Positions 1-64,000 of a stretch of DNA of 64,000 bases are shown one piece after another (position 1 is the stretch's first letter; each line of letters begins with the position of its first letter). The position numbers and the translations under genes were made by a program. The DNA comes from Fusobacterium varium (GTDB lineage: Bacteria > Fusobacteriota > Fusobacteriia > Fusobacteriales > Fusobacteriaceae). The notes beneath the pieces were generated by a model. It was not told the origin of the DNA. It did no database searches and saw only the letters and a list, made by a program, of their open reading frames with translations. The stretch is taken from NCBI GenBank assembly GCA_900637705.1, contig LR134390.1:806001-870000 (forward strand). Reading direction: 5' to 3'.

Positions 1-1
1 C

Positions 2-286
2 TTTAAAACTCTTTCTATGAAAGAAATAACAGAAAAAATATCAAAAGATAAGTCAACTGTGACTATACTTGTAAATAAGTTAGAGAAAAAAGGGTATGTA
101 AGAAAAAGAGTTTGTTCTGAAGATCGAAGGGTTATGTATTTGGAATTGGAAGAAAAGGCTAAAGAAGTAATAGGAGTTATTTTTGATGTATCACAAATTT
201 TTCATAAAAAAGTAGAGCAAATACTTGAAAAAGATGAAATAGATACATTGAAAAGGATAATGTCAAAACTTTTAGAAAAATGGTAA
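2..286 (+). CDS. MarR-family transcriptional regulator (C-terminal part, cut by window edge)
   Basis: The frame is open to the left edge, so the start lies outside the window. What remains is the second half of a MarR winged-helix protein: the recognition helix (MKEITEKISKDKSTVTILVN), the wing (KKGYVRKRVCSEDRRVMYLE) with the D-R-R-x-x-x-L signature, and the C-terminal dimerisation helix. The stop is 38 bp before a MATE efflux gene on the same strand. The layout resembles the mepR-mepA pair of Staphylococcus aureus, in which a MarR protein represses its own MATE pump. Control of the pump is inferred from position only. Confidence 0.85.
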   Translation, partial: FKTLSMKEITEKISKDKSTVTILVNKLEKKGYVRKRVCSEDRRVMYLELEEKAKEVIGVIFDVSQIFHKKVEQILEKDEIDTLKRIMSKLLEKW

Positions 287-324
287 AATTTAAAAAGTAA
301 CAGGAAAGTTTTTAGGAGGAACAA

Positions 325-1713
325 ATGAAAAATAAACACCAATTTATGGGAACGGAAAAAATCACAAAGCTTTTAGTACAATTTTCACTTCCAGCTATAA
401 TAGGAATGCTTGTAAATGCTTTATACAGCATAGTTGATAGAATATATATTGGGAATATAAAAGATGTAGGACACTTTGCAATAGCTGGAGTAGGATTAAC
501 TTTCCCAGTCACAATTTTTGTATTTGCTTTTGCTGTTTTAATAGGATTAGGAGGAGCAACAAATATATCTTTGAGTCTTGGTAGGAAGCAAAAAGATGAA
601 GCTGAAAAATATTTAGGAAATGGAATAGGATATGGGATAGTTATTTCATTAATAATAGCAATATTTGTATTATTATATATGGATAAATTAGTTGCAGTAT
701 TAGGAGGAAGTGAAAATACAAGTAGATATACAAGAGAATATTTGTGGATAGTAGCTTATGGATTTCCAGCTACAATAATTGGATATGTAGCTAATGCTGC
801 TATTAGGTCAGATGGAAACCCAAAAATGTCAATGGTTACATTATTAATAGGAGCTATAATAAATATTGTACTTGACCCTATTTTTATATTTGGAATGGAT
901 ATGGGGGTATCAGGGGCAGCATGGGCTACAATTATTTCACAGTATATTTCAGCTGCTTGGACTATCTTTTATTTTAAATCAAGTTTTAGTGGACTTAAGT
1001 TACATTTTAAAAATATGAAACTTCAGTGGGAAAAAATCAAAAATATAATGGCCTTAGGTTCATCACCATTCGCATTGCAGATGGGATCAAGCTTAGTAAA
1101 TTATACCTTTAATAGTACATTGAAAGTATATGGTGGAGATAATTCAATTGGTGCAATGGCAATTATTCAGGCAATAACTATATTTCTTGCTATGCCTATA
1201 TTTGGAATAAACCAAGGAGTTCAGCCGATATTAGGATATAACTATGGAGCAAAGCTTTATTCAAGAGTAAGAGAAGCACTTCGTAAAGCTATACTTGGTG
1301 CTTCTATAATATGCATGATAGATTTTTTGACTATTCAATTTTTATCAAAATATTTTATATTTATATTTACAAGGGAAAAAGCATTGTTAGATATAGCAGC
1401 ATATGGGCTTAGAATAAATACAATTATGTTTCCTATAATAGGATTTCAGATAATATCTTCTGTATATTTTCAGGCAGTAGGAAAGCCTAAATTAAGTCTT
1501 TTTATAAGTCTTTCAAGACAGATAATAGTTTTAATTCCTTGTATAATAATAATGTCTAAAATGTTTGGATTAACTGGAATATGGTTTGCAGCTCCAACTT
1601 CTGATTTTATTGCAACACTGTTAACATTTGTTTTGATAAAAAGGGAAATGAAACAGTTAAAACAGTTACAAATTTTAAGAGAAGAAGAGTTAATATTAGC
1701 AAGTGAAAAATAA
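325..1713 (+). CDS. MATE-family multidrug efflux transporter (MepA-like)
   Basis: The 462-residue protein has about 12 hydrophobic segments in two halves, the normal MATE architecture. The N-terminus carries LVNALYSIVDRIYIGN, a signature of the MepA-type/DinF-related branch, and GINQGVQPILGYNYGA sits in the second half as expected. MATE proteins export cationic drugs and dyes across the inner membrane using Na+ or H+ gradients; the substrate here is unknown. The start has a strong AGGAGG site about 8 bp upstream. The gene follows a MarR regulator with no visible terminator between, so they probably share a transcript. Confidence 0.9.
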   Translation: MKNKHQFMGTEKITKLLVQFSLPAIIGMLVNALYSIVDRIYIGNIKDVGHFAIAGVGLTFPVTIFVFAFAVLIGLGGATNISLSLGRKQKDEAEKYLGNGIGYGIVISLIIAIFVLLYMDKLVAVLGGSENTSRYTREYLWIVAYGFPATIIGYVANAAIRSDGNPKMSMVTLLIGAIINIVLDPIFIFGMDMGVSGAAWATIISQYISAAWTIFYFKSSFSGLKLHFKNMKLQWEKIKNIMALGSSPFALQMGSSLVNYTFNSTLKVYGGDNSIGAMAIIQAITIFLAMPIFGINQGVQPILGYNYGAKLYSRVREALRKAILGASIICMIDFLTIQFLSKYFIFIFTREKALLDIAAYGLRINTIMFPIIGFQIISSVYFQAVGKPKLSLFISLSRQIIVLIPCIIIMSKMFGLTGIWFAAPTSDFIATLLTFVLIKREMKQLKQLQILREEELILASEK

Positions 1714-1727
1714 AAGGGAAATAGAGA

Positions 1728-1756
1728 TTGAAATAATTTTAAAAAAGTACTAAAAT
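1728..1756 (+). promoter_or_regulatory. Probable promoter of pepT
   Basis: TTGAAA at 1728-1733 and TAAAAT at 1751-1756 are separated by 17 bp. It lies between the MATE stop and the pepT start. Assigned by eye. Confidence 0.5.
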
Positions 1757-1790
1757 ATAGATACTAAAACTGCATAAGGGGTTGTTATTG

Positions 1791-3032
1791 ATGAATAATT
1801 TTGTTGAAAGATTTTTAAAATATGTAAAGATTGATACAGATTCAGATCCTTCGAGTAATGTATGTCCAAGTAGTGATATACAATTGAATTTAGCAAAAGT
1901 AATAGTAGAGGATTTGAAAGAATTAGGTCTTGAAGAAATATCATTAGATGAAAATGGATATGTAATGGCTGCACTTCCAGCAAATTGTGATTTAGATATT
2001 CCAACTATTGGATTTATAGCACATATGGATACTGCACCTACTTACAATGGAAGAGGAGTTAATCCAAGAATTGTAAAAAATTATGATGGAGAGGATATCA
2101 TTTTAAATAAAGATTTAGAAATAGTCCTTTCTCCAAGAGATTTTGAACATTTAAAAAATTATATAGGACAGGATCTTATTGTTACAGATGGAAAAACTCT
2201 ATTAGGAGCAGATGATAAAGCTGGAATAGTTGAAATAATTGAAGCTATAAAATATTTAAAAGAGCATCCTGAGATTAAACATGGAAAGATAAAAATAGGA
2301 TTTACACCAGATGAGGAAATTGGAAGAGGAGCAAACCTTTTTGATGTGAAGAAATTTGATTGTAAGTTTGCTTATACAGTAGATGGTGGAGAATTAGGAG
2401 AGCTAGAATATGAAAACTTTAATGCTGCTTCAGCAGTGATTAGAATCAAAGGAAGAGATATTCATCCAGGAACAGCTAAGAATAGCATGATAAATTCAAT
2501 TTTGATAGGAATGGAATTAAATTCTATGCTTCCAGTGGAGCAAAGACCAGAGTACACTGAGAATTATGAGGGATTCTTTTTGCTGAATGATATGAAAGGG
2601 ACTGTTGAAGATACATCAATGAATTATATAATTAGAGATCATTCAATGAAAAAATTTAATGAGAAAAAAATTCTTATAAAAGATGCTGTACAATATCTAT
2701 CTAGAAAATATAAAGATGCAGAAATAGAAATAGAAGTGAAAGACAGCTATTATAATATGAAAGAAAAAATAGAACCAGTAATGTATATAATAGATCTTGC
2801 ACATAAATCTATGGAAGAGCTTAATATTAAGCCTTGTATTAAACCTATAAGAGGAGGAACAGATGGAGCAAGACTTTCTTATAAAGGACTTCCATGTCCA
2901 AATCTTTTTACAGGTGGGCATAATTTCCACGGGAAGTATGAATATGTGTGTATTCAATCAATGGAAAAAGCAAGAGATCTCATTGTAAAAATAGCTGAAA
3001 ATTTAGTAAAAATGAATTTTGAAGAAAAATAA
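1791..3032 (+). CDS. pepT: Peptidase T (tripeptide aminopeptidase, M20B)
   Basis: The 413-residue protein removes the N-terminal residue from tripeptides in the cytoplasm. Metal-site motifs of PepT are visible: H78-x-D80 ([10 protein letters not shown]), the DDKAG aspartate, PDEEIGRGA with the catalytic Glu pair, [23 protein letters not shown], and GGTDGARLS followed by TGGHNFHG. Length matches the family (about 410). I start at the ATG at 1791, 9 bp after AAGGGG, which gives the usual N-terminus [19 protein letters not shown]; an in-frame TTG at 1782 would add three residues without a ribosome site. It is a single-gene unit with its own promoter and a terminator 12 bp past the stop. Confidence 0.95.
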
Positions 3033-3043
3033 AAAAAGAAAAT

Positions 3044-3086
3044 AAGAACCTGAGCCTAAAGTATAATTAGGAGCAGGTTCTTTTAA
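3044..3086 (+). terminator. Rho-independent terminator after pepT
   Basis: AAGAACCTG and CAGGTTCTT (with a further CCTAA/TTAGG inner stem) form a hairpin over 3044-3082, followed by a T-rich tract. Confidence 0.85.
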
Positions 3087-3120
3087 TTTTATATTATTTT
3101 GCAAAGTAGTTTTTTTAAGA

Positions 3121-3149
3121 TTGAAAGGGAGAATAAAATAATGTATAAT
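3121..3149 (+). promoter_or_regulatory. Promoter of the ktrB-led transcription unit
   Basis: TTGAAA (3121-3126), a 17-bp spacer and a perfect TATAAT (3144-3149), about 60 bp before ktrB. This is probably the main promoter for the K+ uptake to lpxD gene run. Confidence 0.7.
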
Positions 3150-3211
3150 TAATAAGATATGGGAAAAAGTTTATAAAAATAAATTATAGAATGGAATTGT
3201 GAGGCATGATT

Positions 3212-4549
3212 ATGAATATAGATTATTTTAAAAAGTTATCACCATCAAGAAAATTGATATTAGGATTTTTATTTGCAATATTATTAGGAACATTTATTTT
3301 AATGATGCCTTTTTCACTAAAAGAAGGAGAAAAGTTGAGTTTTTTATCTTCTCTATTCACAATTGTATCAGCAGTATGTGTAACGGGACTAACAGTAGTA
3401 GATGTAAGCAAAGTATTTAGTCCAGCAGGAGATTTAGTAATAATATTTTTTATCCAACTAGGTGGATTGGGGGTAATGACATTCTCTTCAATTCTATTTT
3501 TAGCAATGGGGAAAAGAATGACATTTTATGAGAGGGAGCTTTTAAAAGAGGAAAGAAATGCAGATAGTAGTGGAGAGATATCAAGTTTTATAAAAAAACT
3601 TCTTCTTACAGTTTTTATTATAGAAAGTATTGGAGCAATTATTCTTACATGGGAATTTGCCAAAGAAATGCCAATAAACAAAGCAGTATTTTATGGAATA
3701 TTTCATTCGATTTCAGCATTTTGTAATGCTGGCTTTTCTCTTTTTTCTAATAATCTAGAAGCATATAAAGCGAATCCAATCATAAATCTCACTATTGGTT
3801 ATTTAATAACCCTTGGAGGAATAGGATTTGCTGTAATTACTTCAGTTATTATGGTTATAAGAAGAGGAATAGATAGATTTAATCTAACATCGAAGGTTGC
3901 TATTATAATATCTATGATTTTAACTTTTGGGGGAATGATTCTATTTTTTATATTAGAATATTCAAATTCAGCAACTTTAGGAGATTTGAATTTTATTCAG
4001 AAAATTTTGGCTTCATATTTTCAAAGTGTCACATTGAGAACAGCAGGTTTTAATACAATTCCATTGGGAGAACTTAGAAATTCTACTATTTTTATGTGTT
4101 GTATTTTAATGTTTATAGGAGCTTCACCAGGTTCGACAGGTGGAGGAATAAAAACTACAACCTTTGGAGTAATATTATTTTATGTAATAGGAATAGTAAA
4201 AAAGAAAGAGAATGTAGAAATATTTAATAGAAGGCTTGATTGGGAAATAATGAACAGAGCATTGGCAATATTAGTTCTTGCAATAACTTATGTAAGTATT
4301 GTGATAATGCTTATGCTTATTGCAGAAAATTTTAGCCCAGAAGAAATAGTATTTGAAGTTATTTCAGCTTTTGGAACTGTAGGGTTAACCTTAGGAATAA
4401 CTCCAGATCTAAGTACATTTTCAAAACTTCTTTTGATATTTACTATGTTTGTAGGAAGATTAGGACCAATGACATTTGCTTTAGCCATTGGGGAAACAAA
4501 GAAAAAAGCCTTATCTAAATATCCAAAAGAAAATATTTTAGTTGGATAG
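3212..4549 (+). CDS. ktrB: TrkH/KtrB-family potassium uptake channel subunit
   Basis: The protein of about 445 residues is the membrane pore of a Ktr/Trk K+ uptake system. Four P-loop segments typical of TrkH/KtrB are visible in order: VCVTGLTVVD, AFCNAGFSLF, LRTAGFNTIP and AFGTVGLTLGI, each with the central Gly of the selectivity filter. The KtrB size (shorter than E. coli TrkH) and the next gene, a single-RCK TrkA protein, favour the KtrAB type, which is often Na+-dependent. I prefer the ATG at 3212, 7 bp after GAGG; the ATG at 3206 is only 1-2 bp from it. It is the first gene of a long co-directional run. Confidence 0.9.
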   Translation: MNIDYFKKLSPSRKLILGFLFAILLGTFILMMPFSLKEGEKLSFLSSLFTIVSAVCVTGLTVVDVSKVFSPAGDLVIIFFIQLGGLGVMTFSSILFLAMGKRMTFYERELLKEERNADSSGEISSFIKKLLLTVFIIESIGAIILTWEFAKEMPINKAVFYGIFHSISAFCNAGFSLFSNNLEAYKANPIINLTIGYLITLGGIGFAVITSVIMVIRRGIDRFNLTSKVAIIISMILTFGGMILFFILEYSNSATLGDLNFIQKILASYFQSVTLRTAGFNTIPLGELRNSTIFMCCILMFIGASPGSTGGGIKTTTFGVILFYVIGIVKKKENVEIFNRRLDWEIMNRALAILVLAITYVSIVIMLMLIAENFSPEEIVFEVISAFGTVGLTLGITPDLSTFSKLLLIFTMFVGRLGPMTFALAIGETKKKALSKYPKENILVG

Positions 4550-4575
4550 TTAAGAATGAATAAATGGAGGAAATG

Positions 4576-5232
4576 ATGAAACAGTATTTAGTCATAGGAC
4601 TTGGGAGATTTGGAACAAGTGTGGCACAAACTTTATATGAGTCTAATGAAGAAGTTCTTGCATTGGACATAGATGAAGAACTTGTACAAGAAGCTATAAA
4701 TAGTAATATTGTAGATAATGCAGTAGTGATGGATGCAACTGATGTTAAAAGTTTAAAGGAATTAGGAGTGAGTAACTATGATATAGCCTTTGTATGCACT
4801 GGAGATATTGAACCAAGTATAATGATAACTCTTAATTTAAAAGAACTTGGAATAGAAAAAATAATAGCTAAAGCTGTAAGTAAAAGTCATGGGAAAGTTT
4901 TGGCTAAAATAGGAGCAACAAAAGTTATTTACCCAGAAGAATATATGGGAAGAAGGGTAGCTCAGTTAGCTATGGAACCCAATATGATAGAACATTTAAG
5001 ATTTTCTTCTGAATTTTTATTACTGGAAGTAAAAGCTCCATCTGTTTTCTGGGGAAAAACTATGGTAGAATTAGATATTAGAAAAAAATATAATGTAAAT
5101 GTGGTCGGTATAAAAAAAGAGGATCAATCATTTAAGCCAAATCTTTCAGCAGATACTTTAATAGAGAAAGGAGATGTCTTGTTGGTTATAACAGACAACA
5201 AAACTGCTGATTATTTAGAGAATTTAAAATAA
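4576..5232 (+). CDS. ktrA: TrkA/KtrA regulatory subunit of potassium uptake (RCK protein)
   Basis: The protein is about 218 residues with one RCK_N Rossmann domain (VIGLGRFG nucleotide motif near the N-terminus, acidic LALDIDEE end of strand 2) and one RCK_C domain in the last 80 residues. KtrA forms an octameric ring that binds ATP/ADP or NAD(H) and gates KtrB from the cytoplasmic side. The gene starts 26 bp after ktrB. Of the in-frame ATGs at 4564, 4573 and 4576, the last is 5 bp from GGAGG and gives the usual MKQYLVIGLGRFG start. Confidence 0.92.
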   Translation: MKQYLVIGLGRFGTSVAQTLYESNEEVLALDIDEELVQEAINSNIVDNAVVMDATDVKSLKELGVSNYDIAFVCTGDIEPSIMITLNLKELGIEKIIAKAVSKSHGKVLAKIGATKVIYPEEYMGRRVAQLAMEPNMIEHLRFSSEFLLLEVKAPSVFWGKTMVELDIRKKYNVNVVGIKKEDQSFKPNLSADTLIEKGDVLLVITDNKTADYLENLK

Positions 5233-5260
5233 TTTAATTTATATATTTTAGGAGGACCAA

Positions 5261-7147
5261 ATGCAAAACTTTGATGTCATTGTGGTAGGAGCAGGACATG
5301 CAGGATGTGAAGCTGCTTTAGCTGCTGCTAGAATGGGAGCCCAAACAGCTATTTTTACTATAACTTTGGATAATATAGGAGTAATGTCATGTAATCCATC
5401 TCTTGGAGGACCAGCAAAATCGCATCTTATTAGAGAAATAGATGCTTTAGGTGGAGAAATGGGGAGAAATATTGATAAAACTTATATCCAGATAAGAGTA
5501 CTTAATACCAAAAAAGGACCTGCTGTAAGATCGCTGAGAGCTCAAGCAGATAAAATAAGATACAGCAAAGAAATGAAGAAAACTATTGAAAATTGCGATA
5601 ATTTAAGTGCTATTCAAGGAATGGTAACTGATATTATAATTGAAAATGGAAAAGTCGTTGGAATAAAAACTAGAGAAGGGGTAGAATATAGAGCAAAATT
5701 TGTAATAATAGCTACTGGAACTTTTTTAAGAGGACTTATTCATATTGGAGATAAACATTTCAGTGGTGGAAGAATGGGAGAGCTTTCTTCAGATGATTTA
5801 CCATTATCATTAGAAAAAGCAGGATTAAAATTAGCTAGATTTAAAACAGGAACTCCCTCAAGAATAGATGCCAGAACAATAGATTTTTCAAAAGTTGAAG
5901 AACAACCTGGAGAAACTGAAGATATTTTAAAGTTTTCTACAAGAACACCAGATGAAGAGTTAATAGGAAGAAAACAGATATCATGTTATATTGCACATAC
6001 AAATGAAATTGTTCATGAAATAATAAAAAATAATAAAGATAGATCTCCATTATTTAATGGAACTATACATGGAACTGGACCAAGGTATTGTCCTTCTATT
6101 GAGGATAAAGTTTTTAGATATGGAGATAAAAATCAACATCATCTTTTTCTTGAAAGAGAAGGATATGAAACTACAGAAATATATTTAGGAGGACTTTCTT
6201 CTTCTCTTCCAACAGATGTACAAGATGGAATGGTAAGAAATATATCTGGACTTGAAAATGCTCATATTATGAGATATGCATATGCGATAGAATATGACTA
6301 TGTTCCACCTCAAGAAATAAAATATACTCTTGAGAGCAAGACTATAGAGAATTTGTTTTTAGCTGGACAAATAAATGGGACTTCTGGTTATGAGGAAGCA
6401 GGTGCACAAGGACTCTTAGCTGGAATAAATGCTGTTAGAAAATTACAGGGAAAAGAACCTATAATACTTGATAGAGCAGATTCATACATAGGAACTCTTG
6501 TAGATGATTTAGTATCAAAAGGAACTAATGAGCCATATAGAATGTTCACAGCAAGAAGTGAATATAGACTAGCTTTAAGAGAAGATAATGCAGATTTAAG
6601 ATTATCAAAAATTGGATATGAAGTTGGACTTTTACCTGAAGAAGAATATTTGAGAGTGGTACAAAAAGAAAAAGATGTAGAACTAATAAAAGAAAAATTA
6701 AAAGAAAATTATGTGGGACCTAGTAATCCAAGAGTAAATGAAGTTTTAAGAAAATGTGGAGAGGCTGAATTAAAAGATGGGACAACATATTTTGAACTTT
6801 TAAGAAGACCAGATGTAAAATATTCTGATATAAAATATATAGCAGAACTTTCTGATTTGGAATTAGGTGATTATTCTAAGGATACTGAATATCAGGTAGA
6901 GGTACAAGTAAAATATTCGGGGTATATAGAGAGATCAATGAAAATGATAGAAAAACATAAAAGTTTGGAAAATAAAAGACTTCCTGAAGATTTAGATTAT
7001 GATTCTTTAGAAAATATACCTAAAGAAGCAAAAGATAAACTTAAAGCTGTAAGACCTTATAATATAGGTCAGGCTTCAAGAATATCGGGAGTTTCACCAG
7101 CAGATATTCAAGTATTGTTAATATATTTAAAAGCGAGAGGTAACTAA
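5261..7147 (+). CDS. mnmG: tRNA uridine-5-carboxymethylaminomethyl modification enzyme MnmG (GidA)
   Basis: The 628-residue FAD enzyme works with MnmE to place the carboxymethylaminomethyl group on U34 of certain tRNAs. Visible features: [10 protein letters not shown] dinucleotide-binding motif at residues 9-18, [34 protein letters not shown], the second FAD contact [17 protein letters not shown], and a helical MnmE-binding C-terminus. Length is normal. The ribosome site is TAGGAGG. It is followed after 2 bp by rsmG, the classic gidAB pair; here the partners are K+ transport and envelope genes, and mnmE is not in the window. Confidence 0.97.
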
Positions 7148-7149
7148 TT

Positions 7150-7851
7150 ATGAGAGAGTTCCTATTAGAAGGAATAAAAAAATTAAATATTGAATATACA
7201 GATGAAAAAATAAATAATCTTATAAAATATTTAAAATTATTGACAGAATATAATGCACATACTAATCTTACAGCTTTGAGAGATGAAAAAAGTATAATTG
7301 AAAAACATTTTTTAGATTCTCTTTTACTTCAAAATCTTATAAAAAAGGAGTTTAAAAAAGCCATAGATATTGGAACAGGGGCAGGATTTCCAGGAATGGT
7401 ATTAGCAATATTCAATCCTAACATAGAATTTACATTAATGGATTCTATTGGAAAGAAGACTAAATTTCTTGATTTGGTAAAAGAAAGACTTGAATTACAT
7501 AATGTTACTGTAGTAACTTCAAGAGCAGAAGATTATATAAATGATGAAAATAGAGAAACGTATGACTTAGGATTATGTAGGGGAGTATCTAAACTTGGAA
7601 CTATTCTTGAATATATTATTCCTTTTTTAAAAGTAAGTGGAGAGTTTTTATCACAAAAAATGGAAGGAACTGGAGAAGAAATTGAAGCTGAAAATGCTTT
7701 AAATATACTTAAAAGTGAAATAACTGAAACATATAATTTACAGTTACCTTTTTCAAAAGATTCAAGGGTGGTTATAAGGATAAAAAAAACTGCGTCTAAT
7801 GATAAAAAATATCCAAGAAGAGCAGGAATACCGTTAAAAAGACCTCTATAA
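7150..7851 (+). CDS. rsmG: 16S rRNA (guanine527-N7)-methyltransferase RsmG (GidB)
   Basis: The 233-residue SAM-dependent enzyme methylates G527 of 16S rRNA. The class I methyltransferase motif AIDIGTGAGFPGMVLAI (about residues 73-89) and the preceding EKHFLDSLL, NLTALRD and FTLMDSIGKKTKFL segments are typical RsmG signatures. It starts 2 bp after mnmG, using a GAGG site inside the end of that gene, so translation is probably coupled. The last 20 residues are basic, as in many orthologues. Confidence 0.95.
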   Translation: MREFLLEGIKKLNIEYTDEKINNLIKYLKLLTEYNAHTNLTALRDEKSIIEKHFLDSLLLQNLIKKEFKKAIDIGTGAGFPGMVLAIFNPNIEFTLMDSIGKKTKFLDLVKERLELHNVTVVTSRAEDYINDENRETYDLGLCRGVSKLGTILEYIIPFLKVSGEFLSQKMEGTGEEIEAENALNILKSEITETYNLQLPFSKDSRVVIRIKKTASNDKKYPRRAGIPLKRPL

Positions 7852-7867
7852 GGTATAGGAGGAGGAA

Positions 7868-10800
7868 ATGAAAGAATTTTACAAGAATAATAAGAAGAAA
7901 ATCATAACTGGACTTTCCCTCCTTTTAATTCTGGCAGGAGGATACTGGTCTGTAAAATACCATCTGTCAAAAACAGTTGAAATTATACTTCAAATAGCAT
8001 TAGGACCTAAAATTTCAAGTAGCTCAATAGAGTTTAAAAGGTATGGACTAATAGAAATAAAAGATCTTAAATTAATAAATAATAAAAAGACAATTATAGA
8101 CGCTCCAAAAGTTGAACTATTATACTCAAAAGAATCTCTAAAAAAATTAAGAATAGAAGAGATAATAATATATGATGGAATAGCTAATATAACAAGAGAA
8201 AAAAATGGAGATATAAATATAGTTGCAGCATTTACTGGAGAAAGTAAAGAAGGAAAAAATGATACAGAAGCAGAAGAAAAAGAATATAAACCAGGAATAG
8301 GTGTGCCTATAGATAGAATAACTGCTATAAATGCTACAACTAATTATACAGATCTTTCATATACAAATCCTATACAGGAAACTGCTTATGGAACAAATGG
8401 ATTTCTTACTTTCAGTAAAGAAAAAGGAATTAATTTAATATTTAAAGGTAAAAATGAAAATCAAGTATATACTTTTGCTTTAAACACCAATAAAGAGCCA
8501 TATGATATAAATATAAAACTTGAAAACATAGCTGTAAAAACAGAATTACTTCAATATGCTTATGATGGAGATGAGGTATCATACAAAGGTGGAGTATTAA
8601 ATCTGGATCTTTCAATTTCACCTAAAGGTTTGTTTGGAAATGCAGATTTTAAAGATGTTACAGTAAGATATAAAGAATTGGATACTGATGTAAAAGTATC
8701 TGAAGGAACAGTGGATTTTCAAGGTAAAACTGTAATAGTGAAAGCTGATTATGAAGTTTTTGATACAAAAGAAAAATTTCTTTTGGTATATGCTGATGAT
8801 GAACTGAATATAGATTTTGCTGCTAAAAATGTAACATATCCTCAAATACAGAAGTATTCTCTAGCTAAAGATCTTAATTTGCCTTTAGAAAATTTAATTG
8901 TGAATAATGTGAAATTTAATCTCAATCTTAATCCACAAAAAGAATTTAAAGTTACAATAGATTTTTTAAGCAAAGATTTTAATTTAAACAATTTAGAATT
9001 AAAAAATACTAAAGGAATATTTGTTTATGATAGTCAAGGAATCCATATAAAGGATTTGAATACTGATCTTTCATTTTGGAATAAAGAAAGAAAAAAGGAA
9101 TTTTTTAAAAAGAAAATAGCATTGTCACTTGATTATTTTGAAAATGAAGGTGCTTTGGCATTTGATATAACTGGAAATGATTCAATAAATAATTATATAC
9201 CAAATATTAATGGAATATTTAATTTTGAAACTAAAAATAAAAATTTTAATTTTAATTTTCTATCAAATATTATTAAATTAAGAGGAAGATATTACTCAAA
9301 TATAGAAAAAATAAACCTTTACAGAGCAGGTAAATTTTCACTTGATTATGATTTGAAAAATAAAAATCTAGAAAGAGGAAGTGGAGTAATAGATTTTAAT
9401 CTGTATAATTTAAGATTTGCTCTTGATTTTATAGCAGAAAATAACAGGATAATGATAGACAGTCTTACTGCTCATGATAAAAATGAAGATAAAATAACTC
9501 TTAATCTCACTGGAGAAACTAATATAAATAAAATGTCTTATGATTTGAAATTTGATGCTGAAGAATTAAATGTAGAGAGAAATATTCTGAATGAAGATGC
9601 TCTTTTAAATGCTTCACTTAATGGACATATATCTGGAGAAAAAGGAAATTTAGAAGCTTCAGTTGATGTAAAATCTTTAACTTTTAAGTATCTAGCTGAA
9701 ATCAAAGATATTAGTGGAAAATTTGAGTTAAAAAAAGATGAAAAAATATATGGTGATTTTAAAGGAAGTATAGGACAAATAGGATATAATGGTTATGATC
9801 TTAGTGGATTTATTTTTGCAATGAGAATAAAAGATGAAAAATTTGAAATAAGAGATTTTAGGAATGGCATATTAGACATGAATGGAAATATAAATTTAAA
9901 AAGTCTGGTTTCAAATATCGGTTTTTCTGTGAAAAATTTAAACTTTGAAAAATTTAATATCAAATATCCTAAATTTTTATTAATGATGTAAAAGGAAGAG
10001 TAAGTGGCAAGATAAATAATCCAAAAATAGATGTAAAAATAAATGATATAAAATTAAACATTGGAGATGAAAAAAAAGATATCCTTGTCCATGGAGAAAT
10101 AAATTATTATGATTCACTTGTAAAAGCAAATAAAATTTATATTAATAATAATATTTTTAATGGAAAGTATAATTTAAAAGATAAAAAATATAATGCAACT
10201 TTAAATATAATAGAAGATGACCCATCTGAATATTATTCAGATACAAATTTAAAATATAGAGTAATTGGAACTTTAAAAGCAGATGGAGAAGATAAAAAAA
10301 TAAATGCTAGATTGAGTTCTACAGTAGATAAAATATATATTAGAGGAACAAAACTTCCAAATGTATATATAGAAGGAAGATATAAAACTGATAATATTTT
10401 TGATGGAATTATTGAATTGAATAAAATAATTTTTTCAAATAGTAATATGGAAGATATTCTTAAGTTGACAGCTAGTTATGATTTGCGAACAAAAGAAATA
10501 AATGCAGGAATAGATAATCAAATAGTTAAACTTAATACATTGAAAGAATATACAAAAGAGGAAATTATAAATGGAAATCTTATTTTCAATGGAAAGCTGT
10601 CTGGGAAAATAGAGGACTTGAAATATGATTTGAAAGTAAATACTGATCTTATTTCAATGAAAGAAATAAAATTTAAAAACTTTCTAATAAAAATAAATGG
10701 AAATCTTGATAAAGTATTTTTAGATGAGTTCTCCTTCAAATACCTTGACAATTCCTTTTATTCTAAAGGAGATATAACTTTAGAAAATAAAAAATATAAT

Positions 10801-12306
10801 TTTTTAGTAAATTCTTCTAAAATAAATTTAGATTTTTTAAACATTTTTTTAGAAAAATATGGTATAACTAATATAGAAGGAATTGCAGCCTTCAATTTAA
10901 ATTTAAAAGATGATGGAAACAGCGGGTATTTTAATTTGATGAATTTTGGAATGGAATCTAAAGATTTTTTTATTGATATGAATAATTTCAACAGTACAAT
11001 TAAACTTGATAAAAAACGTCTTTATATAGAAAAATTTCAAGGTAAATTAAATGATGGAGATACAATTTTAAAAGGGTATTTAGAATTACCAAGCATGACA
11101 GATATAGCTGAAAATCCTTATTATATGGAAGATTTAGATTATGATATCTCACTTGATACAAAAGGAGTGAATTATAAATACAGCGATTATTTCAGAGTCT
11201 TATTCGATACAAAATTTAATATAAAAAACAATAAATTAGCTGGAAGTATTAATATTGTAGATGGAGAAGTTGAAAATATTCCAAGTAATTCAAAATCAAT
11301 ATTTCAGGTAATAAAAAACTTTTTATTTAAATCCTCATCATCAATAGTAAATAAAAGTGAAGATCTTGGAAAAGATTTTCAAATTAACACTATTTTTGAA
11401 AAATCATTAGAGTTAGATTTAACTTTGAAAATAGATAAAGGAATTAAACTTGATATACAAGATGTTAATATATTTGTTGGTGATGTAGAAGGTATTGTTG
11501 TAGGAGGAGGAAGACTTTCTGGTAAGAATGGGAAGTTTGTTTTCCTAGGAGATGCAGAAATTAAAAATGGTTCATTAGCAATAAATGGAAATACATTTGA
11601 ATTAGATAAAGCACTAGTAATATTTAATGATAGAAAAGACTATCTGCCTAATGTAAATCCAACTTTAGTTATAGATTCTAGAGTAAAAGTCCAAAATGAT
11701 GAACTAGGAATGAGTATAAATGGAGAATTAGATGCTTTAAGGTTTACGATAACATCTAAAAATGGAAGTGCCAGTGGTAATTTGTCATCTTTATTGATAG
11801 GTGATGAGGAATTTTCAGATAGTGCTTCAGCAACATTATTTAAAACCGTTATAGGTAGTCAGTTGTCACAGACAATATTTAGACCAGTTTCAAATTTGAT
11901 AAAAAATACTTTAAATATATCAAAATTTAGAATAAAGTCAAATATTTTGACAAGTGAAAATCAAAATCCAAATGCAGAGGACAATAGATTACGTTTAGGT
12001 GCAGTTATAGAGGCAGAAGATAATATTTACAAAGATAAATTATACTGGGTAGCAAGAGGGACCTTATTGGGGGATGATAACGCGGAAAATAATAATGAAA
12101 GAAATGGTGGAGCATTTGAGGAGTATGATTTTTCAATAGAATACAGATTTAAACCTGGACAATCTATTGGAATAGGAGCAGGAAAACTACCTAGAAAGGT
12201 TAAAACTAAAGCTGATGAAAATTCAAAAAATTCTATAAATTATCATATTGACTTCAAATTTGAGAAAAAATATGATACTCTATTAGATATCTTCAGAAAG
12301 CAATAA
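7868..12306 (+). CDS. TamB-like (DUF490) translocation and assembly module protein, interrupted by one frameshift
   Basis: The sequence shows two long open frames, 7868-9991 and a second running from about 9973 to 12306, which join into one protein of about 1,479 residues if one T is restored in the T5 run at 9974-9978 (giving KFFINDVKGRVSGKIN). The N-terminus has one membrane anchor (residues 13-31); the middle is long beta-rich repetitive sequence typical of AsmA/TamB periplasmic bridge proteins; the C-terminal 400 residues carry the DUF490 domain (GRLSGKNGKFVFLGDAEIKN, then NPTLVIDSRVKV). TamB proteins span the periplasm and help lipid transport or outer-membrane protein assembly. Location directly before bamA supports this role. 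A real pseudogene or ribosomal slip at A_TTT_TTA is possible, but a base-calling error is likelier. Confidence 0.82.
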
Positions 12307-12321
12307 AAAACGGAGGTAAGG

Positions 12322-14403
12322 ATGAGAAAACAATTAATAGTACTAATGATTTTTCTATTGGGACTTTTCAGTTTTGGTGCTGAATCTAATTACAGCATAA
12401 AAAAAGTGGAAGTTATAAATAATAGAGAAATTCCTTTTGAAATCATTTTGGAGAATATGAAATCAAAAGAGGGAGAAAAATTTGTAACGGATAATATGAT
12501 TGAAGATTACAAAAGCATCAAAGGGTTAGAATATGTAAATGATGTTTCTATTCAGCCAACAGTTTATGATGGTGGAATAAAACTAACTGTTGATATAACA
12601 GAAAATAGAGATGCAAAATCTATGCTTGAAAAAAAAGGAATTATTCCTTTATCAGAAAGAGGAAAAGTTGACACTTCTTTATTGGTAAATTCAGTTGAAT
12701 TTATTGGGAATCACTATGTAAGCACTAAAGAGCTTATGGAAAAAGTACCAGTAAAAGTTGGAAGTTATTTCTCTAAAAATAAAGTTATAGAAGGTCATAA
12801 AAACCTTATAGAAAGTGGATATTTCAGAGATGTTATTCCTGATGCTGTAAAAAGTGGAAAAGGGGTAAAAGTAATATATGAAGTTATGGAAAACCCTATT
12901 CTTAATGGAGTGAATATCATAGGAAATACTGTTTATACAACTGAAGATCTTATGAAGGTTATAAAAACTGAACCTGGAAAAATATTTAATATTAATACTA
13001 TTAGAGAAGATAGAGATAGAATTTTAAAAAAATATCAAGATGATGGTTATACACTTACTGATGTTACTGATATAGGAATTAATGGAAATCTAGAGCTTGA
13101 AATTTATTTGAGTGAAGGAACAGTAAGAGATATCCAATTCAAAAAAATGGTAACAAAACAAAAAGGTGCTAGAAGAAAACCTACTGATGATGTTCTAAAA
13201 ACTAAAACATATGTAATAGAGAGAGAACTTGAGTTTTCTAAAGATGAAATATTTAATTCAAAAAAATATGATGAAACTGTAAAAAATCTAATGAGATTAG
13301 GGCATTTTAAAAATGTTAAATATGAATCAAGAGATATTCCTGGGGATCCAGATGGAAAAACTATAGTGCTTCTTCTAGATGAAGAAAGAACTGCTATACT
13401 TCAAGGAGCAATATCTTATGGTTCTGAAATAGGACTATTAGGAACTATCTCAATAAAAGATACTAACTGGAAGGGTAAAGGACAAGAACTTGGATTTACA
13501 TTTGAGAAGTCAGATGAAGATTATACAAGTTTTTCAATTAATTTCTATGATCCTTGGATAAAAGATACAGATAGAATTTCATGGGGATGGAGCTTATATA
13601 AAAACAGTTATGAAGATGATGATAGTAAATTATTCCATAAAATAGATACTATTGGAGCTAAATTTAATATAGGAAAAGGACTTACTAAAAATGTAAGATT
13701 GAGTCTTGGAACTAAATTTGAGTATGTAGAAGAAAGAGCTCAAAAAGGTAAGTTCTATGAAAATGGTGGAAAATATTACTGGTCTAATGGTGGACCAGAA
13801 GTTAGAGGGATTGATGATGATTATTTTATCTGGAGTTTATTCCCATCTTTAACTTATGACACAAGAAATCATTTCTGGAATCCAACAGCAGGAGAATATG
13901 CAAAACTTCAATTGGAAGGTGGATATGCTGGTGGTTATGATGGAGATGTTTTTGGAAATGTAACATTAGAATTGAGAAAGTATCATAGAGGATTCTTTAA
14001 AAACAATACATTTGCTTATAAAGTTGTTGGAGGAATAATGACTGATTCTACAAAAGAAGCTCAAAGATTCTGGGTAGGTGGAGGAAGTACATTGAGAGGA
14101 TACGATGGTGGATTCTTTAAAGGTACTCAAAAACTTGTTGGTACTATTGAGAACAGAACTCAAATTAATGAACTTCTTGGATTTGTTGTATTCTTTGATG
14201 CAGGTAGAGCATGGAAACAAAATGGAAGAGATTTAGAATATGGTCAAGATGCAGACTTCCCAGATAAAGTAGCTACAACAGCAGGTGTAGGATTAAGACT
14301 TAACACACCTATTGGGCCATTAAGATTTGACTTTGGTTGGCCAGTAGGAGATAAAATGGATAGTGGAATGGAGTTCTATTTCAATATGGGACAATCATTT
14401 TAA
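12322..14403 (+). CDS. bamA: Outer membrane protein assembly factor BamA (Omp85)
   Basis: The 693-residue protein has a signal peptide (MRKQLIVLMIFLLGLFSFGA), a set of POTRA domains (about residues 23-340) and a C-terminal 16-strand beta-barrel. The POTRA region has recurring units with the pattern VxxIxxxGNxxxxxxxL. The barrel contains STLRGYDGG near residue 590, the counterpart of the conserved VRGF loop motif, and ends in F (GQSF), the usual outer-membrane signature. BamA folds and inserts beta-barrel proteins. It is preceded by a TamB-like gene and followed by skp, so the block is an outer-membrane assembly operon. GGAGG lies 7 bp upstream. Confidence 0.95.
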   Translation: MRKQLIVLMIFLLGLFSFGAESNYSIKKVEVINNREIPFEIILENMKSKEGEKFVTDNMIEDYKSIKGLEYVNDVSIQPTVYDGGIKLTVDITENRDAKSMLEKKGIIPLSERGKVDTSLLVNSVEFIGNHYVSTKELMEKVPVKVGSYFSKNKVIEGHKNLIESGYFRDVIPDAVKSGKGVKVIYEVMENPILNGVNIIGNTVYTTEDLMKVIKTEPGKIFNINTIREDRDRILKKYQDDGYTLTDVTDIGINGNLELEIYLSEGTVRDIQFKKMVTKQKGARRKPTDDVLKTKTYVIERELEFSKDEIFNSKKYDETVKNLMRLGHFKNVKYESRDIPGDPDGKTIVLLLDEERTAILQGAISYGSEIGLLGTISIKDTNWKGKGQELGFTFEKSDEDYTSFSINFYDPWIKDTDRISWGWSLYKNSYEDDDSKLFHKIDTIGAKFNIGKGLTKNVRLSLGTKFEYVEERAQKGKFYENGGKYYWSNGGPEVRGIDDDYFIWSLFPSLTYDTRNHFWNPTAGEYAKLQLEGGYAGGYDGDVFGNVTLELRKYHRGFFKNNTFAYKVVGGIMTDSTKEAQRFWVGGGSTLRGYDGGFFKGTQKLVGTIENRTQINELLGFVVFFDAGRAWKQNGRDLEYGQDADFPDKVATTAGVGLRLNTPIGPLRFDFGWPVGDKMDSGMEFYFNMGQSF

Positions 14404-14432
14404 CATAATATAAAGTAACGGAGGTATCACAC

Positions 14433-14912
14433 ATGAAAAAAATATTAATACCAGCAATGGCGCTAATGCTTTCAGTATCAGCATTCGCTATGAAAGTTGG
14501 GTATGTTAACTCACAAGAGGCTTTTGCTAAATTTTCCCAAACTAAAACAGTTCAAGAAAATTTAAATAAAGAAAAAACTAGACTTGAAAATGAAATCAAA
14601 CAAAAAGAAGTAGCGCTTCAAAAAGCACAACTTGAACTTCAAGCAAAAGGAACAAAAGTTACTGACAAAGAAAAAACAGCTTTTGAAGGACAAGTAAAAG
14701 CTTTCCAAAAGTTTATACAAGATTCTCAAACTAAATTAAGTAAAGAAGAATTTACTAGATTCCAAGCTATTGAAACTACAATGAATAATGCAATTTCAGA
14801 AGTAGCTAAAGCTGGAAAATATGATTATGTATTTGAAGCTGGAGCAGTAAAATTTGGTGGAGAAAATATAACTGACAAAGTAATAAGCACTATGGAAAAA
14901 AACAAAAAATAG
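14433..14912 (+). CDS. skp: OmpH/Skp-family periplasmic chaperone
   Basis: The 159-residue protein has a signal peptide ending near SAFA (residue 19), then MKVGYVNSQEAFAKFSQTK, the OmpH/Skp start of the mature chain. A long basic-acidic coiled coil (about residues 45-120) forms the tentacles of the Skp trimer. Skp escorts unfolded outer-membrane proteins to BamA, whose gene lies 29 bp upstream. CGGAGG is the ribosome site. Confidence 0.92.
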   Translation: MKKILIPAMALMLSVSAFAMKVGYVNSQEAFAKFSQTKTVQENLNKEKTRLENEIKQKEVALQKAQLELQAKGTKVTDKEKTAFEGQVKAFQKFIQDSQTKLSKEEFTRFQAIETTMNNAISEVAKAGKYDYVFEAGAVKFGGENITDKVISTMEKNKK

Positions 14913-14932
14913 AAATATTTTAAGGAGGTAAC

Positions 14933-15952
14933 ATGAACTACAAGTTAGTTGATTTGATTGCCCTCCTTGGTTGTGAAGTAAAGGGAGATTTAAGTCTAGA
15001 AAATATTTCTGGACTTGCTCCCTTTTTTCAAGCACAAGAGGACAGTTTGACATTTGCATCAGATGAAAAATTTTTAAAAAAGTTGCATGAAACTAGAGCA
15101 AAAGTAATAATAGTACCAGATATTCCTTTACCAGAAAATATTGGGAAAACATATTTGAAAGTTAAAGAAAATCCGAGAACACTTATGCCAAAACTTTTGA
15201 ATTTTTTTAAGAGAAAAACTAGGCCTTTTGAAAAAATGATAGAAGACTCTAGTAAAATAGGAAAAAATGTCAAACTAGCACCAAATGTTTACATAGGACA
15301 TGATACTGTAATAGGAGATAATGTAATTATTTATCCTAATGTAACAATAGGAGAAGGGGTAACAATAGGAGAGGGAACAGTAATTTATTCTAATGCAACT
15401 ATTAGAGAATTTTGTGTGATTGGAAAAAAATGTGTGATTCAGCCAGGAGCAGTAATAGGATCAGATGGATTTGGATTTATAAAAATTAATGGAAATAATA
15501 CTAAAATAGAGCAGATAGGGCATGTAGTATTAGAAGATGAAGTGGAAATAGGAGCTAATACTACAGTAGACAGAGGAACTATTGGAAATACTGTGATTAA
15601 AAAATTCACTAAAATAGATAATCTAGTACAAATAGCTCACAATGATATAATTGGAGAAAACTGTCTTCTTATATCTCAAGTAGGAATAGCAGGTAGCGTT
15701 GAAGTAGGAGATAATACTACTCTTGCAGGACAGGTGGGAGTAGCTGGTCATTTAAAAATAGGAAGTAATGTAGTTATAGCTGCTAAGTCAGGGGTAAGTG
15801 GAAATGTAGCAGATAATCAAATGCTTTCAGGATATCCTTTAATGGATCATAAAGAGGATTTGAAAGTAAGAGTTTCTTGGAAAAAACTTCCTGAATTGCT
15901 AAAAAGAGTAAGAGCTATAGAAAAAAAATTAGAAGAAAATGATAAGAAATAA
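14933..15952 (+). CDS. lpxD: UDP-3-O-acylglucosamine N-acyltransferase LpxD
   Basis: The 339-residue enzyme adds the second acyl chain (from acyl-ACP) in lipid A synthesis. The N-terminal domain (residues 1-100) is the LpxD nucleotide/lipid-recognition fold; residues 105-300 are hexapeptide repeats ([20 protein letters not shown] and similar) forming a left-handed beta-helix; the catalytic His lies in [12 protein letters not shown]. The C-terminal helix follows. It starts 20 bp after skp with AAGGAGG. bamA-skp-lpxD is a conserved order in many diderm bacteria and shows that this organism makes lipid A. Confidence 0.95.
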
Positions 15953-15961
15953 AAAACATAT

Positions 15962-15990
15962 TTGAACTATCTGGAATAAAGTGGTAAAAT
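15962..15990 (+). promoter_or_regulatory. Promoter before the DUF2344 gene and serS
   Basis: TTGAAC (15962-15967), 17-bp spacer ending in TGG, TAAAAT (15985-15990); an extended -10 of the form TGGTAAAAT. Confidence 0.6.
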
Positions 15991-16025
15991 GACAGAATAC
16001 AAAATAAATATTATCAGAGGTAAAA

Positions 16026-16619
16026 ATGAAAAAAAGAGTGTATTTTGATAAGTTTGGGGAAATGAAATTTATTTCTCATCTGGATTTACTCAGATTTTTT
16101 GACAGACTTTTAAAAAAATCTCAGATTCCTGTAAAATACAGTCAGGGATTTCACCCAAGACCGAAAATGTCTTTTGGAAGTCCTGTGCCTTTAGGAACAG
16201 AAGCATATGATGAATTGATGGATTTTGAATTAGAATCACCAATGTCAAATGAAGAAGTATTTGAAAGACTTAATAGTAGTAATGTTATGGGATTCAGAGT
16301 GAATAAAGTTGAGGAAGTGCCTAGAAAGTCCTCCATAATGGAGGAATATACTATTATGATATATGAGATTGAAGGAAGTGAAAAAGATATCTTAAAGTTA
16401 GAAGAACTTTTGAACAGAGATGAAATAGTAGAGGTAAAGGAGAAAAAAGGGAAAATTGTAACAAGAGATCTCAAAGTGAGAGTAAAATCTTTTAAAAGAG
16501 ATAATAATAAAATTATCATGGAAATAATAAATACTTCGCCTAACTCCTATCTTGAACTTATAGGTATTGAGCAACAAAATGTAAAAATTAAAAGATGTGG
16601 ATATAAAATAAATTCTTAA
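16026..16619 (+). CDS. TIGR03936/DUF2344 family protein (radical-SAM-associated)
   Basis: The 197-residue protein matches the DUF2344 family through the N-terminal KKRVYFDKFGEMKFISHLDL, RFFDRLLKKSQIPVKYSQGF and HPRPKMSFGSPVPLGTEA. In many bacteria this domain is fused or adjacent to a B12-binding radical SAM protein; here it stands alone with no radical SAM gene in the window. Function is unknown. It has its own promoter, and serS follows 30 bp later without a clear terminator, so the two may be cotranscribed. Confidence 0.85.
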   Translation: MKKRVYFDKFGEMKFISHLDLLRFFDRLLKKSQIPVKYSQGFHPRPKMSFGSPVPLGTEAYDELMDFELESPMSNEEVFERLNSSNVMGFRVNKVEEVPRKSSIMEEYTIMIYEIEGSEKDILKLEELLNRDEIVEVKEKKGKIVTRDLKVRVKSFKRDNNKIIMEIINTSPNSYLELIGIEQQNVKIKRCGYKINS

Positions 16620-16649
16620 AATAATAAATAATTTAGAGAGGGGATAAAT

Positions 16650-17921
16650 ATGTTAGAATTGAAATTTATTCGTGAGAACAGAGAACTTGTAAAAGAAATG
16701 CTTGCTAACAGAAATAGTAATATTGATCTTACAGAATTTGATAAGCTTGATGAAGAAAGAAGAGCAATATTAGGTGAAGTAGAACTTTTAAAACAAAAAA
16801 GAAATACTGAGTCTGCTGAAATAGCAAGATTGAAGAAAGAAAAAAAAGATGCTTCTCAAATAATAGAAGAGATGGGAAAAGTTTCTGCTCAAATAAAAGA
16901 ACTTGATACAAAATTGGCAGAAGTAGACGAAAAACTTACTTATTTTCAAATGGTAATTCCTAATATGTATCAAGAAGGTACTCCAGTAGGTAAAGATGAA
17001 GAGTCAAATGTTGAAGTGAGAAGATGGGGAACTCCTAGAAAATTTACATTTGAACCAAAATCACATTGGGAAATAGGAGAGAATCTAGGAATACTTGATT
17101 TTGAAAGAGGATCAAAGTTGGGAGGATCAAGATTTGTATTATATAGAGGAATGGGAGCTAGAATAGAAAGAGCTCTTATCAACTTTATGCTTGATATGCA
17201 TACTACAGAACATGGTTATACAGAACATATAACTCCATTTTTGGTAAAAAGAGAAATTTGTGAAGGAACTGGACAACTTCCTAAATTTGAAGAAGATATG
17301 TATAAAACTACTGATGATATGTTTCTTATTTCGACTTCAGAAATTACAATGACTAATATTCATAGAAAAGAAATATTAGATGAAAAAGAACTACCAAAAT
17401 ATTATACAGCTTATTCACCATGTTTTAGGAGAGAAGCAGGATCATATGGTAAAGATGTTAAAGGAATAATCAGAGTACATCAATTTAATAAAGTTGAAAT
17501 GATAAAAATAGCAACTCAAGAATCATCTTATGATGAATTAGAAAAAATGGTGGTTAATGCTGAGGAAGTTCTTAAAAGACTTGAACTTCCATATAGAGTT
17601 ATTCAATTATGTACTGGAGATTTAGGATTTTCAGCAGCTAAAACTTATGATTTAGAAGTATGGCTTCCATCTCAAAATAAGTATAGAGAAATTTCTTCTT
17701 GCTCTAACTGTACAGATTTCCAAGCTAGAAGAATGGGACTTAAATACAGACCTAATGGAAGTTCAAAAAGTGAATTTTGTCATACATTGAATGGATCAGG
17801 ACTTGCAGTTGGAAGAACTTTTGTAGCTATTATGGAAAATTATCAACAGGAAGATGGATCATTCCTTATTCCAAAAGCTTTAGTTCCATATATGGGAGGA
17901 ATAGATGTTATTAAAAAGTAG
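16650..17921 (+). CDS. serS: Serine--tRNA ligase
   Basis: The 423-residue cytoplasmic enzyme charges tRNA-Ser. Residues 1-105 form the long antiparallel coiled-coil arm that grips tRNA-Ser. Class II synthetase motifs follow: motif 2 [20 protein letters not shown] and motif 3 [18 protein letters not shown], with [10 protein letters not shown] and [15 protein letters not shown] lining the serine pocket. Length is normal. The start follows GAGAGGGG. The last 17 bases overlap the next gene. No T-box leader precedes it: only 30 bp separate it from the upstream gene. Confidence 0.97.
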
Positions 17922-18378
17922 TTTATTTATACTGCTTCTGAGTAACATAGTTATCGATAATATAAAAGTGATGATGGGAATAACTTTCATTCTTTTTATA
18001 ATGAATATTATTCTAAATAAAGATTTTAAAAAAAATATTGGAAAAATGAAGTTTTTGTTCTTTTTATATTTTACTACATGTCTTATTCAACTTTTTTATA
18101 TGCAAGAAGGAAGAGTTTTATTTAAAATAGGAAATTTTTATATAACTGAAGAAGGTGTTTTTAATTTTTTACTGAATTTTTTAAGAATATTTAATCTTTT
18201 ACTTATATCTTGGATAGTGAGTGCAAAGAATATAATTAATGGAAAATTTAACAAATATCAGCATGTTATAGAAAATGTAATAGATCTTGTACCACAAGCC
18301 CTTCTCCTTATAAAAAAGCGAATGAAAATAAAATGGTTTTTTAGGCATATTTTAAAACAAATAAGAGTAAAAATATGA
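17905..18378 (+). CDS. Hypothetical membrane protein, possibly EcfT/CbiQ-like
   Basis: The 157-residue protein has three or four hydrophobic segments (about residues 3-35, 46-65, 80-105) and a very basic C-terminus ([20 protein letters not shown]). It starts inside serS, 17 bases before its stop, with GGAGG 5 bp upstream of ATG, so it is probably translationally coupled. The pattern [24 protein letters not shown] faintly recalls EcfT-type transporter subunits (a glycine/leucine-rich helix after an ITxEG turn). I would not assign a function; the EcfT idea is weak because the Ala-Arg-Gly coupling motifs are missing. Confidence 0.6.
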
Positions 18379-18390
18379 TCTATTATAGAA

Positions 18391-18419
18391 TTGATTTTAT
18401 TTTAAATATCTGGTAGAAT
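18391..18419 (+). promoter_or_regulatory. Promoter of fba
   Basis: TTGATT (18391-18396), 17-bp spacer ending in TGG, TAGAAT (18414-18419); extended -10 TGGTAGAAT. It lies 33 bp before the fba start. Confidence 0.65.
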
Positions 18420-18451
18420 TAAGTATATACAAAATTTCAAGGAGGCTATAA

Positions 18452-19429
18452 ATGTATAAATATAAAGATTTAGGACTTTCTAATACTAAAGAAATGTTTG
18501 CTAAAGCTAACAAAGAAGGATATGCAGTTCCAGCATTTAATTTCAATAATATGGAAATGGCTCTTGCTATAGTAGAAGCATGTGCTGAAATGGGTTCACC
18601 AGTAATTCTTCAATGTTCAAAAGGTGCTCTTAATTATATGGGAGCAGATGTAGTACCTTTACTAGCTAAAGCAGCAGTAGATAGAGCTAGAAATATGGGT
18701 TCAGACATTCCAGTGGCTCTACATTTAGATCATGGACCTGATATTGAAACTGTAAAAACTTGTATTGAAGCTGGATTCTCTTCAGTAATGATTGATGGAT
18801 CTCACTATGATTTTGCAAAAAATATAGAGGTATCAAAAGAAGTAGTAGAATATGCTCATAAATTTGATGTAACAGTAGAAGCTGAGTTAGGAGTTCTAGC
18901 TGGTATCGAAGATGATGTTAAAGCTGAAAGCCATACTTACACAAATCCTGATGAAGTAGAAGAATTTGTAAATAAAACAGGAGTTGACTCTTTAGCAATA
19001 GCTATAGGAACTTCTCATGGAGCTCATAAATTTAAACCAGGTGAAGATCCTAAATTAAGACTTGATATATTAGAAGAAATCGAGAGAAGAATCCCAGGAT
19101 TCCCAATTGTACTTCATGGTTCATCAGCTGTACCAAAACAATATACTGATATGATCAAAGAATTTGGTGGAGAAGTTAAAGATGCAATAGGAATACCTAA
19201 TGCTGAATTAAGAAAAGCTTCTAAATCAGCAGTTGCTAAGATAAATGTAGATACTGATGGAAGACTTGCGTTTACTGCAGCTATAAGAAGAGTTCTAGGA
19301 ACTACTCCAAAAGAATTTGATCCAAGAAAATATCTTGGAGCTGCAAAAGATGAGATGAAAGCTTACTATAAAACTAAAATAGTAGATGTATTTGGTTCTG
19401 AAGGAGCTTATAAAAAAGGAACAAAATAA
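18452..19429 (+). CDS. fba: Class II fructose-bisphosphate aldolase
   Basis: The 325-residue zinc enzyme cleaves fructose 1,6-bisphosphate to DHAP and glyceraldehyde 3-phosphate in glycolysis. Metal and substrate motifs are present: LHLDHGPDIE (catalytic Asp and first zinc His), VEAELGVLAG, IAIGTSHGAHKF (second zinc His), VLHGSSAVP (third zinc His region) and AELRKASKSAVAKINVDTDG. The size fits the 320-residue subgroup. It is a monocistronic unit with its own extended -10 promoter and a strong terminator, and codon use looks like that of a highly expressed gene. AAGGAGG is the ribosome site. Confidence 0.96.
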   Translation: MYKYKDLGLSNTKEMFAKANKEGYAVPAFNFNNMEMALAIVEACAEMGSPVILQCSKGALNYMGADVVPLLAKAAVDRARNMGSDIPVALHLDHGPDIETVKTCIEAGFSSVMIDGSHYDFAKNIEVSKEVVEYAHKFDVTVEAELGVLAGIEDDVKAESHTYTNPDEVEEFVNKTGVDSLAIAIGTSHGAHKFKPGEDPKLRLDILEEIERRIPGFPIVLHGSSAVPKQYTDMIKEFGGEVKDAIGIPNAELRKASKSAVAKINVDTDGRLAFTAAIRRVLGTTPKEFDPRKYLGAAKDEMKAYYKTKIVDVFGSEGAYKKGTK

Positions 19430-19452
19430 AAACCTATAATTAAAATAAATGG

Positions 19453-19477
19453 AAGACAGCAGAAATGCTGTCTTTTT
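19453..19477 (+). terminator. Rho-independent terminator after fba
   Basis: AAGACAGC and GCTGTCTT (19453-19460 and 19467-19474) pair around a 6-base loop, followed by TTT. Confidence 0.9.
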
Positions 19478-19532
19478 CATATAACAAAAAAATGGCATTT
19501 TTATTGTTTTTTAAGATTTATACTACTTATGC

Positions 19533-19561
19533 TTTACAAAGAAAGACCAATGTATTATAAT
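19533..19561 (+). promoter_or_regulatory. Promoter of the M20 peptidase/mreC unit
   Basis: TTTACA (19533-19538), 17-bp spacer, perfect TATAAT (19556-19561), 41 bp before the start codon. Confidence 0.7.
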
Positions 19562-19602
19562 TATAGGAAAGAAAGTATTAAAAAACGAAAATAGGAGGAA
19601 TC

Positions 19603-20715
19603 ATGGTAAAGGAAAACAGATTGGTACAAACTTTTATTGACATGGCGAGTATTTCATCACCATCATTAAAAGAGAGAGAAGTTGGAGATTACTTATTGAA
19701 AGCTTTAAAAGAACTTGGACTGGAAGCTTATGAAGATAATGCTGGCGAAATCCATGGTGGAAATTGTGGAAATATTATAGGAATATTGAAAGCCCCAGGG
19801 AAGAAAAAAGTTCTATTTAGCGCTCATATGGATACTGTACTTCCCTGCGACAAAGTTACACCAATCATTGAGAATGGTATCATCAAAAGTGATGGAACAT
19901 CTGTTCTTGGTGGAGATGATAAAGGCGGAATAGCTGCAATCCTTGAAATGATCAATGTGATAAAGGAAAATAATCTTGAGCACCCAGAAATAATAGTTGT
20001 ATTTTCTATAGCAGAAGAAATAGGACTACGTGGAGCAAGAGTTTTTGATATAGAAAAGTATTCACCAGATTATTCATTTATTCTTGACTCAAGTGGTAAG
20101 CCTGGAGTAGCAATTGTTCAAGCTCCTTATTCAGCAAAAGGTGAAATGAAAATAATAGGGAAACCAGCTCATGCAGGAATAGCTCCTGAAAATGGAATAA
20201 ACGCTCTAACTGTTGCTTCTCATGCTATAACTAAGATAAGATTGGGAAGAATAGACAGTGAAACAACTTCTAATATAGGGATAGTAAGAGGGGGAGAAGC
20301 TGTGAATATAGTAATGCCTGAACTTTCTCTAATGTATGAAGCAAGAAGTTTTCAAGGAGATAAGCTAGATAATCTTTTAAAGGAAACTAATGACATATTT
20401 GCTGCTACAGCAAAAGAATTTGGGGCAGAATTTATTAATGATGTCAAGAAAGGATATGATGGATTTACATTAGATTCTGAATCAGAAATATTAAAATGTT
20501 TTGCTAAAGCTTGTGCAAATGTTGGTTTAGAATGCACACAAAAATCTTCTGGTGGAGGAAGTGATGCTAATGTTTATAATGCAAAAGGTTTTAAAGCAGT
20601 AAATCTTGCAGTAGGAATGAGTAAAGTTCATACTAAGGAAGAATTTATTGAAATAAAAGATATGGTAGATACAGCAAAATTAATTCTTGAAGTTTCAAAG
20701 GAATTATCTAAATGA
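19603..20715 (+). CDS. M20 family metallopeptidase (PepT-like)
   Basis: The 370-residue cytoplasmic zinc peptidase has the M20 residues in order: FSAHMDTVLP (first metal His and catalytic Asp), GGDDKGGIAA (bridging Asp), SIAEEIGLRGA (catalytic Glu), a dimerisation domain at about residues 180-290 with KPAHAGIAPENG, and SSGGGSDANVYN near the end. It is shorter than true PepT and resembles the peptidase T-like proteins of Firmicutes and Fusobacteria. The exact substrate is not known. It overlaps mreC by ATGA, so the two are coupled. Confidence 0.9.
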   Translation: MVKENRLVQTFIDMASISSPSLKEREVGDYLLKALKELGLEAYEDNAGEIHGGNCGNIIGILKAPGKKKVLFSAHMDTVLPCDKVTPIIENGIIKSDGTSVLGGDDKGGIAAILEMINVIKENNLEHPEIIVVFSIAEEIGLRGARVFDIEKYSPDYSFILDSSGKPGVAIVQAPYSAKGEMKIIGKPAHAGIAPENGINALTVASHAITKIRLGRIDSETTSNIGIVRGGEAVNIVMPELSLMYEARSFQGDKLDNLLKETNDIFAATAKEFGAEFINDVKKGYDGFTLDSESEILKCFAKACANVGLECTQKSSGGGSDANVYNAKGFKAVNLAVGMSKVHTKEEFIEIKDMVDTAKLILEVSKELSK

Positions 20716-21530
20716 TAAGAAAAGATAAGTCCTCTAGCAAGAAGAATAAAATATTGTTTTTGTTTATAGGGATTATACTGCTCCTCTTTTTCTTTAGAGG
20801 AGCTCTTAATCATATTATAGATGGAATAGGATATCTTTTTTTTCCAGTCCAAAAGTCAATCTATAATACTGGAAATTATTTTAAAGAAACTTCATATGCT
20901 GTTACAGAATATAAACATATCTTAGAAGAAAACAAGAGGCTGAAAACTGAAAATGTAAAATTAGATATGGCTATGGAATTTAATGTAACCCTTGCTGAAG
21001 AGAATGAAAGACTAAAAAAACTTTTAGAAATGAAAGGGGAAAGTCAAAAAGACTTGAGAGTAGCAAGAGTTAATTTTAGAACTCCAAGTAATCTTTATGA
21101 AAGATTTTATATAGATTTAGGAAAAAATGATGGTATGGAAAAAGATATGATTGTACTATCTGGTAAAAATTTAATAGGAAAAATAGGAAAAGTTTATGAT
21201 GATTATTCAATGGTAGATATGATTACAGGAGAAAATTTCAATATAAGCACTTTGACTGAAAATAATATGCTAGGAATAGCTAAAGGAAGTAATGAAGGAA
21301 ATGGAGAGCTCTATTTTGAACCAAATACTTTTGAAAATACAATAAAATCAGGAGAAAAAGTATACACTTCAGGTATCAGTGACATATATCCAAAAGGATT
21401 GTATATTGGGTATATTTCAGATATAAATGAAGACGAGAGTGAAATATTTAGAAGTATTAAAATAAAAACTGATATAGATGTATTAAATCTTAATGAAGTT
21501 TTGGTCATTATACCAAAGGAGAAAGAATGA
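20712..21530 (+). CDS. mreC: Rod shape-determining protein MreC
   Basis: The 272-residue protein has a basic cytoplasmic tail, one membrane helix (about residues 15-33), a coiled coil (about 65-105) and two beta-barrel domains. RVNFRTPSNLYERFYIDLGK and GKIGKVYDDYSMVDMITGEN are typical MreC core segments. MreC links the MreB elongation machinery to cell-wall enzymes in the periplasm. Its start overlaps the preceding peptidase stop (ATGA) and its stop overlaps the next gene (ATGA). mreB and mreD are not in the window, so the usual mreBCD cluster is split here. Confidence 0.92.
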   Translation: MIRKDKSSSKKNKILFLFIGIILLLFFFRGALNHIIDGIGYLFFPVQKSIYNTGNYFKETSYAVTEYKHILEENKRLKTENVKLDMAMEFNVTLAEENERLKKLLEMKGESQKDLRVARVNFRTPSNLYERFYIDLGKNDGMEKDMIVLSGKNLIGKIGKVYDDYSMVDMITGENFNISTLTENNMLGIAKGSNEGNGELYFEPNTFENTIKSGEKVYTSGISDIYPKGLYIGYISDINEDESEIFRSIKIKTDIDVLNLNEVLVIIPKEKE

Positions 21531-22090
21531 AAAAGTGGATTTTAACAGTTTTTCTTTTGATATTTTTTACAGCTTTTTCATCAGAAAAAAGAATTTCAGA
21601 TATTAAAAATCTAGCTTTTTCTACTCAAGAGATTCTTGTAGTAAATGGAAAAGAAAGAGAAACAAAGTATGATATAAAATTTCAAGTTCCAGATAAAATA
21701 AAAAAAGAAATTACATTTCCAGAACTAAATAAAGGGGAACTTTATATCTATAATAAAAATGAAAAAACGATTTATCTTCCTATTTTTCATCAAATTACTC
21801 ATGAAAAAATAAGTAATGATGAGAATAGAATAATAGAAGTTATAAATTATATTTTTGAAAAAGAAAAAAAAGATATCAATTTTAGAAAAAAGTATTATAA
21901 TAGTGAGATAAAAGAAATATCTCTTGATGATGGAGTAAAAATAAAGTTTGATAAATTTGAAAAAATAAATGGGTATATTCTTCCAGTTTCTTTTGAACTT
22001 TTTGATGATGAAATTAAAATTGGAATTATTAATATAAAAAATTATCAGATTAATCCTGAATTTGATGGGAAGGAATTTGTGCTGGAATAA
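21527..22090 (+). CDS. Secreted protein, probably LolA-like (outer membrane lipoprotein sorting fold)
   Basis: The 187-residue protein has a signal peptide (MKKWILTVFLLIFFTAFSS). The mature part is beta-rich with features of LolA/DUF4292-type proteins: an N-terminal helix, then KYDIKFQVPDKIKKEITFPE, GELYIYNKNEKTIYLPIFHQ and a helix ending in an edge strand. LolA carries lipoproteins through the periplasm; I infer only the fold, with no catalytic motif to check. It sits in the mreC unit with ATGA overlap upstream, and its TAA overlaps the recO ATG (TAATG). Confidence 0.6.
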   Translation: MKKWILTVFLLIFFTAFSSEKRISDIKNLAFSTQEILVVNGKERETKYDIKFQVPDKIKKEITFPELNKGELYIYNKNEKTIYLPIFHQITHEKISNDENRIIEVINYIFEKEKKDINFRKKYYNSEIKEISLDDGVKIKFDKFEKINGYILPVSFELFDDEIKIGIINIKNYQINPEFDGKEFVLE

Positions 22091-22799
22091 TGAAGTTTTT
22101 GATAGTAATGGAATAGTTATAAATAAAAAGATTTTGGAGAAGCAGACAGATATATAACTATTTTTACAGAAACATTTGGAAAAGTAAATGTTATTGTAAA
22201 GGGCATAAGGAAAAGTAAGAGAAGAGAGCAAAGTTCTACTGATATATTAGCTTTATCAAAATTTACTTTTTATAAAAAAGGAGAGAATTTTATACTTTCT
22301 AATTTAATTACAATAGATTCATTCAGTGAGATAAAAGAAAATATAGATGTGTTAGGAATAGGGTTATATATAACTTCTGTATTAAATTCAATTCTTGTAG
22401 ATAATAATAGAAAGAAAGAATTATTTTCACTCACTCTAAAAACTTTAAACTTTTTAAAAAAGAGTAATGATGAAAAAAAAATTATATATTAACAGCCTTT
22501 TATCTTTTTAAAGTTATCAAAGATGAGGGACTGGGGTTTTCATTTGGGGAAGGGTATTATTTTTCTTTTGAAAGAAGTACTTTTTAATAGAGGGGACAGA
22601 AGGATTTTTCAAAATATCTCCTGGGGAAAAAGAGATAGTAGAGAAATTTATGAATGGAAAAGTAAAAAGTATTATTGAAGAAGAATACAGTATTAAAGAA
22701 ATAAAAAATATAATATTGCTTTTTGAAAGATATTTAAACTTTCATTTAGGAATAGAGCTAAAATTAAAAAATTATTTAATGGGGGTAGAGAATGATTAA
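22090..22799 (+). pseudogene. recO: DNA repair protein RecO, broken by four single-base losses
   Basis: No single frame is intact, yet the pieces assemble into a full-length RecO of about 237 residues. Frame changes fall at the T5 run 22096-22100, the A5 run 22125-22129, the A9 run 22473-22481 and the AAA at 22571-22573; each is cured by adding one base. The joined protein starts MKFFDSNGIVINKKDFGEAD and continues RYITIFTETFGKVNVIVKGI, both RecO OB-fold hallmarks, and ends in a C-terminal HLG helix (YLNFHLGIELKLKNYLMG). RecO loads RecA at gaps with RecR. It overlaps LolA-like (TAATG) and the EIIA gene (8 bases), the layout expected of a working gene. Either sequence errors or a genuinely decayed gene. 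Confidence 0.8.
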
Positions 22800-23265
22800 T
22801 ATAGTAAAGATTACTGATTACATGTCAGAAGACTTAATATCTCTTAATCTAAAGTCAAAAAATAAAGAAGATGTTTTATTGGAGCTTGCTGAACTTATTG
22901 GAGTATCTCCTGATGTGAATAATACAGGAAATGCTATATATAAAGCATTAGTAGAAAGAGAAAAATTAGGTAGTACAGGAATTGGAAAAGGAGTTGCTAT
23001 TCCCCATGCCAAAACTGATGCTGCTGAAAAATTAACAATAGCATTTGGTATTAGTAATGAAAAAATAGATTTTAAGGCTTTGGATAATGAGAATGTAAAT
23101 TTATTCTTTGTATTTGCTTCACCTGTGAAAGATAGCCAGGTATATTTAAAAGTTTTAGCAAGAATATCAAGATTAATAAGAGAAGAAAGTTTTAGAAATG
23201 AACTGCTTGCTTGTAAAACTCCTAAAGAAGTTTTAGAATGTATAAATAATAAAGAATCAATATAG
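22792..23265 (+). CDS. PTS EIIA component, fructose/nitrogen (PtsN) type
   Basis: The 157-residue single-domain EIIA (PTS_EIIA_2) has the phosphorylatable His at residue 72 in GIGKGVAIPHAKT, preceded by the LVEREKLGSTGIG signature. There are no EIIB/EIIC genes nearby, so a regulatory PtsN-like role is more likely than sugar transport. It starts 8 bases before the recO stop. ptsN-like genes in many bacteria sit among housekeeping genes as here. Confidence 0.88.
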   Translation: MINIVKITDYMSEDLISLNLKSKNKEDVLLELAELIGVSPDVNNTGNAIYKALVEREKLGSTGIGKGVAIPHAKTDAAEKLTIAFGISNEKIDFKALDNENVNLFFVFASPVKDSQVYLKVLARISRLIREESFRNELLACKTPKEVLECINNKESI

Positions 23266-23274
23266 GTGGTAAAA

Positions 23275-23742
23275 ATGAAATGTCCATTTTGTAATTCTGA
23301 AGATACAAAAGTAGTAGATAGCCGTTCTTTTATGGATGGATATTCAATAAAAAGACGTCGTGAGTGCATAAAATGCGAAAAGAGATTCACTACTTTTGAA
23401 AAAGTAGAGGAAACTCCTTTGTATATAGTGAAAAAGGATAAAAGACGAGATAAATTTGATAGAAATAAGCTTATGAGAGGACTTGTAGCAGCTACAGTTA
23501 AAAGAAACATAAGTAGAGAAAGTCTTGAAACTTTTGTGCTTGAAATAGAAAAAACTATCCAAAATTCACTGAGAGGGGAAATTACAACTCAAGAATTAGG
23601 AGAAATGGTAATGGAAAGATTGAAGAGCATAGATCAAGTGGCATATGTAAGATTTGCTTCAGTATATAAAGAATTTAATGATATAAAATCATTTATAGAA
23701 ATTGTAGAAAACATAAATAAAGATAATGATAAAAAAGATTAG
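23275..23742 (+). CDS. nrdR: Transcriptional repressor NrdR
   Basis: The 155-residue protein represses ribonucleotide reductase genes when dATP is high. A zinc ribbon uses C3, C6, C31 and C34 (MKCPFCNSED and ECIKCEKRFTTFE), followed by the ATP-cone domain (about residues 49-139; VVKKDKRRDKFDRNKL was read with the preceding I). I start at ATG 23275, 5 bp after GGTGG; an in-frame GTG at 23266 would add three residues that orthologues lack. No nrd genes or NrdR boxes were seen in the window. Confidence 0.95.
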   Translation: MKCPFCNSEDTKVVDSRSFMDGYSIKRRRECIKCEKRFTTFEKVEETPLYIVKKDKRRDKFDRNKLMRGLVAATVKRNISRESLETFVLEIEKTIQNSLRGEITTQELGEMVMERLKSIDQVAYVRFASVYKEFNDIKSFIEIVENINKDNDKKD

Positions 23743-23756
23743 AAGCAGGTGAAATA

Positions 23757-24689
23757 ATGAGAATACTTTTTATGGGAACTCCTGAATTTGCAGTTCCTTG
23801 TTTTGATGTATTAAACTCAGAATATGAGATAATAGGTGCTTTTACTAAAGTAGATAAACCAAATATGAGAGGGAAAAAAATAAAATTTACTCCTGTGAAA
23901 GAATATGCTTTAGAGAATAATATACCTGTATATCAACCAAACAGTTTAAAAACTGAAGAAATACAGAAAACTATTAAAGATTTAAATCCAGATTTAATAG
24001 TAGTAGTAGCTTATGGTAAGCTACTACCTAAAGAAATAATAGATATTCCTAAATATGGAGTGATAAATGTTCATTCTTCACTTCTTCCAAAATATAGGGG
24101 AGCAGCACCTATTAATGCAGCTTTGATACATGGAGAAAAGGAATCAGGAGTAACTATAATGTATATTGCTGAAGAATTAGATGCTGGAGATATAATTTCT
24201 AGTGTTTCAACTGAAATAAAAGATGAGGACAATTTCTTAACTCTTCATGACAGATTGAAAGAGTTAGGGGCAGAAGCTCTTCTGAAAGCAGTAAAACTTA
24301 TAGAAAAAGGAGAAGCTCCACGAATTCCTCAAAACCATTCAGAGGCAACTTTTGTGAAACCTTTTAAAAAAGAGGACTGTAAAATAGATTGGAATAAGAC
24401 TGAAAGAGAGATATTTAATTTTGTAAGAGGAATGAATCCTTTTCCAAGTGCTTATACAAACTTCAATGATAAAATATTTAAAATATATGGAGTAAAAGAA
24501 AATTTTAAAAGTTATGATGATGGAGCAGTTGGAGAAGTAGTGGATATAAAAAAAGGTGAAGGAGTCATTGTAAAGACTGGAGATGGAAGTGTTATATTAA
24601 CAGAAGTAAAACCTGAAAATAAAAAACTTTTAAGAGGGGTCGATATTATAAATGGAAATGTCCTTAAAAAAGGAGATAAATTGAATTAA
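23757..24689 (+). CDS. fmt: Methionyl-tRNA formyltransferase
   Basis: The 310-residue enzyme formylates initiator Met-tRNA with 10-formyl-THF. N-terminal MRILFMGTPEFAVP, the catalytic GVINVHSSLLPKYRGAAPIN (Asn-His region) and the following Asp in LDAGDIIS are typical; the C-terminal 100 residues form the OB-fold tRNA-binding domain (FVRGMNPFPSAYT). It lies next to folD, which makes its cofactor precursor, so the pairing makes metabolic sense. The ribosome site (AGCAGGTGAAATA) is modest. Confidence 0.96.
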   Translation: MRILFMGTPEFAVPCFDVLNSEYEIIGAFTKVDKPNMRGKKIKFTPVKEYALENNIPVYQPNSLKTEEIQKTIKDLNPDLIVVVAYGKLLPKEIIDIPKYGVINVHSSLLPKYRGAAPINAALIHGEKESGVTIMYIAEELDAGDIISSVSTEIKDEDNFLTLHDRLKELGAEALLKAVKLIEKGEAPRIPQNHSEATFVKPFKKEDCKIDWNKTEREIFNFVRGMNPFPSAYTNFNDKIFKIYGVKENFKSYDDGAVGEVVDIKKGEGVIVKTGDGSVILTEVKPENKKLLRGVDIINGNVLKKGDKLN

Positions 24690-24712
24690 CTGCACAACTG
24701 GAAGGAGAAACT

Positions 24713-25560
24713 ATGATATTAGATGGAAAAAGCATCTCTTCTCAAATAAAAGAAGAGCTTAAAAAAGAATTACTAGAAATAAAAAACAAAACTGGTCTTG
24801 TACCTGGATTTGCAATAATAATGGTTGGCGAAAATCCAGCATCAAAAATATATGTAAATTCTAAAATAAAAGGTTGTAAAGAGATAGGAATAGAATGTTT
24901 TCCACATTTTCTTCCAGAAGATGTAAGTGAGAAAAAGTTATTGGAAACAATAGATGAATTAAATAAAGATCCTAATATAGATGGAATGCTTGTACAACTT
25001 CCACTTCCAAAACATATAGATGAAAGTAAAGTTATACAGAAAATTGCTTTAGAAAAAGATGTAGATGGATTTAAGCCAGAAAATTTAGGATTGCTTTTTT
25101 TAGGAAATAAAACTTCATTAAAACCATGTACTCCATTGGGAATAATGGAATTATTGAAAAAATATTCAATAGAGCTACAAGGAAAAGATGTAACTATTAT
25201 AGGAAGAAGCAATATAGTAGGGAAACCTATGGCAGGATTTTTTATAAATGCTGGGGCAACTGTAACTGTGTGTAACAGTAAAACAAAAATTTAAAAGAAA
25301 AAACGAAAAATGCAGATATACTTGTAGTAGCAATTGGAGTTGCAAAATTTATAACAGAGGATATGGTAAAAAATGGAGCAGTAGTTATAGATGTTGGAAT
25401 AAATAGAACTGCAGATGGACTTTTTGGAGATGTGGATTTTAAAGAAGTTGAAAAGAAAGCATCATACATAACTCCAGTTCCAGGAGGAGTTGGACCAATG
25501 ACTGTTGCAATGCTTTTCCATAATACAGTGCAGGCTTTTAAAAATAATAGAGGGATATAA
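24713..25560 (+). CDS. folD: Bifunctional methylenetetrahydrofolate dehydrogenase/cyclohydrolase FolD, one frameshift
   Basis: Two open frames (24713-25294 and the second ending at 25560) form one FolD of about 282 residues if one A is added to the A5 run at 25285-25289; the junction then reads [20 protein letters not shown]. FolD converts methylene-THF to 10-formyl-THF. Visible motifs: the catalytic-Lys segment [18 protein letters not shown], the [12 protein letters not shown] loop, [11 protein letters not shown], the Rossmann [15 protein letters not shown], and [19 protein letters not shown]. As FolD supplies one-carbon units to the adjacent fmt, a true loss seems unlikely; I read this as a base-calling error. 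Confidence 0.88.
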
Positions 25561-25593
25561 AAATATACTTAAAGATGTGGAGGGAAAAGATAG

Positions 25594-26043
25594 ATGAACG
25601 AAAAGGAAAAAAGAGAATATTATATCGTTGACAAAAGAATACTACCTAACTCTATTCAGAGTGTAATTAAAGTTAATGATTTAGTACAGCATAGTAAAAT
25701 TTCTAAGTATGAAGCAATTAAAAAAGTAGGGATAAGTAGAAGTACATATTATAAATATAAAGATTTTATTAAACCTTTTTTTGAAAGTGGAAAAGATAAA
25801 GTATTTAGTATTCATATGTCACTTGTAGATAAGCCAGGTATCCTTGCAAAAGTTTTAGAAATAATAGCTACTGAAGATATGAATATACTTACAATAATAC
25901 AAAATATTGCTATAGATGGGATTGCTAAATCAACTATTTCACTTCAAACTACTGAAAATATGCTTAGAAAAATAGAAGGTATGTTAGAGAGAATATCAGA
26001 AGTTGATGGAGTAAAAGATTTAAGAATAATAGGAAGTAACTAA
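25594..26043 (+). CDS. PheB-type ACT domain protein (UPF0735)
   Basis: The 149-residue protein has a short helix-turn-helix-like N-terminal region (YEAIKKVGISRSTYYKYKDF, residues about 45-64) and a C-terminal ACT domain (HMSLVDKPGILAKVLEIIAT). This is the UPF0735/PheB family. ACT domains usually bind amino acids, so it is probably an amino-acid-responsive regulatory protein, but targets are unknown. It starts 33 bp after folD with GGAGG; accB follows 13 bp after its stop. Confidence 0.85.
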   Translation: MNEKEKREYYIVDKRILPNSIQSVIKVNDLVQHSKISKYEAIKKVGISRSTYYKYKDFIKPFFESGKDKVFSIHMSLVDKPGILAKVLEIIATEDMNILTIIQNIAIDGIAKSTISLQTTENMLRKIEGMLERISEVDGVKDLRIIGSN

Positions 26044-26056
26044 TTTGGAGGAAAAA

Positions 26057-26512
26057 ATGAAAATTGATTTAAAAACTATAAAAGATTTGGCAGAAAATAT
26101 TGATAAGTATAATTTAAATGAAGTAGTTATAGAAAGTGAAGGTGCAAAGGTAACATTAAAAAAAGAAATACCTGTGCCAGTAGAAACAGTAGTAACAGCT
26201 CCTAGAGGAGTAATAGTACAAAATGTAGAAGAAGTAACAGTAGAGAAAACTGTAGAAGCTACAGCAGAGCCAGAAGAAATGGAAACAATAAATTCTCCAA
26301 TGGTAGGAACTTTTTATAAATCTTCAGCTCCAGGAAATCCAGCATTTGTAACAGAGGGACAAACAGTTTCAGCAGGAGATACATTATGTATAATAGAAGC
26401 AATGAAACTTATGAATGAGGTTAAATCACATAAAAATTGTACAATAGTAAAAGTTTTAGTGGAAGATGGCCAACTTGTTAAGAAAGGTGACAAATTATTT
26501 TCTGTAAAATAA
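26057..26512 (+). CDS. accB: Acetyl-CoA carboxylase biotin carboxyl carrier protein
   Basis: The 151-residue BCCP has an N-terminal helix (KIDLKTIKDLAENIDKYNLN), a Pro/Ala/Glu/Val-rich linker (about residues 37-75) and a biotinyl domain with EAMKLMNEV; the biotin is expected on K117. The domain start TINSPMVGTFYKSSAPGNPA contains the thumb typical of AccB. I use ATG 26057 after GGAGGAAAAA; an upstream TTG adds four residues. accC and accD are absent from the window, so accB stands apart from the rest of the complex. A terminator follows at once. Confidence 0.93.
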   Translation: MKIDLKTIKDLAENIDKYNLNEVVIESEGAKVTLKKEIPVPVETVVTAPRGVIVQNVEEVTVEKTVEATAEPEEMETINSPMVGTFYKSSAPGNPAFVTEGQTVSAGDTLCIIEAMKLMNEVKSHKNCTIVKVLVEDGQLVKKGDKLFSVK

Positions 26513-26536
26513 AGCCAGATTCTTTCTGGTTTTTAT
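26512..26536 (+). terminator. Rho-independent terminator after accB
   Basis: CCAGA and TCTGG (26515-26519 and 26525-26529) form a short hairpin flanked by AA/TT pairs and followed by TTTTTATTTTT. Confidence 0.75.
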
Positions 26537-26552
26537 TTTTTTTAAATGAAAT

Positions 26553-26581
26553 TTGACTTTTTTGTGGTATAAATATATAAT
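26553..26581 (+). promoter_or_regulatory. Promoter upstream of the CBS-domain gene (distal)
   Basis: TTGACT (26553-26558), 17-bp spacer, perfect TATAAT (26576-26581). It would give a leader of about 130 nt before the CBS gene; I saw no riboswitch-like fold in it. Confidence 0.6.
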
Positions 26582-26667
26582 AAAAGGCATTTTTGCAAAT
26601 CTTCTATAAAATTTATAAAATTCAAATATAAAAAAAGATTGTATCTTAGAGATAAACTGAAGTTATG

Positions 26668-26696
26668 TTGTTTTTTGATAAATTATATGGTAAGAT
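26668..26696 (+). promoter_or_regulatory. Second possible promoter of the CBS-domain gene (proximal)
   Basis: TTGTTT (26668-26673), 17-bp spacer ending in TGG, TAAGAT (26691-26696), 21 bp before the start codon. It shares the extended TGGTAnnAT form seen at other promoters here. Confidence 0.45.
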
Positions 26697-26717
26697 TATA
26701 TCACATGGAGGTGTTTT

Positions 26718-27161
26718 ATGAAAAAAGTTAAAGATGTATATAATAAAAATATAGTCACAATAGGAAAAGATACTCTTCTTGGAGATATTATTTTTATAAT
26801 GAAGAACCAAGGGTTTGGAAAGCTTCCTGTAGTAGAAGGTGACAAAGTAATTGGTGTAGTAACAAGAGAAGATATACTTATAAAACAAGGAAAAACTCCA
26901 TTACCTCCAGTTATTGCATTTTGGGAAGTAATGATAGCTCTTCCTAACAGCAAAGGATATAAAGAAAGTTTAAAAAAATTTATTTCATTTAAAGTAGAAG
27001 ATATTATGCAGAAGGATTTTTATGCTGCTGATTTAAATGATGAATTAGAAGATGTAGTAACAAATATGCTCAACAAAGGATATAATTATGTTTTAGTAAT
27101 GGAAAATGAAAAATTAGTTGGAATAGTCACAAAGAGTGATTTAATAAATAAATGTTATTAG
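26718..27161 (+). CDS. Tandem CBS-domain protein
   Basis: The 147-residue protein is a CBS pair: the first repeat contains LGDIIFIMKNQGFGKLPVVE and ends VIGVVTREDILI, the second contains DIMQKDFYAADLNDELEDVV and ends VGIVTKSDLI. CBS pairs bind adenosine nucleotides and act as energy sensors for partner proteins. No output domain is attached. The next gene also holds a CBS pair within a HlyC/CorC protein, so the two may act in the same membrane process. GGAGG lies 8 bp before ATG. Confidence 0.85.
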   Translation: MKKVKDVYNKNIVTIGKDTLLGDIIFIMKNQGFGKLPVVEGDKVIGVVTREDILIKQGKTPLPPVIAFWEVMIALPNSKGYKESLKKFISFKVEDIMQKDFYAADLNDELEDVVTNMLNKGYNYVLVMENEKLVGIVTKSDLINKCY

Positions 27162-27192
27162 TTTAAAAAATAAGGAAGGTGTATGAGTAAAA

Positions 27193-28467
27193 GTGGACAC
27201 GTACCAAAATGTTGTGTTACTTGTGTTTTTAATTTTGTTATCAGGATTTTTTTCAGCTTCAGAAACTGCTTTGACAGCATTTAGAAGTATACATTTAGAA
27301 AAGTTGGAAGATGGAAAGCATAATAAGCAAGTAAATCTTTTAAAAAAATGGTTAAAAAATCCTAATGAAATGCTTACAGGGTTGTTGTTGGGAAATAATA
27401 TAGTTAATATACTTGCGTCTTCAATAGCAACTATAGTTACTATTCAATTTATGGGAACTTCGAGCAAATCAGTTGCTGTTGCAACTATTGGAATGACAGT
27501 TGTCATATTAGTATTTGGAGAAATAACTCCTAAAATAATAGCTAAAAATCATTCATTAAAGATAGCAGGAGTGGTTATAGTTATTGTTTATTGGTTTAGC
27601 TTTTTTACAAAACCATTAATAAAAATATTGATATGGATATCAAAGTTCATAGGAAGACTTCTCGGAATAGAACTAGAAGATGAAACATTGATGATAACAG
27701 AAGAAGATATAATTTCTTTTGTAAATGTAGGAGAAGCTGAAGGTGTAATAGAAGAAGATGAAAAAGAGATGATTCATTCTATAGTAGGATTCGGAGAAAC
27801 TTCTGCTAAAGAGGTCATGACACCTAGAACAGCAATGCTTGCATTTGAAGGAAATAAAACTATAGACGATATCTGGTATGAAATGGTAGATAATGGTTTT
27901 TCTAGGATACCAGTATATGAAGATACTATTGATAATATACTGGGAGTACTTTATATAAAAGATATAATGAATTGTATAAAAGATGGAAATACAAATGTTC
28001 CTATAAAAAACTTTATAAGACCAGGATATTTTGTTCCTGAAACTAAATCTATTATAGAGATATTAAAAGAGTTCAAAGCACTCAAAGTACATATAGCACT
28101 AGTATTAGATGAGTATGGAGGAATAGTAGGACTTTTAACTATAGAAGATCTAATAGAAGAAATAGTTGGTGAAATACGTGATGAGTTTGATACTGAAGAG
28201 GAAGAGTTTATTACACAAATAGATGAAAATAGTTATGAAGTAGATGCTATGATAGATATAGAAACTCTAGATAAAGAACTATGTTTAAACCTTCCAGAAT
28301 CTGATGATTATGAAAGTCTTGGGGGATTGATTGTTACTGAATTAGGAAGATTAGCTACTATTGGAGATGAACTTAAATTCAATGGAGTTAAACTAAAGGT
28401 ATTGGAAATAAATAAAATGAGAGTATCTAAGGTTCTAATAGAAAAGGAGCAACAGTCTGATGACTAA
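27193..28467 (+). CDS. HlyC/CorC family transporter-like protein (CNNM domain, CBS pair, CorC_HlyC domain)
   Basis: The 424-residue membrane protein has the DUF21/CNNM domain first (LLVFLILLSGFFSASETALT and three further helices to about residue 150), then a CBS pair (EVMTPRTAMLAFE; LDEYGGIVGLLTIEDLIEEI) and a C-terminal CorC_HlyC domain (LPESDDYESLGGLIVTELGR). The family is tied to Mg2+/Co2+ efflux and homeostasis. The proposed start is GTG at 27193. An ATG at 27183, better placed for GGAAGG, is in another frame and would need loss of one base from AAAA at 27189-27192; I keep GTG. The end overlaps the next gene by 8 bases. Confidence 0.9.
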   Translation: MDTYQNVVLLVFLILLSGFFSASETALTAFRSIHLEKLEDGKHNKQVNLLKKWLKNPNEMLTGLLLGNNIVNILASSIATIVTIQFMGTSSKSVAVATIGMTVVILVFGEITPKIIAKNHSLKIAGVVIVIVYWFSFFTKPLIKILIWISKFIGRLLGIELEDETLMITEEDIISFVNVGEAEGVIEEDEKEMIHSIVGFGETSAKEVMTPRTAMLAFEGNKTIDDIWYEMVDNGFSRIPVYEDTIDNILGVLYIKDIMNCIKDGNTNVPIKNFIRPGYFVPETKSIIEILKEFKALKVHIALVLDEYGGIVGLLTIEDLIEEIVGEIRDEFDTEEEEFITQIDENSYEVDAMIDIETLDKELCLNLPESDDYESLGGLIVTELGRLATIGDELKFNGVKLKVLEINKMRVSKVLIEKEQQSDD

Positions 28468-29158
28468 ACATATAAAAAGTTATTTTTATGCAGGACTATT
28501 TTCTCTTCTCCCATTAGTTTTGACACTGTATATATTTAATTGGGTGATGAGTTTAGTAATGATAGTTTTAAATGACTCATTTGTAACAAAAGTAATAAAA
28601 GAGATTATTTTAAATCTGGTAGGAGAAGAGGATTATTTATTTTATTTTCAGGTTCTTACATATATATTATCATTAGTTACAATGGTAGTATTTATTTGCT
28701 TTGTAGGACTTACTTTAAAAATGGTATTTTTTGCAAAGATAGCCAAAAAGGCAAAAGCTTTTTTGGCAAAAATTCCTTTTATAAATCAAATATATTCTAC
28801 AATAAGCCAGATAATAGATGTTATTACTTCTGATAGATCAAAAACATATCAAAAGGTAGTAGCAATAGAATATCCTAGAAAAGGAGTTTATAGTATAGGA
28901 TTTTTAACATCTGAAAGCAATCCTGCTCTAGAAGAAGTGACAGGAATAGAGAAAATGTGTAACATTTTTATTCCAACTTCACCAAACCCAACTTCTGGAA
29001 TGTTTATAGCTATAAATATAAAAGATGTAAAAATATTGGATATAAAAGTTGATGATGCAGTTAAGATGATAATATCTGGAGGAGTTATTTTACCAGAAAA
29101 GTATTTAGAAGAAAAAAACGAGAAACAGAAAGAACAGGAGCAGAGAATAGTAGAATGA
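28460..29158 (+). CDS. DUF502 family membrane protein
   Basis: The 232-residue protein starts TKHIKSYFYAGLFSLLPLVL, the usual DUF502 opening, with two membrane helices (about residues 10-34 and 62-85). It then has KIPFINQIYSTISQIIDVIT, and PTSPNPTSGMFIAIN, the conserved P-T-x-P-x-P-x-S-G motif. The C-terminal tail is charged. Function is not established for the family. It overlaps both neighbours (8 bases upstream, ATGA downstream), so it belongs to one tightly coupled operon. Confidence 0.88.
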   Translation: MTKHIKSYFYAGLFSLLPLVLTLYIFNWVMSLVMIVLNDSFVTKVIKEIILNLVGEEDYLFYFQVLTYILSLVTMVVFICFVGLTLKMVFFAKIAKKAKAFLAKIPFINQIYSTISQIIDVITSDRSKTYQKVVAIEYPRKGVYSIGFLTSESNPALEEVTGIEKMCNIFIPTSPNPTSGMFIAINIKDVKILDIKVDDAVKMIISGGVILPEKYLEEKNEKQKEQEQRIVE

Positions 29159-29979
29159 AAAAAATATTTTTTCTGTTAGGAATATTGCTTTTAGGTGGAT
29201 GCTCTGGAGCAGATAAAAAAGAAAAGAATCTTATTCAAGATGATTATGCCTTTATAAGAGGAGTAAACTTTTATCATAAAGGAAAGAAAAAAGAAGCTTT
29301 AAAAGAGTATGAACAAATATATAAAAATAATTCAAAAAATCTTATGGTAATGAAAGAAATGGCTGTAGTAAATTGTGAGTTAGGAAACAGAGAGGCAGCT
29401 ATTTATTATCTAGAAGAAGCTTATAAAATAGCTCCAAATGATGAAAGTGTTTTAAAAAATTTGGCTAGTATCTATTATAAGGATAAACAATTTGAAAGAG
29501 CAGAAAAGTATTTAAATATGTTTCCCAAAAATTCAAAAGATAATATTATTTTGAAACTTAGAGGATATATAGCTTATGAAAACAATGACTATAAAAAATC
29601 ATATAATTATTTAAAAGAAGTACAAGAGGAAAGATATGATGCAAGATTATATCATACCCTTAAAAATAATCTTATGAAACTGAATAAAAAAGAAAAGCTC
29701 TATTTTTTATTAAATGAAAAATATGAAGACTATAAAAATGAAAAAGATTATATAATATTGTATTGTAATACTTTATCGAATATATTTTCTGAATATAATT
29801 TAGCTGCAAAGATATTGATAAGATACATATCAGAGTATGGTGGAGATGATGAACTTTTCTTTATACTCTCAAAATTGTATTTTGAGAATGGAGAAGAAGA
29901 AAAGGCATTTAATTCATTTAAATTAATTTCAGATAATTATAAATATAAATCAGAATATATAGAGCTTGAAAAAAATTAA
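29155..29979 (+). CDS. TPR-repeat lipoprotein
   Basis: The 274-residue protein has a lipoprotein signal peptide with lipobox LLGGC (Cys16), then tetratricopeptide repeats: FYHKGKKKEALKEYEQIYKN, YYLEEAYKIAPNDESVLKNL and YYKDKQFERAEKYLNMFPKN are the clearest of about five units. Such proteins are periplasmic scaffolds, often outer-membrane anchored; compare BamD or NlpI, although I see no specific match. It is the last gene of the HlyC/CorC-DUF502 operon (4-base overlap upstream). Confidence 0.82.
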   Translation: MKKIFFLLGILLLGGCSGADKKEKNLIQDDYAFIRGVNFYHKGKKKEALKEYEQIYKNNSKNLMVMKEMAVVNCELGNREAAIYYLEEAYKIAPNDESVLKNLASIYYKDKQFERAEKYLNMFPKNSKDNIILKLRGYIAYENNDYKKSYNYLKEVQEERYDARLYHTLKNNLMKLNKKEKLYFLLNEKYEDYKNEKDYIILYCNTLSNIFSEYNLAAKILIRYISEYGGDDELFFILSKLYFENGEEEKAFNSFKLISDNYKYKSEYIELEKN

Positions 29980-30016
29980 ATAAAAACAGCGTAGATAATT
30001 AATGGGGTGAGATAGA

Positions 30017-30529
30017 ATGGATTTGAAAAATTATGTAGCAACTGTATTGGATTTTCCAAAAAAAGGGATTGTATTTAGAGATATAACACCTTTGATGAAT
30101 AGTGGAGAAGCATATAAAGAAGCTACTGATCAAATTGTAAATTTTGCTAAAGAACATAATATAGATGTAGTAGTTGGGCCAGAGGCTAGAGGATTTATTT
30201 TTGGTTGTCCAGTTTCATATTCTTTAGGAATAGGATTTGTTCCAGTTAGAAAACCAGGAAAGCTTCCAAGAGAAGTTATAGAGTATTCATATGATCTTGA
30301 ATATGGATCAAATGTCTTATGTATGCATAAGGATTCTATTAAACCTGGACAAAGAGTTTTGATAATAGATGACTTATTGGCAACAGGTGGAACAATAGAA
30401 GCTGTTATAAAATTAGTTGAATCTCTAGGAGGAATAGTTGCGGGACTAGCATTTTTAATTGAACTTGAAGAGTTGAAAGGGATGGAAAAGCTTAAAAATT
30501 ATCCTGTATTGACTTTGATGAAATATTAG
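30017..30529 (+). CDS. apt: Adenine phosphoribosyltransferase
   Basis: The 170-residue enzyme converts adenine and PRPP to AMP (purine salvage). The PRPP-binding motif [13 protein letters not shown] (about residues 115-127) and [24 protein letters not shown] and [13 protein letters not shown] are classic Apt signatures. The size is normal. GGGGTGA is the ribosome site, 8 bp before ATG. The neighbour rel degrades and makes (p)ppGpp; apt-relA adjacency is common in bacteria. Confidence 0.96.
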
Positions 30530-30627
30530 AATAGCAAAAGCCTGACTCAGAATTTATTTGTTTTGGTTGGGTTTTTTTATTTTAGGTTCTTTTAAAATGA
30601 AATTACATTATAGAAAAGAGGAAATAT

Positions 30628-32808
30628 ATGAACTATTGGGAAGAAATTGTAAATCAGATAAATAAGAATAATTTAAAAGTAGATCTGGAGAAAATCAAAC
30701 TAGCTCTGTATTTTGCTGAAGAGTGCCATGAAGGTCAATATAGAAAATCTGGAGAAGATTATATCATGCACCCTGTAGAAGTTACAAAAATTCTAATAGA
30801 CATGAAAATGGATACAGATACTATTGTAGCAGGAATACTTCATGATATAGTTGAAGATACATTGATAACTTTAGCAGATATCAAGTACAACTTTGGAGAT
30901 ACAGTAGCAACACTTGTTGATGGAGTTACAAAATTAAAAAGCCTTCCTAATGGTACTAAAAAGCAAGATGAAAATATAAGAAAAATGATTCTTGCTATGG
31001 CACAAAATCTTAGAGTTATAATAATTAAACTTTCTGACAGGCTTCATAATATGAGAACATTAAAATATATGAAACCTGAAAAACAGATAGCAATATCACA
31101 GGAAACTTTAGATATATATGCTCCTCTTGCACATAGATTAGGGATAGCAAAAATAAAATGGGAACTTGAAGATTTATGCCTTCGTTATCTAAAGCCAGAG
31201 GAATATGAGCATATCAAATCTTTAATAGACAGTAAAAGAAATGAAAGAAGTGAATATGTAGAGAGTTTTATAAAAACTATAGTAAAGCTTTTACATGACA
31301 CAGGTATTAAAGGTAATGTAAAGGGAAGATTTAAACATTTTTATAGCATATATAAAAAAATGTATGAAAAAGGAAAAGAATTTGATGATATATATGATCT
31401 TATGGGAGTACGTATAATCGTTGATACAGAAGGTGAATGTTATAATACTCTTGGAGTGATACACAGCCATTTCAAACCTGTTCCTGGAAGATTTAAAGAT
31501 TATATAGCAGTACCAAAATCAAATAATTATCAATCTATACATACAACAATAGTTGGACCACAAGGGAAATTTATTGAAATACAAATAAGAACAGAAGAGA
31601 TGGACAGGGTAGCTGAGGAAGGGATAGCAGCTCACTGGAGTTATAAAGAAAAAACAAAAGTTACAAAAGGAGATCAAGTATATGGCTGGCTTAGAAATAT
31701 ACTAGAACTTCAAAATGAAGCAGAAGATACACAAGATTTTATTAAAAGTGTAACTGAAGATATAATGAATGAAACAGTTTTTGTATTTTCTCCAAAAGGA
31801 GATATACTAGAACTTCCTCAAGGTTCTACACCTTTGGATTTTGCTTTTGCAATACATACACAAATAGGTTGTAAATGTGTAGGAGCCAAGGTTAATGGTA
31901 AGATAGTTACACTTGATTATAAACTACAGAATGGAGATAGAGTAGAGATAATTACTGCTAAAAATTCAAAGGGACCTGCAAAGGACTGGTTAGATATAGT
32001 AGTTACTCATGGGGCAAAAAGTAAAATTAGAAAACTGCTTAAAGAGCAGATAATGGATGAAACTATAAAAAATGGTAGAGAAAATCTTGAAAGAGAATTA
32101 GGAAAATTAGGAATATCTCTAAAAGAAATGGAAGAGGATCCTATCATTAAAAAACATATGGAAAAGAATAATATCAGTAATCTAGATGATTTTTATTATC
32201 ATGTAGGAGAAAAGAGAAGTAAAATAGATATTATTATAAAAAAACTTAGAACAAGAATAGAAAAAGAGAGAGCTATTTCCAATATCGATATTGATGAGCT
32301 TATGGAAAAAAAGAAAGAAAAAGAAAAAAGCACTTCAGGTAAAAATGATTTTGGAATAGTGATTGATGGAGTAAACAATACTCTTATAAGATTTGCAAGA
32401 TGTTGTACCCCACTTCCTGGAGATGAAATAACTGGTTATGTTACAAAGCTTACAGGAATAACAGTTCATCGTAAAGACTGTAAAAATTTAAAAAGTATGA
32501 TAGAGCATGATCCTTCCAGAGAAATAGAAGTAGCATGGGATAAATCTCTAATAGAAAAGAAAGTTAATAAATATAAATTTACATTTAATGTTCTTGTTTA
32601 TGATAAACCAAATATACTTTTAGATCTTATTAATACAATAGCAAATCATAAAATACATCTTGTTTCTGTAAATTCAAATGAAATAAATAAAAATGGAGAA
32701 AAACTCATAAATATAAAATTGACTATTGAGATAAGTGATAAGAGCGAATATAAATATTTATTAAATAATATATTAAAATTAAAAAATGTAATATCAGTAG
32801 ACAGATAG
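30628..32808 (+). CDS. Bifunctional (p)ppGpp synthetase/hydrolase (Rel/SpoT)
   Basis: The 726-residue protein has all Rel domains: HD hydrolase with H72-D73 and E76-D77 (ILHDIVEDT), synthetase domain with GRFKHFYSIYKKM, YDLMGVRIIV and NNYQSIHTT, a TGS domain (about residues 385-445, VFVFSPKGDILELP), a helical part with a conserved Cys cluster (RFARCCTPLPGDEITGYVT) and a C-terminal ACT domain. The intact HD motif and the synthetase basic motif suggest both activities. It controls the stringent response. tgt follows after 18 bp. Confidence 0.95.
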   Translation: MNYWEEIVNQINKNNLKVDLEKIKLALYFAEECHEGQYRKSGEDYIMHPVEVTKILIDMKMDTDTIVAGILHDIVEDTLITLADIKYNFGDTVATLVDGVTKLKSLPNGTKKQDENIRKMILAMAQNLRVIIIKLSDRLHNMRTLKYMKPEKQIAISQETLDIYAPLAHRLGIAKIKWELEDLCLRYLKPEEYEHIKSLIDSKRNERSEYVESFIKTIVKLLHDTGIKGNVKGRFKHFYSIYKKMYEKGKEFDDIYDLMGVRIIVDTEGECYNTLGVIHSHFKPVPGRFKDYIAVPKSNNYQSIHTTIVGPQGKFIEIQIRTEEMDRVAEEGIAAHWSYKEKTKVTKGDQVYGWLRNILELQNEAEDTQDFIKSVTEDIMNETVFVFSPKGDILELPQGSTPLDFAFAIHTQIGCKCVGAKVNGKIVTLDYKLQNGDRVEIITAKNSKGPAKDWLDIVVTHGAKSKIRKLLKEQIMDETIKNGRENLERELGKLGISLKEMEEDPIIKKHMEKNNISNLDDFYYHVGEKRSKIDIIIKKLRTRIEKERAISNIDIDELMEKKKEKEKSTSGKNDFGIVIDGVNNTLIRFARCCTPLPGDEITGYVTKLTGITVHRKDCKNLKSMIEHDPSREIEVAWDKSLIEKKVNKYKFTFNVLVYDKPNILLDLINTIANHKIHLVSVNSNEINKNGEKLINIKLTIEISDKSEYKYLLNNILKLKNVISVDR

Positions 32809-33996
<1,188 letters not shown>

Positions 33997-34083
33997 AAAA
34001 ATAGATAAAATAAAAGATAATAGTATTAGGTAAATTATATTAAAAATTTGAAAATTTTTTAGTATCTGATACTTTATTTTATA

Positions 34084-34133
34084 AAAAATGCTGATAAAAA
34101 GAGAATCAAAATCTCTTATATCAGCATTTTTTA
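34084..34133. terminator. Long bidirectional terminator between tgt and the GntR/TrkA-C gene
   Basis: AAAAATGCTGATA pairs with TATCAGCATTTTT around an inner AAGAGA/TCTCTT stem. A-run on the left and T-run on the right let it act for tgt (plus) and for the minus-strand regulator gene. The rest of the 281-bp gap (33997-34277) is A/T-rich with no other feature I can support. Confidence 0.8.
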
Positions 34134-34277
34134 TATTTAAATTATTTTAAATTTCTATCATTTATTTGATATAAAAAATATGTTTTTACATATTATTTTA
34201 TTACAAAATATCAAAATTTTAAATTTATGTTATAGAAAGTTCTGATTTATAGAAATTGTTTCACACGCTCTTTTTAC

Positions 34278-34915
34278 TTAACTTTGGATAGCACTGGTAA
34301 AGAAATTTTTAACTCTATCATAAGACTTTTCATCTCCTATGAAATAGAGAATATCTCCTTCTTGAAAGACAGTTTGTGGTCCTGGTGAGAGAATAGTTTT
34401 TTCACCATGTTTAATAGCAAATATAGTAGCTCCAGTATGATTCCAAAACATCACTTCAGCACTTGTTTTTCCAATAAAATTCATACTTGGAGTAATACGT
34501 ATAGCAAGAGGTGTAAATGGATTTACAGCTTCAAATTTATCTGTAATTTCTAAAAGTTTTGTTATGCTGTTTAAAAGTTTTTCATTTTCTTTTTTTTGCC
34601 TTTTTATCCAGTCATGAATCTCTTTTTTATACTATCAATTGTTTGACTTTCTCCATATTGTTCCATATATCTGATAGCGTTTTCAATAGATTTTATCTCT
34701 ATTCCACTTCCTTTTGATATGTTTAATATATCAAACTCTTTTAAAATATATACAGATTTACGAATAGTTTCAGGAGAAACCCTGTACTCAGAAGCCAGAG
34801 TAGACCTTCCAGAAAGCTTTTCTCCAAGACTGTATTTTCCATTTATTATTTTTTTAGCTATATCAATAGCTATTTTTTGATATACAGGAACTTCATCAAT
34901 AATCTCATTTTTCAT
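34278..34915 (-). CDS. GntR-type HTH regulator fused to a TrkA-C (RCK_C) domain, one frameshift
   Basis: Two minus-strand frames, 34604-34915 (winged helix) and the second ending at 34278 (RCK_C), join if one base is added to the T6 run at 34623-34628 (A run on the coding strand). The product is about 212 residues: N-terminal GntR HTH (EKLSGRSTLASEYRVSPETI), a helical linker, then TrkA_C (FWNHTGATIFAIKHGEKTIL; PQTVFQEGDILYFIGDEKSY). RCK_C domains often bind small ligands such as c-di-AMP or ions, so this may be a ligand-sensing repressor linked to ion or osmotic homeostasis. Targets are unknown. It lacks an FCD or UTRA effector domain, unlike ordinary GntR proteins. Confidence 0.82.
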
Positions 34916-34975
34916 TTTAACCCACCTTGAGATATAGTTTTTAATTAATTATACAATGTTTTTTTCAAAAATAAT

Positions 34976-35013
34976 AGAGGAGAATAACTTAAATGCTTAA
35001 GTTACTCTCCTCT
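34976..35013 (-). terminator. Terminator after htpG
   Basis: AGAGGAG-A-ATAACTTAA and TTAAGTTA-C-TCTCCTCT form a 17-bp stem with a 4-base loop; read on the minus strand it is followed by ATTATTTTT. Confidence 0.85.
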
Positions 35014-35030
35014 AATCAAAATTTTTAGCA

Positions 35031-36851
35031 TTATTTAATAAGGTTATTCAATTTTTTTATAAAATCTACAGGATTTTCTATTTGGAATCCCTCTAAAATT
35101 AAAGCTTCAGTATATAGTACATCAAGAAGATCATTGAAAGTTTCTGTATTTTCAGAATTTTGAAGCTTTTTAAATACAGGATGTTCTGGATTTAAAGCAA
35201 GTATTTTTTCAGCTTTTACTCCTTCATTTCCAGGTATTTGAGAAAGAACTTTCTCCATTTCTAAAGAAACACTTCCTTTTGCCAGAAGAGAAGAAGCAGC
35301 TTTTCCTAAATCATTGCTAAGTTCAACATCAACTATTTTATTTGATAGAGCTTCTTTTATTTTATCAAGAAGAGTTTTATTTTCTTCTGAAAGTTTTTTA
35401 ATTTCTTCCTCTTTTTCTTTACTATCATCAATTTTAAAATCTGAATCATTGATAGATTTAAATGATTTACCATCATATTCCATCATAGTTTTTAGGGCGA
35501 ATTCATCTATTTTATCTGTAAGAAGAAGAACTTCCATTCCTTTTTCTTTTAATGCTTCCATTTTAGGAAGAGAAGTAACAGTAGCTAAATCTTCTCCTAC
35601 TACATAAAGGATTTCTTTTCTATCTCCCATACGTTCTACATATTCTTTTAAAGTAACATATTTTTCATCAAGAGAACTTCTGAAGATAAGGAGATTTTGA
35701 AGTTTATCTTTATTCATTCCAAACATATCATGGATACCAAATTTTATATTTCTTCCAAAAGCTTCCCAGAATTCTATATACTTATCTCTATCAGTTTTTA
35801 GAAGTTTTTCAAATTCACTTATTATTTTCTTTTCAAGGTTTCTAGAAATAGCCTGAAGTTCACTATTTTGTTGTAGAATTTCTCTTGATATATTAAGAGA
35901 AAGATTGTCACAATCTACAAGCCCTTTAATAAAGCTAAAATATTCAGGAATCAATTCATCACATTTATCCATTATAAATACATTTTTAGTATAAAGTTGC
36001 AGTCCTTTTTTATAATCTTTTGTGTAAAAATCTATAGGAGCTTTTTTAGGAACATATAAAAGTGAAGTATATTCAATATTTCCTTGGATTTTCAAATGAA
36101 AATGCATCATAGGGTCTTCCCAATCATGGAAATTTGATTTATAGAATTCATTATAATCTTCATCTTTTAAAGTTGACTTGTCAGTTTTCCATATAGGTTT
36201 TGTAGAGTTAATTATTTCATCATTAAAATAAATAGGATATCTTACATAATCAGAGTATTTTTTTACAAGATCTTTAATTTTCCAATCTTCAAGGAAGCTA
36301 TCATAATCTTCCCCAGCTTTGATAGAAAGAGTTATAGATGTTCCTCTTTTTTCTACTTCAATTTCTTCAATTTCATAAGAACCATCTCCAGAAGATACCC
36401 ATTTAACTCCTTTATCAGAGTAAGGAGATTTTGTAACAAGAGTAATAGTATCAGCAGCCATAAATCCAGAATAAAATCCTACTCCAAATTGACCAATGAT
36501 ATCTATTTCATCCTTTGAAGTATTCTCTAATTTCTCTTTAAAAGCTTTAGAACCTGATTTAGCTATGGTTCCTATATTCTCTGCTACTTCTTCATAAGTC
36601 ATTCCAATACCATTATCAGTTATTGTTAATTCTTTTTTGTCTTTATCTACAGATAATATTATTTTAAAATCTTTATCATCACCTAATATTTCACTGTCAG
36701 TGAGAGAGTTAAATTTTAATTTATCAATAGCATCACTTGCATTTGATATAAGTTCTCTTAAAAATATTTCTTTATTTGTATAGATAGAATTTATCATTAA
36801 GTTAAGCAATTCTTTTGTTTCTGCCTGAAACACTTTTGACTCTTTTCTCAT
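35031..36851 (-). CDS. htpG: Molecular chaperone HtpG (Hsp90)
   Basis: The 606-residue Hsp90 has the N-terminal GHKL ATPase (NKEIFLRELISNASDAIDKL, TDNGIGMTYEEV, IGQFGVGFYSGFM), a middle domain (SLNISREILQQN with the catalytic-loop Arg) and a C-terminal dimerisation domain. I start at the ATG at 36851, 11 bp after AAAGGAGG, which gives the usual RKESKVFQAETKELLNLMIN; the frame extends 24 codons upstream without support. It is a stress chaperone in the cytoplasm. A consensus promoter and a CIRCE-like operator lie just upstream, and a strong terminator follows, so it is a single-gene heat-shock unit. Confidence 0.96.
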   Translation of the reverse strand: MRKESKVFQAETKELLNLMINSIYTNKEIFLRELISNASDAIDKLKFNSLTDSEILGDDKDFKIILSVDKDKKELTITDNGIGMTYEEVAENIGTIAKSGSKAFKEKLENTSKDEIDIIGQFGVGFYSGFMAADTITLVTKSPYSDKGVKWVSSGDGSYEIEEIEVEKRGTSITLSIKAGEDYDSFLEDWKIKDLVKKYSDYVRYPIYFNDEIINSTKPIWKTDKSTLKDEDYNEFYKSNFHDWEDPMMHFHLKIQGNIEYTSLLYVPKKAPIDFYTKDYKKGLQLYTKNVFIMDKCDELIPEYFSFIKGLVDCDNLSLNISREILQQNSELQAISRNLEKKIISEFEKLLKTDRDKYIEFWEAFGRNIKFGIHDMFGMNKDKLQNLLIFRSSLDEKYVTLKEYVERMGDRKEILYVVGEDLATVTSLPKMEALKEKGMEVLLLTDKIDEFALKTMMEYDGKSFKSINDSDFKIDDSKEKEEEIKKLSEENKTLLDKIKEALSNKIVDVELSNDLGKAASSLLAKGSVSLEMEKVLSQIPGNEGVKAEKILALNPEHPVFKKLQNSENTETFNDLLDVLYTEALILEGFQIENPVDFIKKLNNLIK

Positions 36852-36868
36852 ATTTAAAAATCCTCCTT

Positions 36869-36895
36869 TTAGCACTCTATAACTAATGTGGCTAA
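36869..36895 (-). promoter_or_regulatory. CIRCE-like operator upstream of htpG
   Basis: On the plus strand TTAGCACTC (perfect CIRCE half-site) is followed by 9 bases and TGTGGCTAA (the inner GCTAA matches; the rest is degenerate). CIRCE is TTAGCACTC-N9-GAGTGCTAA and binds HrcA. The element sits between the promoter and the ribosome site. HrcA control is inferred. Confidence 0.55.
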
Positions 36896-36899
36896 TAAT

Positions 36900-36928
36900 T
36901 ATATACCATAAATCATTTTTCATGTCAA
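36900..36928 (-). promoter_or_regulatory. htpG promoter
   Basis: On the minus strand TTGACA (complement of 36923-36928), 17 bases, then TATATA (36900-36905); a TATAAT overlaps 2 bases further downstream. Confidence 0.7.
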
Positions 36929-36942
36929 TATAAAAATAAAAA

Positions 36943-36982
36943 AAGTTTTAGAATTTTTTTATTTTTTTAAATTCTAAAACTT
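36943..36982 (-). terminator. Terminator after mgtE
   Basis: AAGTTTTAGAATTT (36943-36956) pairs with AAATTCTAAAACTT (36969-36982). On the minus strand the stem is followed by TTTTTATTTTTA. It lies 15 bp from the htpG -35 box. Confidence 0.85.
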
Positions 36983-37015
36983 AATCTATTTCACAATTTT
37001 ATACTTATAAATCTA

Positions 37016-38350
37016 TTATGCTAGATTTAAAAAATGAGTGGATAATCCAAAGTAAACTACAAGAGCACAAGCATCTACTATTGTAGTAATCAATGGACTT
37101 GCCATAATGGCTGGGTCAAGTTTAAAAGCTTTTGCCATTATAGGAAGAACTCCTCCAACAACTTTAGCTATTACAACTGTAAATAGTAAACTAGCACATA
37201 CAACTAATGAAATTGTAAGACCAGCTCTGTCTATATAATAAATTCTTAAAAAATTTACAGCAGCTAATGTTATTCCAACTATTAAACTTACTCTGAATTC
37301 CTTCCAAAGTATTTTTCCAATATCTTTAAGCTGTATTTCTCCAAGGGCTATTCCTCTGATAATCAAAGTGGAAGACTGTGAACCAGCATTTCCTCCAGTA
37401 TCCATTAACATAGGAATAAAAGCTGCTAGAATAACAACAGATTGAAGCACTTCTTCATATCTTCTTATGATGGTACCAGTAGCAGTAGCTGAAATCATAA
37501 GTACAAGAAGCCATATTATTCTGTGTTTTGCAAGTGAGAACACAGATTCTTTAAGATATTCCTCATCAGATGGATTCATGGCTGCCATCTTTTGAAAGTC
37601 TTCTGTATTTTCCTGATCAATTACATCTACAACGTCATCAATAGTAATTATACCAACAAGCCTTCCTTCATTATCAACAACTGGCATAGATGTTAGGTCA
37701 TATTTTCTGAATTGAGAAGCAATAAATTCTTGGTCATCAGTAGTAATAGCACTAATAACATTAGTTTCCATTGCATCAACTAAAGGAAGTATATCATCTA
37801 AAAAAATAAGACTTTTTAATGAAATAAATCCAACAAGCTTTCTTTGATTATCAATAATATAGCATATATCAATGGTTTCGTTATCAATACCTACTTTTTT
37901 TATGTGATTTAAAGCCTGTCCAATATTCATATCGCTCTTTAGAGAAACATATTCCACTGTCATTACACTACCAGCACTATTTTCAGGATATTTAAGAAAC
38001 TGGTTGATTAATTTTCTTGTGTCTGGGGAAGTATTCTGCAATATTTTATCAACAACATTTGCAGGCATTTCTTCAATAAAGTCCACAGTATCATCAATGA
38101 ACATTTCATCAATTATATGACGTATTTCTTCGTCTGTTATATTTTCAACAATTTCTTGTTGTTTCTCTGAAGAAAGATATGAAAATACTTCTGCTGAAGT
38201 ATCTTTAGGAAGAATTCTAAATATTTTAAGACTTTGTTCTTTAGTAAGATCCTCAAAAAGTTCGGCAATATCTACTGGATTTTCTTCCATAAGTGATTCT
38301 TTCAATTTTGCTAATTGATTATTTTTTAGGAAAAACAAAACATTTTCCAT
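37016..38350 (-). CDS. mgtE: Magnesium transporter MgtE
   Basis: The 444-residue protein has the MgtE N domain (helical, about residues 1-125, with VDIAELFEDLTKEQSLKIFR), two CBS domains (about 130-250; ENSAGSVMTVEYV, TSMPVVDNEGRLVGIITIDD) and a C-terminal five-helix channel domain (about 270-444) with the conserved PMLMDTGGNAGSQSSTLIIR loop. MgtE is a Mg2+-gated channel; the N and CBS domains close the pore when Mg2+ is plentiful. It is transcribed divergently from rsmB. No M-box riboswitch was found in its 160-bp leader. Confidence 0.95.
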   Translation of the reverse strand: MENVLFFLKNNQLAKLKESLMEENPVDIAELFEDLTKEQSLKIFRILPKDTSAEVFSYLSSEKQQEIVENITDEEIRHIIDEMFIDDTVDFIEEMPANVVDKILQNTSPDTRKLINQFLKYPENSAGSVMTVEYVSLKSDMNIGQALNHIKKVGIDNETIDICYIIDNQRKLVGFISLKSLIFLDDILPLVDAMETNVISAITTDDQEFIASQFRKYDLTSMPVVDNEGRLVGIITIDDVVDVIDQENTEDFQKMAAMNPSDEEYLKESVFSLAKHRIIWLLVLMISATATGTIIRRYEEVLQSVVILAAFIPMLMDTGGNAGSQSSTLIIRGIALGEIQLKDIGKILWKEFRVSLIVGITLAAVNFLRIYYIDRAGLTISLVVCASLLFTVVIAKVVGGVLPIMAKAFKLDPAIMASPLITTIVDACALVVYFGLSTHFLNLA

Positions 38351-38517
38351 ATTCCACCTCCATTTCTAAAAATTTTGTTACACATATAAGGGTAGCATTT
38401 TCTTAGAAAAAACGCAATATTTGTTTATAAAAAAATTTAATATCTAAACAGAAAACTTTTAATTATGCTGTAAATATTGTATAATAATTAAGATAGAGAG
38501 AGTTTAGGAGGATAAAA

Positions 38518-39814
38518 GTGAATGTAAAGCAAAGGGCCATTGGTCTTATACAGGAAGTTGAAAATGGAAAATATTCCAATATAGCTTTGAATGAATATTT
38601 TAAAGAAAATATTCTAAATAGAAAGGAAAGAGGCTTTATAACAGAACTTTTTTATGGTGTAATAAGAAAAAAATATTTTTAGATTATGAAATAAATAAAA
38701 GAGTAAGCTCAATAAAAAAAGATTGGATAAGAAATCTGCTTAGAATATCAATATATCAGATTACATTTATGAAGAGCGATAATAAAGGAGTGGTATGGGA
38801 AGCTTCTGAATTAGCTAAGAAAAATTTGGTGTGCCAGTAGGTAAATTTGTAAATGGAGTCTTAAGAGGATACTTAAGAGAAATGGACAATGATATAAAAG
38901 AGTTGAGAGAAACAGATAAGTTAGATATTCTTTTATCATATCCAAGATGGTTCTATGAGAAAATAAAAGAGGAATATGGGGAGAATGCAGAATTATTTTT
39001 AGAATCACTAAAAAAAATACCTTATATAAGCTTTAGAGTGAATACTTTAAAATATAGTGAAAAAGAATTTGAAAAACTGCTGTTGGATAAGGATATAGAA
39101 ATAATAAAAAAAGTAGATACAGTATATTATTTAGATTCAGGAATTTTACTATATAGTAATGAATTTAAAGATGGGAAAATAATAGTACAAGATGCCTCAT
39201 CTTATCTTTCTGCCAAAAATTTAAATCCAAATGAGCAAGATTTGGTTTTAGATACATGTAGTGCACCTGGAGGAAAGACAGCAGTACTAGGTGAATTGAT
39301 GGGGAATAAAGGAGAAATTTTAGCTCTAGATATTTATCCTCATAAATTAAAGCTAATAGAGGAAAATTGTAAAAAATTAGGAATAGATATAGTAAAACCT
39401 ATAAAAATGGACGCAAGAAAATTAAATCAACAAGGTAAAAAGTTTGATAAGATATTAGTAGATGCTCCTTGCAGTGGATATGGTGTACTTAGAAAGAAAC
39501 CTGAGGCTATATATAATAAAACTCCTGAAAATATAGAATTACTATCAGAATTACAATTTGAAATACTTGAGTCAGCTTCACAAGTCCTTAAAGATGATGG
39601 AGAACTGGTATATAGTACCTGTACCATTTTAAAAGAGGAAAATACAGAGAATATAAAGAGATTTTTAGAAAAGTATCCAGAGTTTGAAACAGCAGAAGTG
39701 TATATTCCAGAAAATGTAAAAGGGACTTATGACGAAGCTGGTGGATTTACAATAGATTATAATGAAGATATTTTAGATGGATTCTATATTGCAAAAATCA
39801 GAAAAAAGAGGTAA
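38518..39814 (+). CDS. rsmB: 16S rRNA (cytosine967-C5)-methyltransferase RsmB (Sun), two frameshifts
   Basis: An intact RsmB of about 432 residues is restored by adding one A at the A7 run 38667-38673 and one A at the A5 run 38820-38824. The N-terminal part (start GTG 38518 after TAGGAGG) is the NusB-like RNA-binding domain (NVKQRAIGLIQEVENGKYSN, KERGFITELFYGVIRKK); the C-terminal part is the SAM domain with DTCSAPGGKTAVLGELMGNK, VDAPCSGYGVLRKKPE and VYSTCTILKEENTENI, giving both catalytic Cys residues. The enzyme makes m5C967 in 16S rRNA. All domains are present, so sequence error is the likeliest cause of the breaks. The next methyltransferase starts 3 bp later. Confidence 0.87.
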
Positions 39815-39817
39815 AAA

Positions 39818-40468
39818 ATGTTAGAAGAATTAAAGGAAGCCAATGAATATATAGCAGGAAAAATCAAAGAAAAAGATGAATTGATTCTTGAGATGGAAGC
39901 ATATGCTCAAAAATATAATGTTCCAATTGTAACAAAAGAAGTAGCTGAATATTTAAGATTTTTAGTAAGCAGTTACAAAATTAAAAATATTTTGGAGATA
40001 GGGACTGCCATTGGTTATTCAGGCATACTTATGGCTAAAGAAATTAAAGAGAATAATGGAAAACTCTATACTATTGAAATAGATGAAGAAAGATACAATC
40101 TTGCTCAAGAAAATTTTAAAAAATCTGGATTGAGTAATATTATCTCTATTAAAGGAGATGCACTGGAAGAGGTAAAAAAAATAAATGATACATTTGATTT
40201 CATATTTATAGATGCTTCAAAAGGACATTATATGGAATTTTTTGAAGATTCATATAAATTATTGAATGAAGGTGGAATAATCTTTATTGATAATATAATG
40301 TTTAGGGGATATCTATATAAAGAATATCCGAAAAGATTCAAGACTATTGTAAAAAGGCTGGATAGTTTTATAGATTATCTTTATAAAAGAGATGATAGAT
40401 TTGTACTTCTTCCTTTTGGAGATGGTGTAGGTCTTTGTTTTAAAGAAGCAAAAAATATTAAAGAATAA
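39818..40468 (+). CDS. Class I SAM-dependent O-methyltransferase (COMT/TrmR-like)
   Basis: The 216-residue protein fits the O-methyltransferase family 3 (COG4122): MEAYAQKYNVPIVTKEVAEY, motif I NILEIGTAIGYSGILMA, and FDFIFIDASKGHYMEFFEDS followed by IDNIMFRGY. In Bacillus subtilis a member of this family (TrmR) methylates 5-hydroxyuridine in tRNA wobble positions; next to rsmB, an RNA substrate is plausible but not proven. It starts 3 bp after rsmB and is followed by a terminator. Confidence 0.87.
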   Translation: MLEELKEANEYIAGKIKEKDELILEMEAYAQKYNVPIVTKEVAEYLRFLVSSYKIKNILEIGTAIGYSGILMAKEIKENNGKLYTIEIDEERYNLAQENFKKSGLSNIISIKGDALEEVKKINDTFDFIFIDASKGHYMEFFEDSYKLLNEGGIIFIDNIMFRGYLYKEYPKRFKTIVKRLDSFIDYLYKRDDRFVLLPFGDGVGLCFKEAKNIKE

Positions 40469-40555
40469 GATTATGAGGTTATAAAAAATTAAATAATGAC
40501 TGAGCAATTACTAAATAGATAACATAATTATTTTAAATTAATATTAGGGAAATGA

Positions 40556-40588
40556 AAAAGCATGATTATTCACTTAATCATGCTTTTA
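40556..40588. terminator. Bidirectional terminator between the O-methyltransferase and the betaine ABC operon
   Basis: AAAAGCATGATTA (40556-40568) and TAATCATGCTTTT (40575-40587) pair perfectly around a 6-base loop, with A-run and T-run flanks. It serves two converging transcription units. Confidence 0.9.
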
Positions 40589-40591
40589 GTT

Positions 40592-41791
40592 TTATATTAA
40601 TGTAGAAAGAATAGATGCCTTGGAAACTATTCCCATAAGTTCGCCATTATCAATAACTGCAATAGGGAACTTAGTGTTTGCTGCAATAGGGAGAATGTCA
40701 TTTATCAATGCATCTGAAGATGTAGTTGGAATTTCATTGAATATATAATCAGATAGAAATCCATTTTCGTTTCTACATTTTAGAGCATTATCAATAGTTA
40801 TTATTCCTAAAAATTTCATATGATTATCAATAACATAAGCACTTGAAACTCTATTGCTTTTCATTTCACGAATAGCAATTCCTGCTCCCTCTTTTAGACG
40901 GATTATACAAGAGGGATTGAACATTATTTGTTTTACACTTATAACTTTAGTTTTATCAGCACTATCAATAAATTGGCGAACATAATCATCAGCTGGGTTA
41001 GCAGACATATTTTCTGGTGTATCTAATTGAATAAGCCTTGAATCTTTCATGATTGCAACTTTGTCACCAAGTTTAAAAGCTTCATTTATGTCATGAGTAA
41101 TAAATATTATTGTTTTCTTTAATTTTTTTTGTATTGATAATAATTCAAACTGCATGTCACTACGGACCAAGGGATCAAGAGCTGAAAATGGTTCATCCAT
41201 AAGAAGAATCTCAGGATCATTAGCTAGGGCTCTGGCAATTCCAACTCTTTGTTTCATTCCACCAGAGAGACTATTGATATTTGCATGTTCTAACCCTTCA
41301 AGACCTACCATTTTTAATACTTCCATAGCTTTCTTTTCTCTCTCTTCTTTTGAAATTCCTTTTATTTCAAGACCATATTCAATATTACTTATAACATCTC
41401 TATGTGACATCAAACCGAAATTTTGAAATACCATTGAAATTTTATTTCTTCTAAAATCTGTAAGCTCTTTTTGAGAAAATTTTCCAATATCTTTACCATC
41501 AAATAGGATAGTACCAGATGTTGGATTATGAAGCCTATTTAAACAACGAATAACTGTAGATTTACCAGAACCAGAAAGACCAATTATGACAAAAATCTCT
41601 CCCTGTTTAACATCAAAGGACATATCCCATATAGCAGAAGTTACCCCAGTTTTTTTAAAAACTTCATTTTTTTCAGCGCCAGCTTTAAGCATTTTTACAG
41701 CTTCATTTTTATTCAAGCCATAAAGTTTTGTTAAATTTTTTACACTTAAAATATATTTATCTTCATTGCTATTTTCTATATTTTTGTTCAT
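40592..41791 (-). CDS. Glycine betaine/proline-type ABC transporter ATP-binding protein with CBS domains
   Basis: The 399-residue protein is of the ProV/OpuAA/GbuA type: Walker A GLSGSGKST, Q-loop MVFQNFGLM, signature LSGGMKQRVGIARALANDPE, Walker B ILLMDEPFSALDPLVR and H-loop FITHD, then a C-terminal CBS pair (about residues 280-399) that in OpuA senses ionic strength. The N-terminal KNLTKLYGLNKNEAVKMLKA is characteristic of this subfamily. It overlaps the permease gene (TAATG). Together with the permease and lipoprotein genes it forms a complete importer, probably for compatible solutes; substrate unproven. Confidence 0.92.
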   Translation of the reverse strand: MNKNIENSNEDKYILSVKNLTKLYGLNKNEAVKMLKAGAEKNEVFKKTGVTSAIWDMSFDVKQGEIFVIIGLSGSGKSTVIRCLNRLHNPTSGTILFDGKDIGKFSQKELTDFRRNKISMVFQNFGLMSHRDVISNIEYGLEIKGISKEEREKKAMEVLKMVGLEGLEHANINSLSGGMKQRVGIARALANDPEILLMDEPFSALDPLVRSDMQFELLSIQKKLKKTIIFITHDINEAFKLGDKVAIMKDSRLIQLDTPENMSANPADDYVRQFIDSADKTKVISVKQIMFNPSCIIRLKEGAGIAIREMKSNRVSSAYVIDNHMKFLGIITIDNALKCRNENGFLSDYIFNEIPTTSSDALINDILPIAANTKFPIAVIDNGELMGIVSKASILSTLI

Positions 41792-42654
41792 TATTTTTTC
41801 TTCACCTCACTTCTAGTAATCCATGCCTGAGTAATACGATCCATCAAGATAGCAACTATAACAACAGCAGTACCTGCAACAAGACCACGTCCTATCTCAA
41901 TACGATTTACTCCTATGAGAACTTCCATACCCAGACCACTAGCACCAATCATAGAGCATGTAACAACCATAGCCATAGCCATCATTAATGTTTGATTTAC
42001 ACCAGTCATAATAGTTGGAAGAGCTTGAGGTATTTGTACTTTCCAGAGTGTTTGAAATTTTGTAGAACCAAATGCCCGTGCAGCCTCTACCACTTCTTTA
42101 TCTACTTGTCTGATACCATGACTAGTAAGTCTTATAACAGGAACAATAGCATATATTGTAGTGGCAATAACTGCAGGAGCTTTTCCAAGTCCAAAGAAAA
42201 GAACTGCAGGAATAAGATAAACAAAGACAGGCATTGTTTGCATAGTATCAAGTATAGGTCTTACAAAACCATTTATTTTATCATTACCAGAAATTAATAT
42301 ACCTATTGGAAATCCTAATAAAAGAGAAATAAAAACTGCAGCAAGAACAATAGAAAGTGTATCATTCATTAAATCCCAAAGACCAATTATTCCTATGAAA
42401 AAGAGCATACAGCTATAAAGGATACCATTTCTCAATTTTCCTGTAAGTTTCCAACCAGCAAGAAATACAAATAAAACAAGTACCCACCATGGAATAAAAT
42501 TAAGTATGGTTAATATACCACCTATTAATCCATTTAAAATATTTTTTATAATATTAAAGAACCCACTAAATTGAACACTGAAATTTTTAACAGTTCTATC
42601 TATAAGAGCGACATCGATATTCAGTTTAAATGGGAAATTAAAAATCCAATTCAT
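41791..42654 (-). CDS. Glycine betaine/proline-type ABC transporter permease
   Basis: The 287-residue membrane protein of the ProW/OpuAB type has about seven helices and the EAA loop (EVVEAARAFGSTKFQTLWKV then QIPQALPTIMTGVNQTLMMA). The motif VVTCSMIGASGLGMEVLIGV is conserved in betaine permeases. It lies between the binding-protein and ATPase genes; the stop and the ATPase ATG share a base (TAATG). Confidence 0.92.
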   Translation of the reverse strand: MNWIFNFPFKLNIDVALIDRTVKNFSVQFSGFFNIIKNILNGLIGGILTILNFIPWWVLVLFVFLAGWKLTGKLRNGILYSCMLFFIGIIGLWDLMNDTLSIVLAAVFISLLLGFPIGILISGNDKINGFVRPILDTMQTMPVFVYLIPAVLFFGLGKAPAVIATTIYAIVPVIRLTSHGIRQVDKEVVEAARAFGSTKFQTLWKVQIPQALPTIMTGVNQTLMMAMAMVVTCSMIGASGLGMEVLIGVNRIEIGRGLVAGTAVVIVAILMDRITQAWITRSEVKKK

Positions 42655-42668
42655 AATATCCTCCTATA

Positions 42669-43628
42669 TTAATTTAAAGCTTTTCTTACAGCTGCTGCTT
42701 TGTCAGCAGTCAACCATTGATCTATTAAATTGTCATTATTTTTAAGAAACCATTTAGCAGTTGCATTGTAGTTATCTCCAGTTTCCTGCATATGTGCTAA
42801 AGCCTCTGAAGTTAATTTGCTTGAAGTATGATACTTACTTAGAAAATCAGCAATTTCAGGAGCTTTTTCTTTAAACTTATTACTTGCTGCAATAGTTACC
42901 TTTACAGATGGACAAGCAGTTTTTCCTTCAAAATATTTTTCAGAATCATAAGGCTCATCTTCTAAAAGAATAAAATCATATTTACCTAATAACCAAGTTG
43001 GTTCCCAATAATAACCTACAATTGGTTCCTTTTTTTCATATGCAGCTGTGAAAGCAGCAGATAATGCAGCATCAGAACCTGGTCTAAAATATACAAAATC
43101 TTTATCTAGTCCATAAGCTTCATATTTTTTATACATAATATTATCTATTTCCCAACCAGGAATAGCACCATAAATACGTCCTTTTTCAGGATTTTCACTA
43201 TCTTTAAAAAGCTTCTTATATTTAGGCAAATCTTTTACAGATTTTAAATCAGGAGCCATGTTCTCTATTACATATCTAGGAACATAAATTCCTTGTTTAT
43301 TATCATCAAAGTTGGTACCTAATTCTTGGAAAAGACCTGCTTTTAAATCAGGATAGTAACTAGGAATATTATCAGTCCATTCTTCCATATGTATATCTAT
43401 TTCTCCACTTTTAATAGCTTCGTGTAAAATAGGTGTAGAACCAGGAACTTCACTCCAAGTATAACCAAATGCATTTTCTATAATAAAACCAGCAACAGCA
43501 TTATGAACTTTATTACTGTCCCAACCTGCATCAGCAAAACGAACTTCTTTTTTATCATTTCCACCACAACCTATGAATGCCAAAGTAAGAAAACCAGTGA
43601 TAATGAAAGTGAATATTTTTTTCTTCAT
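42669..43628 (-). CDS. Glycine betaine-type ABC transporter substrate-binding lipoprotein
   Basis: The 319-residue protein has a lipoprotein signal peptide (Cys21 in LAFIGC), then an OpuAC-type ligand-binding domain: VRFADAGWDSNKVHNAVAGF, ESGEIDIHMEEWTDN-like segment (here KSGEIDIHMEEWTDNIPSYY) and PIVGYYWEPTWLLGKYDFIL. Aromatic residues in these segments normally form the cage for a quaternary ammonium group. It is the first gene of the operon, 14 bp before the permease. An inverted repeat lies upstream (43703-43738). Confidence 0.9.
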   Translation of the reverse strand: MKKKIFTFIITGFLTLAFIGCGGNDKKEVRFADAGWDSNKVHNAVAGFIIENAFGYTWSEVPGSTPILHEAIKSGEIDIHMEEWTDNIPSYYPDLKAGLFQELGTNFDDNKQGIYVPRYVIENMAPDLKSVKDLPKYKKLFKDSENPEKGRIYGAIPGWEIDNIMYKKYEAYGLDKDFVYFRPGSDAALSAAFTAAYEKKEPIVGYYWEPTWLLGKYDFILLEDEPYDSEKYFEGKTACPSVKVTIAASNKFKEKAPEIADFLSKYHTSSKLTSEALAHMQETGDNYNATAKWFLKNNDNLIDQWLTADKAAAVRKALN

Positions 43629-43702
43629 AATAAAACCTCCTGTTATGAAATAAAATATATAGTTAATTTATTATTCGACTGTAACTTAAAAATTCTTTTT
43701 TA

Positions 43703-43738
43703 AAGTAACAACTTTATTTTATAACTAAGTTGTTACTT
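43703..43738. promoter_or_regulatory. 12-bp inverted repeat in the betaine ABC/pepF divergent gap
   Basis: AAGTAACAACTT (43703-43714) and AAGTTGTTACTT (43727-43738) are perfect inverted copies separated by 12 bp. No T-run follows either arm, and it lies between divergent genes, so an operator is more likely than a terminator. A GTAACTT half-site occurs again at 43681-43687. Confidence 0.5.
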
Positions 43739-43952
43739 ATGTCAAGATTTTTTTGTAAAAGTATGTTATAATAAAAAGGTATAAAGTTAGTACCAATGAG
43801 GAGGAAGAACTATAAAAAAGATATTTGTAATTGGATTTTTAGCTGCACTCATAGGTGCAAAATTTTATTTTCAAAATGAAGGAAAGGGAAAAGAAAATCA
43901 TAATAAAGAAGATATAAAAATAGAAAAACAAGATAAGAAAGAAGGAGAAAAG

Positions 43953-45791
43953 ATGGAAAAGAAAATTTTAAAAAGGGAAGATATAGATAAAAAATATAAA
44001 TGGAATCTGGAAGAATATTATCCTAATTGGGAAGCTTGGGATAGAGAACTTGAACAAACTAAAGAATTAATGAAAAAAGTTCCTGAATATAAAGGAAAAA
44101 TAAAATATAGTTCTGAGAAATTTACAGAAATGATTCAGTTAGAAGAAAAGATAGGAAGAACAATAGAAAAATTATATATATATCCATATATGTTAAAAGA
44201 TATTAATTCAAAAGATGAAACTGCTTCAATAAAATTACAGGAAATAATGGCAATACTTACAGAATACTCTGTATCTACTTCTTGGATGACACCTGAAATA
44301 TTGGAAATACCAAAAGAAACAATGGAAAAGTGGATAGAAAAAAATTCAATTCTACAAGAACATGAATTTAGTTTAATGGAAATATATAGATTGCAGGGAC
44401 ATGTATTAGATGAAGGAAAAGAGAAACTTTTATCTTACTATGGTCAATATATGGGAGCTCCAGATGATATATATGGGGAACTTTCTATTTCAGATATAAA
44501 GTGGAATGAAGTTGAACTTTCAGATGGATATAAGGGACCTATAACTAATGGTATTTATTCAAAAGTTTTATCTACTAATAGAAATCAAGAAGATAGAAAA
44601 AAAGCTTTTGAAGCTTTATATGGCTCATATAATGTTAATAAAAATACTTATGGAGCTATATATAGATCATTGTTACAAAGAGATGTAGCTGCTTCAAAGG
44701 CTAGAAATTATAATTCAACATTAGACAAAGCTTTGGAACCTAAAAATGTACCAAATGAAGTATTTGAAACATTATTAAAATCTGCAATAGACAATAATGC
44801 ACCACTTCAAAGATATGTAAAACTTAGACAGAAAGCTTTAGGCTTGGAAAGTTATCATTATTATGATAATAGTATAAATATTGTTGATTATAATAAGGAA
44901 TTTTCATATGACATAGCAAAAGAAATGGTATTAAATTCAGTAGCTCCTCTTGGGAAGGATTATACTGAAAAAATGAATAAAGCCCTTAGTGAAGGGTGGA
45001 TAGATGTATATGAAACTGAAAATAAAAGAAGTGGAGCTTATTCTATAGGAATTTATGATGTTCATCCTTATATGCTGTTAAATTACCAATCTACTATGGA
45101 CGATGTATTTACATTAGCACATGAACTTGGCCATACAATGCATACAATTCTTTCAAATGAAAATCAGCCTTATGCATCTTCTAATTATACAATATTTGTA
45201 GCTGAGGTAGCTTCTACATTTAATGAAAGACTTATGCTTGATTATATGATAAATAACAGTAATGATTCAAAAGAGAAAATAGCATTATTGGAGCAAGCTT
45301 TAGGAAACATAGTAGGTACTTTCTATATTCAGACTTTGTTTGCTAATTATGAATATCAAGCTCATAAATTAGTTGAAGAAGGAAAAGCAGTGACTCCAGA
45401 TGTTTTAAGTGGAATAATGGAAAATTTATTCAAAGAGTATTTTGGAGAAACTCTTACTATGGACGAATTACAGAAGATAGTTTGGGCAAGAATACCACAT
45501 TTCTATAATTCACCATATTATGTATATCAGTATGCAACAAGTTTTGCATCATCAGCAAATTTATATGATAGAATAACTAATGAAAAATATGGAATAGAAG
45601 AGAGAGGAGCAGCAGCTTCTGCTTATCTTGAACTATTGAAATCTGGTGGAAATGATCACCCAATGAATCAATTAAAAAAAGCTGGAGTTGATTTAGAAAA
45701 AGAAGAAAGTTTTCATGCAGTAGCAAAAGAATTTGATAGACTTTTGGATCAATTAGAAAAAGAACTTGAAAATTTAGAAAATAATAAATAA
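43953..45791 (+). CDS. pepF: Oligoendopeptidase F (M3 family)
   Basis: The 612-residue zinc peptidase cleaves oligopeptides. HELGH is at residues 390-394 (TLAHELGHTMHTI), with the third ligand Glu in VAEVASTFNERLML. The length matches PepF (about 600). ATG 43953 has AAGGAG 5 bp upstream. The frame stays open upstream to 43812, where an ATA codon 7 bp after GGAGG would begin KKIFVIGFLAALIGAKFYF, a signal-anchor-like leader, so a membrane-anchored longer form is possible (see findings). A terminator follows. Confidence 0.93.
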   Translation: MEKKILKREDIDKKYKWNLEEYYPNWEAWDRELEQTKELMKKVPEYKGKIKYSSEKFTEMIQLEEKIGRTIEKLYIYPYMLKDINSKDETASIKLQEIMAILTEYSVSTSWMTPEILEIPKETMEKWIEKNSILQEHEFSLMEIYRLQGHVLDEGKEKLLSYYGQYMGAPDDIYGELSISDIKWNEVELSDGYKGPITNGIYSKVLSTNRNQEDRKKAFEALYGSYNVNKNTYGAIYRSLLQRDVAASKARNYNSTLDKALEPKNVPNEVFETLLKSAIDNNAPLQRYVKLRQKALGLESYHYYDNSINIVDYNKEFSYDIAKEMVLNSVAPLGKDYTEKMNKALSEGWIDVYETENKRSGAYSIGIYDVHPYMLLNYQSTMDDVFTLAHELGHTMHTILSNENQPYASSNYTIFVAEVASTFNERLMLDYMINNSNDSKEKIALLEQALGNIVGTFYIQTLFANYEYQAHKLVEEGKAVTPDVLSGIMENLFKEYFGETLTMDELQKIVWARIPHFYNSPYYVYQYATSFASSANLYDRITNEKYGIEERGAAASAYLELLKSGGNDHPMNQLKKAGVDLEKEESFHAVAKEFDRLLDQLEKELENLENNK

Positions 45792-45795
45792 ACTA

Positions 45796-45831
45796 GCTAT
45801 TAAAAAAGAATTATTATATTTTTTTAATAGC
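45796..45831 (+). terminator. A/T-rich terminator after pepF
   Basis: GCTATTAAAAAA and TTTTTTAATAGC pair around an A/T loop shortly after the pepF stop; the stem has few G:C pairs. Confidence 0.55.
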
Positions 45832-45869
45832 TCAAGTAAAATGTTGGAAATATACTGACATTGTATTTT

Positions 45870-45915
45870 AAAAGGATTGGTTCCTGTATTTAAGTAGGAA
45901 TCAATCCTTTTAATT
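45870..45915. terminator. Second hairpin downstream of pepF
   Basis: AAAAGGATTG-G-TTCCT and AGGAA-T-CAATCCTTTT pair around a 10-base loop (45870-45911), followed by TTTTAATTTT on the plus strand. It is the stronger pepF terminator candidate. Confidence 0.8.
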
Positions 45916-45965
45916 TTCATTATAAATTTCAATTCTTTGCTCACTGGTTAATTTAGAAATAAAAA

Positions 45966-46006
45966 AACTGTACCCCAAATCTTATCTCTAAAATTTTGGG
46001 TACAGT
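45966..46006 (-). terminator. Terminator after the EmrE-like efflux gene
   Basis: CTGTACCC-C-AAAT and ATTT-T-GGGTACAG pair around an A/T loop; on the minus strand the stem is followed by a run of T. It lies 30 bp past the minus-strand stop at 46035. Confidence 0.8.
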
Positions 46007-46034
46007 AAAAATCATCAATTGCAACAATCATTTC

Positions 46035-46958
46035 CTATTCTTGAATAAAACTATTTACTACCATTCCAATTGCAACTAAGATTATTCCAATGATACCCAA
46101 TACTGTTGGAATATTATCATTAAAAATAAAAACTCCACCTAAAAGAGTAAAAATAAGTTCTCCAACTTGAGTAGATTCTATAACAGCAAGTTTATGACTA
46201 TCTCCTTTGACTATATCAGTAGCTTTAAAAAACATTATAGTGGCAATGACACCAGAGGAAACAGCAACAATAAGAGATTGAATAATTTGGTTATGACTGG
46301 GAATTCCAGTCTGGTTTACTCCAAGAATTACAATAATTATCCAAAATGGAATACTGCACATTGTCATTCCAAATACTCTTTGGAGTGTGTTTAATCTATT
46401 ATTACATAGTTCCATCATTTTACGATTTCCTAAAGGATAGGAAAATGCTGCAAAAAGGACAGGAACTACTACTAGTATACTATCGATAAGAGATATTTTT
46501 CTAGCTTCTTCAGAAAGCATGAGAAATATACCAATTAATATTATAAGAGAAACAAGCAGGAATTTTTTAGGAATATGATTTTTTATTTTTTTCCCATCAA
46601 TTATTGTGTAGAAAAGTGGCGACATTAGAGCACCTGCTATTATAGTTAGTTGCCAAGTTCCAGCTACTAGCCATGAAGCTCCATATGCTGAAGCAAAACT
46701 TAAGGGAGCATAAAAGAATCCAAAACCTACAGTACTCCATATGAACCATTGAATAGGATTTTTTTTGATATCTTTTATAACTGGAAATAATTGTTTTTTT
46801 GCTGTTACTATAAAAAATAAAATTGGGAGCATAAAAAGATATCGTAAAGATGAACTCCAATACCAGCTTCCTCCTCCAATATTCATCTGTCTATTAAGGA
46901 CAAATGTAAAGGAGAAGAAAAAAGAGGCTCCTATACCAAATAAAAGTGCTTTTTTCAT
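46035..46958 (-). CDS. DMT-superfamily multidrug efflux-type transporter
   Basis: The 307-residue inner-membrane protein has about ten hydrophobic helices. ASFFFSFTFVLNRQMNIGGG, SWYWSSSLRYLFMLPILFFI and ASAYGASWLVAGTWQLTIIA match the multidrug resistance efflux transporter branch (PF13536-like) of the drug/metabolite exporters. The substrate is unknown. It is a single minus-strand gene with a ribosome site TAGGAGA and its own terminator. Confidence 0.82.
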   Translation of the reverse strand: MKKALLFGIGASFFFSFTFVLNRQMNIGGGSWYWSSSLRYLFMLPILFFIVTAKKQLFPVIKDIKKNPIQWFIWSTVGFGFFYAPLSFASAYGASWLVAGTWQLTIIAGALMSPLFYTIIDGKKIKNHIPKKFLLVSLIILIGIFLMLSEEARKISLIDSILVVVPVLFAAFSYPLGNRKMMELCNNRLNTLQRVFGMTMCSIPFWIIIVILGVNQTGIPSHNQIIQSLIVAVSSGVIATIMFFKATDIVKGDSHKLAVIESTQVGELIFTLLGGVFIFNDNIPTVLGIIGIILVAIGMVVNSFIQE

Positions 46959-47137
46959 TTCTTTCTCCTAATGAAAATTTAGTTTCTGAAATAATCATTA
47001 TTTATGAACTAATCAAGTGAATGTTTGTGATAATCAAAATATATAAAGAAATAATAATTGTGATATTTAAATAATCAATTTAAATTAAGAGGATTTTATC
47101 AAATTTAATAGTAAATGTCAAAATATATTTATAAAAT

Positions 47138-47503
47138 TTATATAAGAATATAGTTAGAATTTTTTAAGATTTCTATTGCTTTATCAAACTTATCCGATTT
47201 TAAAAGGATATAATCAGTATTATATGTAGAAACAGCAAATATACTTATTCCATTTTCAGCAAGAATAGTAGATATTTTAGCAAGTATTCCAATCAATGAA
47301 AAATCTAAAACTCCTTCTATTCTAAAACCTTTCCAGTTGTTGTCACATTCAATATATTCTTTGGGAACATACTTGGTAGAACATACCAATGAAAGTTCTT
47401 CATCAGTTTTTCCAATAAAAACAAATTCATCTTCATAGTTTATATCATTTAGATTTTTTATTTTGCAAATAGAAAAGTCATTGGATAAAATTTTTAAGTT
47501 CAT
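47138..47503 (-). CDS. ACT-domain protein (ACT_7/COG3603 type)
   Basis: The 121-residue protein has two small ACT-like halves: residues 1-58 (ICKIKNLNDINYEDEFVFIG, LSLVCSTKYVPKEYIECDNN) and residues 60-121 (LDFSLIGILAKISTILAENG, ISIFAVSTYNTDYILLK). The family is usually annotated as an amino-acid-binding ACT protein of unknown target. It lies 9 bp after an EamA transporter gene on the same strand, so it may sense a substrate of that exporter. AAGGAGG precedes the ATG. Confidence 0.85.
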   Translation of the reverse strand: MNLKILSNDFSICKIKNLNDINYEDEFVFIGKTDEELSLVCSTKYVPKEYIECDNNWKGFRIEGVLDFSLIGILAKISTILAENGISIFAVSTYNTDYILLKSDKFDKAIEILKNSNYILI

Positions 47504-47512
47504 AAATCCTCC

Positions 47513-48396
47513 TTATAGAAAAAATAATGCAATACCAAAAACAGAAACAAATGCTCCTAAAATTTCTCTCATCTTAACTTTTTCTTTAAAAACAATTATA
47601 GAAATAGGAATTACTATAATTGGGCTAATAGAAGAAAAAGTAGAAGCAACTCCTGCATTTATTAAATTAAAAGCAGAAATTAAAAAAGTAATACCAACAG
47701 TAGCAGTAACGGTTCCTAATAAAATAAGACCCATAAGTTTTTTATCTGCAAGAGAAAAAAGATTCTTCCCCATTTCTTTTTAAATGTGAGATAAAATAGA
47801 AATACTCCCATAGCACAAATCATTCTTATTTGCGTTGAGGAACTGGGATCATACCCTTTTGCCCCAATTTTTGTAAATATATTACCAAGAGCTTCCAAAA
47901 TAACTGCTGTAGTAATGAAAGCTATTCCTTTTGGAGAAAGTTTTTTATCTTCAGGATTTTCGCTTTTAGGTTTTAAAACAACCATAAGCACACCTGAACA
48001 TGTTATAAACATAGCAAGAGTTTGAGTAAATGTAAGGGATTCACCAAGAAATAAAAATCCAAATAATCCAACAATAAGTGGAGTCATAGTCATAAAAAGC
48101 ATACATATTCTTGCTCCTATAAGAATATAAGATTCATATAAAAACATATCTCCAAGAAAAAGTCCGATTATTCCAGAAATACTCAAAAAAGTCCAGTTAT
48201 GAATTGTAGAGTCAGTAGGAAAGAAGACTCCTCTTGTAAAGAAGGTAGCAGCTCCTAGCATAATTATTCCCATAATAAGTCTAATTACATTGACTGTTAT
48301 ACTGTCAGCTTTCTTAGAAGCTGCTTCAAAAAATATGGAGCTGAAAGCCCAACCAAAAGCTGTTATCAAAGCATAGAGTTCCCCAAGGTAATTCAT
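47513..48396 (-). CDS. EamA-family (DMT) transporter, one frameshift
   Basis: Two overlapping minus-strand frames (47716-48396 and 47513-47773) combine to about 294 residues when one base is added in the T run at 47773-47781. The N-terminal half (NYLGELYALITAFGWAFSSI, and DMFLYESYILIGARICMLFM) and the C-terminal half (SPKGIAFITTAVILEALGNI, NAGVASTFSSISPIIVIPIS) are the two five-helix EamA repeats. EamA proteins export amino acids or metabolites; the neighbouring ACT gene supports an amino-acid link. The start follows AGGAGG. Confidence 0.83.
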
Positions 48397-48467
48397 TTTA
48401 TCCTCCTATTTTTATTTGTTAAAATACATTATAGTATATTTTTATTAAAATAAAAAGAGAAATAAAA

Positions 48468-48500
48468 AAAGAATCTGCTAATTAAAACCAGATTCTTTAA
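48468..48500 (-). terminator. Terminator after abgT
   Basis: AAAGAATCTG (48468-48477) and CAGATTCTTT (48489-48498) pair around an 11-base loop; A-run to the left gives T-run on the minus strand, after the stop at 48511. Confidence 0.85.
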
Positions 48501-48510
48501 TTTTATTAGA

Positions 48511-50063
48511 TTAACCTATCATTTTACTAAATTCAATGAACACTCCAGGTCCGATTGGTAATCCAAACACAAACCAAATTGTAAGAAGTATAGTCCATCC
48601 AATTAAGAAGCAAATTGAGAATGGAAGCATCATTGAAATAAGAGTTCCCATACCAGAATCTTTATCATATTTTTGCATGAAAGCAACTATCATTGCAAAA
48701 TAAGACATTAATGGAGAAATAATATTTGTTGATGAATCTCCGATTCTATAAGCAGCTTGAGTAAATTCTGGCGAGTAATTAAGTTCCATAAGCATTGGAA
48801 CAAACACAGGAGCCATGATTGCCCATTTAGCAGAAGCAGATCCCATAAACAAATTAATGAATGCAGTGAATAGAACAAATCCTAAGATTAATGGTAATCC
48901 TGTAAATCCTATTGATTTTAAAGTATCAGCACCTTTAACAGCAAGGATAGTTCCTAAGTTAGTATATCCAAAATATGCTATAAATTGAGAAGCTGTAAAT
49001 GCAAGGGCCATATATCCACCCATTCCAGCAAGAGCTTTACCCATAAGTTTAGCAACATCTTTATCACTTTTTAAAGTTTTAGCTGTAAATCCATAAGCTA
49101 ATCCAGGAAGTAAGAAGAAGAACATCATTGCTGGAATAAGTCCAGAAGAAGTCCAAGCTTTTAAGCTTCCATCAACTTTTAATATAGCATTACTTGGTAG
49201 AGTAAGAACTAACATAATTGCAATGTAAGCAAGAACAACTAGTCCAGCAGCTCTCAACCCTTTTCTTTCAAGGTCAGTTAATTCTTTCATATCGTGATCG
49301 ACATCACCATGGTAAGGTCCAAGTCTAGGTTCAACTATTTTTCAGTAATAATAGTACCTAAAGCAGTAATGATAAATGTAGAAACAAACATGAAATAATA
49401 GTTAGCAGTTGCAGCAACAAAGTAGTCATGTCTTATAAGTTTTGCAGCCTCTGTAGTAATACCACCAAGTAATGGGTCAGTAGTTCCTAATAAAAGGTTG
49501 GCAGAGAATCCTCCAGATACTCCAGCAAATGCAGCAGCCAATCCAGCCAATGGATGTCTTCCAAACGAAAGGAATATAACTGCTCCTAATGGAACAAGAA
49601 CAACATATCCAGCATCAGAAGCAACATTAGACATAACTCCAGCAAAAACAACTATAGCAGTTATAGCTCTTCTTGGAGTTCCCATAACGACTTTTTTGAT
49701 AGTAGAAGACATAAGTCCACTTCCTTCACAAACCCCAATACCAATAATACCTACAAGAACTGTACCTAATGGAGCAAATCCTGTAAAGTTTTTAACCATA
49801 GAATTAAATATGTATCTAATACCAGCAGCATTAGTTAAAGATTTAACTGTAACAGTTATCTCTTCAAAGTTTCCAGTTTTTTTATTTAAAGCATTGTATG
49901 TAGCTGACACACCCATTTTTTCAGTAATTCCTGAAACTATAATAATAGTTAAACAGAATAGTACAAAAAGTGTAACTGGGTGTGGTAGCTTGTTTCCACC
50001 AACCTCAATGAAATCAAGAAACTTATTAAAAAAGCCTTTTTTTTCTTGTTTAATTTGACTCAT
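48511..50063 (-). CDS. AbgT-family transporter (p-aminobenzoyl-glutamate type), one frameshift
   Basis: Two frames (49335-50102 region and 48511-49290) join into about 517 residues if one base is added to the T5 run at 49338-49342; the junction then reads IITEKIVEPRLGPYHGD. AbgT signatures: GGNKLPHPVTLFVLFCLTII, GFSANLLLGTTDPLLGGITT, GSASAKWAIMAPVFVPMLME and RIGDSSTNIISPLMSYF. Family members import p-aminobenzoyl-glutamate or export sulfonamides. I start at the ATG at 50063 after GGGAGG; longer starts lack a site. In the 395-bp gap upstream I see only A/T-rich sequence and the sppA promoter. Confidence 0.88.
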
Positions 50064-50428
50064 AAAATCCTCCCTAAATTTTTTCTTATTTTTTGATATC
50101 AATATTCACTACTTATATTATTTAACAAATTGTGTATATTTGAAATCAAAAGTCATTATCTGAACAAATTATACATTAGAATGATATTAAAATCAATTTG
50201 AAATTACTTATGGAAATAATATATATTATATATCCTTTAAAGAAATTGAGTATATAAGAACTTGATTAATAGGAAAAAATAGAATAAAACAATAAAAAAA
50301 TAATACAAATAGATAATTAAAAATGAAAAAGAAAATTTTAATTAGCAGGCAAGTATGAGATTAAGAGAAGTTAGTTTTATATTTTTATGAATAAATAAAA
50401 AGTAATTAAAAAGAAAATTTGATAAAGT

Positions 50429-50457
50429 TTGACACTAATGTGCTGAACTGTTATTAT
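50429..50457 (+). promoter_or_regulatory. sppA promoter
   Basis: Perfect TTGACA (50429-50434), 17-bp spacer, TATTAT (50452-50457), 41 bp before the start codon. Confidence 0.7.
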
Positions 50458-50497
50458 AAAGTTGTAAGGAATAAAATATGGAGGTAGGTGTGGCACA

Positions 50498-52252
50498 GTG
50501 AAATTTTTAAAATTTTTAAAAAAATTTATTTTAGGAACAATCTTATTTGTAATAAAAGAAATATTTTCTTTTTTTATAAAAGCTTTTTTATTTCTTGTGG
50601 TAATATTTTCAATAGGAGCTTTTTTTGCAAAAACAGCATTAGAAAAGGATAAAGTGACTATCGAAAAAGGAAGTTATGTAGAAATAGATTTGTCAAAAGA
50701 ATACAAGGAAAAGGGAAAAAATCTACCAGAATTTTTAAAAGGGCAAGATACTAATTTCTTTTCAATGTTAAGAGCTTTCGATTCCATAGAAAGAGATGGT
50801 AATATTAAAGGTGTAGTATTGAAGCTTGATAATCTATCTCTTGATAGTGCTCAAATAGAAGAAGTTGGGAAAAAAATAGATAATTTGAAAAAAAGTAAAA
50901 AAGAAGTATACTCATATATGACAATGGTTAATAATAGAAATTATTCATTAGCCATAAAAAGTAATCAGATTTTCATGCCTCCTACAATGAGTGCTCCTGT
51001 TAATATTACTGGATATTATGGAGAACTTATGTATTATAAGCTTTTAGCAGATAGATTAGGAATAGAATTTAATGTTATTCATGTTGGAGATTATAAAGCT
51101 TATGGAGAAAATTTAATAAAAGAACATATCTCAAAGGAATATAAAGAAAATATTGAGAGAATGTATAATAGAAAATATAATAATTTTGTAAATAACATAG
51201 CAGCTGAGAGGAAAGTAAATCATGATTTTATTAATGAAAAGATTCTTAATGGAGATTTAATGGTTTCAGAGCCAAATCAAATGAAAAAATTAAATCTAGT
51301 AGATGAATTTATGTATTACGATCAACTTAAACAGGTTATTGGAGAAAAGAAGTTTCTTTCTTTTGAAGATTATAATACTTTTTTATCAAAAGATAATATT
51401 TTGGGAATAACAGAAAATAAAAAGAAAGATAAAATAGCAGTAATATATGCTGAAGGAACTATATTTATGGATAGTACTTCAGGAGGAATTTCAGGAAATG
51501 TAACTCCAAATGTAATGATAGAAGAAATAAATAAAGCACTAAAAGATGATACTGTAAAGGGGATAGTTTTAAGAATAAATTCTCCAGGAGGATCAGCATT
51601 AGCAGCCAATATAATAAGTAATAAAATAGTTGAGGCAAATGGAATTAAGCCAATATATGTTTCAATTGGAGGAGTTGGAGCATCAGGAGGGTATTATATA
51701 GCATCAGTGACAGAAAAGATATATGCTGATAAAGATAGTCTTACGGGTTCTATAGGAGTTGTAAGTATTATTCCAAATATAAAGAAAATGTTAGGGAATG
51801 TGTCAATAAATGTAGATGAAGTTAAGAAAGGTGAATATTCAGATATTTATTCTATGGTAAAAGATTTTGATAAGGATAAAAGAGATAAACTTTATGCTTC
51901 AAATTTAAAAGTATACAATGAATTTTTAGATACAGTATCTTTTGGAAGAAAACTTAATAGACAACATGTAGAAAGAATAGCTCAAGGGAAAGTGTGGCTT
52001 GGAGAAGAGGCATTGGAATTAGGATTAGTAGATGAAATAGGAGGATTGGAAAATGCAATAAAAGGTCTTGCTGGAGATCTTAAATTAATAGATTATGAAA
52101 TAGTAGAAATTATGAATGCACCTAATTATAATTCAATTTTAAAGAAATATGTACCAGCAGTAAAAATATTAGAAAAATATGATTCTTTTATTTTAGATAA
52201 AGAGCTCTATTTTAAGCCTATATACTATTTTCCTTATGATGTAAACTTATAG
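50498..52252 (+). CDS. sppA: Signal peptide peptidase SppA, long (67K) form
   Basis: The 584-residue serine protease degrades cleaved signal peptides at the inner membrane. It has one N-terminal helix (about residues 12-42) and two S49 domains. The likely general base is Lys200 in HVGDYKAYGENLIKEHIS, and the nucleophile Ser366 in INSPGGSALAANI; GVGASGGYYIAS follows. Length is like E. coli SppA (618), not the short Bacillus form. The start is GTG, 7 bp after AGGTG; a GGAGG lies further upstream. Confidence 0.93.
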   Translation: MKFLKFLKKFILGTILFVIKEIFSFFIKAFLFLVVIFSIGAFFAKTALEKDKVTIEKGSYVEIDLSKEYKEKGKNLPEFLKGQDTNFFSMLRAFDSIERDGNIKGVVLKLDNLSLDSAQIEEVGKKIDNLKKSKKEVYSYMTMVNNRNYSLAIKSNQIFMPPTMSAPVNITGYYGELMYYKLLADRLGIEFNVIHVGDYKAYGENLIKEHISKEYKENIERMYNRKYNNFVNNIAAERKVNHDFINEKILNGDLMVSEPNQMKKLNLVDEFMYYDQLKQVIGEKKFLSFEDYNTFLSKDNILGITENKKKDKIAVIYAEGTIFMDSTSGGISGNVTPNVMIEEINKALKDDTVKGIVLRINSPGGSALAANIISNKIVEANGIKPIYVSIGGVGASGGYYIASVTEKIYADKDSLTGSIGVVSIIPNIKKMLGNVSINVDEVKKGEYSDIYSMVKDFDKDKRDKLYASNLKVYNEFLDTVSFGRKLNRQHVERIAQGKVWLGEEALELGLVDEIGGLENAIKGLAGDLKLIDYEIVEIMNAPNYNSILKKYVPAVKILEKYDSFILDKELYFKPIYYFPYDVNL

Positions 52253-52253
52253 G

Positions 52254-52283
52254 TTGAAAAAGTAGGTTATATTATGATATAAT
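52254..52283 (+). promoter_or_regulatory. ybaB promoter
   Basis: TTGAAA (52254-52259), 18-bp spacer, perfect TATAAT (52278-52283) with extended -10 TGA, immediately after the sppA stop. Confidence 0.65.
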
Positions 52284-52321
52284 CAATCGTAAAGAACAAA
52301 AACTTTAGGAGGAAAAAGACA

Positions 52322-52678
52322 ATGGTAAGAAAATTAAAGGGTGGAAGAACAGCTAATGGAGCTTCAAACCAAATGGATATATTAAAACAAGCTCAATCAA
52401 TGCAACAACAAATGATGGTTGTTCAAGAGGGGCTTAAAGAAAAAGAATTAACAGCTTCAGTTGGTGGAGGGGCTGTTACAGTAAAAGTTAATGGACAAAA
52501 AGAATTATTAGAAGTTAAATTAAGTGATGAAATAGTTAAAGAAGCTATTGAAGATAAAGAGATGCTTGAAGATCTTATCCTTTCAGCTGTCAAGGAAGCA
52601 ATGAGACAGGCTGATGAATTAGCAGAAGCTGAAATGGGAAAAGTAACAGGTGGAATCAACATTCCAGGATTATTTTAA
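52322..52678 (+). CDS. YbaB/EbfC family nucleoid-associated protein
   Basis: The 118-residue protein has a basic N-terminal tail (MVRKLKGGRTANGASNQMDI) and the YbaB core: QAQSMQQQMMVVQEGLKEKE, TVKVNGQKELLEVKLSDEIV and a C-terminal helix. These proteins form DNA-binding dimers shaped like tweezers. The gene is usually next to dnaX and recR; here it follows sppA with its own promoter, so the usual context is lost. The N-terminal tail is longer than in E. coli YbaB. Confidence 0.9.
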   Translation: MVRKLKGGRTANGASNQMDILKQAQSMQQQMMVVQEGLKEKELTASVGGGAVTVKVNGQKELLEVKLSDEIVKEAIEDKEMLEDLILSAVKEAMRQADELAEAEMGKVTGGINIPGLF

Positions 52679-52688
52679 TATTAAGTAT

Positions 52689-52718
52689 AAAGGGACTGAA
52701 AACTTCAGTCTCTTTTTT
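52689..52718 (+). terminator. Terminator after ybaB
   Basis: AGGGACTGAA and TTCAGTCTCT pair (one G.T) around AAC, followed by TTTTTT. The rest of the gap to 53010 is A/T-rich; near 52968 an ATGGTATGAT sequence could be the extended -10 of the next gene. Confidence 0.85.
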
Positions 52719-53010
52719 AATATATTTGGAAATTCTAAAACTTTAAAATAATAAAAAATATTAAGTAAAAATTGAAATAAGTAAAGTAGAGAAGGTTTGA
52801 AAATAAAAAATGAAATAGAAAATTATAGATATCTTTGCAACAAAAAGTAAAATTACCCTATAGAGAAATAGCAGATAATTAAAGGATAAAAAATTAGAAA
52901 TTAAGATAAAATATGGAATTGAGAAAATCTTATTTGAAATTATCTATTTTATTTGAAGTTATTTTATGGTATGATTTAAATGTATTATTAACTTATTAAG
53001 GAGGAAAAAA

Positions 53011-53937
53011 ATGGGTTCATTTATTGTATTTTTACTATTTGTATTTATTATAGTACTAATAGCTTTTCATGTAAGAATAGTGCCTCAATCAAGAGCTTAT
53101 GTTATAGAAAGACTTGGAGGATATAAGGAAACTTGGAATGTTGGAATAAATTTTCTTGTTCCCTTTATTGACAGAGTAGCTAAAAGAGTTTCTTTGAAAG
53201 AGCAGGTTATTGATTTTAAACCTCAGCCTGTTATAACAAAAGATAATGTAACTATGCAGATAGACTCTGTAATATATTTTCAAATTACAGATCCAAAGTT
53301 ATATACATATGGAGTAGAAAATCCTATGAATGCTATTGAGAATCTTACTGCTACTACTCTTAGAAATATAATAGGAGATATGGAGCTTGATTCTACTTTA
53401 ACTTCAAGAGATACTATCAATACTGAGATGAGAGCTATTCTTGATGAAGCTACAGATCCATGGGGAATGAAAATAAATAGAGTTGAGTTAAAAAATATAA
53501 TTCCACCTAGAGAAATTCAAGACGCAATGGAAAGACAAATGAAAGCTGAAAGAGAAAGAAGAGAGGCTATATTAAGAGCAGAAGGACAAAAAAAATCAGC
53601 TGTTCTTGTAGCAGAAGGAGAAAAAGAATCTCAAATTTTAAGAGCAGAAGCAGAAAAACAGTCAGCTATATTGAGAGCAGAAGGACAAAAAGAAGTTGCT
53701 ATAAAAGAAGCTCAAGGTAAAGCAGAGGCAATATTATCAATACAGAGAGCAGAAGCAGAAGCGATTAAATTATTAAAAGAAGCAGATGCAAGTAAAGAAG
53801 TACTTATGATTAAAGGAATGGAAACATTTAGTAAAGTTGCAGATGGAAAATCTACTAAGATAATTATTCCATCAGAACTTCAAAATTTAACTACATTCAG
53901 TACTTTGTTTGGAGAATTTAAAGAAAAAGATAAGTAA
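53011..53937 (+). CDS. SPFH/band 7 (stomatin/QmcA-like) membrane protein
   Basis: The 308-residue protein has one N-terminal membrane helix (residues 3-23), the SPFH domain (VRIVPQSRAYVIERLGGYKE to about residue 180, with VSLKEQVIDFKPQPVITKDN) and an Ala/Glu-rich coiled coil (ERREAILRAEGQKKSAVLVA and repeats) to about residue 265. Such proteins form membrane microdomain rings. Many partner with an NfeD protein; none is in the window. AAGGAGG precedes the ATG. A long hairpin follows the gene. Confidence 0.92.
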   Translation: MGSFIVFLLFVFIIVLIAFHVRIVPQSRAYVIERLGGYKETWNVGINFLVPFIDRVAKRVSLKEQVIDFKPQPVITKDNVTMQIDSVIYFQITDPKLYTYGVENPMNAIENLTATTLRNIIGDMELDSTLTSRDTINTEMRAILDEATDPWGMKINRVELKNIIPPREIQDAMERQMKAERERREAILRAEGQKKSAVLVAEGEKESQILRAEAEKQSAILRAEGQKEVAIKEAQGKAEAILSIQRAEAEAIKLLKEADASKEVLMIKGMETFSKVADGKSTKIIIPSELQNLTTFSTLFGEFKEKDK

Positions 53938-54005
53938 TATTTTATCAATTTAAGATATATTTGAGAGGTTGTTACATTTTCAAATAGTTTAAACCAAAAA
54001 TATTG

Positions 54006-54067
54006 AAAAAAAGGAGTTGTTCAAATAGATGATTAAAAATCATCAATTTGTAATAACCCCTTTTTTA
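54006..54067. terminator. Long imperfect hairpin after the SPFH gene
   Basis: AAAAAAGG...ATGATT and AATCAT...CCCTTTTTT form a stem of about 28 pairs with several bulges (54006-54066). A-run and T-run flanks allow use in both directions, for the SPFH gene and for the minus-strand Cys-rich gene ending at 54085. Confidence 0.75.
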
Positions 54068-54084
54068 ATTTCTTAAATATTTAA

Positions 54085-54395
54085 TTAAATATTATCAAAT
54101 TCTAAAATAGCTTTTACTGTAATTACTTTTACTTTTGATGTATCAAAAGTACTATCCATACTGCACTTGTTACAGCTGCTACAACTTCCACCACTACAGC
54201 AACTAGAGGAACAACCTGTTTTAGGGCTTCTAGCTTCATATTCCTTATATGATTCCAAGTATCCATTTTTTTCAAGAGAATTATAAGCAGCTGCAAGTTC
54301 CTCTTCATTTATTCCTAAATTTTCATAATGGCATTGTCACTATAGACAGATGAAGTAAGAAGAAATTTTATAAGTTTTATTTCAATATCAGTCAT
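54085..54395 (-). CDS. Small cysteine-rich protein with winged-helix-like N-terminus, one frameshift
   Basis: Restoring one base at the GG of 54330-54331 gives a 103-residue protein on the minus strand. Residues 1-48 (MTDIEIKLIKFLLTSSVYSD, then INEEELAAAYNSLEKNGYLE) look like a small winged helix; residues about 60-76 are a dense cluster CSSSCCSGGSCSSCNKC with seven Cys in 17 residues; the tail has VKVITVKAILEFDN. ATG 54395 follows AAAGGA. A metal or Fe-S role is inferred from the Cys spacing; the layout recalls FeoC-like winged-helix proteins, but it is not a clear FeoC. No family is assigned. Confidence 0.65.
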
Positions 54396-54500
54396 AATTT
54401 TTCCTTTCATAATTTTAAGATATATTTGAATAAATTATATCATATCCTAGACAGAAATTGGAAAAAATATTATAATATTATATCACAAAAGGAGGAGTAG

Positions 54501-55304
54501 ATGAAAAAAGGAGAAATAGCTTTAGAGAGTTTAAGGACTACATACAGAAAAAAGATATGGAGTAAATTTGTAAAAGCCATAAAAGATTTTAATCTTATAG
54601 AAGATGGAGATAGAATAGCAGTAGGAGTATCAGGAGGTAAGGACAGCCTTCTTTTATGTAAATTATTTCAAGAAATGAAAAAAGATAGAAGCAAGAATTT
54701 TGAAGTGGCTTTTATTTCTATGAATCCAGGGTTTGAAGCTTTGGATATGGAAAAATTTAAAACTAATCTTGAAGAATTAGGAATACCATGTGAAGTTTTT
54801 GAGGCTAATGTATGGGAGATTGCATTTAAAGAAGATCCAGAAAGTCCATGTTTTTTATGTGCTAAAATGAGAAGGGGAGTACTTTATAACAGAGTAGAAG
54901 AACTTGGATATAATAAACTTGCTCTTGGACATCATTTTGATGATGTAGTTGAAACTACAATGATAAATATGTTTTATGCAGGAACTGTAAAAACAATGAT
55001 ACCAAAAGTAAAATCTACAAGTGGAAAAATGGAGCTTATAAGACCTATGGTATATATAAAAGAAAAAGATATAATAGCATATACTCAAAGAAATGAGATA
55101 GAAGCTATGGGATGTGGTTGTCCTGTTGAGTCTGGAAAAACAGATTCAAAAAGAAAAGAGATAAAAAATCTTTTAGCTAAACTAGAAGAACAAAATCCAA
55201 ATGTAAAACAGAGTATATTTAATTCTATGAAGAATATAAATCTTGACTATGTCATTGGCTATACAAGAGGAAATAAAAATAATGCTGGTAAAATAGAGGA
55301 ATAA
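54501..55304 (+). CDS. TtcA-like tRNA thiolation enzyme (PP-loop ATPase), first of a tandem pair
   Basis: The 267-residue N-type ATP pyrophosphatase has SGGKDS at residues 44-49 and the TtcA-type Cys motif PCFLC (C117, C120) followed by KMRRGVLYNR; GHHFDDVVETTMINMFYAG is also typical. A GCGCP site (C205, C207) lies where E. coli TtcA has its third cluster Cys. TtcA makes 2-thiocytidine-32 in tRNA with an Fe-S cluster. It is followed after 3 bp by a paralogue, so at least one may have a different tRNA or substrate. GGAGG lies 6 bp before ATG. Confidence 0.88.
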   Translation: MKKGEIALESLRTTYRKKIWSKFVKAIKDFNLIEDGDRIAVGVSGGKDSLLLCKLFQEMKKDRSKNFEVAFISMNPGFEALDMEKFKTNLEELGIPCEVFEANVWEIAFKEDPESPCFLCAKMRRGVLYNRVEELGYNKLALGHHFDDVVETTMINMFYAGTVKTMIPKVKSTSGKMELIRPMVYIKEKDIIAYTQRNEIEAMGCGCPVESGKTDSKRKEIKNLLAKLEEQNPNVKQSIFNSMKNINLDYVIGYTRGNKNNAGKIEE

Positions 55305-55307
55305 TAT

Positions 55308-56069
55308 ATGAAAGAAATAATAAAAAAAGAAAATAATATATTAAATTTTATAGAAAATAAAAACTTTAGTAAAACTATATGGAGTCCTGTAGGACGTGCA
55401 ATGCATAAATATAATATGATAGAAGCAGGAGATAGAATAGCAGTAGGAGTATCAGGGGGAAAGGACAGTTTAACTACTTTAAATGCCTTGGTAAGGATAA
55501 AGAAGATAGCAAATTTAGATTTTGAAATTATTCCTATTCACATACACCCTAATACTGATAAAGCTTCTTTTGAAATAATAGAAAAATATTGTGAAAAGCT
55601 GGAATTGAAACTTCAAGTGGAACATACAAATTTGAGTGACATGCTTTTTGGAGAAAAGGAAGTAAAAAATCCATGTTTTTTATGTGGAAGAATAAGAAGA
55701 GGAATTCTTTACAGGGTAATGAAGGAACAAGGCATAAATAAATTAGCTTTAGGGCACCATAAAGATGATATAATAGAAACTTTTCTTATGAATGTTTTTT
55801 ATCAAGGAAATATGAAAATGATGAAACCTTGTTATCTTTCAGAAGAATATGGAGTTACTGTAATAAGACCACTTGCATTTGTTGAAGAAAAAGATATAAT
55901 AAGGTATGTAAATAAGTTAGAACTTCCTGTGGTAAAATCTGATTGCCCATATGAAATAAGTGAAAATTCAAGAAGATTAAGAATAAAAAACCTTATAAAA
56001 GAAATATCTTTAGAAAATAAAGATGTAAGAAGTGTTATTTTTAATAGTATTAAAGAGTTATTAAATTAG
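55308..56069 (+). CDS. TtcA-like tRNA thiolation enzyme (PP-loop ATPase), second of a tandem pair
   Basis: The 253-residue protein is clearly related to its neighbour: SGGKDS at residues 49-54, PCFLC (C123, C126), IRRGILYRVMKEQGINKLAL and GHHKDDIIETFLMNVFYQG. The third cluster Cys is C213 in KSDCPYEIS, with only one Cys there against two in the first copy. The two copies are divergent, not a recent duplication. It starts 3 bp after the first copy; its ribosome site is within the end of that gene. Confidence 0.88.
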   Translation: MKEIIKKENNILNFIENKNFSKTIWSPVGRAMHKYNMIEAGDRIAVGVSGGKDSLTTLNALVRIKKIANLDFEIIPIHIHPNTDKASFEIIEKYCEKLELKLQVEHTNLSDMLFGEKEVKNPCFLCGRIRRGILYRVMKEQGINKLALGHHKDDIIETFLMNVFYQGNMKMMKPCYLSEEYGVTVIRPLAFVEEKDIIRYVNKLELPVVKSDCPYEISENSRRLRIKNLIKEISLENKDVRSVIFNSIKELLN

Positions 56070-56103
56070 AGCTATACATCAAATGAAATACTAAGGAGGA
56101 ATT

Positions 56104-56496
56104 ATGAGTTTATTATTGAATATTATATGGTTATTTTTAGGAGGATTGGTTTTGGCATTTGAATGGTTTGTAGCTGGTATTATAAGTACAATACTGATAG
56201 TTACAATACCATTTGCAAGAGGATGTTTTGAAATGGCAGCTTCTTGTCTTACTCCCTTTGGAAAAGATGTAGTATTAAAAACTGAATATGGAGAGCCACC
56301 AAGACCAATATCAGCATTTTTCTGGATAATATTTTTAGGAATATGGCTGGCTATATCACATATTATAGCCGGAATATTACAGTGTATTACAATAATAGGA
56401 ATACCAGTAGGGATACAAAACTTTAAATTAGCTAAGATAGCTTTTAATCCTTATAAATATACTTTAGTAGATAGAAGGTTTACAAGCAGAAACTAA
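56104..56496 (+). CDS. YccF-family inner membrane protein (DUF307)
   Basis: The 130-residue protein has four hydrophobic segments and the two DUF307 repeats: NIIWLFLGGLVLAFEWFVAG with TIPFARGCFEMAASCLTPFG, and AFFWIIFLGIWLAISHIIAG with IGIPVGIQNFKLAKIAFNPY. Function is unknown. AAGGAGG precedes the ATG. It follows the TtcA pair after 34 bp and may share their transcript. Confidence 0.92.
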   Translation: MSLLLNIIWLFLGGLVLAFEWFVAGIISTILIVTIPFARGCFEMAASCLTPFGKDVVLKTEYGEPPRPISAFFWIIFLGIWLAISHIIAGILQCITIIGIPVGIQNFKLAKIAFNPYKYTLVDRRFTSRN

Positions 56497-56586
56497 TAAA
56501 GATAATTATCCTTTTTGTATTTTTTAGTAAAATTAGAATATAATTAAATCAGAAGAGAATTTGAATTTTAAAAATAGCATCAAGTA

Positions 56587-56620
56587 AAAAACTATCTGTT
56601 ACAACCAGATAGTTTTTTTA
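56587..56620 (+). terminator. Terminator after the yccF-like gene
   Basis: AAAAACTATCTG (56587-56598) and CAGATAGTTTTT (56606-56617) pair around a 7-base loop, followed by TT. Confidence 0.9.
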
Positions 56621-56623
56621 TAG

Positions 56624-56664
56624 AAAAAAACTGACAAGAAAGAAATCTTCAAGTCAGCTTTTTT
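56624..56664 (-). terminator. Terminator after the minus-strand M20 peptidase
   Basis: CTGAC (56631-56635) and GTCAG (56653-56657), with an inner AAGA/TCTT stem and A7/T6 flanks, lie 30 bp past the minus-strand stop at 56694. Confidence 0.75.
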
Positions 56665-56693
56665 CATATTTTTGTTTTAGGGATACTTAATGG

Positions 56694-57839
56694 TTATTTT
56701 GAAAGTTTTGAAACAGTCTTTATATAAATTTCTGTAGCAGCAAGTACTTGATGAAGATGCCCATATTCATTTGCTCCATGCATATTTCCTCCAGAAGGAC
56801 CAAAAGTAACTGTAGGAATATTTAATGAATTGGCTAGTATATTAGAATCACAAACTGATTTATCAAATTCAATTCTGATTTCATCACCAGTAACTTCTTT
56901 AAATGTTTCTTTTACAGTTTGAACTAATATATGAGCTTCTTCTAGTGCAAATGGTTCCATATATGCTGATTTTCTAGGCTTTAATCTAACATCTACTTTA
57001 CCAGATAATCCAAGTTTATCAGCAGCTTCTAAAATTTGTTTTTCACAAACTTCATAAGTTTCACCAGGAACAGTATATCTATCTATAAACAACTCACATT
57101 TTTCAGGAACTATAAGGGCATTTTTTACTCCACCCTCAATACTTCTGACAACCCAAGTTCCACCACCTAATGTAGGGTGAATTATAGTAGGAAGTTCCTC
57201 AATAGCTATAGCTAATTTACTTCCATAGATAAGAGCATTTTCTCCAACATTTGGATAATGACTTGCATGAGCAGCTTTTCCAGATACAGTAACTTCAATA
57301 CTGTATCTTCCTCTAAATCCAATAGCCATATTATCAAATCTACATTCAGCCATTATAGCCATATCGGCACTTAATCCTTCATTAACTAATTGGTAAGTTC
57401 CTTTAGAAAGATTTTCTTCATCTGATACAAATGCAAGAATAAGTTCTCCAGTAAATTTATCTTTATTTTCTGAATAGTACTTTGTAGTAGCGAGAATAGC
57501 AGCAAGACCACCCTTCATATCCATAGCGCCAAGTCCATAAGTTTTGTCACCATCTTCAATTGGAGTAAATGGATCAGTATTCCATCCATTTGCTACTTTT
57601 ACAGTATCTGTATGACCTATTAACATAAGTCTTGGACCAGGTTTTCCACTATCTAAAACAGCATAGACAGAAGGACTTTGTCTTTCTTCATCTCCTTCAT
57701 AATAACTCATTTTAGGTTCAAGACCAAATTCTTTTAATTTATCAGCAATATATTCAGCAAGTTTAGCTTCTTCTCCTGTAATACTCCTGATTTTTATCAT
57801 ATCATACCAGTACTCTTTGATTAAATTTTCATTTATCAT
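56694..57839 (-). CDS. M20 family metallopeptidase (ArgE/DapE type)
   Basis: The 381-residue enzyme has M20 metal motifs in order: LIGHTDTVKVANGW, GLGAMDMKGGLAAI, VSDEENLSKGT (catalytic Glu pair), ECRFDN, a dimerisation domain with GKAAHASHYPNVGENAL, and a final GPSGGNMHGANEYGH. It resembles ArgE/DapE-type deacylases and dipeptidases rather than PepT. The exact substrate is unknown. It lies 123 bp downstream of the nhaC-like gene on the same strand, with no clear terminator in between, so both are probably one unit. The ribosome site is GGGGG, 8 bp before ATG. Confidence 0.88.
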   Translation of the reverse strand: MINENLIKEYWYDMIKIRSITGEEAKLAEYIADKLKEFGLEPKMSYYEGDEERQSPSVYAVLDSGKPGPRLMLIGHTDTVKVANGWNTDPFTPIEDGDKTYGLGAMDMKGGLAAILATTKYYSENKDKFTGELILAFVSDEENLSKGTYQLVNEGLSADMAIMAECRFDNMAIGFRGRYSIEVTVSGKAAHASHYPNVGENALIYGSKLAIAIEELPTIIHPTLGGGTWVVRSIEGGVKNALIVPEKCELFIDRYTVPGETYEVCEKQILEAADKLGLSGKVDVRLKPRKSAYMEPFALEEAHILVQTVKETFKEVTGDEIRIEFDKSVCDSNILANSLNIPTVTFGPSGGNMHGANEYGHLHQVLAATEIYIKTVSKLSK

Positions 57840-57962
57840 ATATTAACCCCCGATTATATTTTATTTTTTCTTAAGGTTTAGTTTAAAAATTTTTATTTTT
57901 ATTTTTTAAGCACTGATGCTTCTCCTATGTTTGTTATTTATCTCACTTAAAATTGCTGTTTA

Positions 57963-59351
57963 TTATTTATTATTATCAACTTTTTCAATAGTGAATCCTG
58001 TAATTATGTAGATAAAAGAAATTATAATACTTAAATAAGTAACTGGAGCATATAAAATAAAGTCCATTGTTTTTACTCCAAGAGTAGTTGCAACAAATAC
58101 TCCAGTAACACTCCAAGGAACAATAGGTGCAAAACCAGTACCTGTATCTAAAAGTATTCTTGCTAAATTTTTTCTTTTTAATCCATAAGAATCAAATAAT
58201 CCTCTTACCATCTGTCCAAGAACTGAATAAGTTACATAGTAGCTTCCAGTGATTGTGAAAAATAATGAATGTAGAACAAATACTCCAACCATCATTGATT
58301 TACCAGTTTTAGCTACATTAGTTATTTTTTCAAGTAGAATATCAACAACTCCTGCTGTTCTTAGAGGAGCTCCAAATATTGCAGAAGCTATAAGAAGGGC
58401 AACTGTACCAAGCATACTGTTTAGTCCACCTCTAATAAGCATCTTATCAACAATAGCTACACCTGTTTTAGTAGTATAACCACTAGAAAGAGCATTAGCT
58501 ACTTGATTCAGTGTTGTTCCTTGAAATATCATAGCTAAAACACAACCAGCAATAATTCCAATAGTAAACACTGGTAATGTAGGTTTTTTCATTATAATAA
58601 GTACTAAAACTAATACAGGTGGAATTAATAATAATGGATTTAATGTAAATGTTTTTTCCAAAGTTCCCATAATAAGTTCATAACTTTCTCCACCAATAAC
58701 TCCATCTTTATATTGAAGACCAATTACAAAGTACATAACTAATGCAACTATAAATGCAGGTAGAGTTGTTTTAAAAGAATGCTTTATTGCCTCTAAAAGA
58801 TTAACTTCACAAACGGCTGCTGAAAGAACAGTAGAATCAGACAAAGGTGAAAGTTTATCTCCAAAGATTGCTCCACTTACAACAGCTCCAGCTGTTAAAG
58901 GTAAAGAGATACCAAGACCAACAGCAACTCCCATGAAAGCAATACCCACAGTACTAATAGTTCCCCAAGATGTTCCAGCCATAACTGACATTAAAGTACA
59001 TATTATACATACCATAACTAAGAAAAGACTTGGACTAAGAACTTTCATTCCATAGTATATCATAAGAGGAACAGTTCCAGAAATCATCCATGCTCCAACT
59101 AAAACTCCAACAGATAGAACAATAAGAATAGGAACAGCCATAGTAGTAATAGTTTTAACTATGTCACTTTGAATATTAGAATATTCAATTCCAAATATAG
59201 TAGAAATTATAACAGTAATAATTCCTCCGAATAATAAAATAATAGCAGTAGGTGCCTTAACTACTTTTATTCCTAATATGATAACGAGTATCGAAATAAC
59301 AAGAATAAGCATAGCTTGACCAGATGAAACCTTTTTCGCTTGGTTTTCCAT
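57963..59351 (-). CDS. NhaC-family Na+/H+ antiporter
   Basis: The 462-residue membrane protein with about 11 helices has NhaC signatures: MAGTSWGTISTVGIAFMGVA, GAVVSGAIFGDKLSPLSDST, and GTGFAPIVPWSVTGVFVATT. NhaC-type carriers exchange Na+ for H+, and some relatives exchange organic acids or amines, so a substrate-specific antiporter is possible given the adjacent peptidase. The ribosome site is GGGGGG. Two TTGTATAC-type boxes lie 43-82 bp upstream of its start. Confidence 0.92.
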   Translation of the reverse strand: MENQAKKVSSGQAMLILVISILVIILGIKVVKAPTAIILLFGGIITVIISTIFGIEYSNIQSDIVKTITTMAVPILIVLSVGVLVGAWMISGTVPLMIYYGMKVLSPSLFLVMVCIICTLMSVMAGTSWGTISTVGIAFMGVAVGLGISLPLTAGAVVSGAIFGDKLSPLSDSTVLSAAVCEVNLLEAIKHSFKTTLPAFIVALVMYFVIGLQYKDGVIGGESYELIMGTLEKTFTLNPLLLIPPVLVLVLIIMKKPTLPVFTIGIIAGCVLAMIFQGTTLNQVANALSSGYTTKTGVAIVDKMLIRGGLNSMLGTVALLIASAIFGAPLRTAGVVDILLEKITNVAKTGKSMMVGVFVLHSLFFTITGSYYVTYSVLGQMVRGLFDSYGLKRKNLARILLDTGTGFAPIVPWSVTGVFVATTLGVKTMDFILYAPVTYLSIIISFIYIITGFTIEKVDNNK

Positions 59352-59394
59352 AAAGATAACCCCCCATTTTAATTTAATATATGCCCTTTAAAGA

Positions 59395-59433
59395 TTGTAT
59401 ACAACAAATTACATTTTAGAATATTGTATACGA
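59395..59433. promoter_or_regulatory. Two GTATAC-core operator boxes before the nhaC-like gene
   Basis: TTGTATACAA (59395-59404, perfect palindrome) and TTGTATACGA (59424-59433) have centres 29 bp apart. They lie just downstream of the probable nhaC promoter. The same box recurs at 60720-60749. Probably bound by the GntR regulator encoded at 59987; inferred. Confidence 0.65.
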
Positions 59434-59445
59434 TTTCTTAAACAA

Positions 59446-59474
59446 AGTTTAATAGATAATTATTGATTTGTCAA
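59446..59474 (-). promoter_or_regulatory. Probable promoter of the nhaC/M20 unit
   Basis: On the minus strand TTGACA (complement of 59469-59474), 17 bases, TAAACT (59446-59451). The operator boxes fall between this and the gene, a position suited to repression. The rest of the 635-bp gap up to 59986 is A/T-rich without other supported features. Confidence 0.5.
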
Positions 59475-59986
59475 TACTTTTTTTGATATAAATGTATTGT
59501 TTTAATTTTTTTTGATTTATTTTAATATTAAAATTGAATAGCTAAAATACCTAAAAAATTATTTTTTAGCAGAATGAAAAATTATAGTTAAAAATAAAAC
59601 TGTAATTAAAAATTTTTAAAGATAGTGTTTCATCAATTAAAAATTAATGAAAGTGGTTATAAATGTTTTATTGGACATTCTTATAAAAAACTTCTATTCC
59701 AATCGCCTTTAATATGTAATTAGATATGAATGATTGCAGTGATATTTTCCGTATTTTTATCTAAAAAAATTTATTATAAAATTGAGTATTATAGATAAAA
59801 GATATCTTTTATAAAATATATTATTTGTATTATTGATGTCTAAAAAAATTTTTTTTAAAATTTGTAGTTATTATCTATTTTTTAAATCGAATTTAATTTG
59901 AAGTCCTAGATTAAAAATAAAAAGTGTGATAAAATTATTATGGGGATAAATAATTTGTGGGTAAATTTTATTAAGGAGTGTAACAT

Positions 59987-60640
59987 ATGAAAGAAAATGC
60001 TATAGAAGTTATGGATCGAAGAACACTTGTTTTTGAAGCATTAAAAAATGATATTATAAATGGGAATATAAGATTTGGGGAAAAAATAAATGAAAATGAG
60101 TATTCTATCAGATATAATATAAGCAGAACACCTTTGAGGGAAGCATTGAGCAAACTAGAAATGATGGGTATAATAGAAAGAGTTCCTTTTAAAGGAGTGT
60201 TTTTAAAAAAATTTAATTCAGAGAAAGTAAAAGAAATATATGAAATAAGATTAGAGCTTGAGTATATTATATATAAAGAGATAAAAGAAATAATGACAGA
60301 TAAGCATATTAAAAAAGTTGAAAAAATTGTTGCTAAGGGTCAAAAATACAACAATAGCAACAATCTTGCAAAATTTTCAGAAACATTAGAAGAATTTGAT
60401 AATTATCTATATTCTTTATCCAAAAAAGAACTTTCTTTAAAAATACTTTCTGAGCTATCTTTTTATATGAATATATTTAAGAAAACAAATCCTAATATGC
60501 AAGAAACAGTTGATGAACATGAAAAAATAATAGAAGCATTAAAAGAAAAAGATGATGAAAAAATATATAAAGCTTTGGAAGAACATTTATATAATGCAGC
60601 CAATTATGTTGTGAAAACATTTGATAAAATATCTATTTAA
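59987..60640 (+). CDS. GntR-family regulator, FCD (FadR-like) type
   Basis: The 217-residue regulator has an N-terminal GntR winged helix (TLVFEALKNDIINGNIRFGE, NENEYSIRYNISRTPLREAL, EMMGIIERVPFKGVFLKKF) and a C-terminal FCD helical bundle (VKEIYEIRLELEYIIYKEIK; the metal-binding type usually has Asp/His residues, and HEKIIEAL near residue 174 fits). FCD domains bind organic acids or amino-acid-like ligands. It sits between the nhaC/M20 unit and the transporter/GGT unit, and palindromes with a GTATAC core lie before both. It is probably their regulator; repression is inferred. AAGGAG precedes the ATG. Confidence 0.9.
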   Translation: MKENAIEVMDRRTLVFEALKNDIINGNIRFGEKINENEYSIRYNISRTPLREALSKLEMMGIIERVPFKGVFLKKFNSEKVKEIYEIRLELEYIIYKEIKEIMTDKHIKKVEKIVAKGQKYNNSNNLAKFSETLEEFDNYLYSLSKKELSLKILSELSFYMNIFKKTNPNMQETVDEHEKIIEALKEKDDEKIYKALEEHLYNAANYVVKTFDKISI

Positions 60641-60644
60641 ATAA

Positions 60645-60677
60645 AAAAGAATGGATTCTATTTCCATTCTTTTTTTA
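60645..60677 (+). terminator. Terminator after the GntR gene
   Basis: AAAGAATGGA (60646-60655) and TCCATTCTTT (60662-60671) pair around a 6-base loop, followed by TTTTT. Confidence 0.88.
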
Positions 60678-60719
60678 CGTTATAGAGAATTTACACCAAA
60701 TTTTTATTACAAGAAAGTA

Positions 60720-60749
60720 TTGTATACCAAAAAAATATATTGTATACAA
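60720..60749. promoter_or_regulatory. Two GTATAC-core operator boxes before the transporter/GGT unit
   Basis: TTGTATACCA (60720-60729) and TTGTATACAA (60740-60749, perfect palindrome) with centres 20 bp apart. A weaker AGGTATACAT occurs at 60810-60819. Same core as the boxes at 59395-59433. Confidence 0.65.
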
Positions 60750-60871
60750 AAAATATAAGAAATGTATTGTTAGAATATAGAAATTATATTTGTGAAAATC
60801 TATTTTTTAAGGTATACATTTATTAATACTTTTGTAAAAAGTATTAATAAATCTACACGGGGGAAATAGAA

Positions 60872-62050
60872 ATGGAAAAATTTTTAATGCTTAGTATTGT
60901 AGCTGGCTTATTTGCAATCGGGGATATTTTAGGTGTTGCAACTAAAGCCAAGCTATCATCAGTGTTTATTGCATTGATGGGATTTCTTGTTTTGTTCATG
61001 ACTGGAGTCATACCTTCTGATTTGATTGCAAAGGCACAGTTAGACAAAGTTGCAACTTTAGCAAGTCCTATATTAGTATTTCATATGGGAAGTATGGTAA
61101 ATGTAAAACAGTTAATAGAAGAATGGAAAACTGTTTTAATGGCATTTATAGGAATGGTAATAACTTGTATTGCAGTTTTTCTTGTTATGCCAATAGTAGG
61201 AAAAGAAGTGGCTATTGTTAGTATTCCTGTGCTAAATGGTGGAATTGTTGCTACTAATATAATGGTAAATGGCGCACTTGAAAAAGGATTTGCAACAGCA
61301 GCAGCATTTGGAACATTTGCTTATGCTATTCAAAAATTTGTTGGAACACCACCTGCATCATTTTTTGGTTTAAAAGAAGCAAAAGTTATAATAGCAGACT
61401 ATAGATTGAAAAAAGCTGAAGGTGAAAAAATAGTTATCTCTGGGGGAAAAGAGAAAAAAGAGGAAATAAAAAAGGAATGGTATAAAAAATATGATAAGTA
61501 TTTTACTGTTTATGTATGCTTTGCAGTAACAGCAATTTGTTGCTATTTTGCTTCAATACTTGCTAAATATACAGGAGTAGGAGCAACTATATGGTCACTA
61601 GTTTTAGCTGCAACACTTGCATATTTAGGAATAATTCCACCAAGAATTCTTGATAGAGGAAAAATGTCTGGCTTTTTTTCTATGCTGACATTTGCCCAAA
61701 TTATTCCTTCACTTGCTAAAATAAAATTTGATGACCTTATAGTAATGGGATATTATTTATTAGTTATATTCGGGGCAACAATGATTGGATTGTATATATT
61801 TACTCAAATACTTCCAATATGGAAGCTTGTTGGTTCTAAAAATTTAGCTATGGGAATAGTTGTGGCTCAACTTCTGGGATTCCCAGCTACATACCTTATC
61901 TGTAATGAAATAGCAACTGCTGTAGCAGAAGATGAGGAAGAACATGAATTTATAATGTCAAAACTTACACCAGCATATGTTGTTGCAGGATTAGCTTCTG
62001 TTACTACATTATCGGTAATTGTAGCAGGAGAATTTGTGAAAATGCTTTAA
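60872..62050 (+). CDS. Unclassified transporter-like membrane protein (about 10 helices)
   Basis: The 392-residue protein is very hydrophobic, with about ten helices in two halves separated by a charged cytoplasmic loop (about residues 170-205, with GEKIVISGGKEKKEEIKK). Notable segments are GGIVATNIMVNGALEKGFAT, TFAYAIQKFVGTPPASFFG and AQLLGFPATYLICNEIATAV. Helix-break Gly/Asn and Pro-Pro motifs suggest an ion-coupled carrier. I do not recognise the family with confidence. It is followed after 54 bp by a gamma-glutamyltransferase gene, so it may import gamma-glutamyl compounds or export their products. GGGGG lies before the ATG. Confidence 0.75.
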   Translation: MEKFLMLSIVAGLFAIGDILGVATKAKLSSVFIALMGFLVLFMTGVIPSDLIAKAQLDKVATLASPILVFHMGSMVNVKQLIEEWKTVLMAFIGMVITCIAVFLVMPIVGKEVAIVSIPVLNGGIVATNIMVNGALEKGFATAAAFGTFAYAIQKFVGTPPASFFGLKEAKVIIADYRLKKAEGEKIVISGGKEKKEEIKKEWYKKYDKYFTVYVCFAVTAICCYFASILAKYTGVGATIWSLVLAATLAYLGIIPPRILDRGKMSGFFSMLTFAQIIPSLAKIKFDDLIVMGYYLLVIFGATMIGLYIFTQILPIWKLVGSKNLAMGIVVAQLLGFPATYLICNEIATAVAEDEEEHEFIMSKLTPAYVVAGLASVTTLSVIVAGEFVKML

Positions 62051-62104
62051 TTTTAAAGAAGAGTTTCAGACATATATATAATATAAACATTAGGGAGGAG
62101 TAAA

Positions 62105-63712
62105 ATGTTAAAATTTGATTCTACTATTTATCCGTATCCATCAAGAAGAAATGTGATGTACGCTAAAAATGGTATGGTAGCAACTGGATCTCCACTTGCT
62201 GCACAAGCTGGACTTGAAATACTTAAAAAAGGAGGAAATGCAATAGATGCTGCTATTGCCACTGCTGCTGCTCTTACTGTTGTAGAGCCTACAGGTAATG
62301 GTATAGGAGGAGATGGATTTGCTATTCTCAGTGTAAACAATAAAATATATGGACTTAATGCTAGTGGTCCTTCACCAAAACTTCTTGAAGCACAGGATTT
62401 ATTGAATAAAGGGTTAAAAGAAATGCCTAAATATGGACTTATTCCTGTAACAGTACCAGGAATACCTAAAGCATGGGCAGAGTTAAGCAAAAAATTTGGT
62501 AAGCTTCCTTTGAGTGAAGTTGTAGCTCCAGCAGTAAAATTAGCAAGGGAAGGATATGCTGTTCCTGTGAATGTTGCTAAACTATGGAAAAAAGCTGCTG
62601 TTAATTTTGGAAAAGAAAGTGGAGAAGAATTCAAATACTGGTTTGAAACTTTTACTAAAGATGGAAAATGCCCTGAGATAGGAGATGTAGTAAGGCTTCC
62701 TGATCATGCAGATACTCTTGAAATGATAGGAGATACATATGCAGATGCTTTTTATAAAGGAGAACTAGCAGATAAAATAGATGCATTCTCTAAAAAATAT
62801 AATGGATATATAAGAAAAGATGACTTGGAAGAATTTGAAGCAGAATGGGTAGAACCTATTTCTGTAAAATATCATGGATATGATGTATATGAACTTCCAC
62901 CAAATGGTCATGGAATAAGTGCTCTTATGGCGCTTAATATTCTGGATAGATTCCAGTTTGAAGCGAGAGAAACAGTAAGATCATATCATACAATGATAGA
63001 AGCAATGAAACTTGCCTTTGTAGATGTACAAAAATATGTAGCTGATCCTAGATTTATGAAAGTAACAGTTGAGCAGCTGCTGTCTAAAGCATATGCAGAG
63101 GATAGAGCAAAACTTATAGGAAATACAGCTATAATGCCAGAAGCAGGAGATCCATATTGTGGAGGAACAGTATATCTTGCAGCAGCAGATAATGAAGGAA
63201 ATATGATATCATATATCCAAAGCAACTATATGGGATTTGGTTCAGGAATGGTAGTACCAGGAACAGGAATAGCCCTTCATAACAGAGGAAATAACTTTAA
63301 CCTTGATTTAGAAAGTGCAAACTGTGTAGGACCAGGAAAGAAACCATATCATACAATTATTCCAGGATTCCTTGGAAAAGATGGAAAAGCAGTTGGTCCA
63401 TTTGGAGTAATGGGAGGATTTATGCAGCCACAGGGACATGTACAAGTAGTAACAAATACAGTAGATTTTCTAATGAATCCACAGACAGCATTAGATGCAC
63501 CAAGATGGCAGTGGGTAGGAAAGAAAAACATAGAGTTGGAACATGGAGTGCCTGAGCATATAGCATATGAACTTGCAGCAATGGGACATGATATAAAAGT
63601 TCTGCATGATCCATTGATGATGGGAAGAGGAGAAATCATCTGGAGAATGGAAAATGGAGTTCTTGTAGGTGGAACAGAACCTAGGACAGATGGGCATATT
63701 GCTTTATATTAG
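62105..63712 (+). CDS. Gamma-glutamyltransferase-like protein (Ntn hydrolase, YwrD-type)
   Basis: The 535-residue protein has the GGT fold: GMVATGSPLAAQAGLEILKK with GGNAIDAAIATAAALTVVEP, then NGIGGDGFA, ELPPNGHGISALMALNIL, and a C-terminal half starting at the probable self-cleavage site, Thr355 of CGGTVYLAAADNEGNM, with SNYMGFGSGMVVPGTGI and GGFMQPQGHVQV. The usual TTH is replaced by GTV, as in YwrD-like proteins. There is no signal peptide, so it is cytoplasmic or unexported. It would hydrolyse gamma-glutamyl bonds such as those in glutathione or gamma-glutamyl peptides. Confidence 0.88.
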   Translation: MLKFDSTIYPYPSRRNVMYAKNGMVATGSPLAAQAGLEILKKGGNAIDAAIATAAALTVVEPTGNGIGGDGFAILSVNNKIYGLNASGPSPKLLEAQDLLNKGLKEMPKYGLIPVTVPGIPKAWAELSKKFGKLPLSEVVAPAVKLAREGYAVPVNVAKLWKKAAVNFGKESGEEFKYWFETFTKDGKCPEIGDVVRLPDHADTLEMIGDTYADAFYKGELADKIDAFSKKYNGYIRKDDLEEFEAEWVEPISVKYHGYDVYELPPNGHGISALMALNILDRFQFEARETVRSYHTMIEAMKLAFVDVQKYVADPRFMKVTVEQLLSKAYAEDRAKLIGNTAIMPEAGDPYCGGTVYLAAADNEGNMISYIQSNYMGFGSGMVVPGTGIALHNRGNNFNLDLESANCVGPGKKPYHTIIPGFLGKDGKAVGPFGVMGGFMQPQGHVQVVTNTVDFLMNPQTALDAPRWQWVGKKNIELEHGVPEHIAYELAAMGHDIKVLHDPLMMGRGEIIWRMENGVLVGGTEPRTDGHIALY

Positions 63713-63728
63713 AATAGAAAAATATATC

Positions 63729-63763
63729 AGGGGTATTGTTTGAAAGAACAATACCTCTTTTAT
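63729..63763 (+). terminator. Terminator after the GGT gene
   Basis: AGGGGTATTGTT (63729-63740) and AACAATACCTCT (63747-63758) pair with one G.T around a 6-base loop, followed by TTTTA. Confidence 0.9.
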
Positions 63764-63875
63764 ATTTTTTATGGTATAATATAAAATAAAAAAATATGGC
63801 ATCTAATTTGTAAAAAAAATTAGGTGGAATATAAAGATTAGAGATTATTTATTTTAAAAAACAAAATTTAAAATA

Positions 63876-63884
63876 TGATATAAT
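63876..63884 (+). promoter_or_regulatory. Extended -10 of the last gene
   Basis: TGATATAAT (63876-63884), 54 bp before the ATG at 63938, inside an A/T-rich tract. A second extended -10, TGGTATAAT, occurs near 63772. No clear -35 was found for either. Confidence 0.45.
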
Positions 63885-63937
63885 ATAATAAAAAATGCTT
63901 AAAAAAGATAATTATATTTTGAAAGGAGTTGAGTAAT

Positions 63938-64000
63938 ATGAATTACAATAGATTAGAAGAAAAATTTAACTTTATAACTCATTATATAGGGGCAGGAATG
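63938..64000 (+). CDS. N-terminus of a possible hemolysin III/TrhA (PAQR) family protein, cut by window edge
   Basis: Only 21 codons are visible: MNYNRLEEKFNFITHYIGAG and M. The pattern EE-x-x-N-x-I-T-H-x-I-G-A is like the start of hemolysin III-family membrane proteins, where the His is part of the PAQR metal site. The ribosome site is AAAGGAG. With so little sequence this is tentative. Confidence 0.5.
   Translation, partial: MNYNRLEEKFNFITHYIGAGM

Follow-up and report, generated by a model that had tools for sequence, protein, structure and literature searches.

In the window, by which we mean the whole 64-kb stretch of Fusobacterium varium DNA analyzed here, itself part of one 3.30 Mb contig, the minus strand from 54085 to 54395 (stop codon included) carries a broken gene for a Cys-rich protein with a predicted winged helix. 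The gene consists of two overlapping frames, both with homologues. The N-terminal frame (54324 to 54395, minus strand) reads MTDIEIKLIKFLLTSSVYSDNAIMKI and then meets a stop codon; it aligns with positions 1 to 42 of our family profile A1 (E = 2e-7) and would form helix 1 and the start of helix 2. The C-terminal frame, P0001 (54085 to 54324, minus strand; 79 amino acids), goes on with NLGINEEELAAAYNSLEKNGYLES, followed by the Cys cluster, and aligns with positions 25 to 104 of A1 (E = 6e-27), which in the predicted fold correspond to helix 3, the Cys-rich wing, the last strand, and a helix. A net one-base frameshift near 54323 splits the gene. The sequence-only reading, which had proposed a minus-strand gene hidden by a one-base break, was right on this point, both frames being present here and relatives having one open frame. 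The same reading ascribed seven Cys residues to the cluster, but the motif CX3CCX4CX2CX2C (54163 to 54213, minus strand), as read from the sequence and from the translation of the C-terminal frame, contains six of them in 17 residues. Their clustering is real: at the Cys frequency of the window (0.71% over 55 ORFs and 18,452 amino acids) the chance of at least six Cys in a given 17-mer is P = 1.5e-9, and no other ORF of at least 100 amino acids in the window reaches even four Cys in 17 residues.

Compared with three close relatives, most substitutions, both before and after the frameshift, are at third codon positions; in the comparison with G027, the differences at codon positions 1/2/3 number 1/0/3 before the break and 6/7/16 after it. 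Given this pattern, either selection acted on the frame until a recent date or the break stems from a sequence error, so that the frameshift appears to be a recent event or a sequence or assembly error, the data admitting both. Eight neighboring genes matched with those of the closest relatives show, in a comparison by length only, no comparable length break. Since the gene is broken in the F. varium genome, the intact Cys-rich protein is probably missing from it, assembly error aside. A chance ORF is ruled out by the conservation and the codon-position pattern, and a programmed frameshift is deemed unlikely, since the relatives have a single open frame at the same place.

Two genes on the plus strand, at 54501 to 55304 and 55308 to 56069, encode PP-loop proteins, both with the SGGKDS PP-loop, a CxxC motif (CFLC), GHHxDD, and a third Cys, residues which we take to be the PP-loop and three-Cys site of TtcA. 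They score 219.2 and 216.8 bits against NF007972 (TtcA), below its equivalog cut-off of 272 bits, and for this reason we call them TtcA-like; they share the SGGKDS, the CxxC, and the third Cys with TtcA and differ from it in falling under the cut-off and in forming two diverged tandem copies. Across many genera the second TtcA-like protein is extended by about 70 residues at its N-terminus, and in most of the Fusobacteriaceae genomes searched the two diverged genes stay together. The Cys-rich gene had been described as lying right before two TtcA enzymes; the two TtcA-like genes do adjoin it, but the orientation is divergent, with the genes back to back. The divergent intergenic region holds a promoter-like TAGACA-17-TATAAT for the TtcA-like pair (54448 to 54476, plus strand; 11 of 12), which taken alone is no evidence, as three promoter-like sites were found versus 4.2 expected in shuffled sequence. 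An intergenic riboswitch was rejected: positions 50000 to 58000 of the window have no Rfam match, and 11 related loci have none that is iron-related. The gene at 53011 to 53937, convergent with the broken one, encodes an SPFH/Band 7 protein (HflK-like).

When we searched the Fusobacteriaceae with P0001, 45 of 61 genomes were matched, and 27 members chosen from 45 homologue sequences were used to build profile A1, which matched 50 of the 98 genomes of the phylum. Two of these (G053 and G057) were left out as short weak matches in frames of 372 to 374 amino acids, leaving 48 genomes. The Cys-rich protein is therefore found in 48 of 61 Fusobacteriaceae genomes and in none of the 37 genomes of other Fusobacteriota families searched with A1; a search of the phylum with A4, an alignment of three-Cys members, also found no member in the other families. 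Two scans of a genome collection, both requiring near-exact peptide patterns that distant relatives could escape, gave no relatives outside the Fusobacteriota in the first case and 12 loci, all titled Fusobacteriaceae, in the second. Genomes with the gene include those of Fusobacterium mortiferum, Fusobacterium gastrosuis, and Cetobacterium species, as well as Fusobacterium vincentii SB055, where the record that carries it is labeled a plasmid. This record (NZ_CP084075.1, pSB055A) is 2.1 Mb long, with one annotated feature in the PLSDB table, and is probably the F. vincentii chromosome, housekeeping-type genes such as mnmA being present. Homologues in the 47 other Fusobacteriaceae genomes are open across the region that is broken in the window, and the matched frames outside the window have no internal stop, except for one match (G048:C122) which runs past its own stop codon; the window copy is the only split copy among the matched genomes.

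Nine residues are invariant in A1 (first-row numbering): S19, L34, L41, Y46, C62, V91, T93, K95, and A96. The number of Cys per protein ranges from three to eight, with widely variable spacing, and the most diverged members (G038 to G044 and G052) have only three, in the arrangement CX2CX5C. In Cetobacterium copies, a 15-base tandem repeat makes up the Cys loop and encodes SSGGC-type units, the number of which differs between species; the repeat at L110:6201-6296 has a 15-base period and 5.6 copies. Relatives lacking the frame, or showing no Cys conservation, had been named beforehand as observations that would speak against the gene; what the relatives show is an intact frame and a Cys-rich wing that is kept. 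The spread in Cys number and the SSGGC-type repeats, which fit no fixed binding site, are left unexplained here. A store or carrier would accommodate them more readily than a fixed site would, and the protein might serve the TtcA-like enzymes and other sulfur-transferring PP-loop enzymes as a carrier of Fe-S, iron, or persulfide or as a metallothionein-like store, an explanation we regard as unlikely and to which the gene neighborhoods also speak.

Neighborhoods were surveyed by clustering ORFs around the copies of 40 relatives and the window, and then around eight more. A check for the intact gene beside ttcA-like genes in relatives had been suggested from the sequence, and it turned out positive: the Cys-rich gene is divergent from a tandem TtcA-like pair in 34 of 48 genomes, a tally that relies, for G012, on a fragment at the end of a contig and in which G044 shows a single TtcA-like gene. 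The pair is elsewhere in the remaining 14 genomes with the Cys-rich gene. FeoB lies within 10 kb of the Cys-rich gene in 18 of 48 genomes, usually in the order TtcA-TtcA-FeoA-FeoA-FeoB, and in most genomes of genera g2, g3, and g5 one or two FeoA genes and then FeoB come after the TtcA pair; Pfam confirms the FeoA domains, and FeoB was identified by FeoB_C. The FeoB of F. varium is located 1.4 Mb from the Cys-rich gene. In G048 (L117:4648-9086), a TtcA-like pair lies directly between FeoA-FeoB and a gene with a ThiI domain, without the Cys-rich gene.

The carrier explanation is in line with the finding that every one of the 48 genomes with the Cys-rich gene has a TtcA-like protein, versus 10 of 13 without it (Fisher p = 0.008, kinship uncorrected), a weak association. 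Further linkages of the same kind are found in F. vincentii and three g4 genomes, where the divergent neighbors of the Cys-rich gene are a LysE-like gene and MnmA, and in 7 of 48 genomes where a protein combining ThiI and NFACT-R_2 domains is encoded nearby. However, the MnmA linkage may reflect one inherited event, a winged helix is unnecessary for a carrier, and the 10 genomes that have a TtcA-like protein without the Cys-rich gene, including all eight of genus g14, indicate that the Cys-rich protein is not needed for TtcA-like enzymes. FeoB is present in 42 of 48 genomes with the Cys-rich gene and in 12 of 13 without it (Fisher p = 1, kinship uncorrected), which gives no association. Six of the 48 have no FeoB (two of these six are less than 80% complete), and FeoB therefore cannot be the sole partner.

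Zinc is commonly bound by three or four Cys, and the protein could be a zinc or metal-independent winged-helix protein whose Cys bind zinc or form disulfides, the iron context being incidental. The 14 genomes without the TtcA link and the 30 of 48 without a near FeoB would agree with this, and the binding of any metal by the Cys-rich protein is a prediction; set against it are the recurring Feo, TtcA, ThiI, and MnmA neighbors and the FeoC-like Cys spacing described below, and we deem this explanation very unlikely.

According to our AlphaFold model of the F. mortiferum protein (13 sequences; mean pLDDT 75.2, pTM 0.62), the protein folds into three helices, a short strand, a helix, the Cys loop, a second strand, and a last helix. 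The Cys loop (residues 65 to 88) is below pLDDT 50 and lies between strands 51 to 53 and 96 to 98, as a disordered loop in a wing would; a single-sequence model has the same elements with lower agreement among the five models. Foldseek returned winged-helix regulators at a probability of about 0.99, with no E-value below 0.001; VIA-align ranked MarR-type chains first (3bdd_D, Z 9.8, rmsd 2.6, 69 aligned residues) and also matched MntR (4hv6_A, Z 8.5, rmsd 1.8, 67 aligned residues), and a profile search of solved structures also returned Lrp-type winged helices (best E = 6e-4). The model and these matches taken together make a winged-helix fold well supported. The domain had been recognized as winged-helix-like from the sequence, with the Cys placed behind it; the domain stands, but in the model the Cys sit in the wing loop and not in a tail. 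No FeoC chain was among the best 50 matches of either Foldseek or VIA-align, results with which a FeoC likeness is still compatible. Among Pfam families, HTH_34 (PF13601) is a recurrent match (22.4 bits in a close intact relative, 17.7 bits in the window part), though below its cut-off of 27 bits and covering only residues 4 to 62, before the Cys cluster.

A fold close to the MarR and MntR types brings to mind a repressor, responsive to Fe or Fe-S, of the divergent ttcA-ttcA(-feoA-feoA-feoB) operon and of its own gene, in which the Cys-rich wing would be the sensor, as in one-component winged-helix metal sensors. The divergent position in 34 of 48 genomes is typical of a local repressor, the intergenic region is short and has a promoter-like site, and in Cetobacterium the intergenic stretch is, by eye, strongly conserved. 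In the same genus (g3; L049, L050, L056, and others), the divergent promoters seem by eye to share TTAACAA as -35 boxes on opposite strands. The helix-helix-helix-wing fold is common to MarR/MntR-type regulators and the Cys-rich protein; the latter differs from them in its Cys-rich wing, in an acidic instead of basic recognition helix region, and in the model, which has no extra dimer helices and no dimerization region beyond the winged helix. The 45 residues of the winged helix carry a net negative charge in 40 of the 41 members with a full N-terminus, only one member (G019) having a positive winged helix, and the 17 residues before GY, the recognition helix region, are negative in 42 of 45 members. 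By contrast, 20 control winged helices, hand-picked from profile matches in the same bacterial family, have a mean charge of +2.4, and 16 of them are positive. Reading the upstream regions by eye, we recognized no palindrome common to the genera, and the gene lies apart from the operon it is supposed to repress in 14 of 48 genomes. We consider such a repressor possible but rather unlikely. Since the winged helix is acidic, unlike the controls, a protein-binding, FeoC-like sensor is favored over a DNA-binding repressor: an acidic recognition helix speaks for a protein partner, as in FeoC, and against contact with DNA, even if charge gives no direct information on partners.

Escherichia coli FeoC is a small winged helix, and solved structures of FeoC exist. 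Its Cys pattern (b3410, locus L133) is CX4CX2CX5C, and the CX2CX5C present in all six rows of alignment A4, which comprises six of the eight three-Cys members, corresponds to its last three Cys, the first being missing. Hhalign aligned A4 with E. coli FeoC over 53 columns with the wing Cys paired, at a probability of 41.7%, versus 7.5% for the whole family A1. The Pfam FeoC family (PF09012) gave 17.5 bits (G038) and 14.4 bits in two of the four members tested and no match in the window protein part and typical members; every member tested being below the cut-off of 21 bits, full FeoC membership was rejected, and the PF09012 matches above the cut-off lie in larger frames (249 to 415 amino acids) that are not of the Cys-rich family. 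The FeoC likeness of the three-Cys forms is thus suggestive and falls short of family membership. Further likenesses are the small size, the winged helix, and the location of the Cys in its wing, as predicted by the model, and the feo genes near the Cys-rich gene in 18 of 48 genomes. Unlike FeoC, the Cys-rich protein has one more strand and one more helix following the wing (KVKVITxKAIxEF) and four to eight Cys in most members, the window form being CX3CCX4CX2CX2C; and while E. coli feoC is located after feoB, the Cys-rich gene is divergent and, in the 18 genomes where FeoB is within 10 kb, separated from it by the TtcA pair.

The best reading of the Cys-rich protein, which we put forward tentatively and at somewhat less than an even chance, is that of a FeoC-like Fe or Fe-S sensor which uses its wing Cys and acts on a protein partner. 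The Cys cluster in the wing of the acidic winged helix would bind iron or an Fe-S cluster, and the state of the cluster would change the contact with a protein partner instead of DNA. This partner may be FeoB, which imports ferrous iron, or the TtcA-like tRNA thiolases, which depend on Fe-S, or FeoB and the thiolases together, and iron supply and tRNA thiolation would thereby be held in step. Our analysis shows the family, the modeled fold with its Cys in the wing, the linkage of the genes, and the acidic charge; metal binding, partner, and sensing are what we infer. According to a review (PMC10710835), FeoC guards FeoB against FtsH, and FeoC itself is degraded faster once O2 has damaged its Fe-S cluster; another paper states that TtcA requires an Fe-S cluster (PMC6082896). 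As support for a FeoC-like sensor we count the TtcA pair in 34 of 48 genomes, FeoB within 10 kb in 18 of 48, and the TtcA-like protein in 48 of 48; against it count the low A1-FeoC probability (7.5%), the lack of any match over the FeoC cut-off, the absence of FeoB in 6 of 48 genomes, the divergent gene, the distance of 1.4 Mb to FeoB in F. varium, and the variable number and spacing of the Cys, which are odd for one fixed cluster. The Fe or Fe-S sensor anticipated by the sequence-only reading is therefore retained in part, FeoA-FeoA-FeoB after the TtcA pair in several genera and the FeoC-like spacing of the three-Cys forms speaking for it, while its DNA-binding form is disfavored by the acidic charge. 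A version in which a FeoC-derived, lineage-specific cluster sensor couples FeoAB import to Fe-S-dependent tRNA thiolation by the TtcA-like enzymes, with repeat-grown Cys that tune or multiply the cluster, is deemed quite unlikely.

Among the matches listed for open-licence full-text literature, no paper pointed to the Cys-rich protein or to a TtcA-Feo link, and we rate the protein as a variant among the known small Fe or Fe-S winged-helix proteins. Its small gene, present in most Fusobacteriaceae including F. vincentii, is open to removal and direct testing. If true, a FeoC-like sensor of this kind would show how a FeoC-like wing acquires Cys, and it would give an anaerobe a route linking the import of iron with a tRNA modification that in turn depends on Fe-S clusters.
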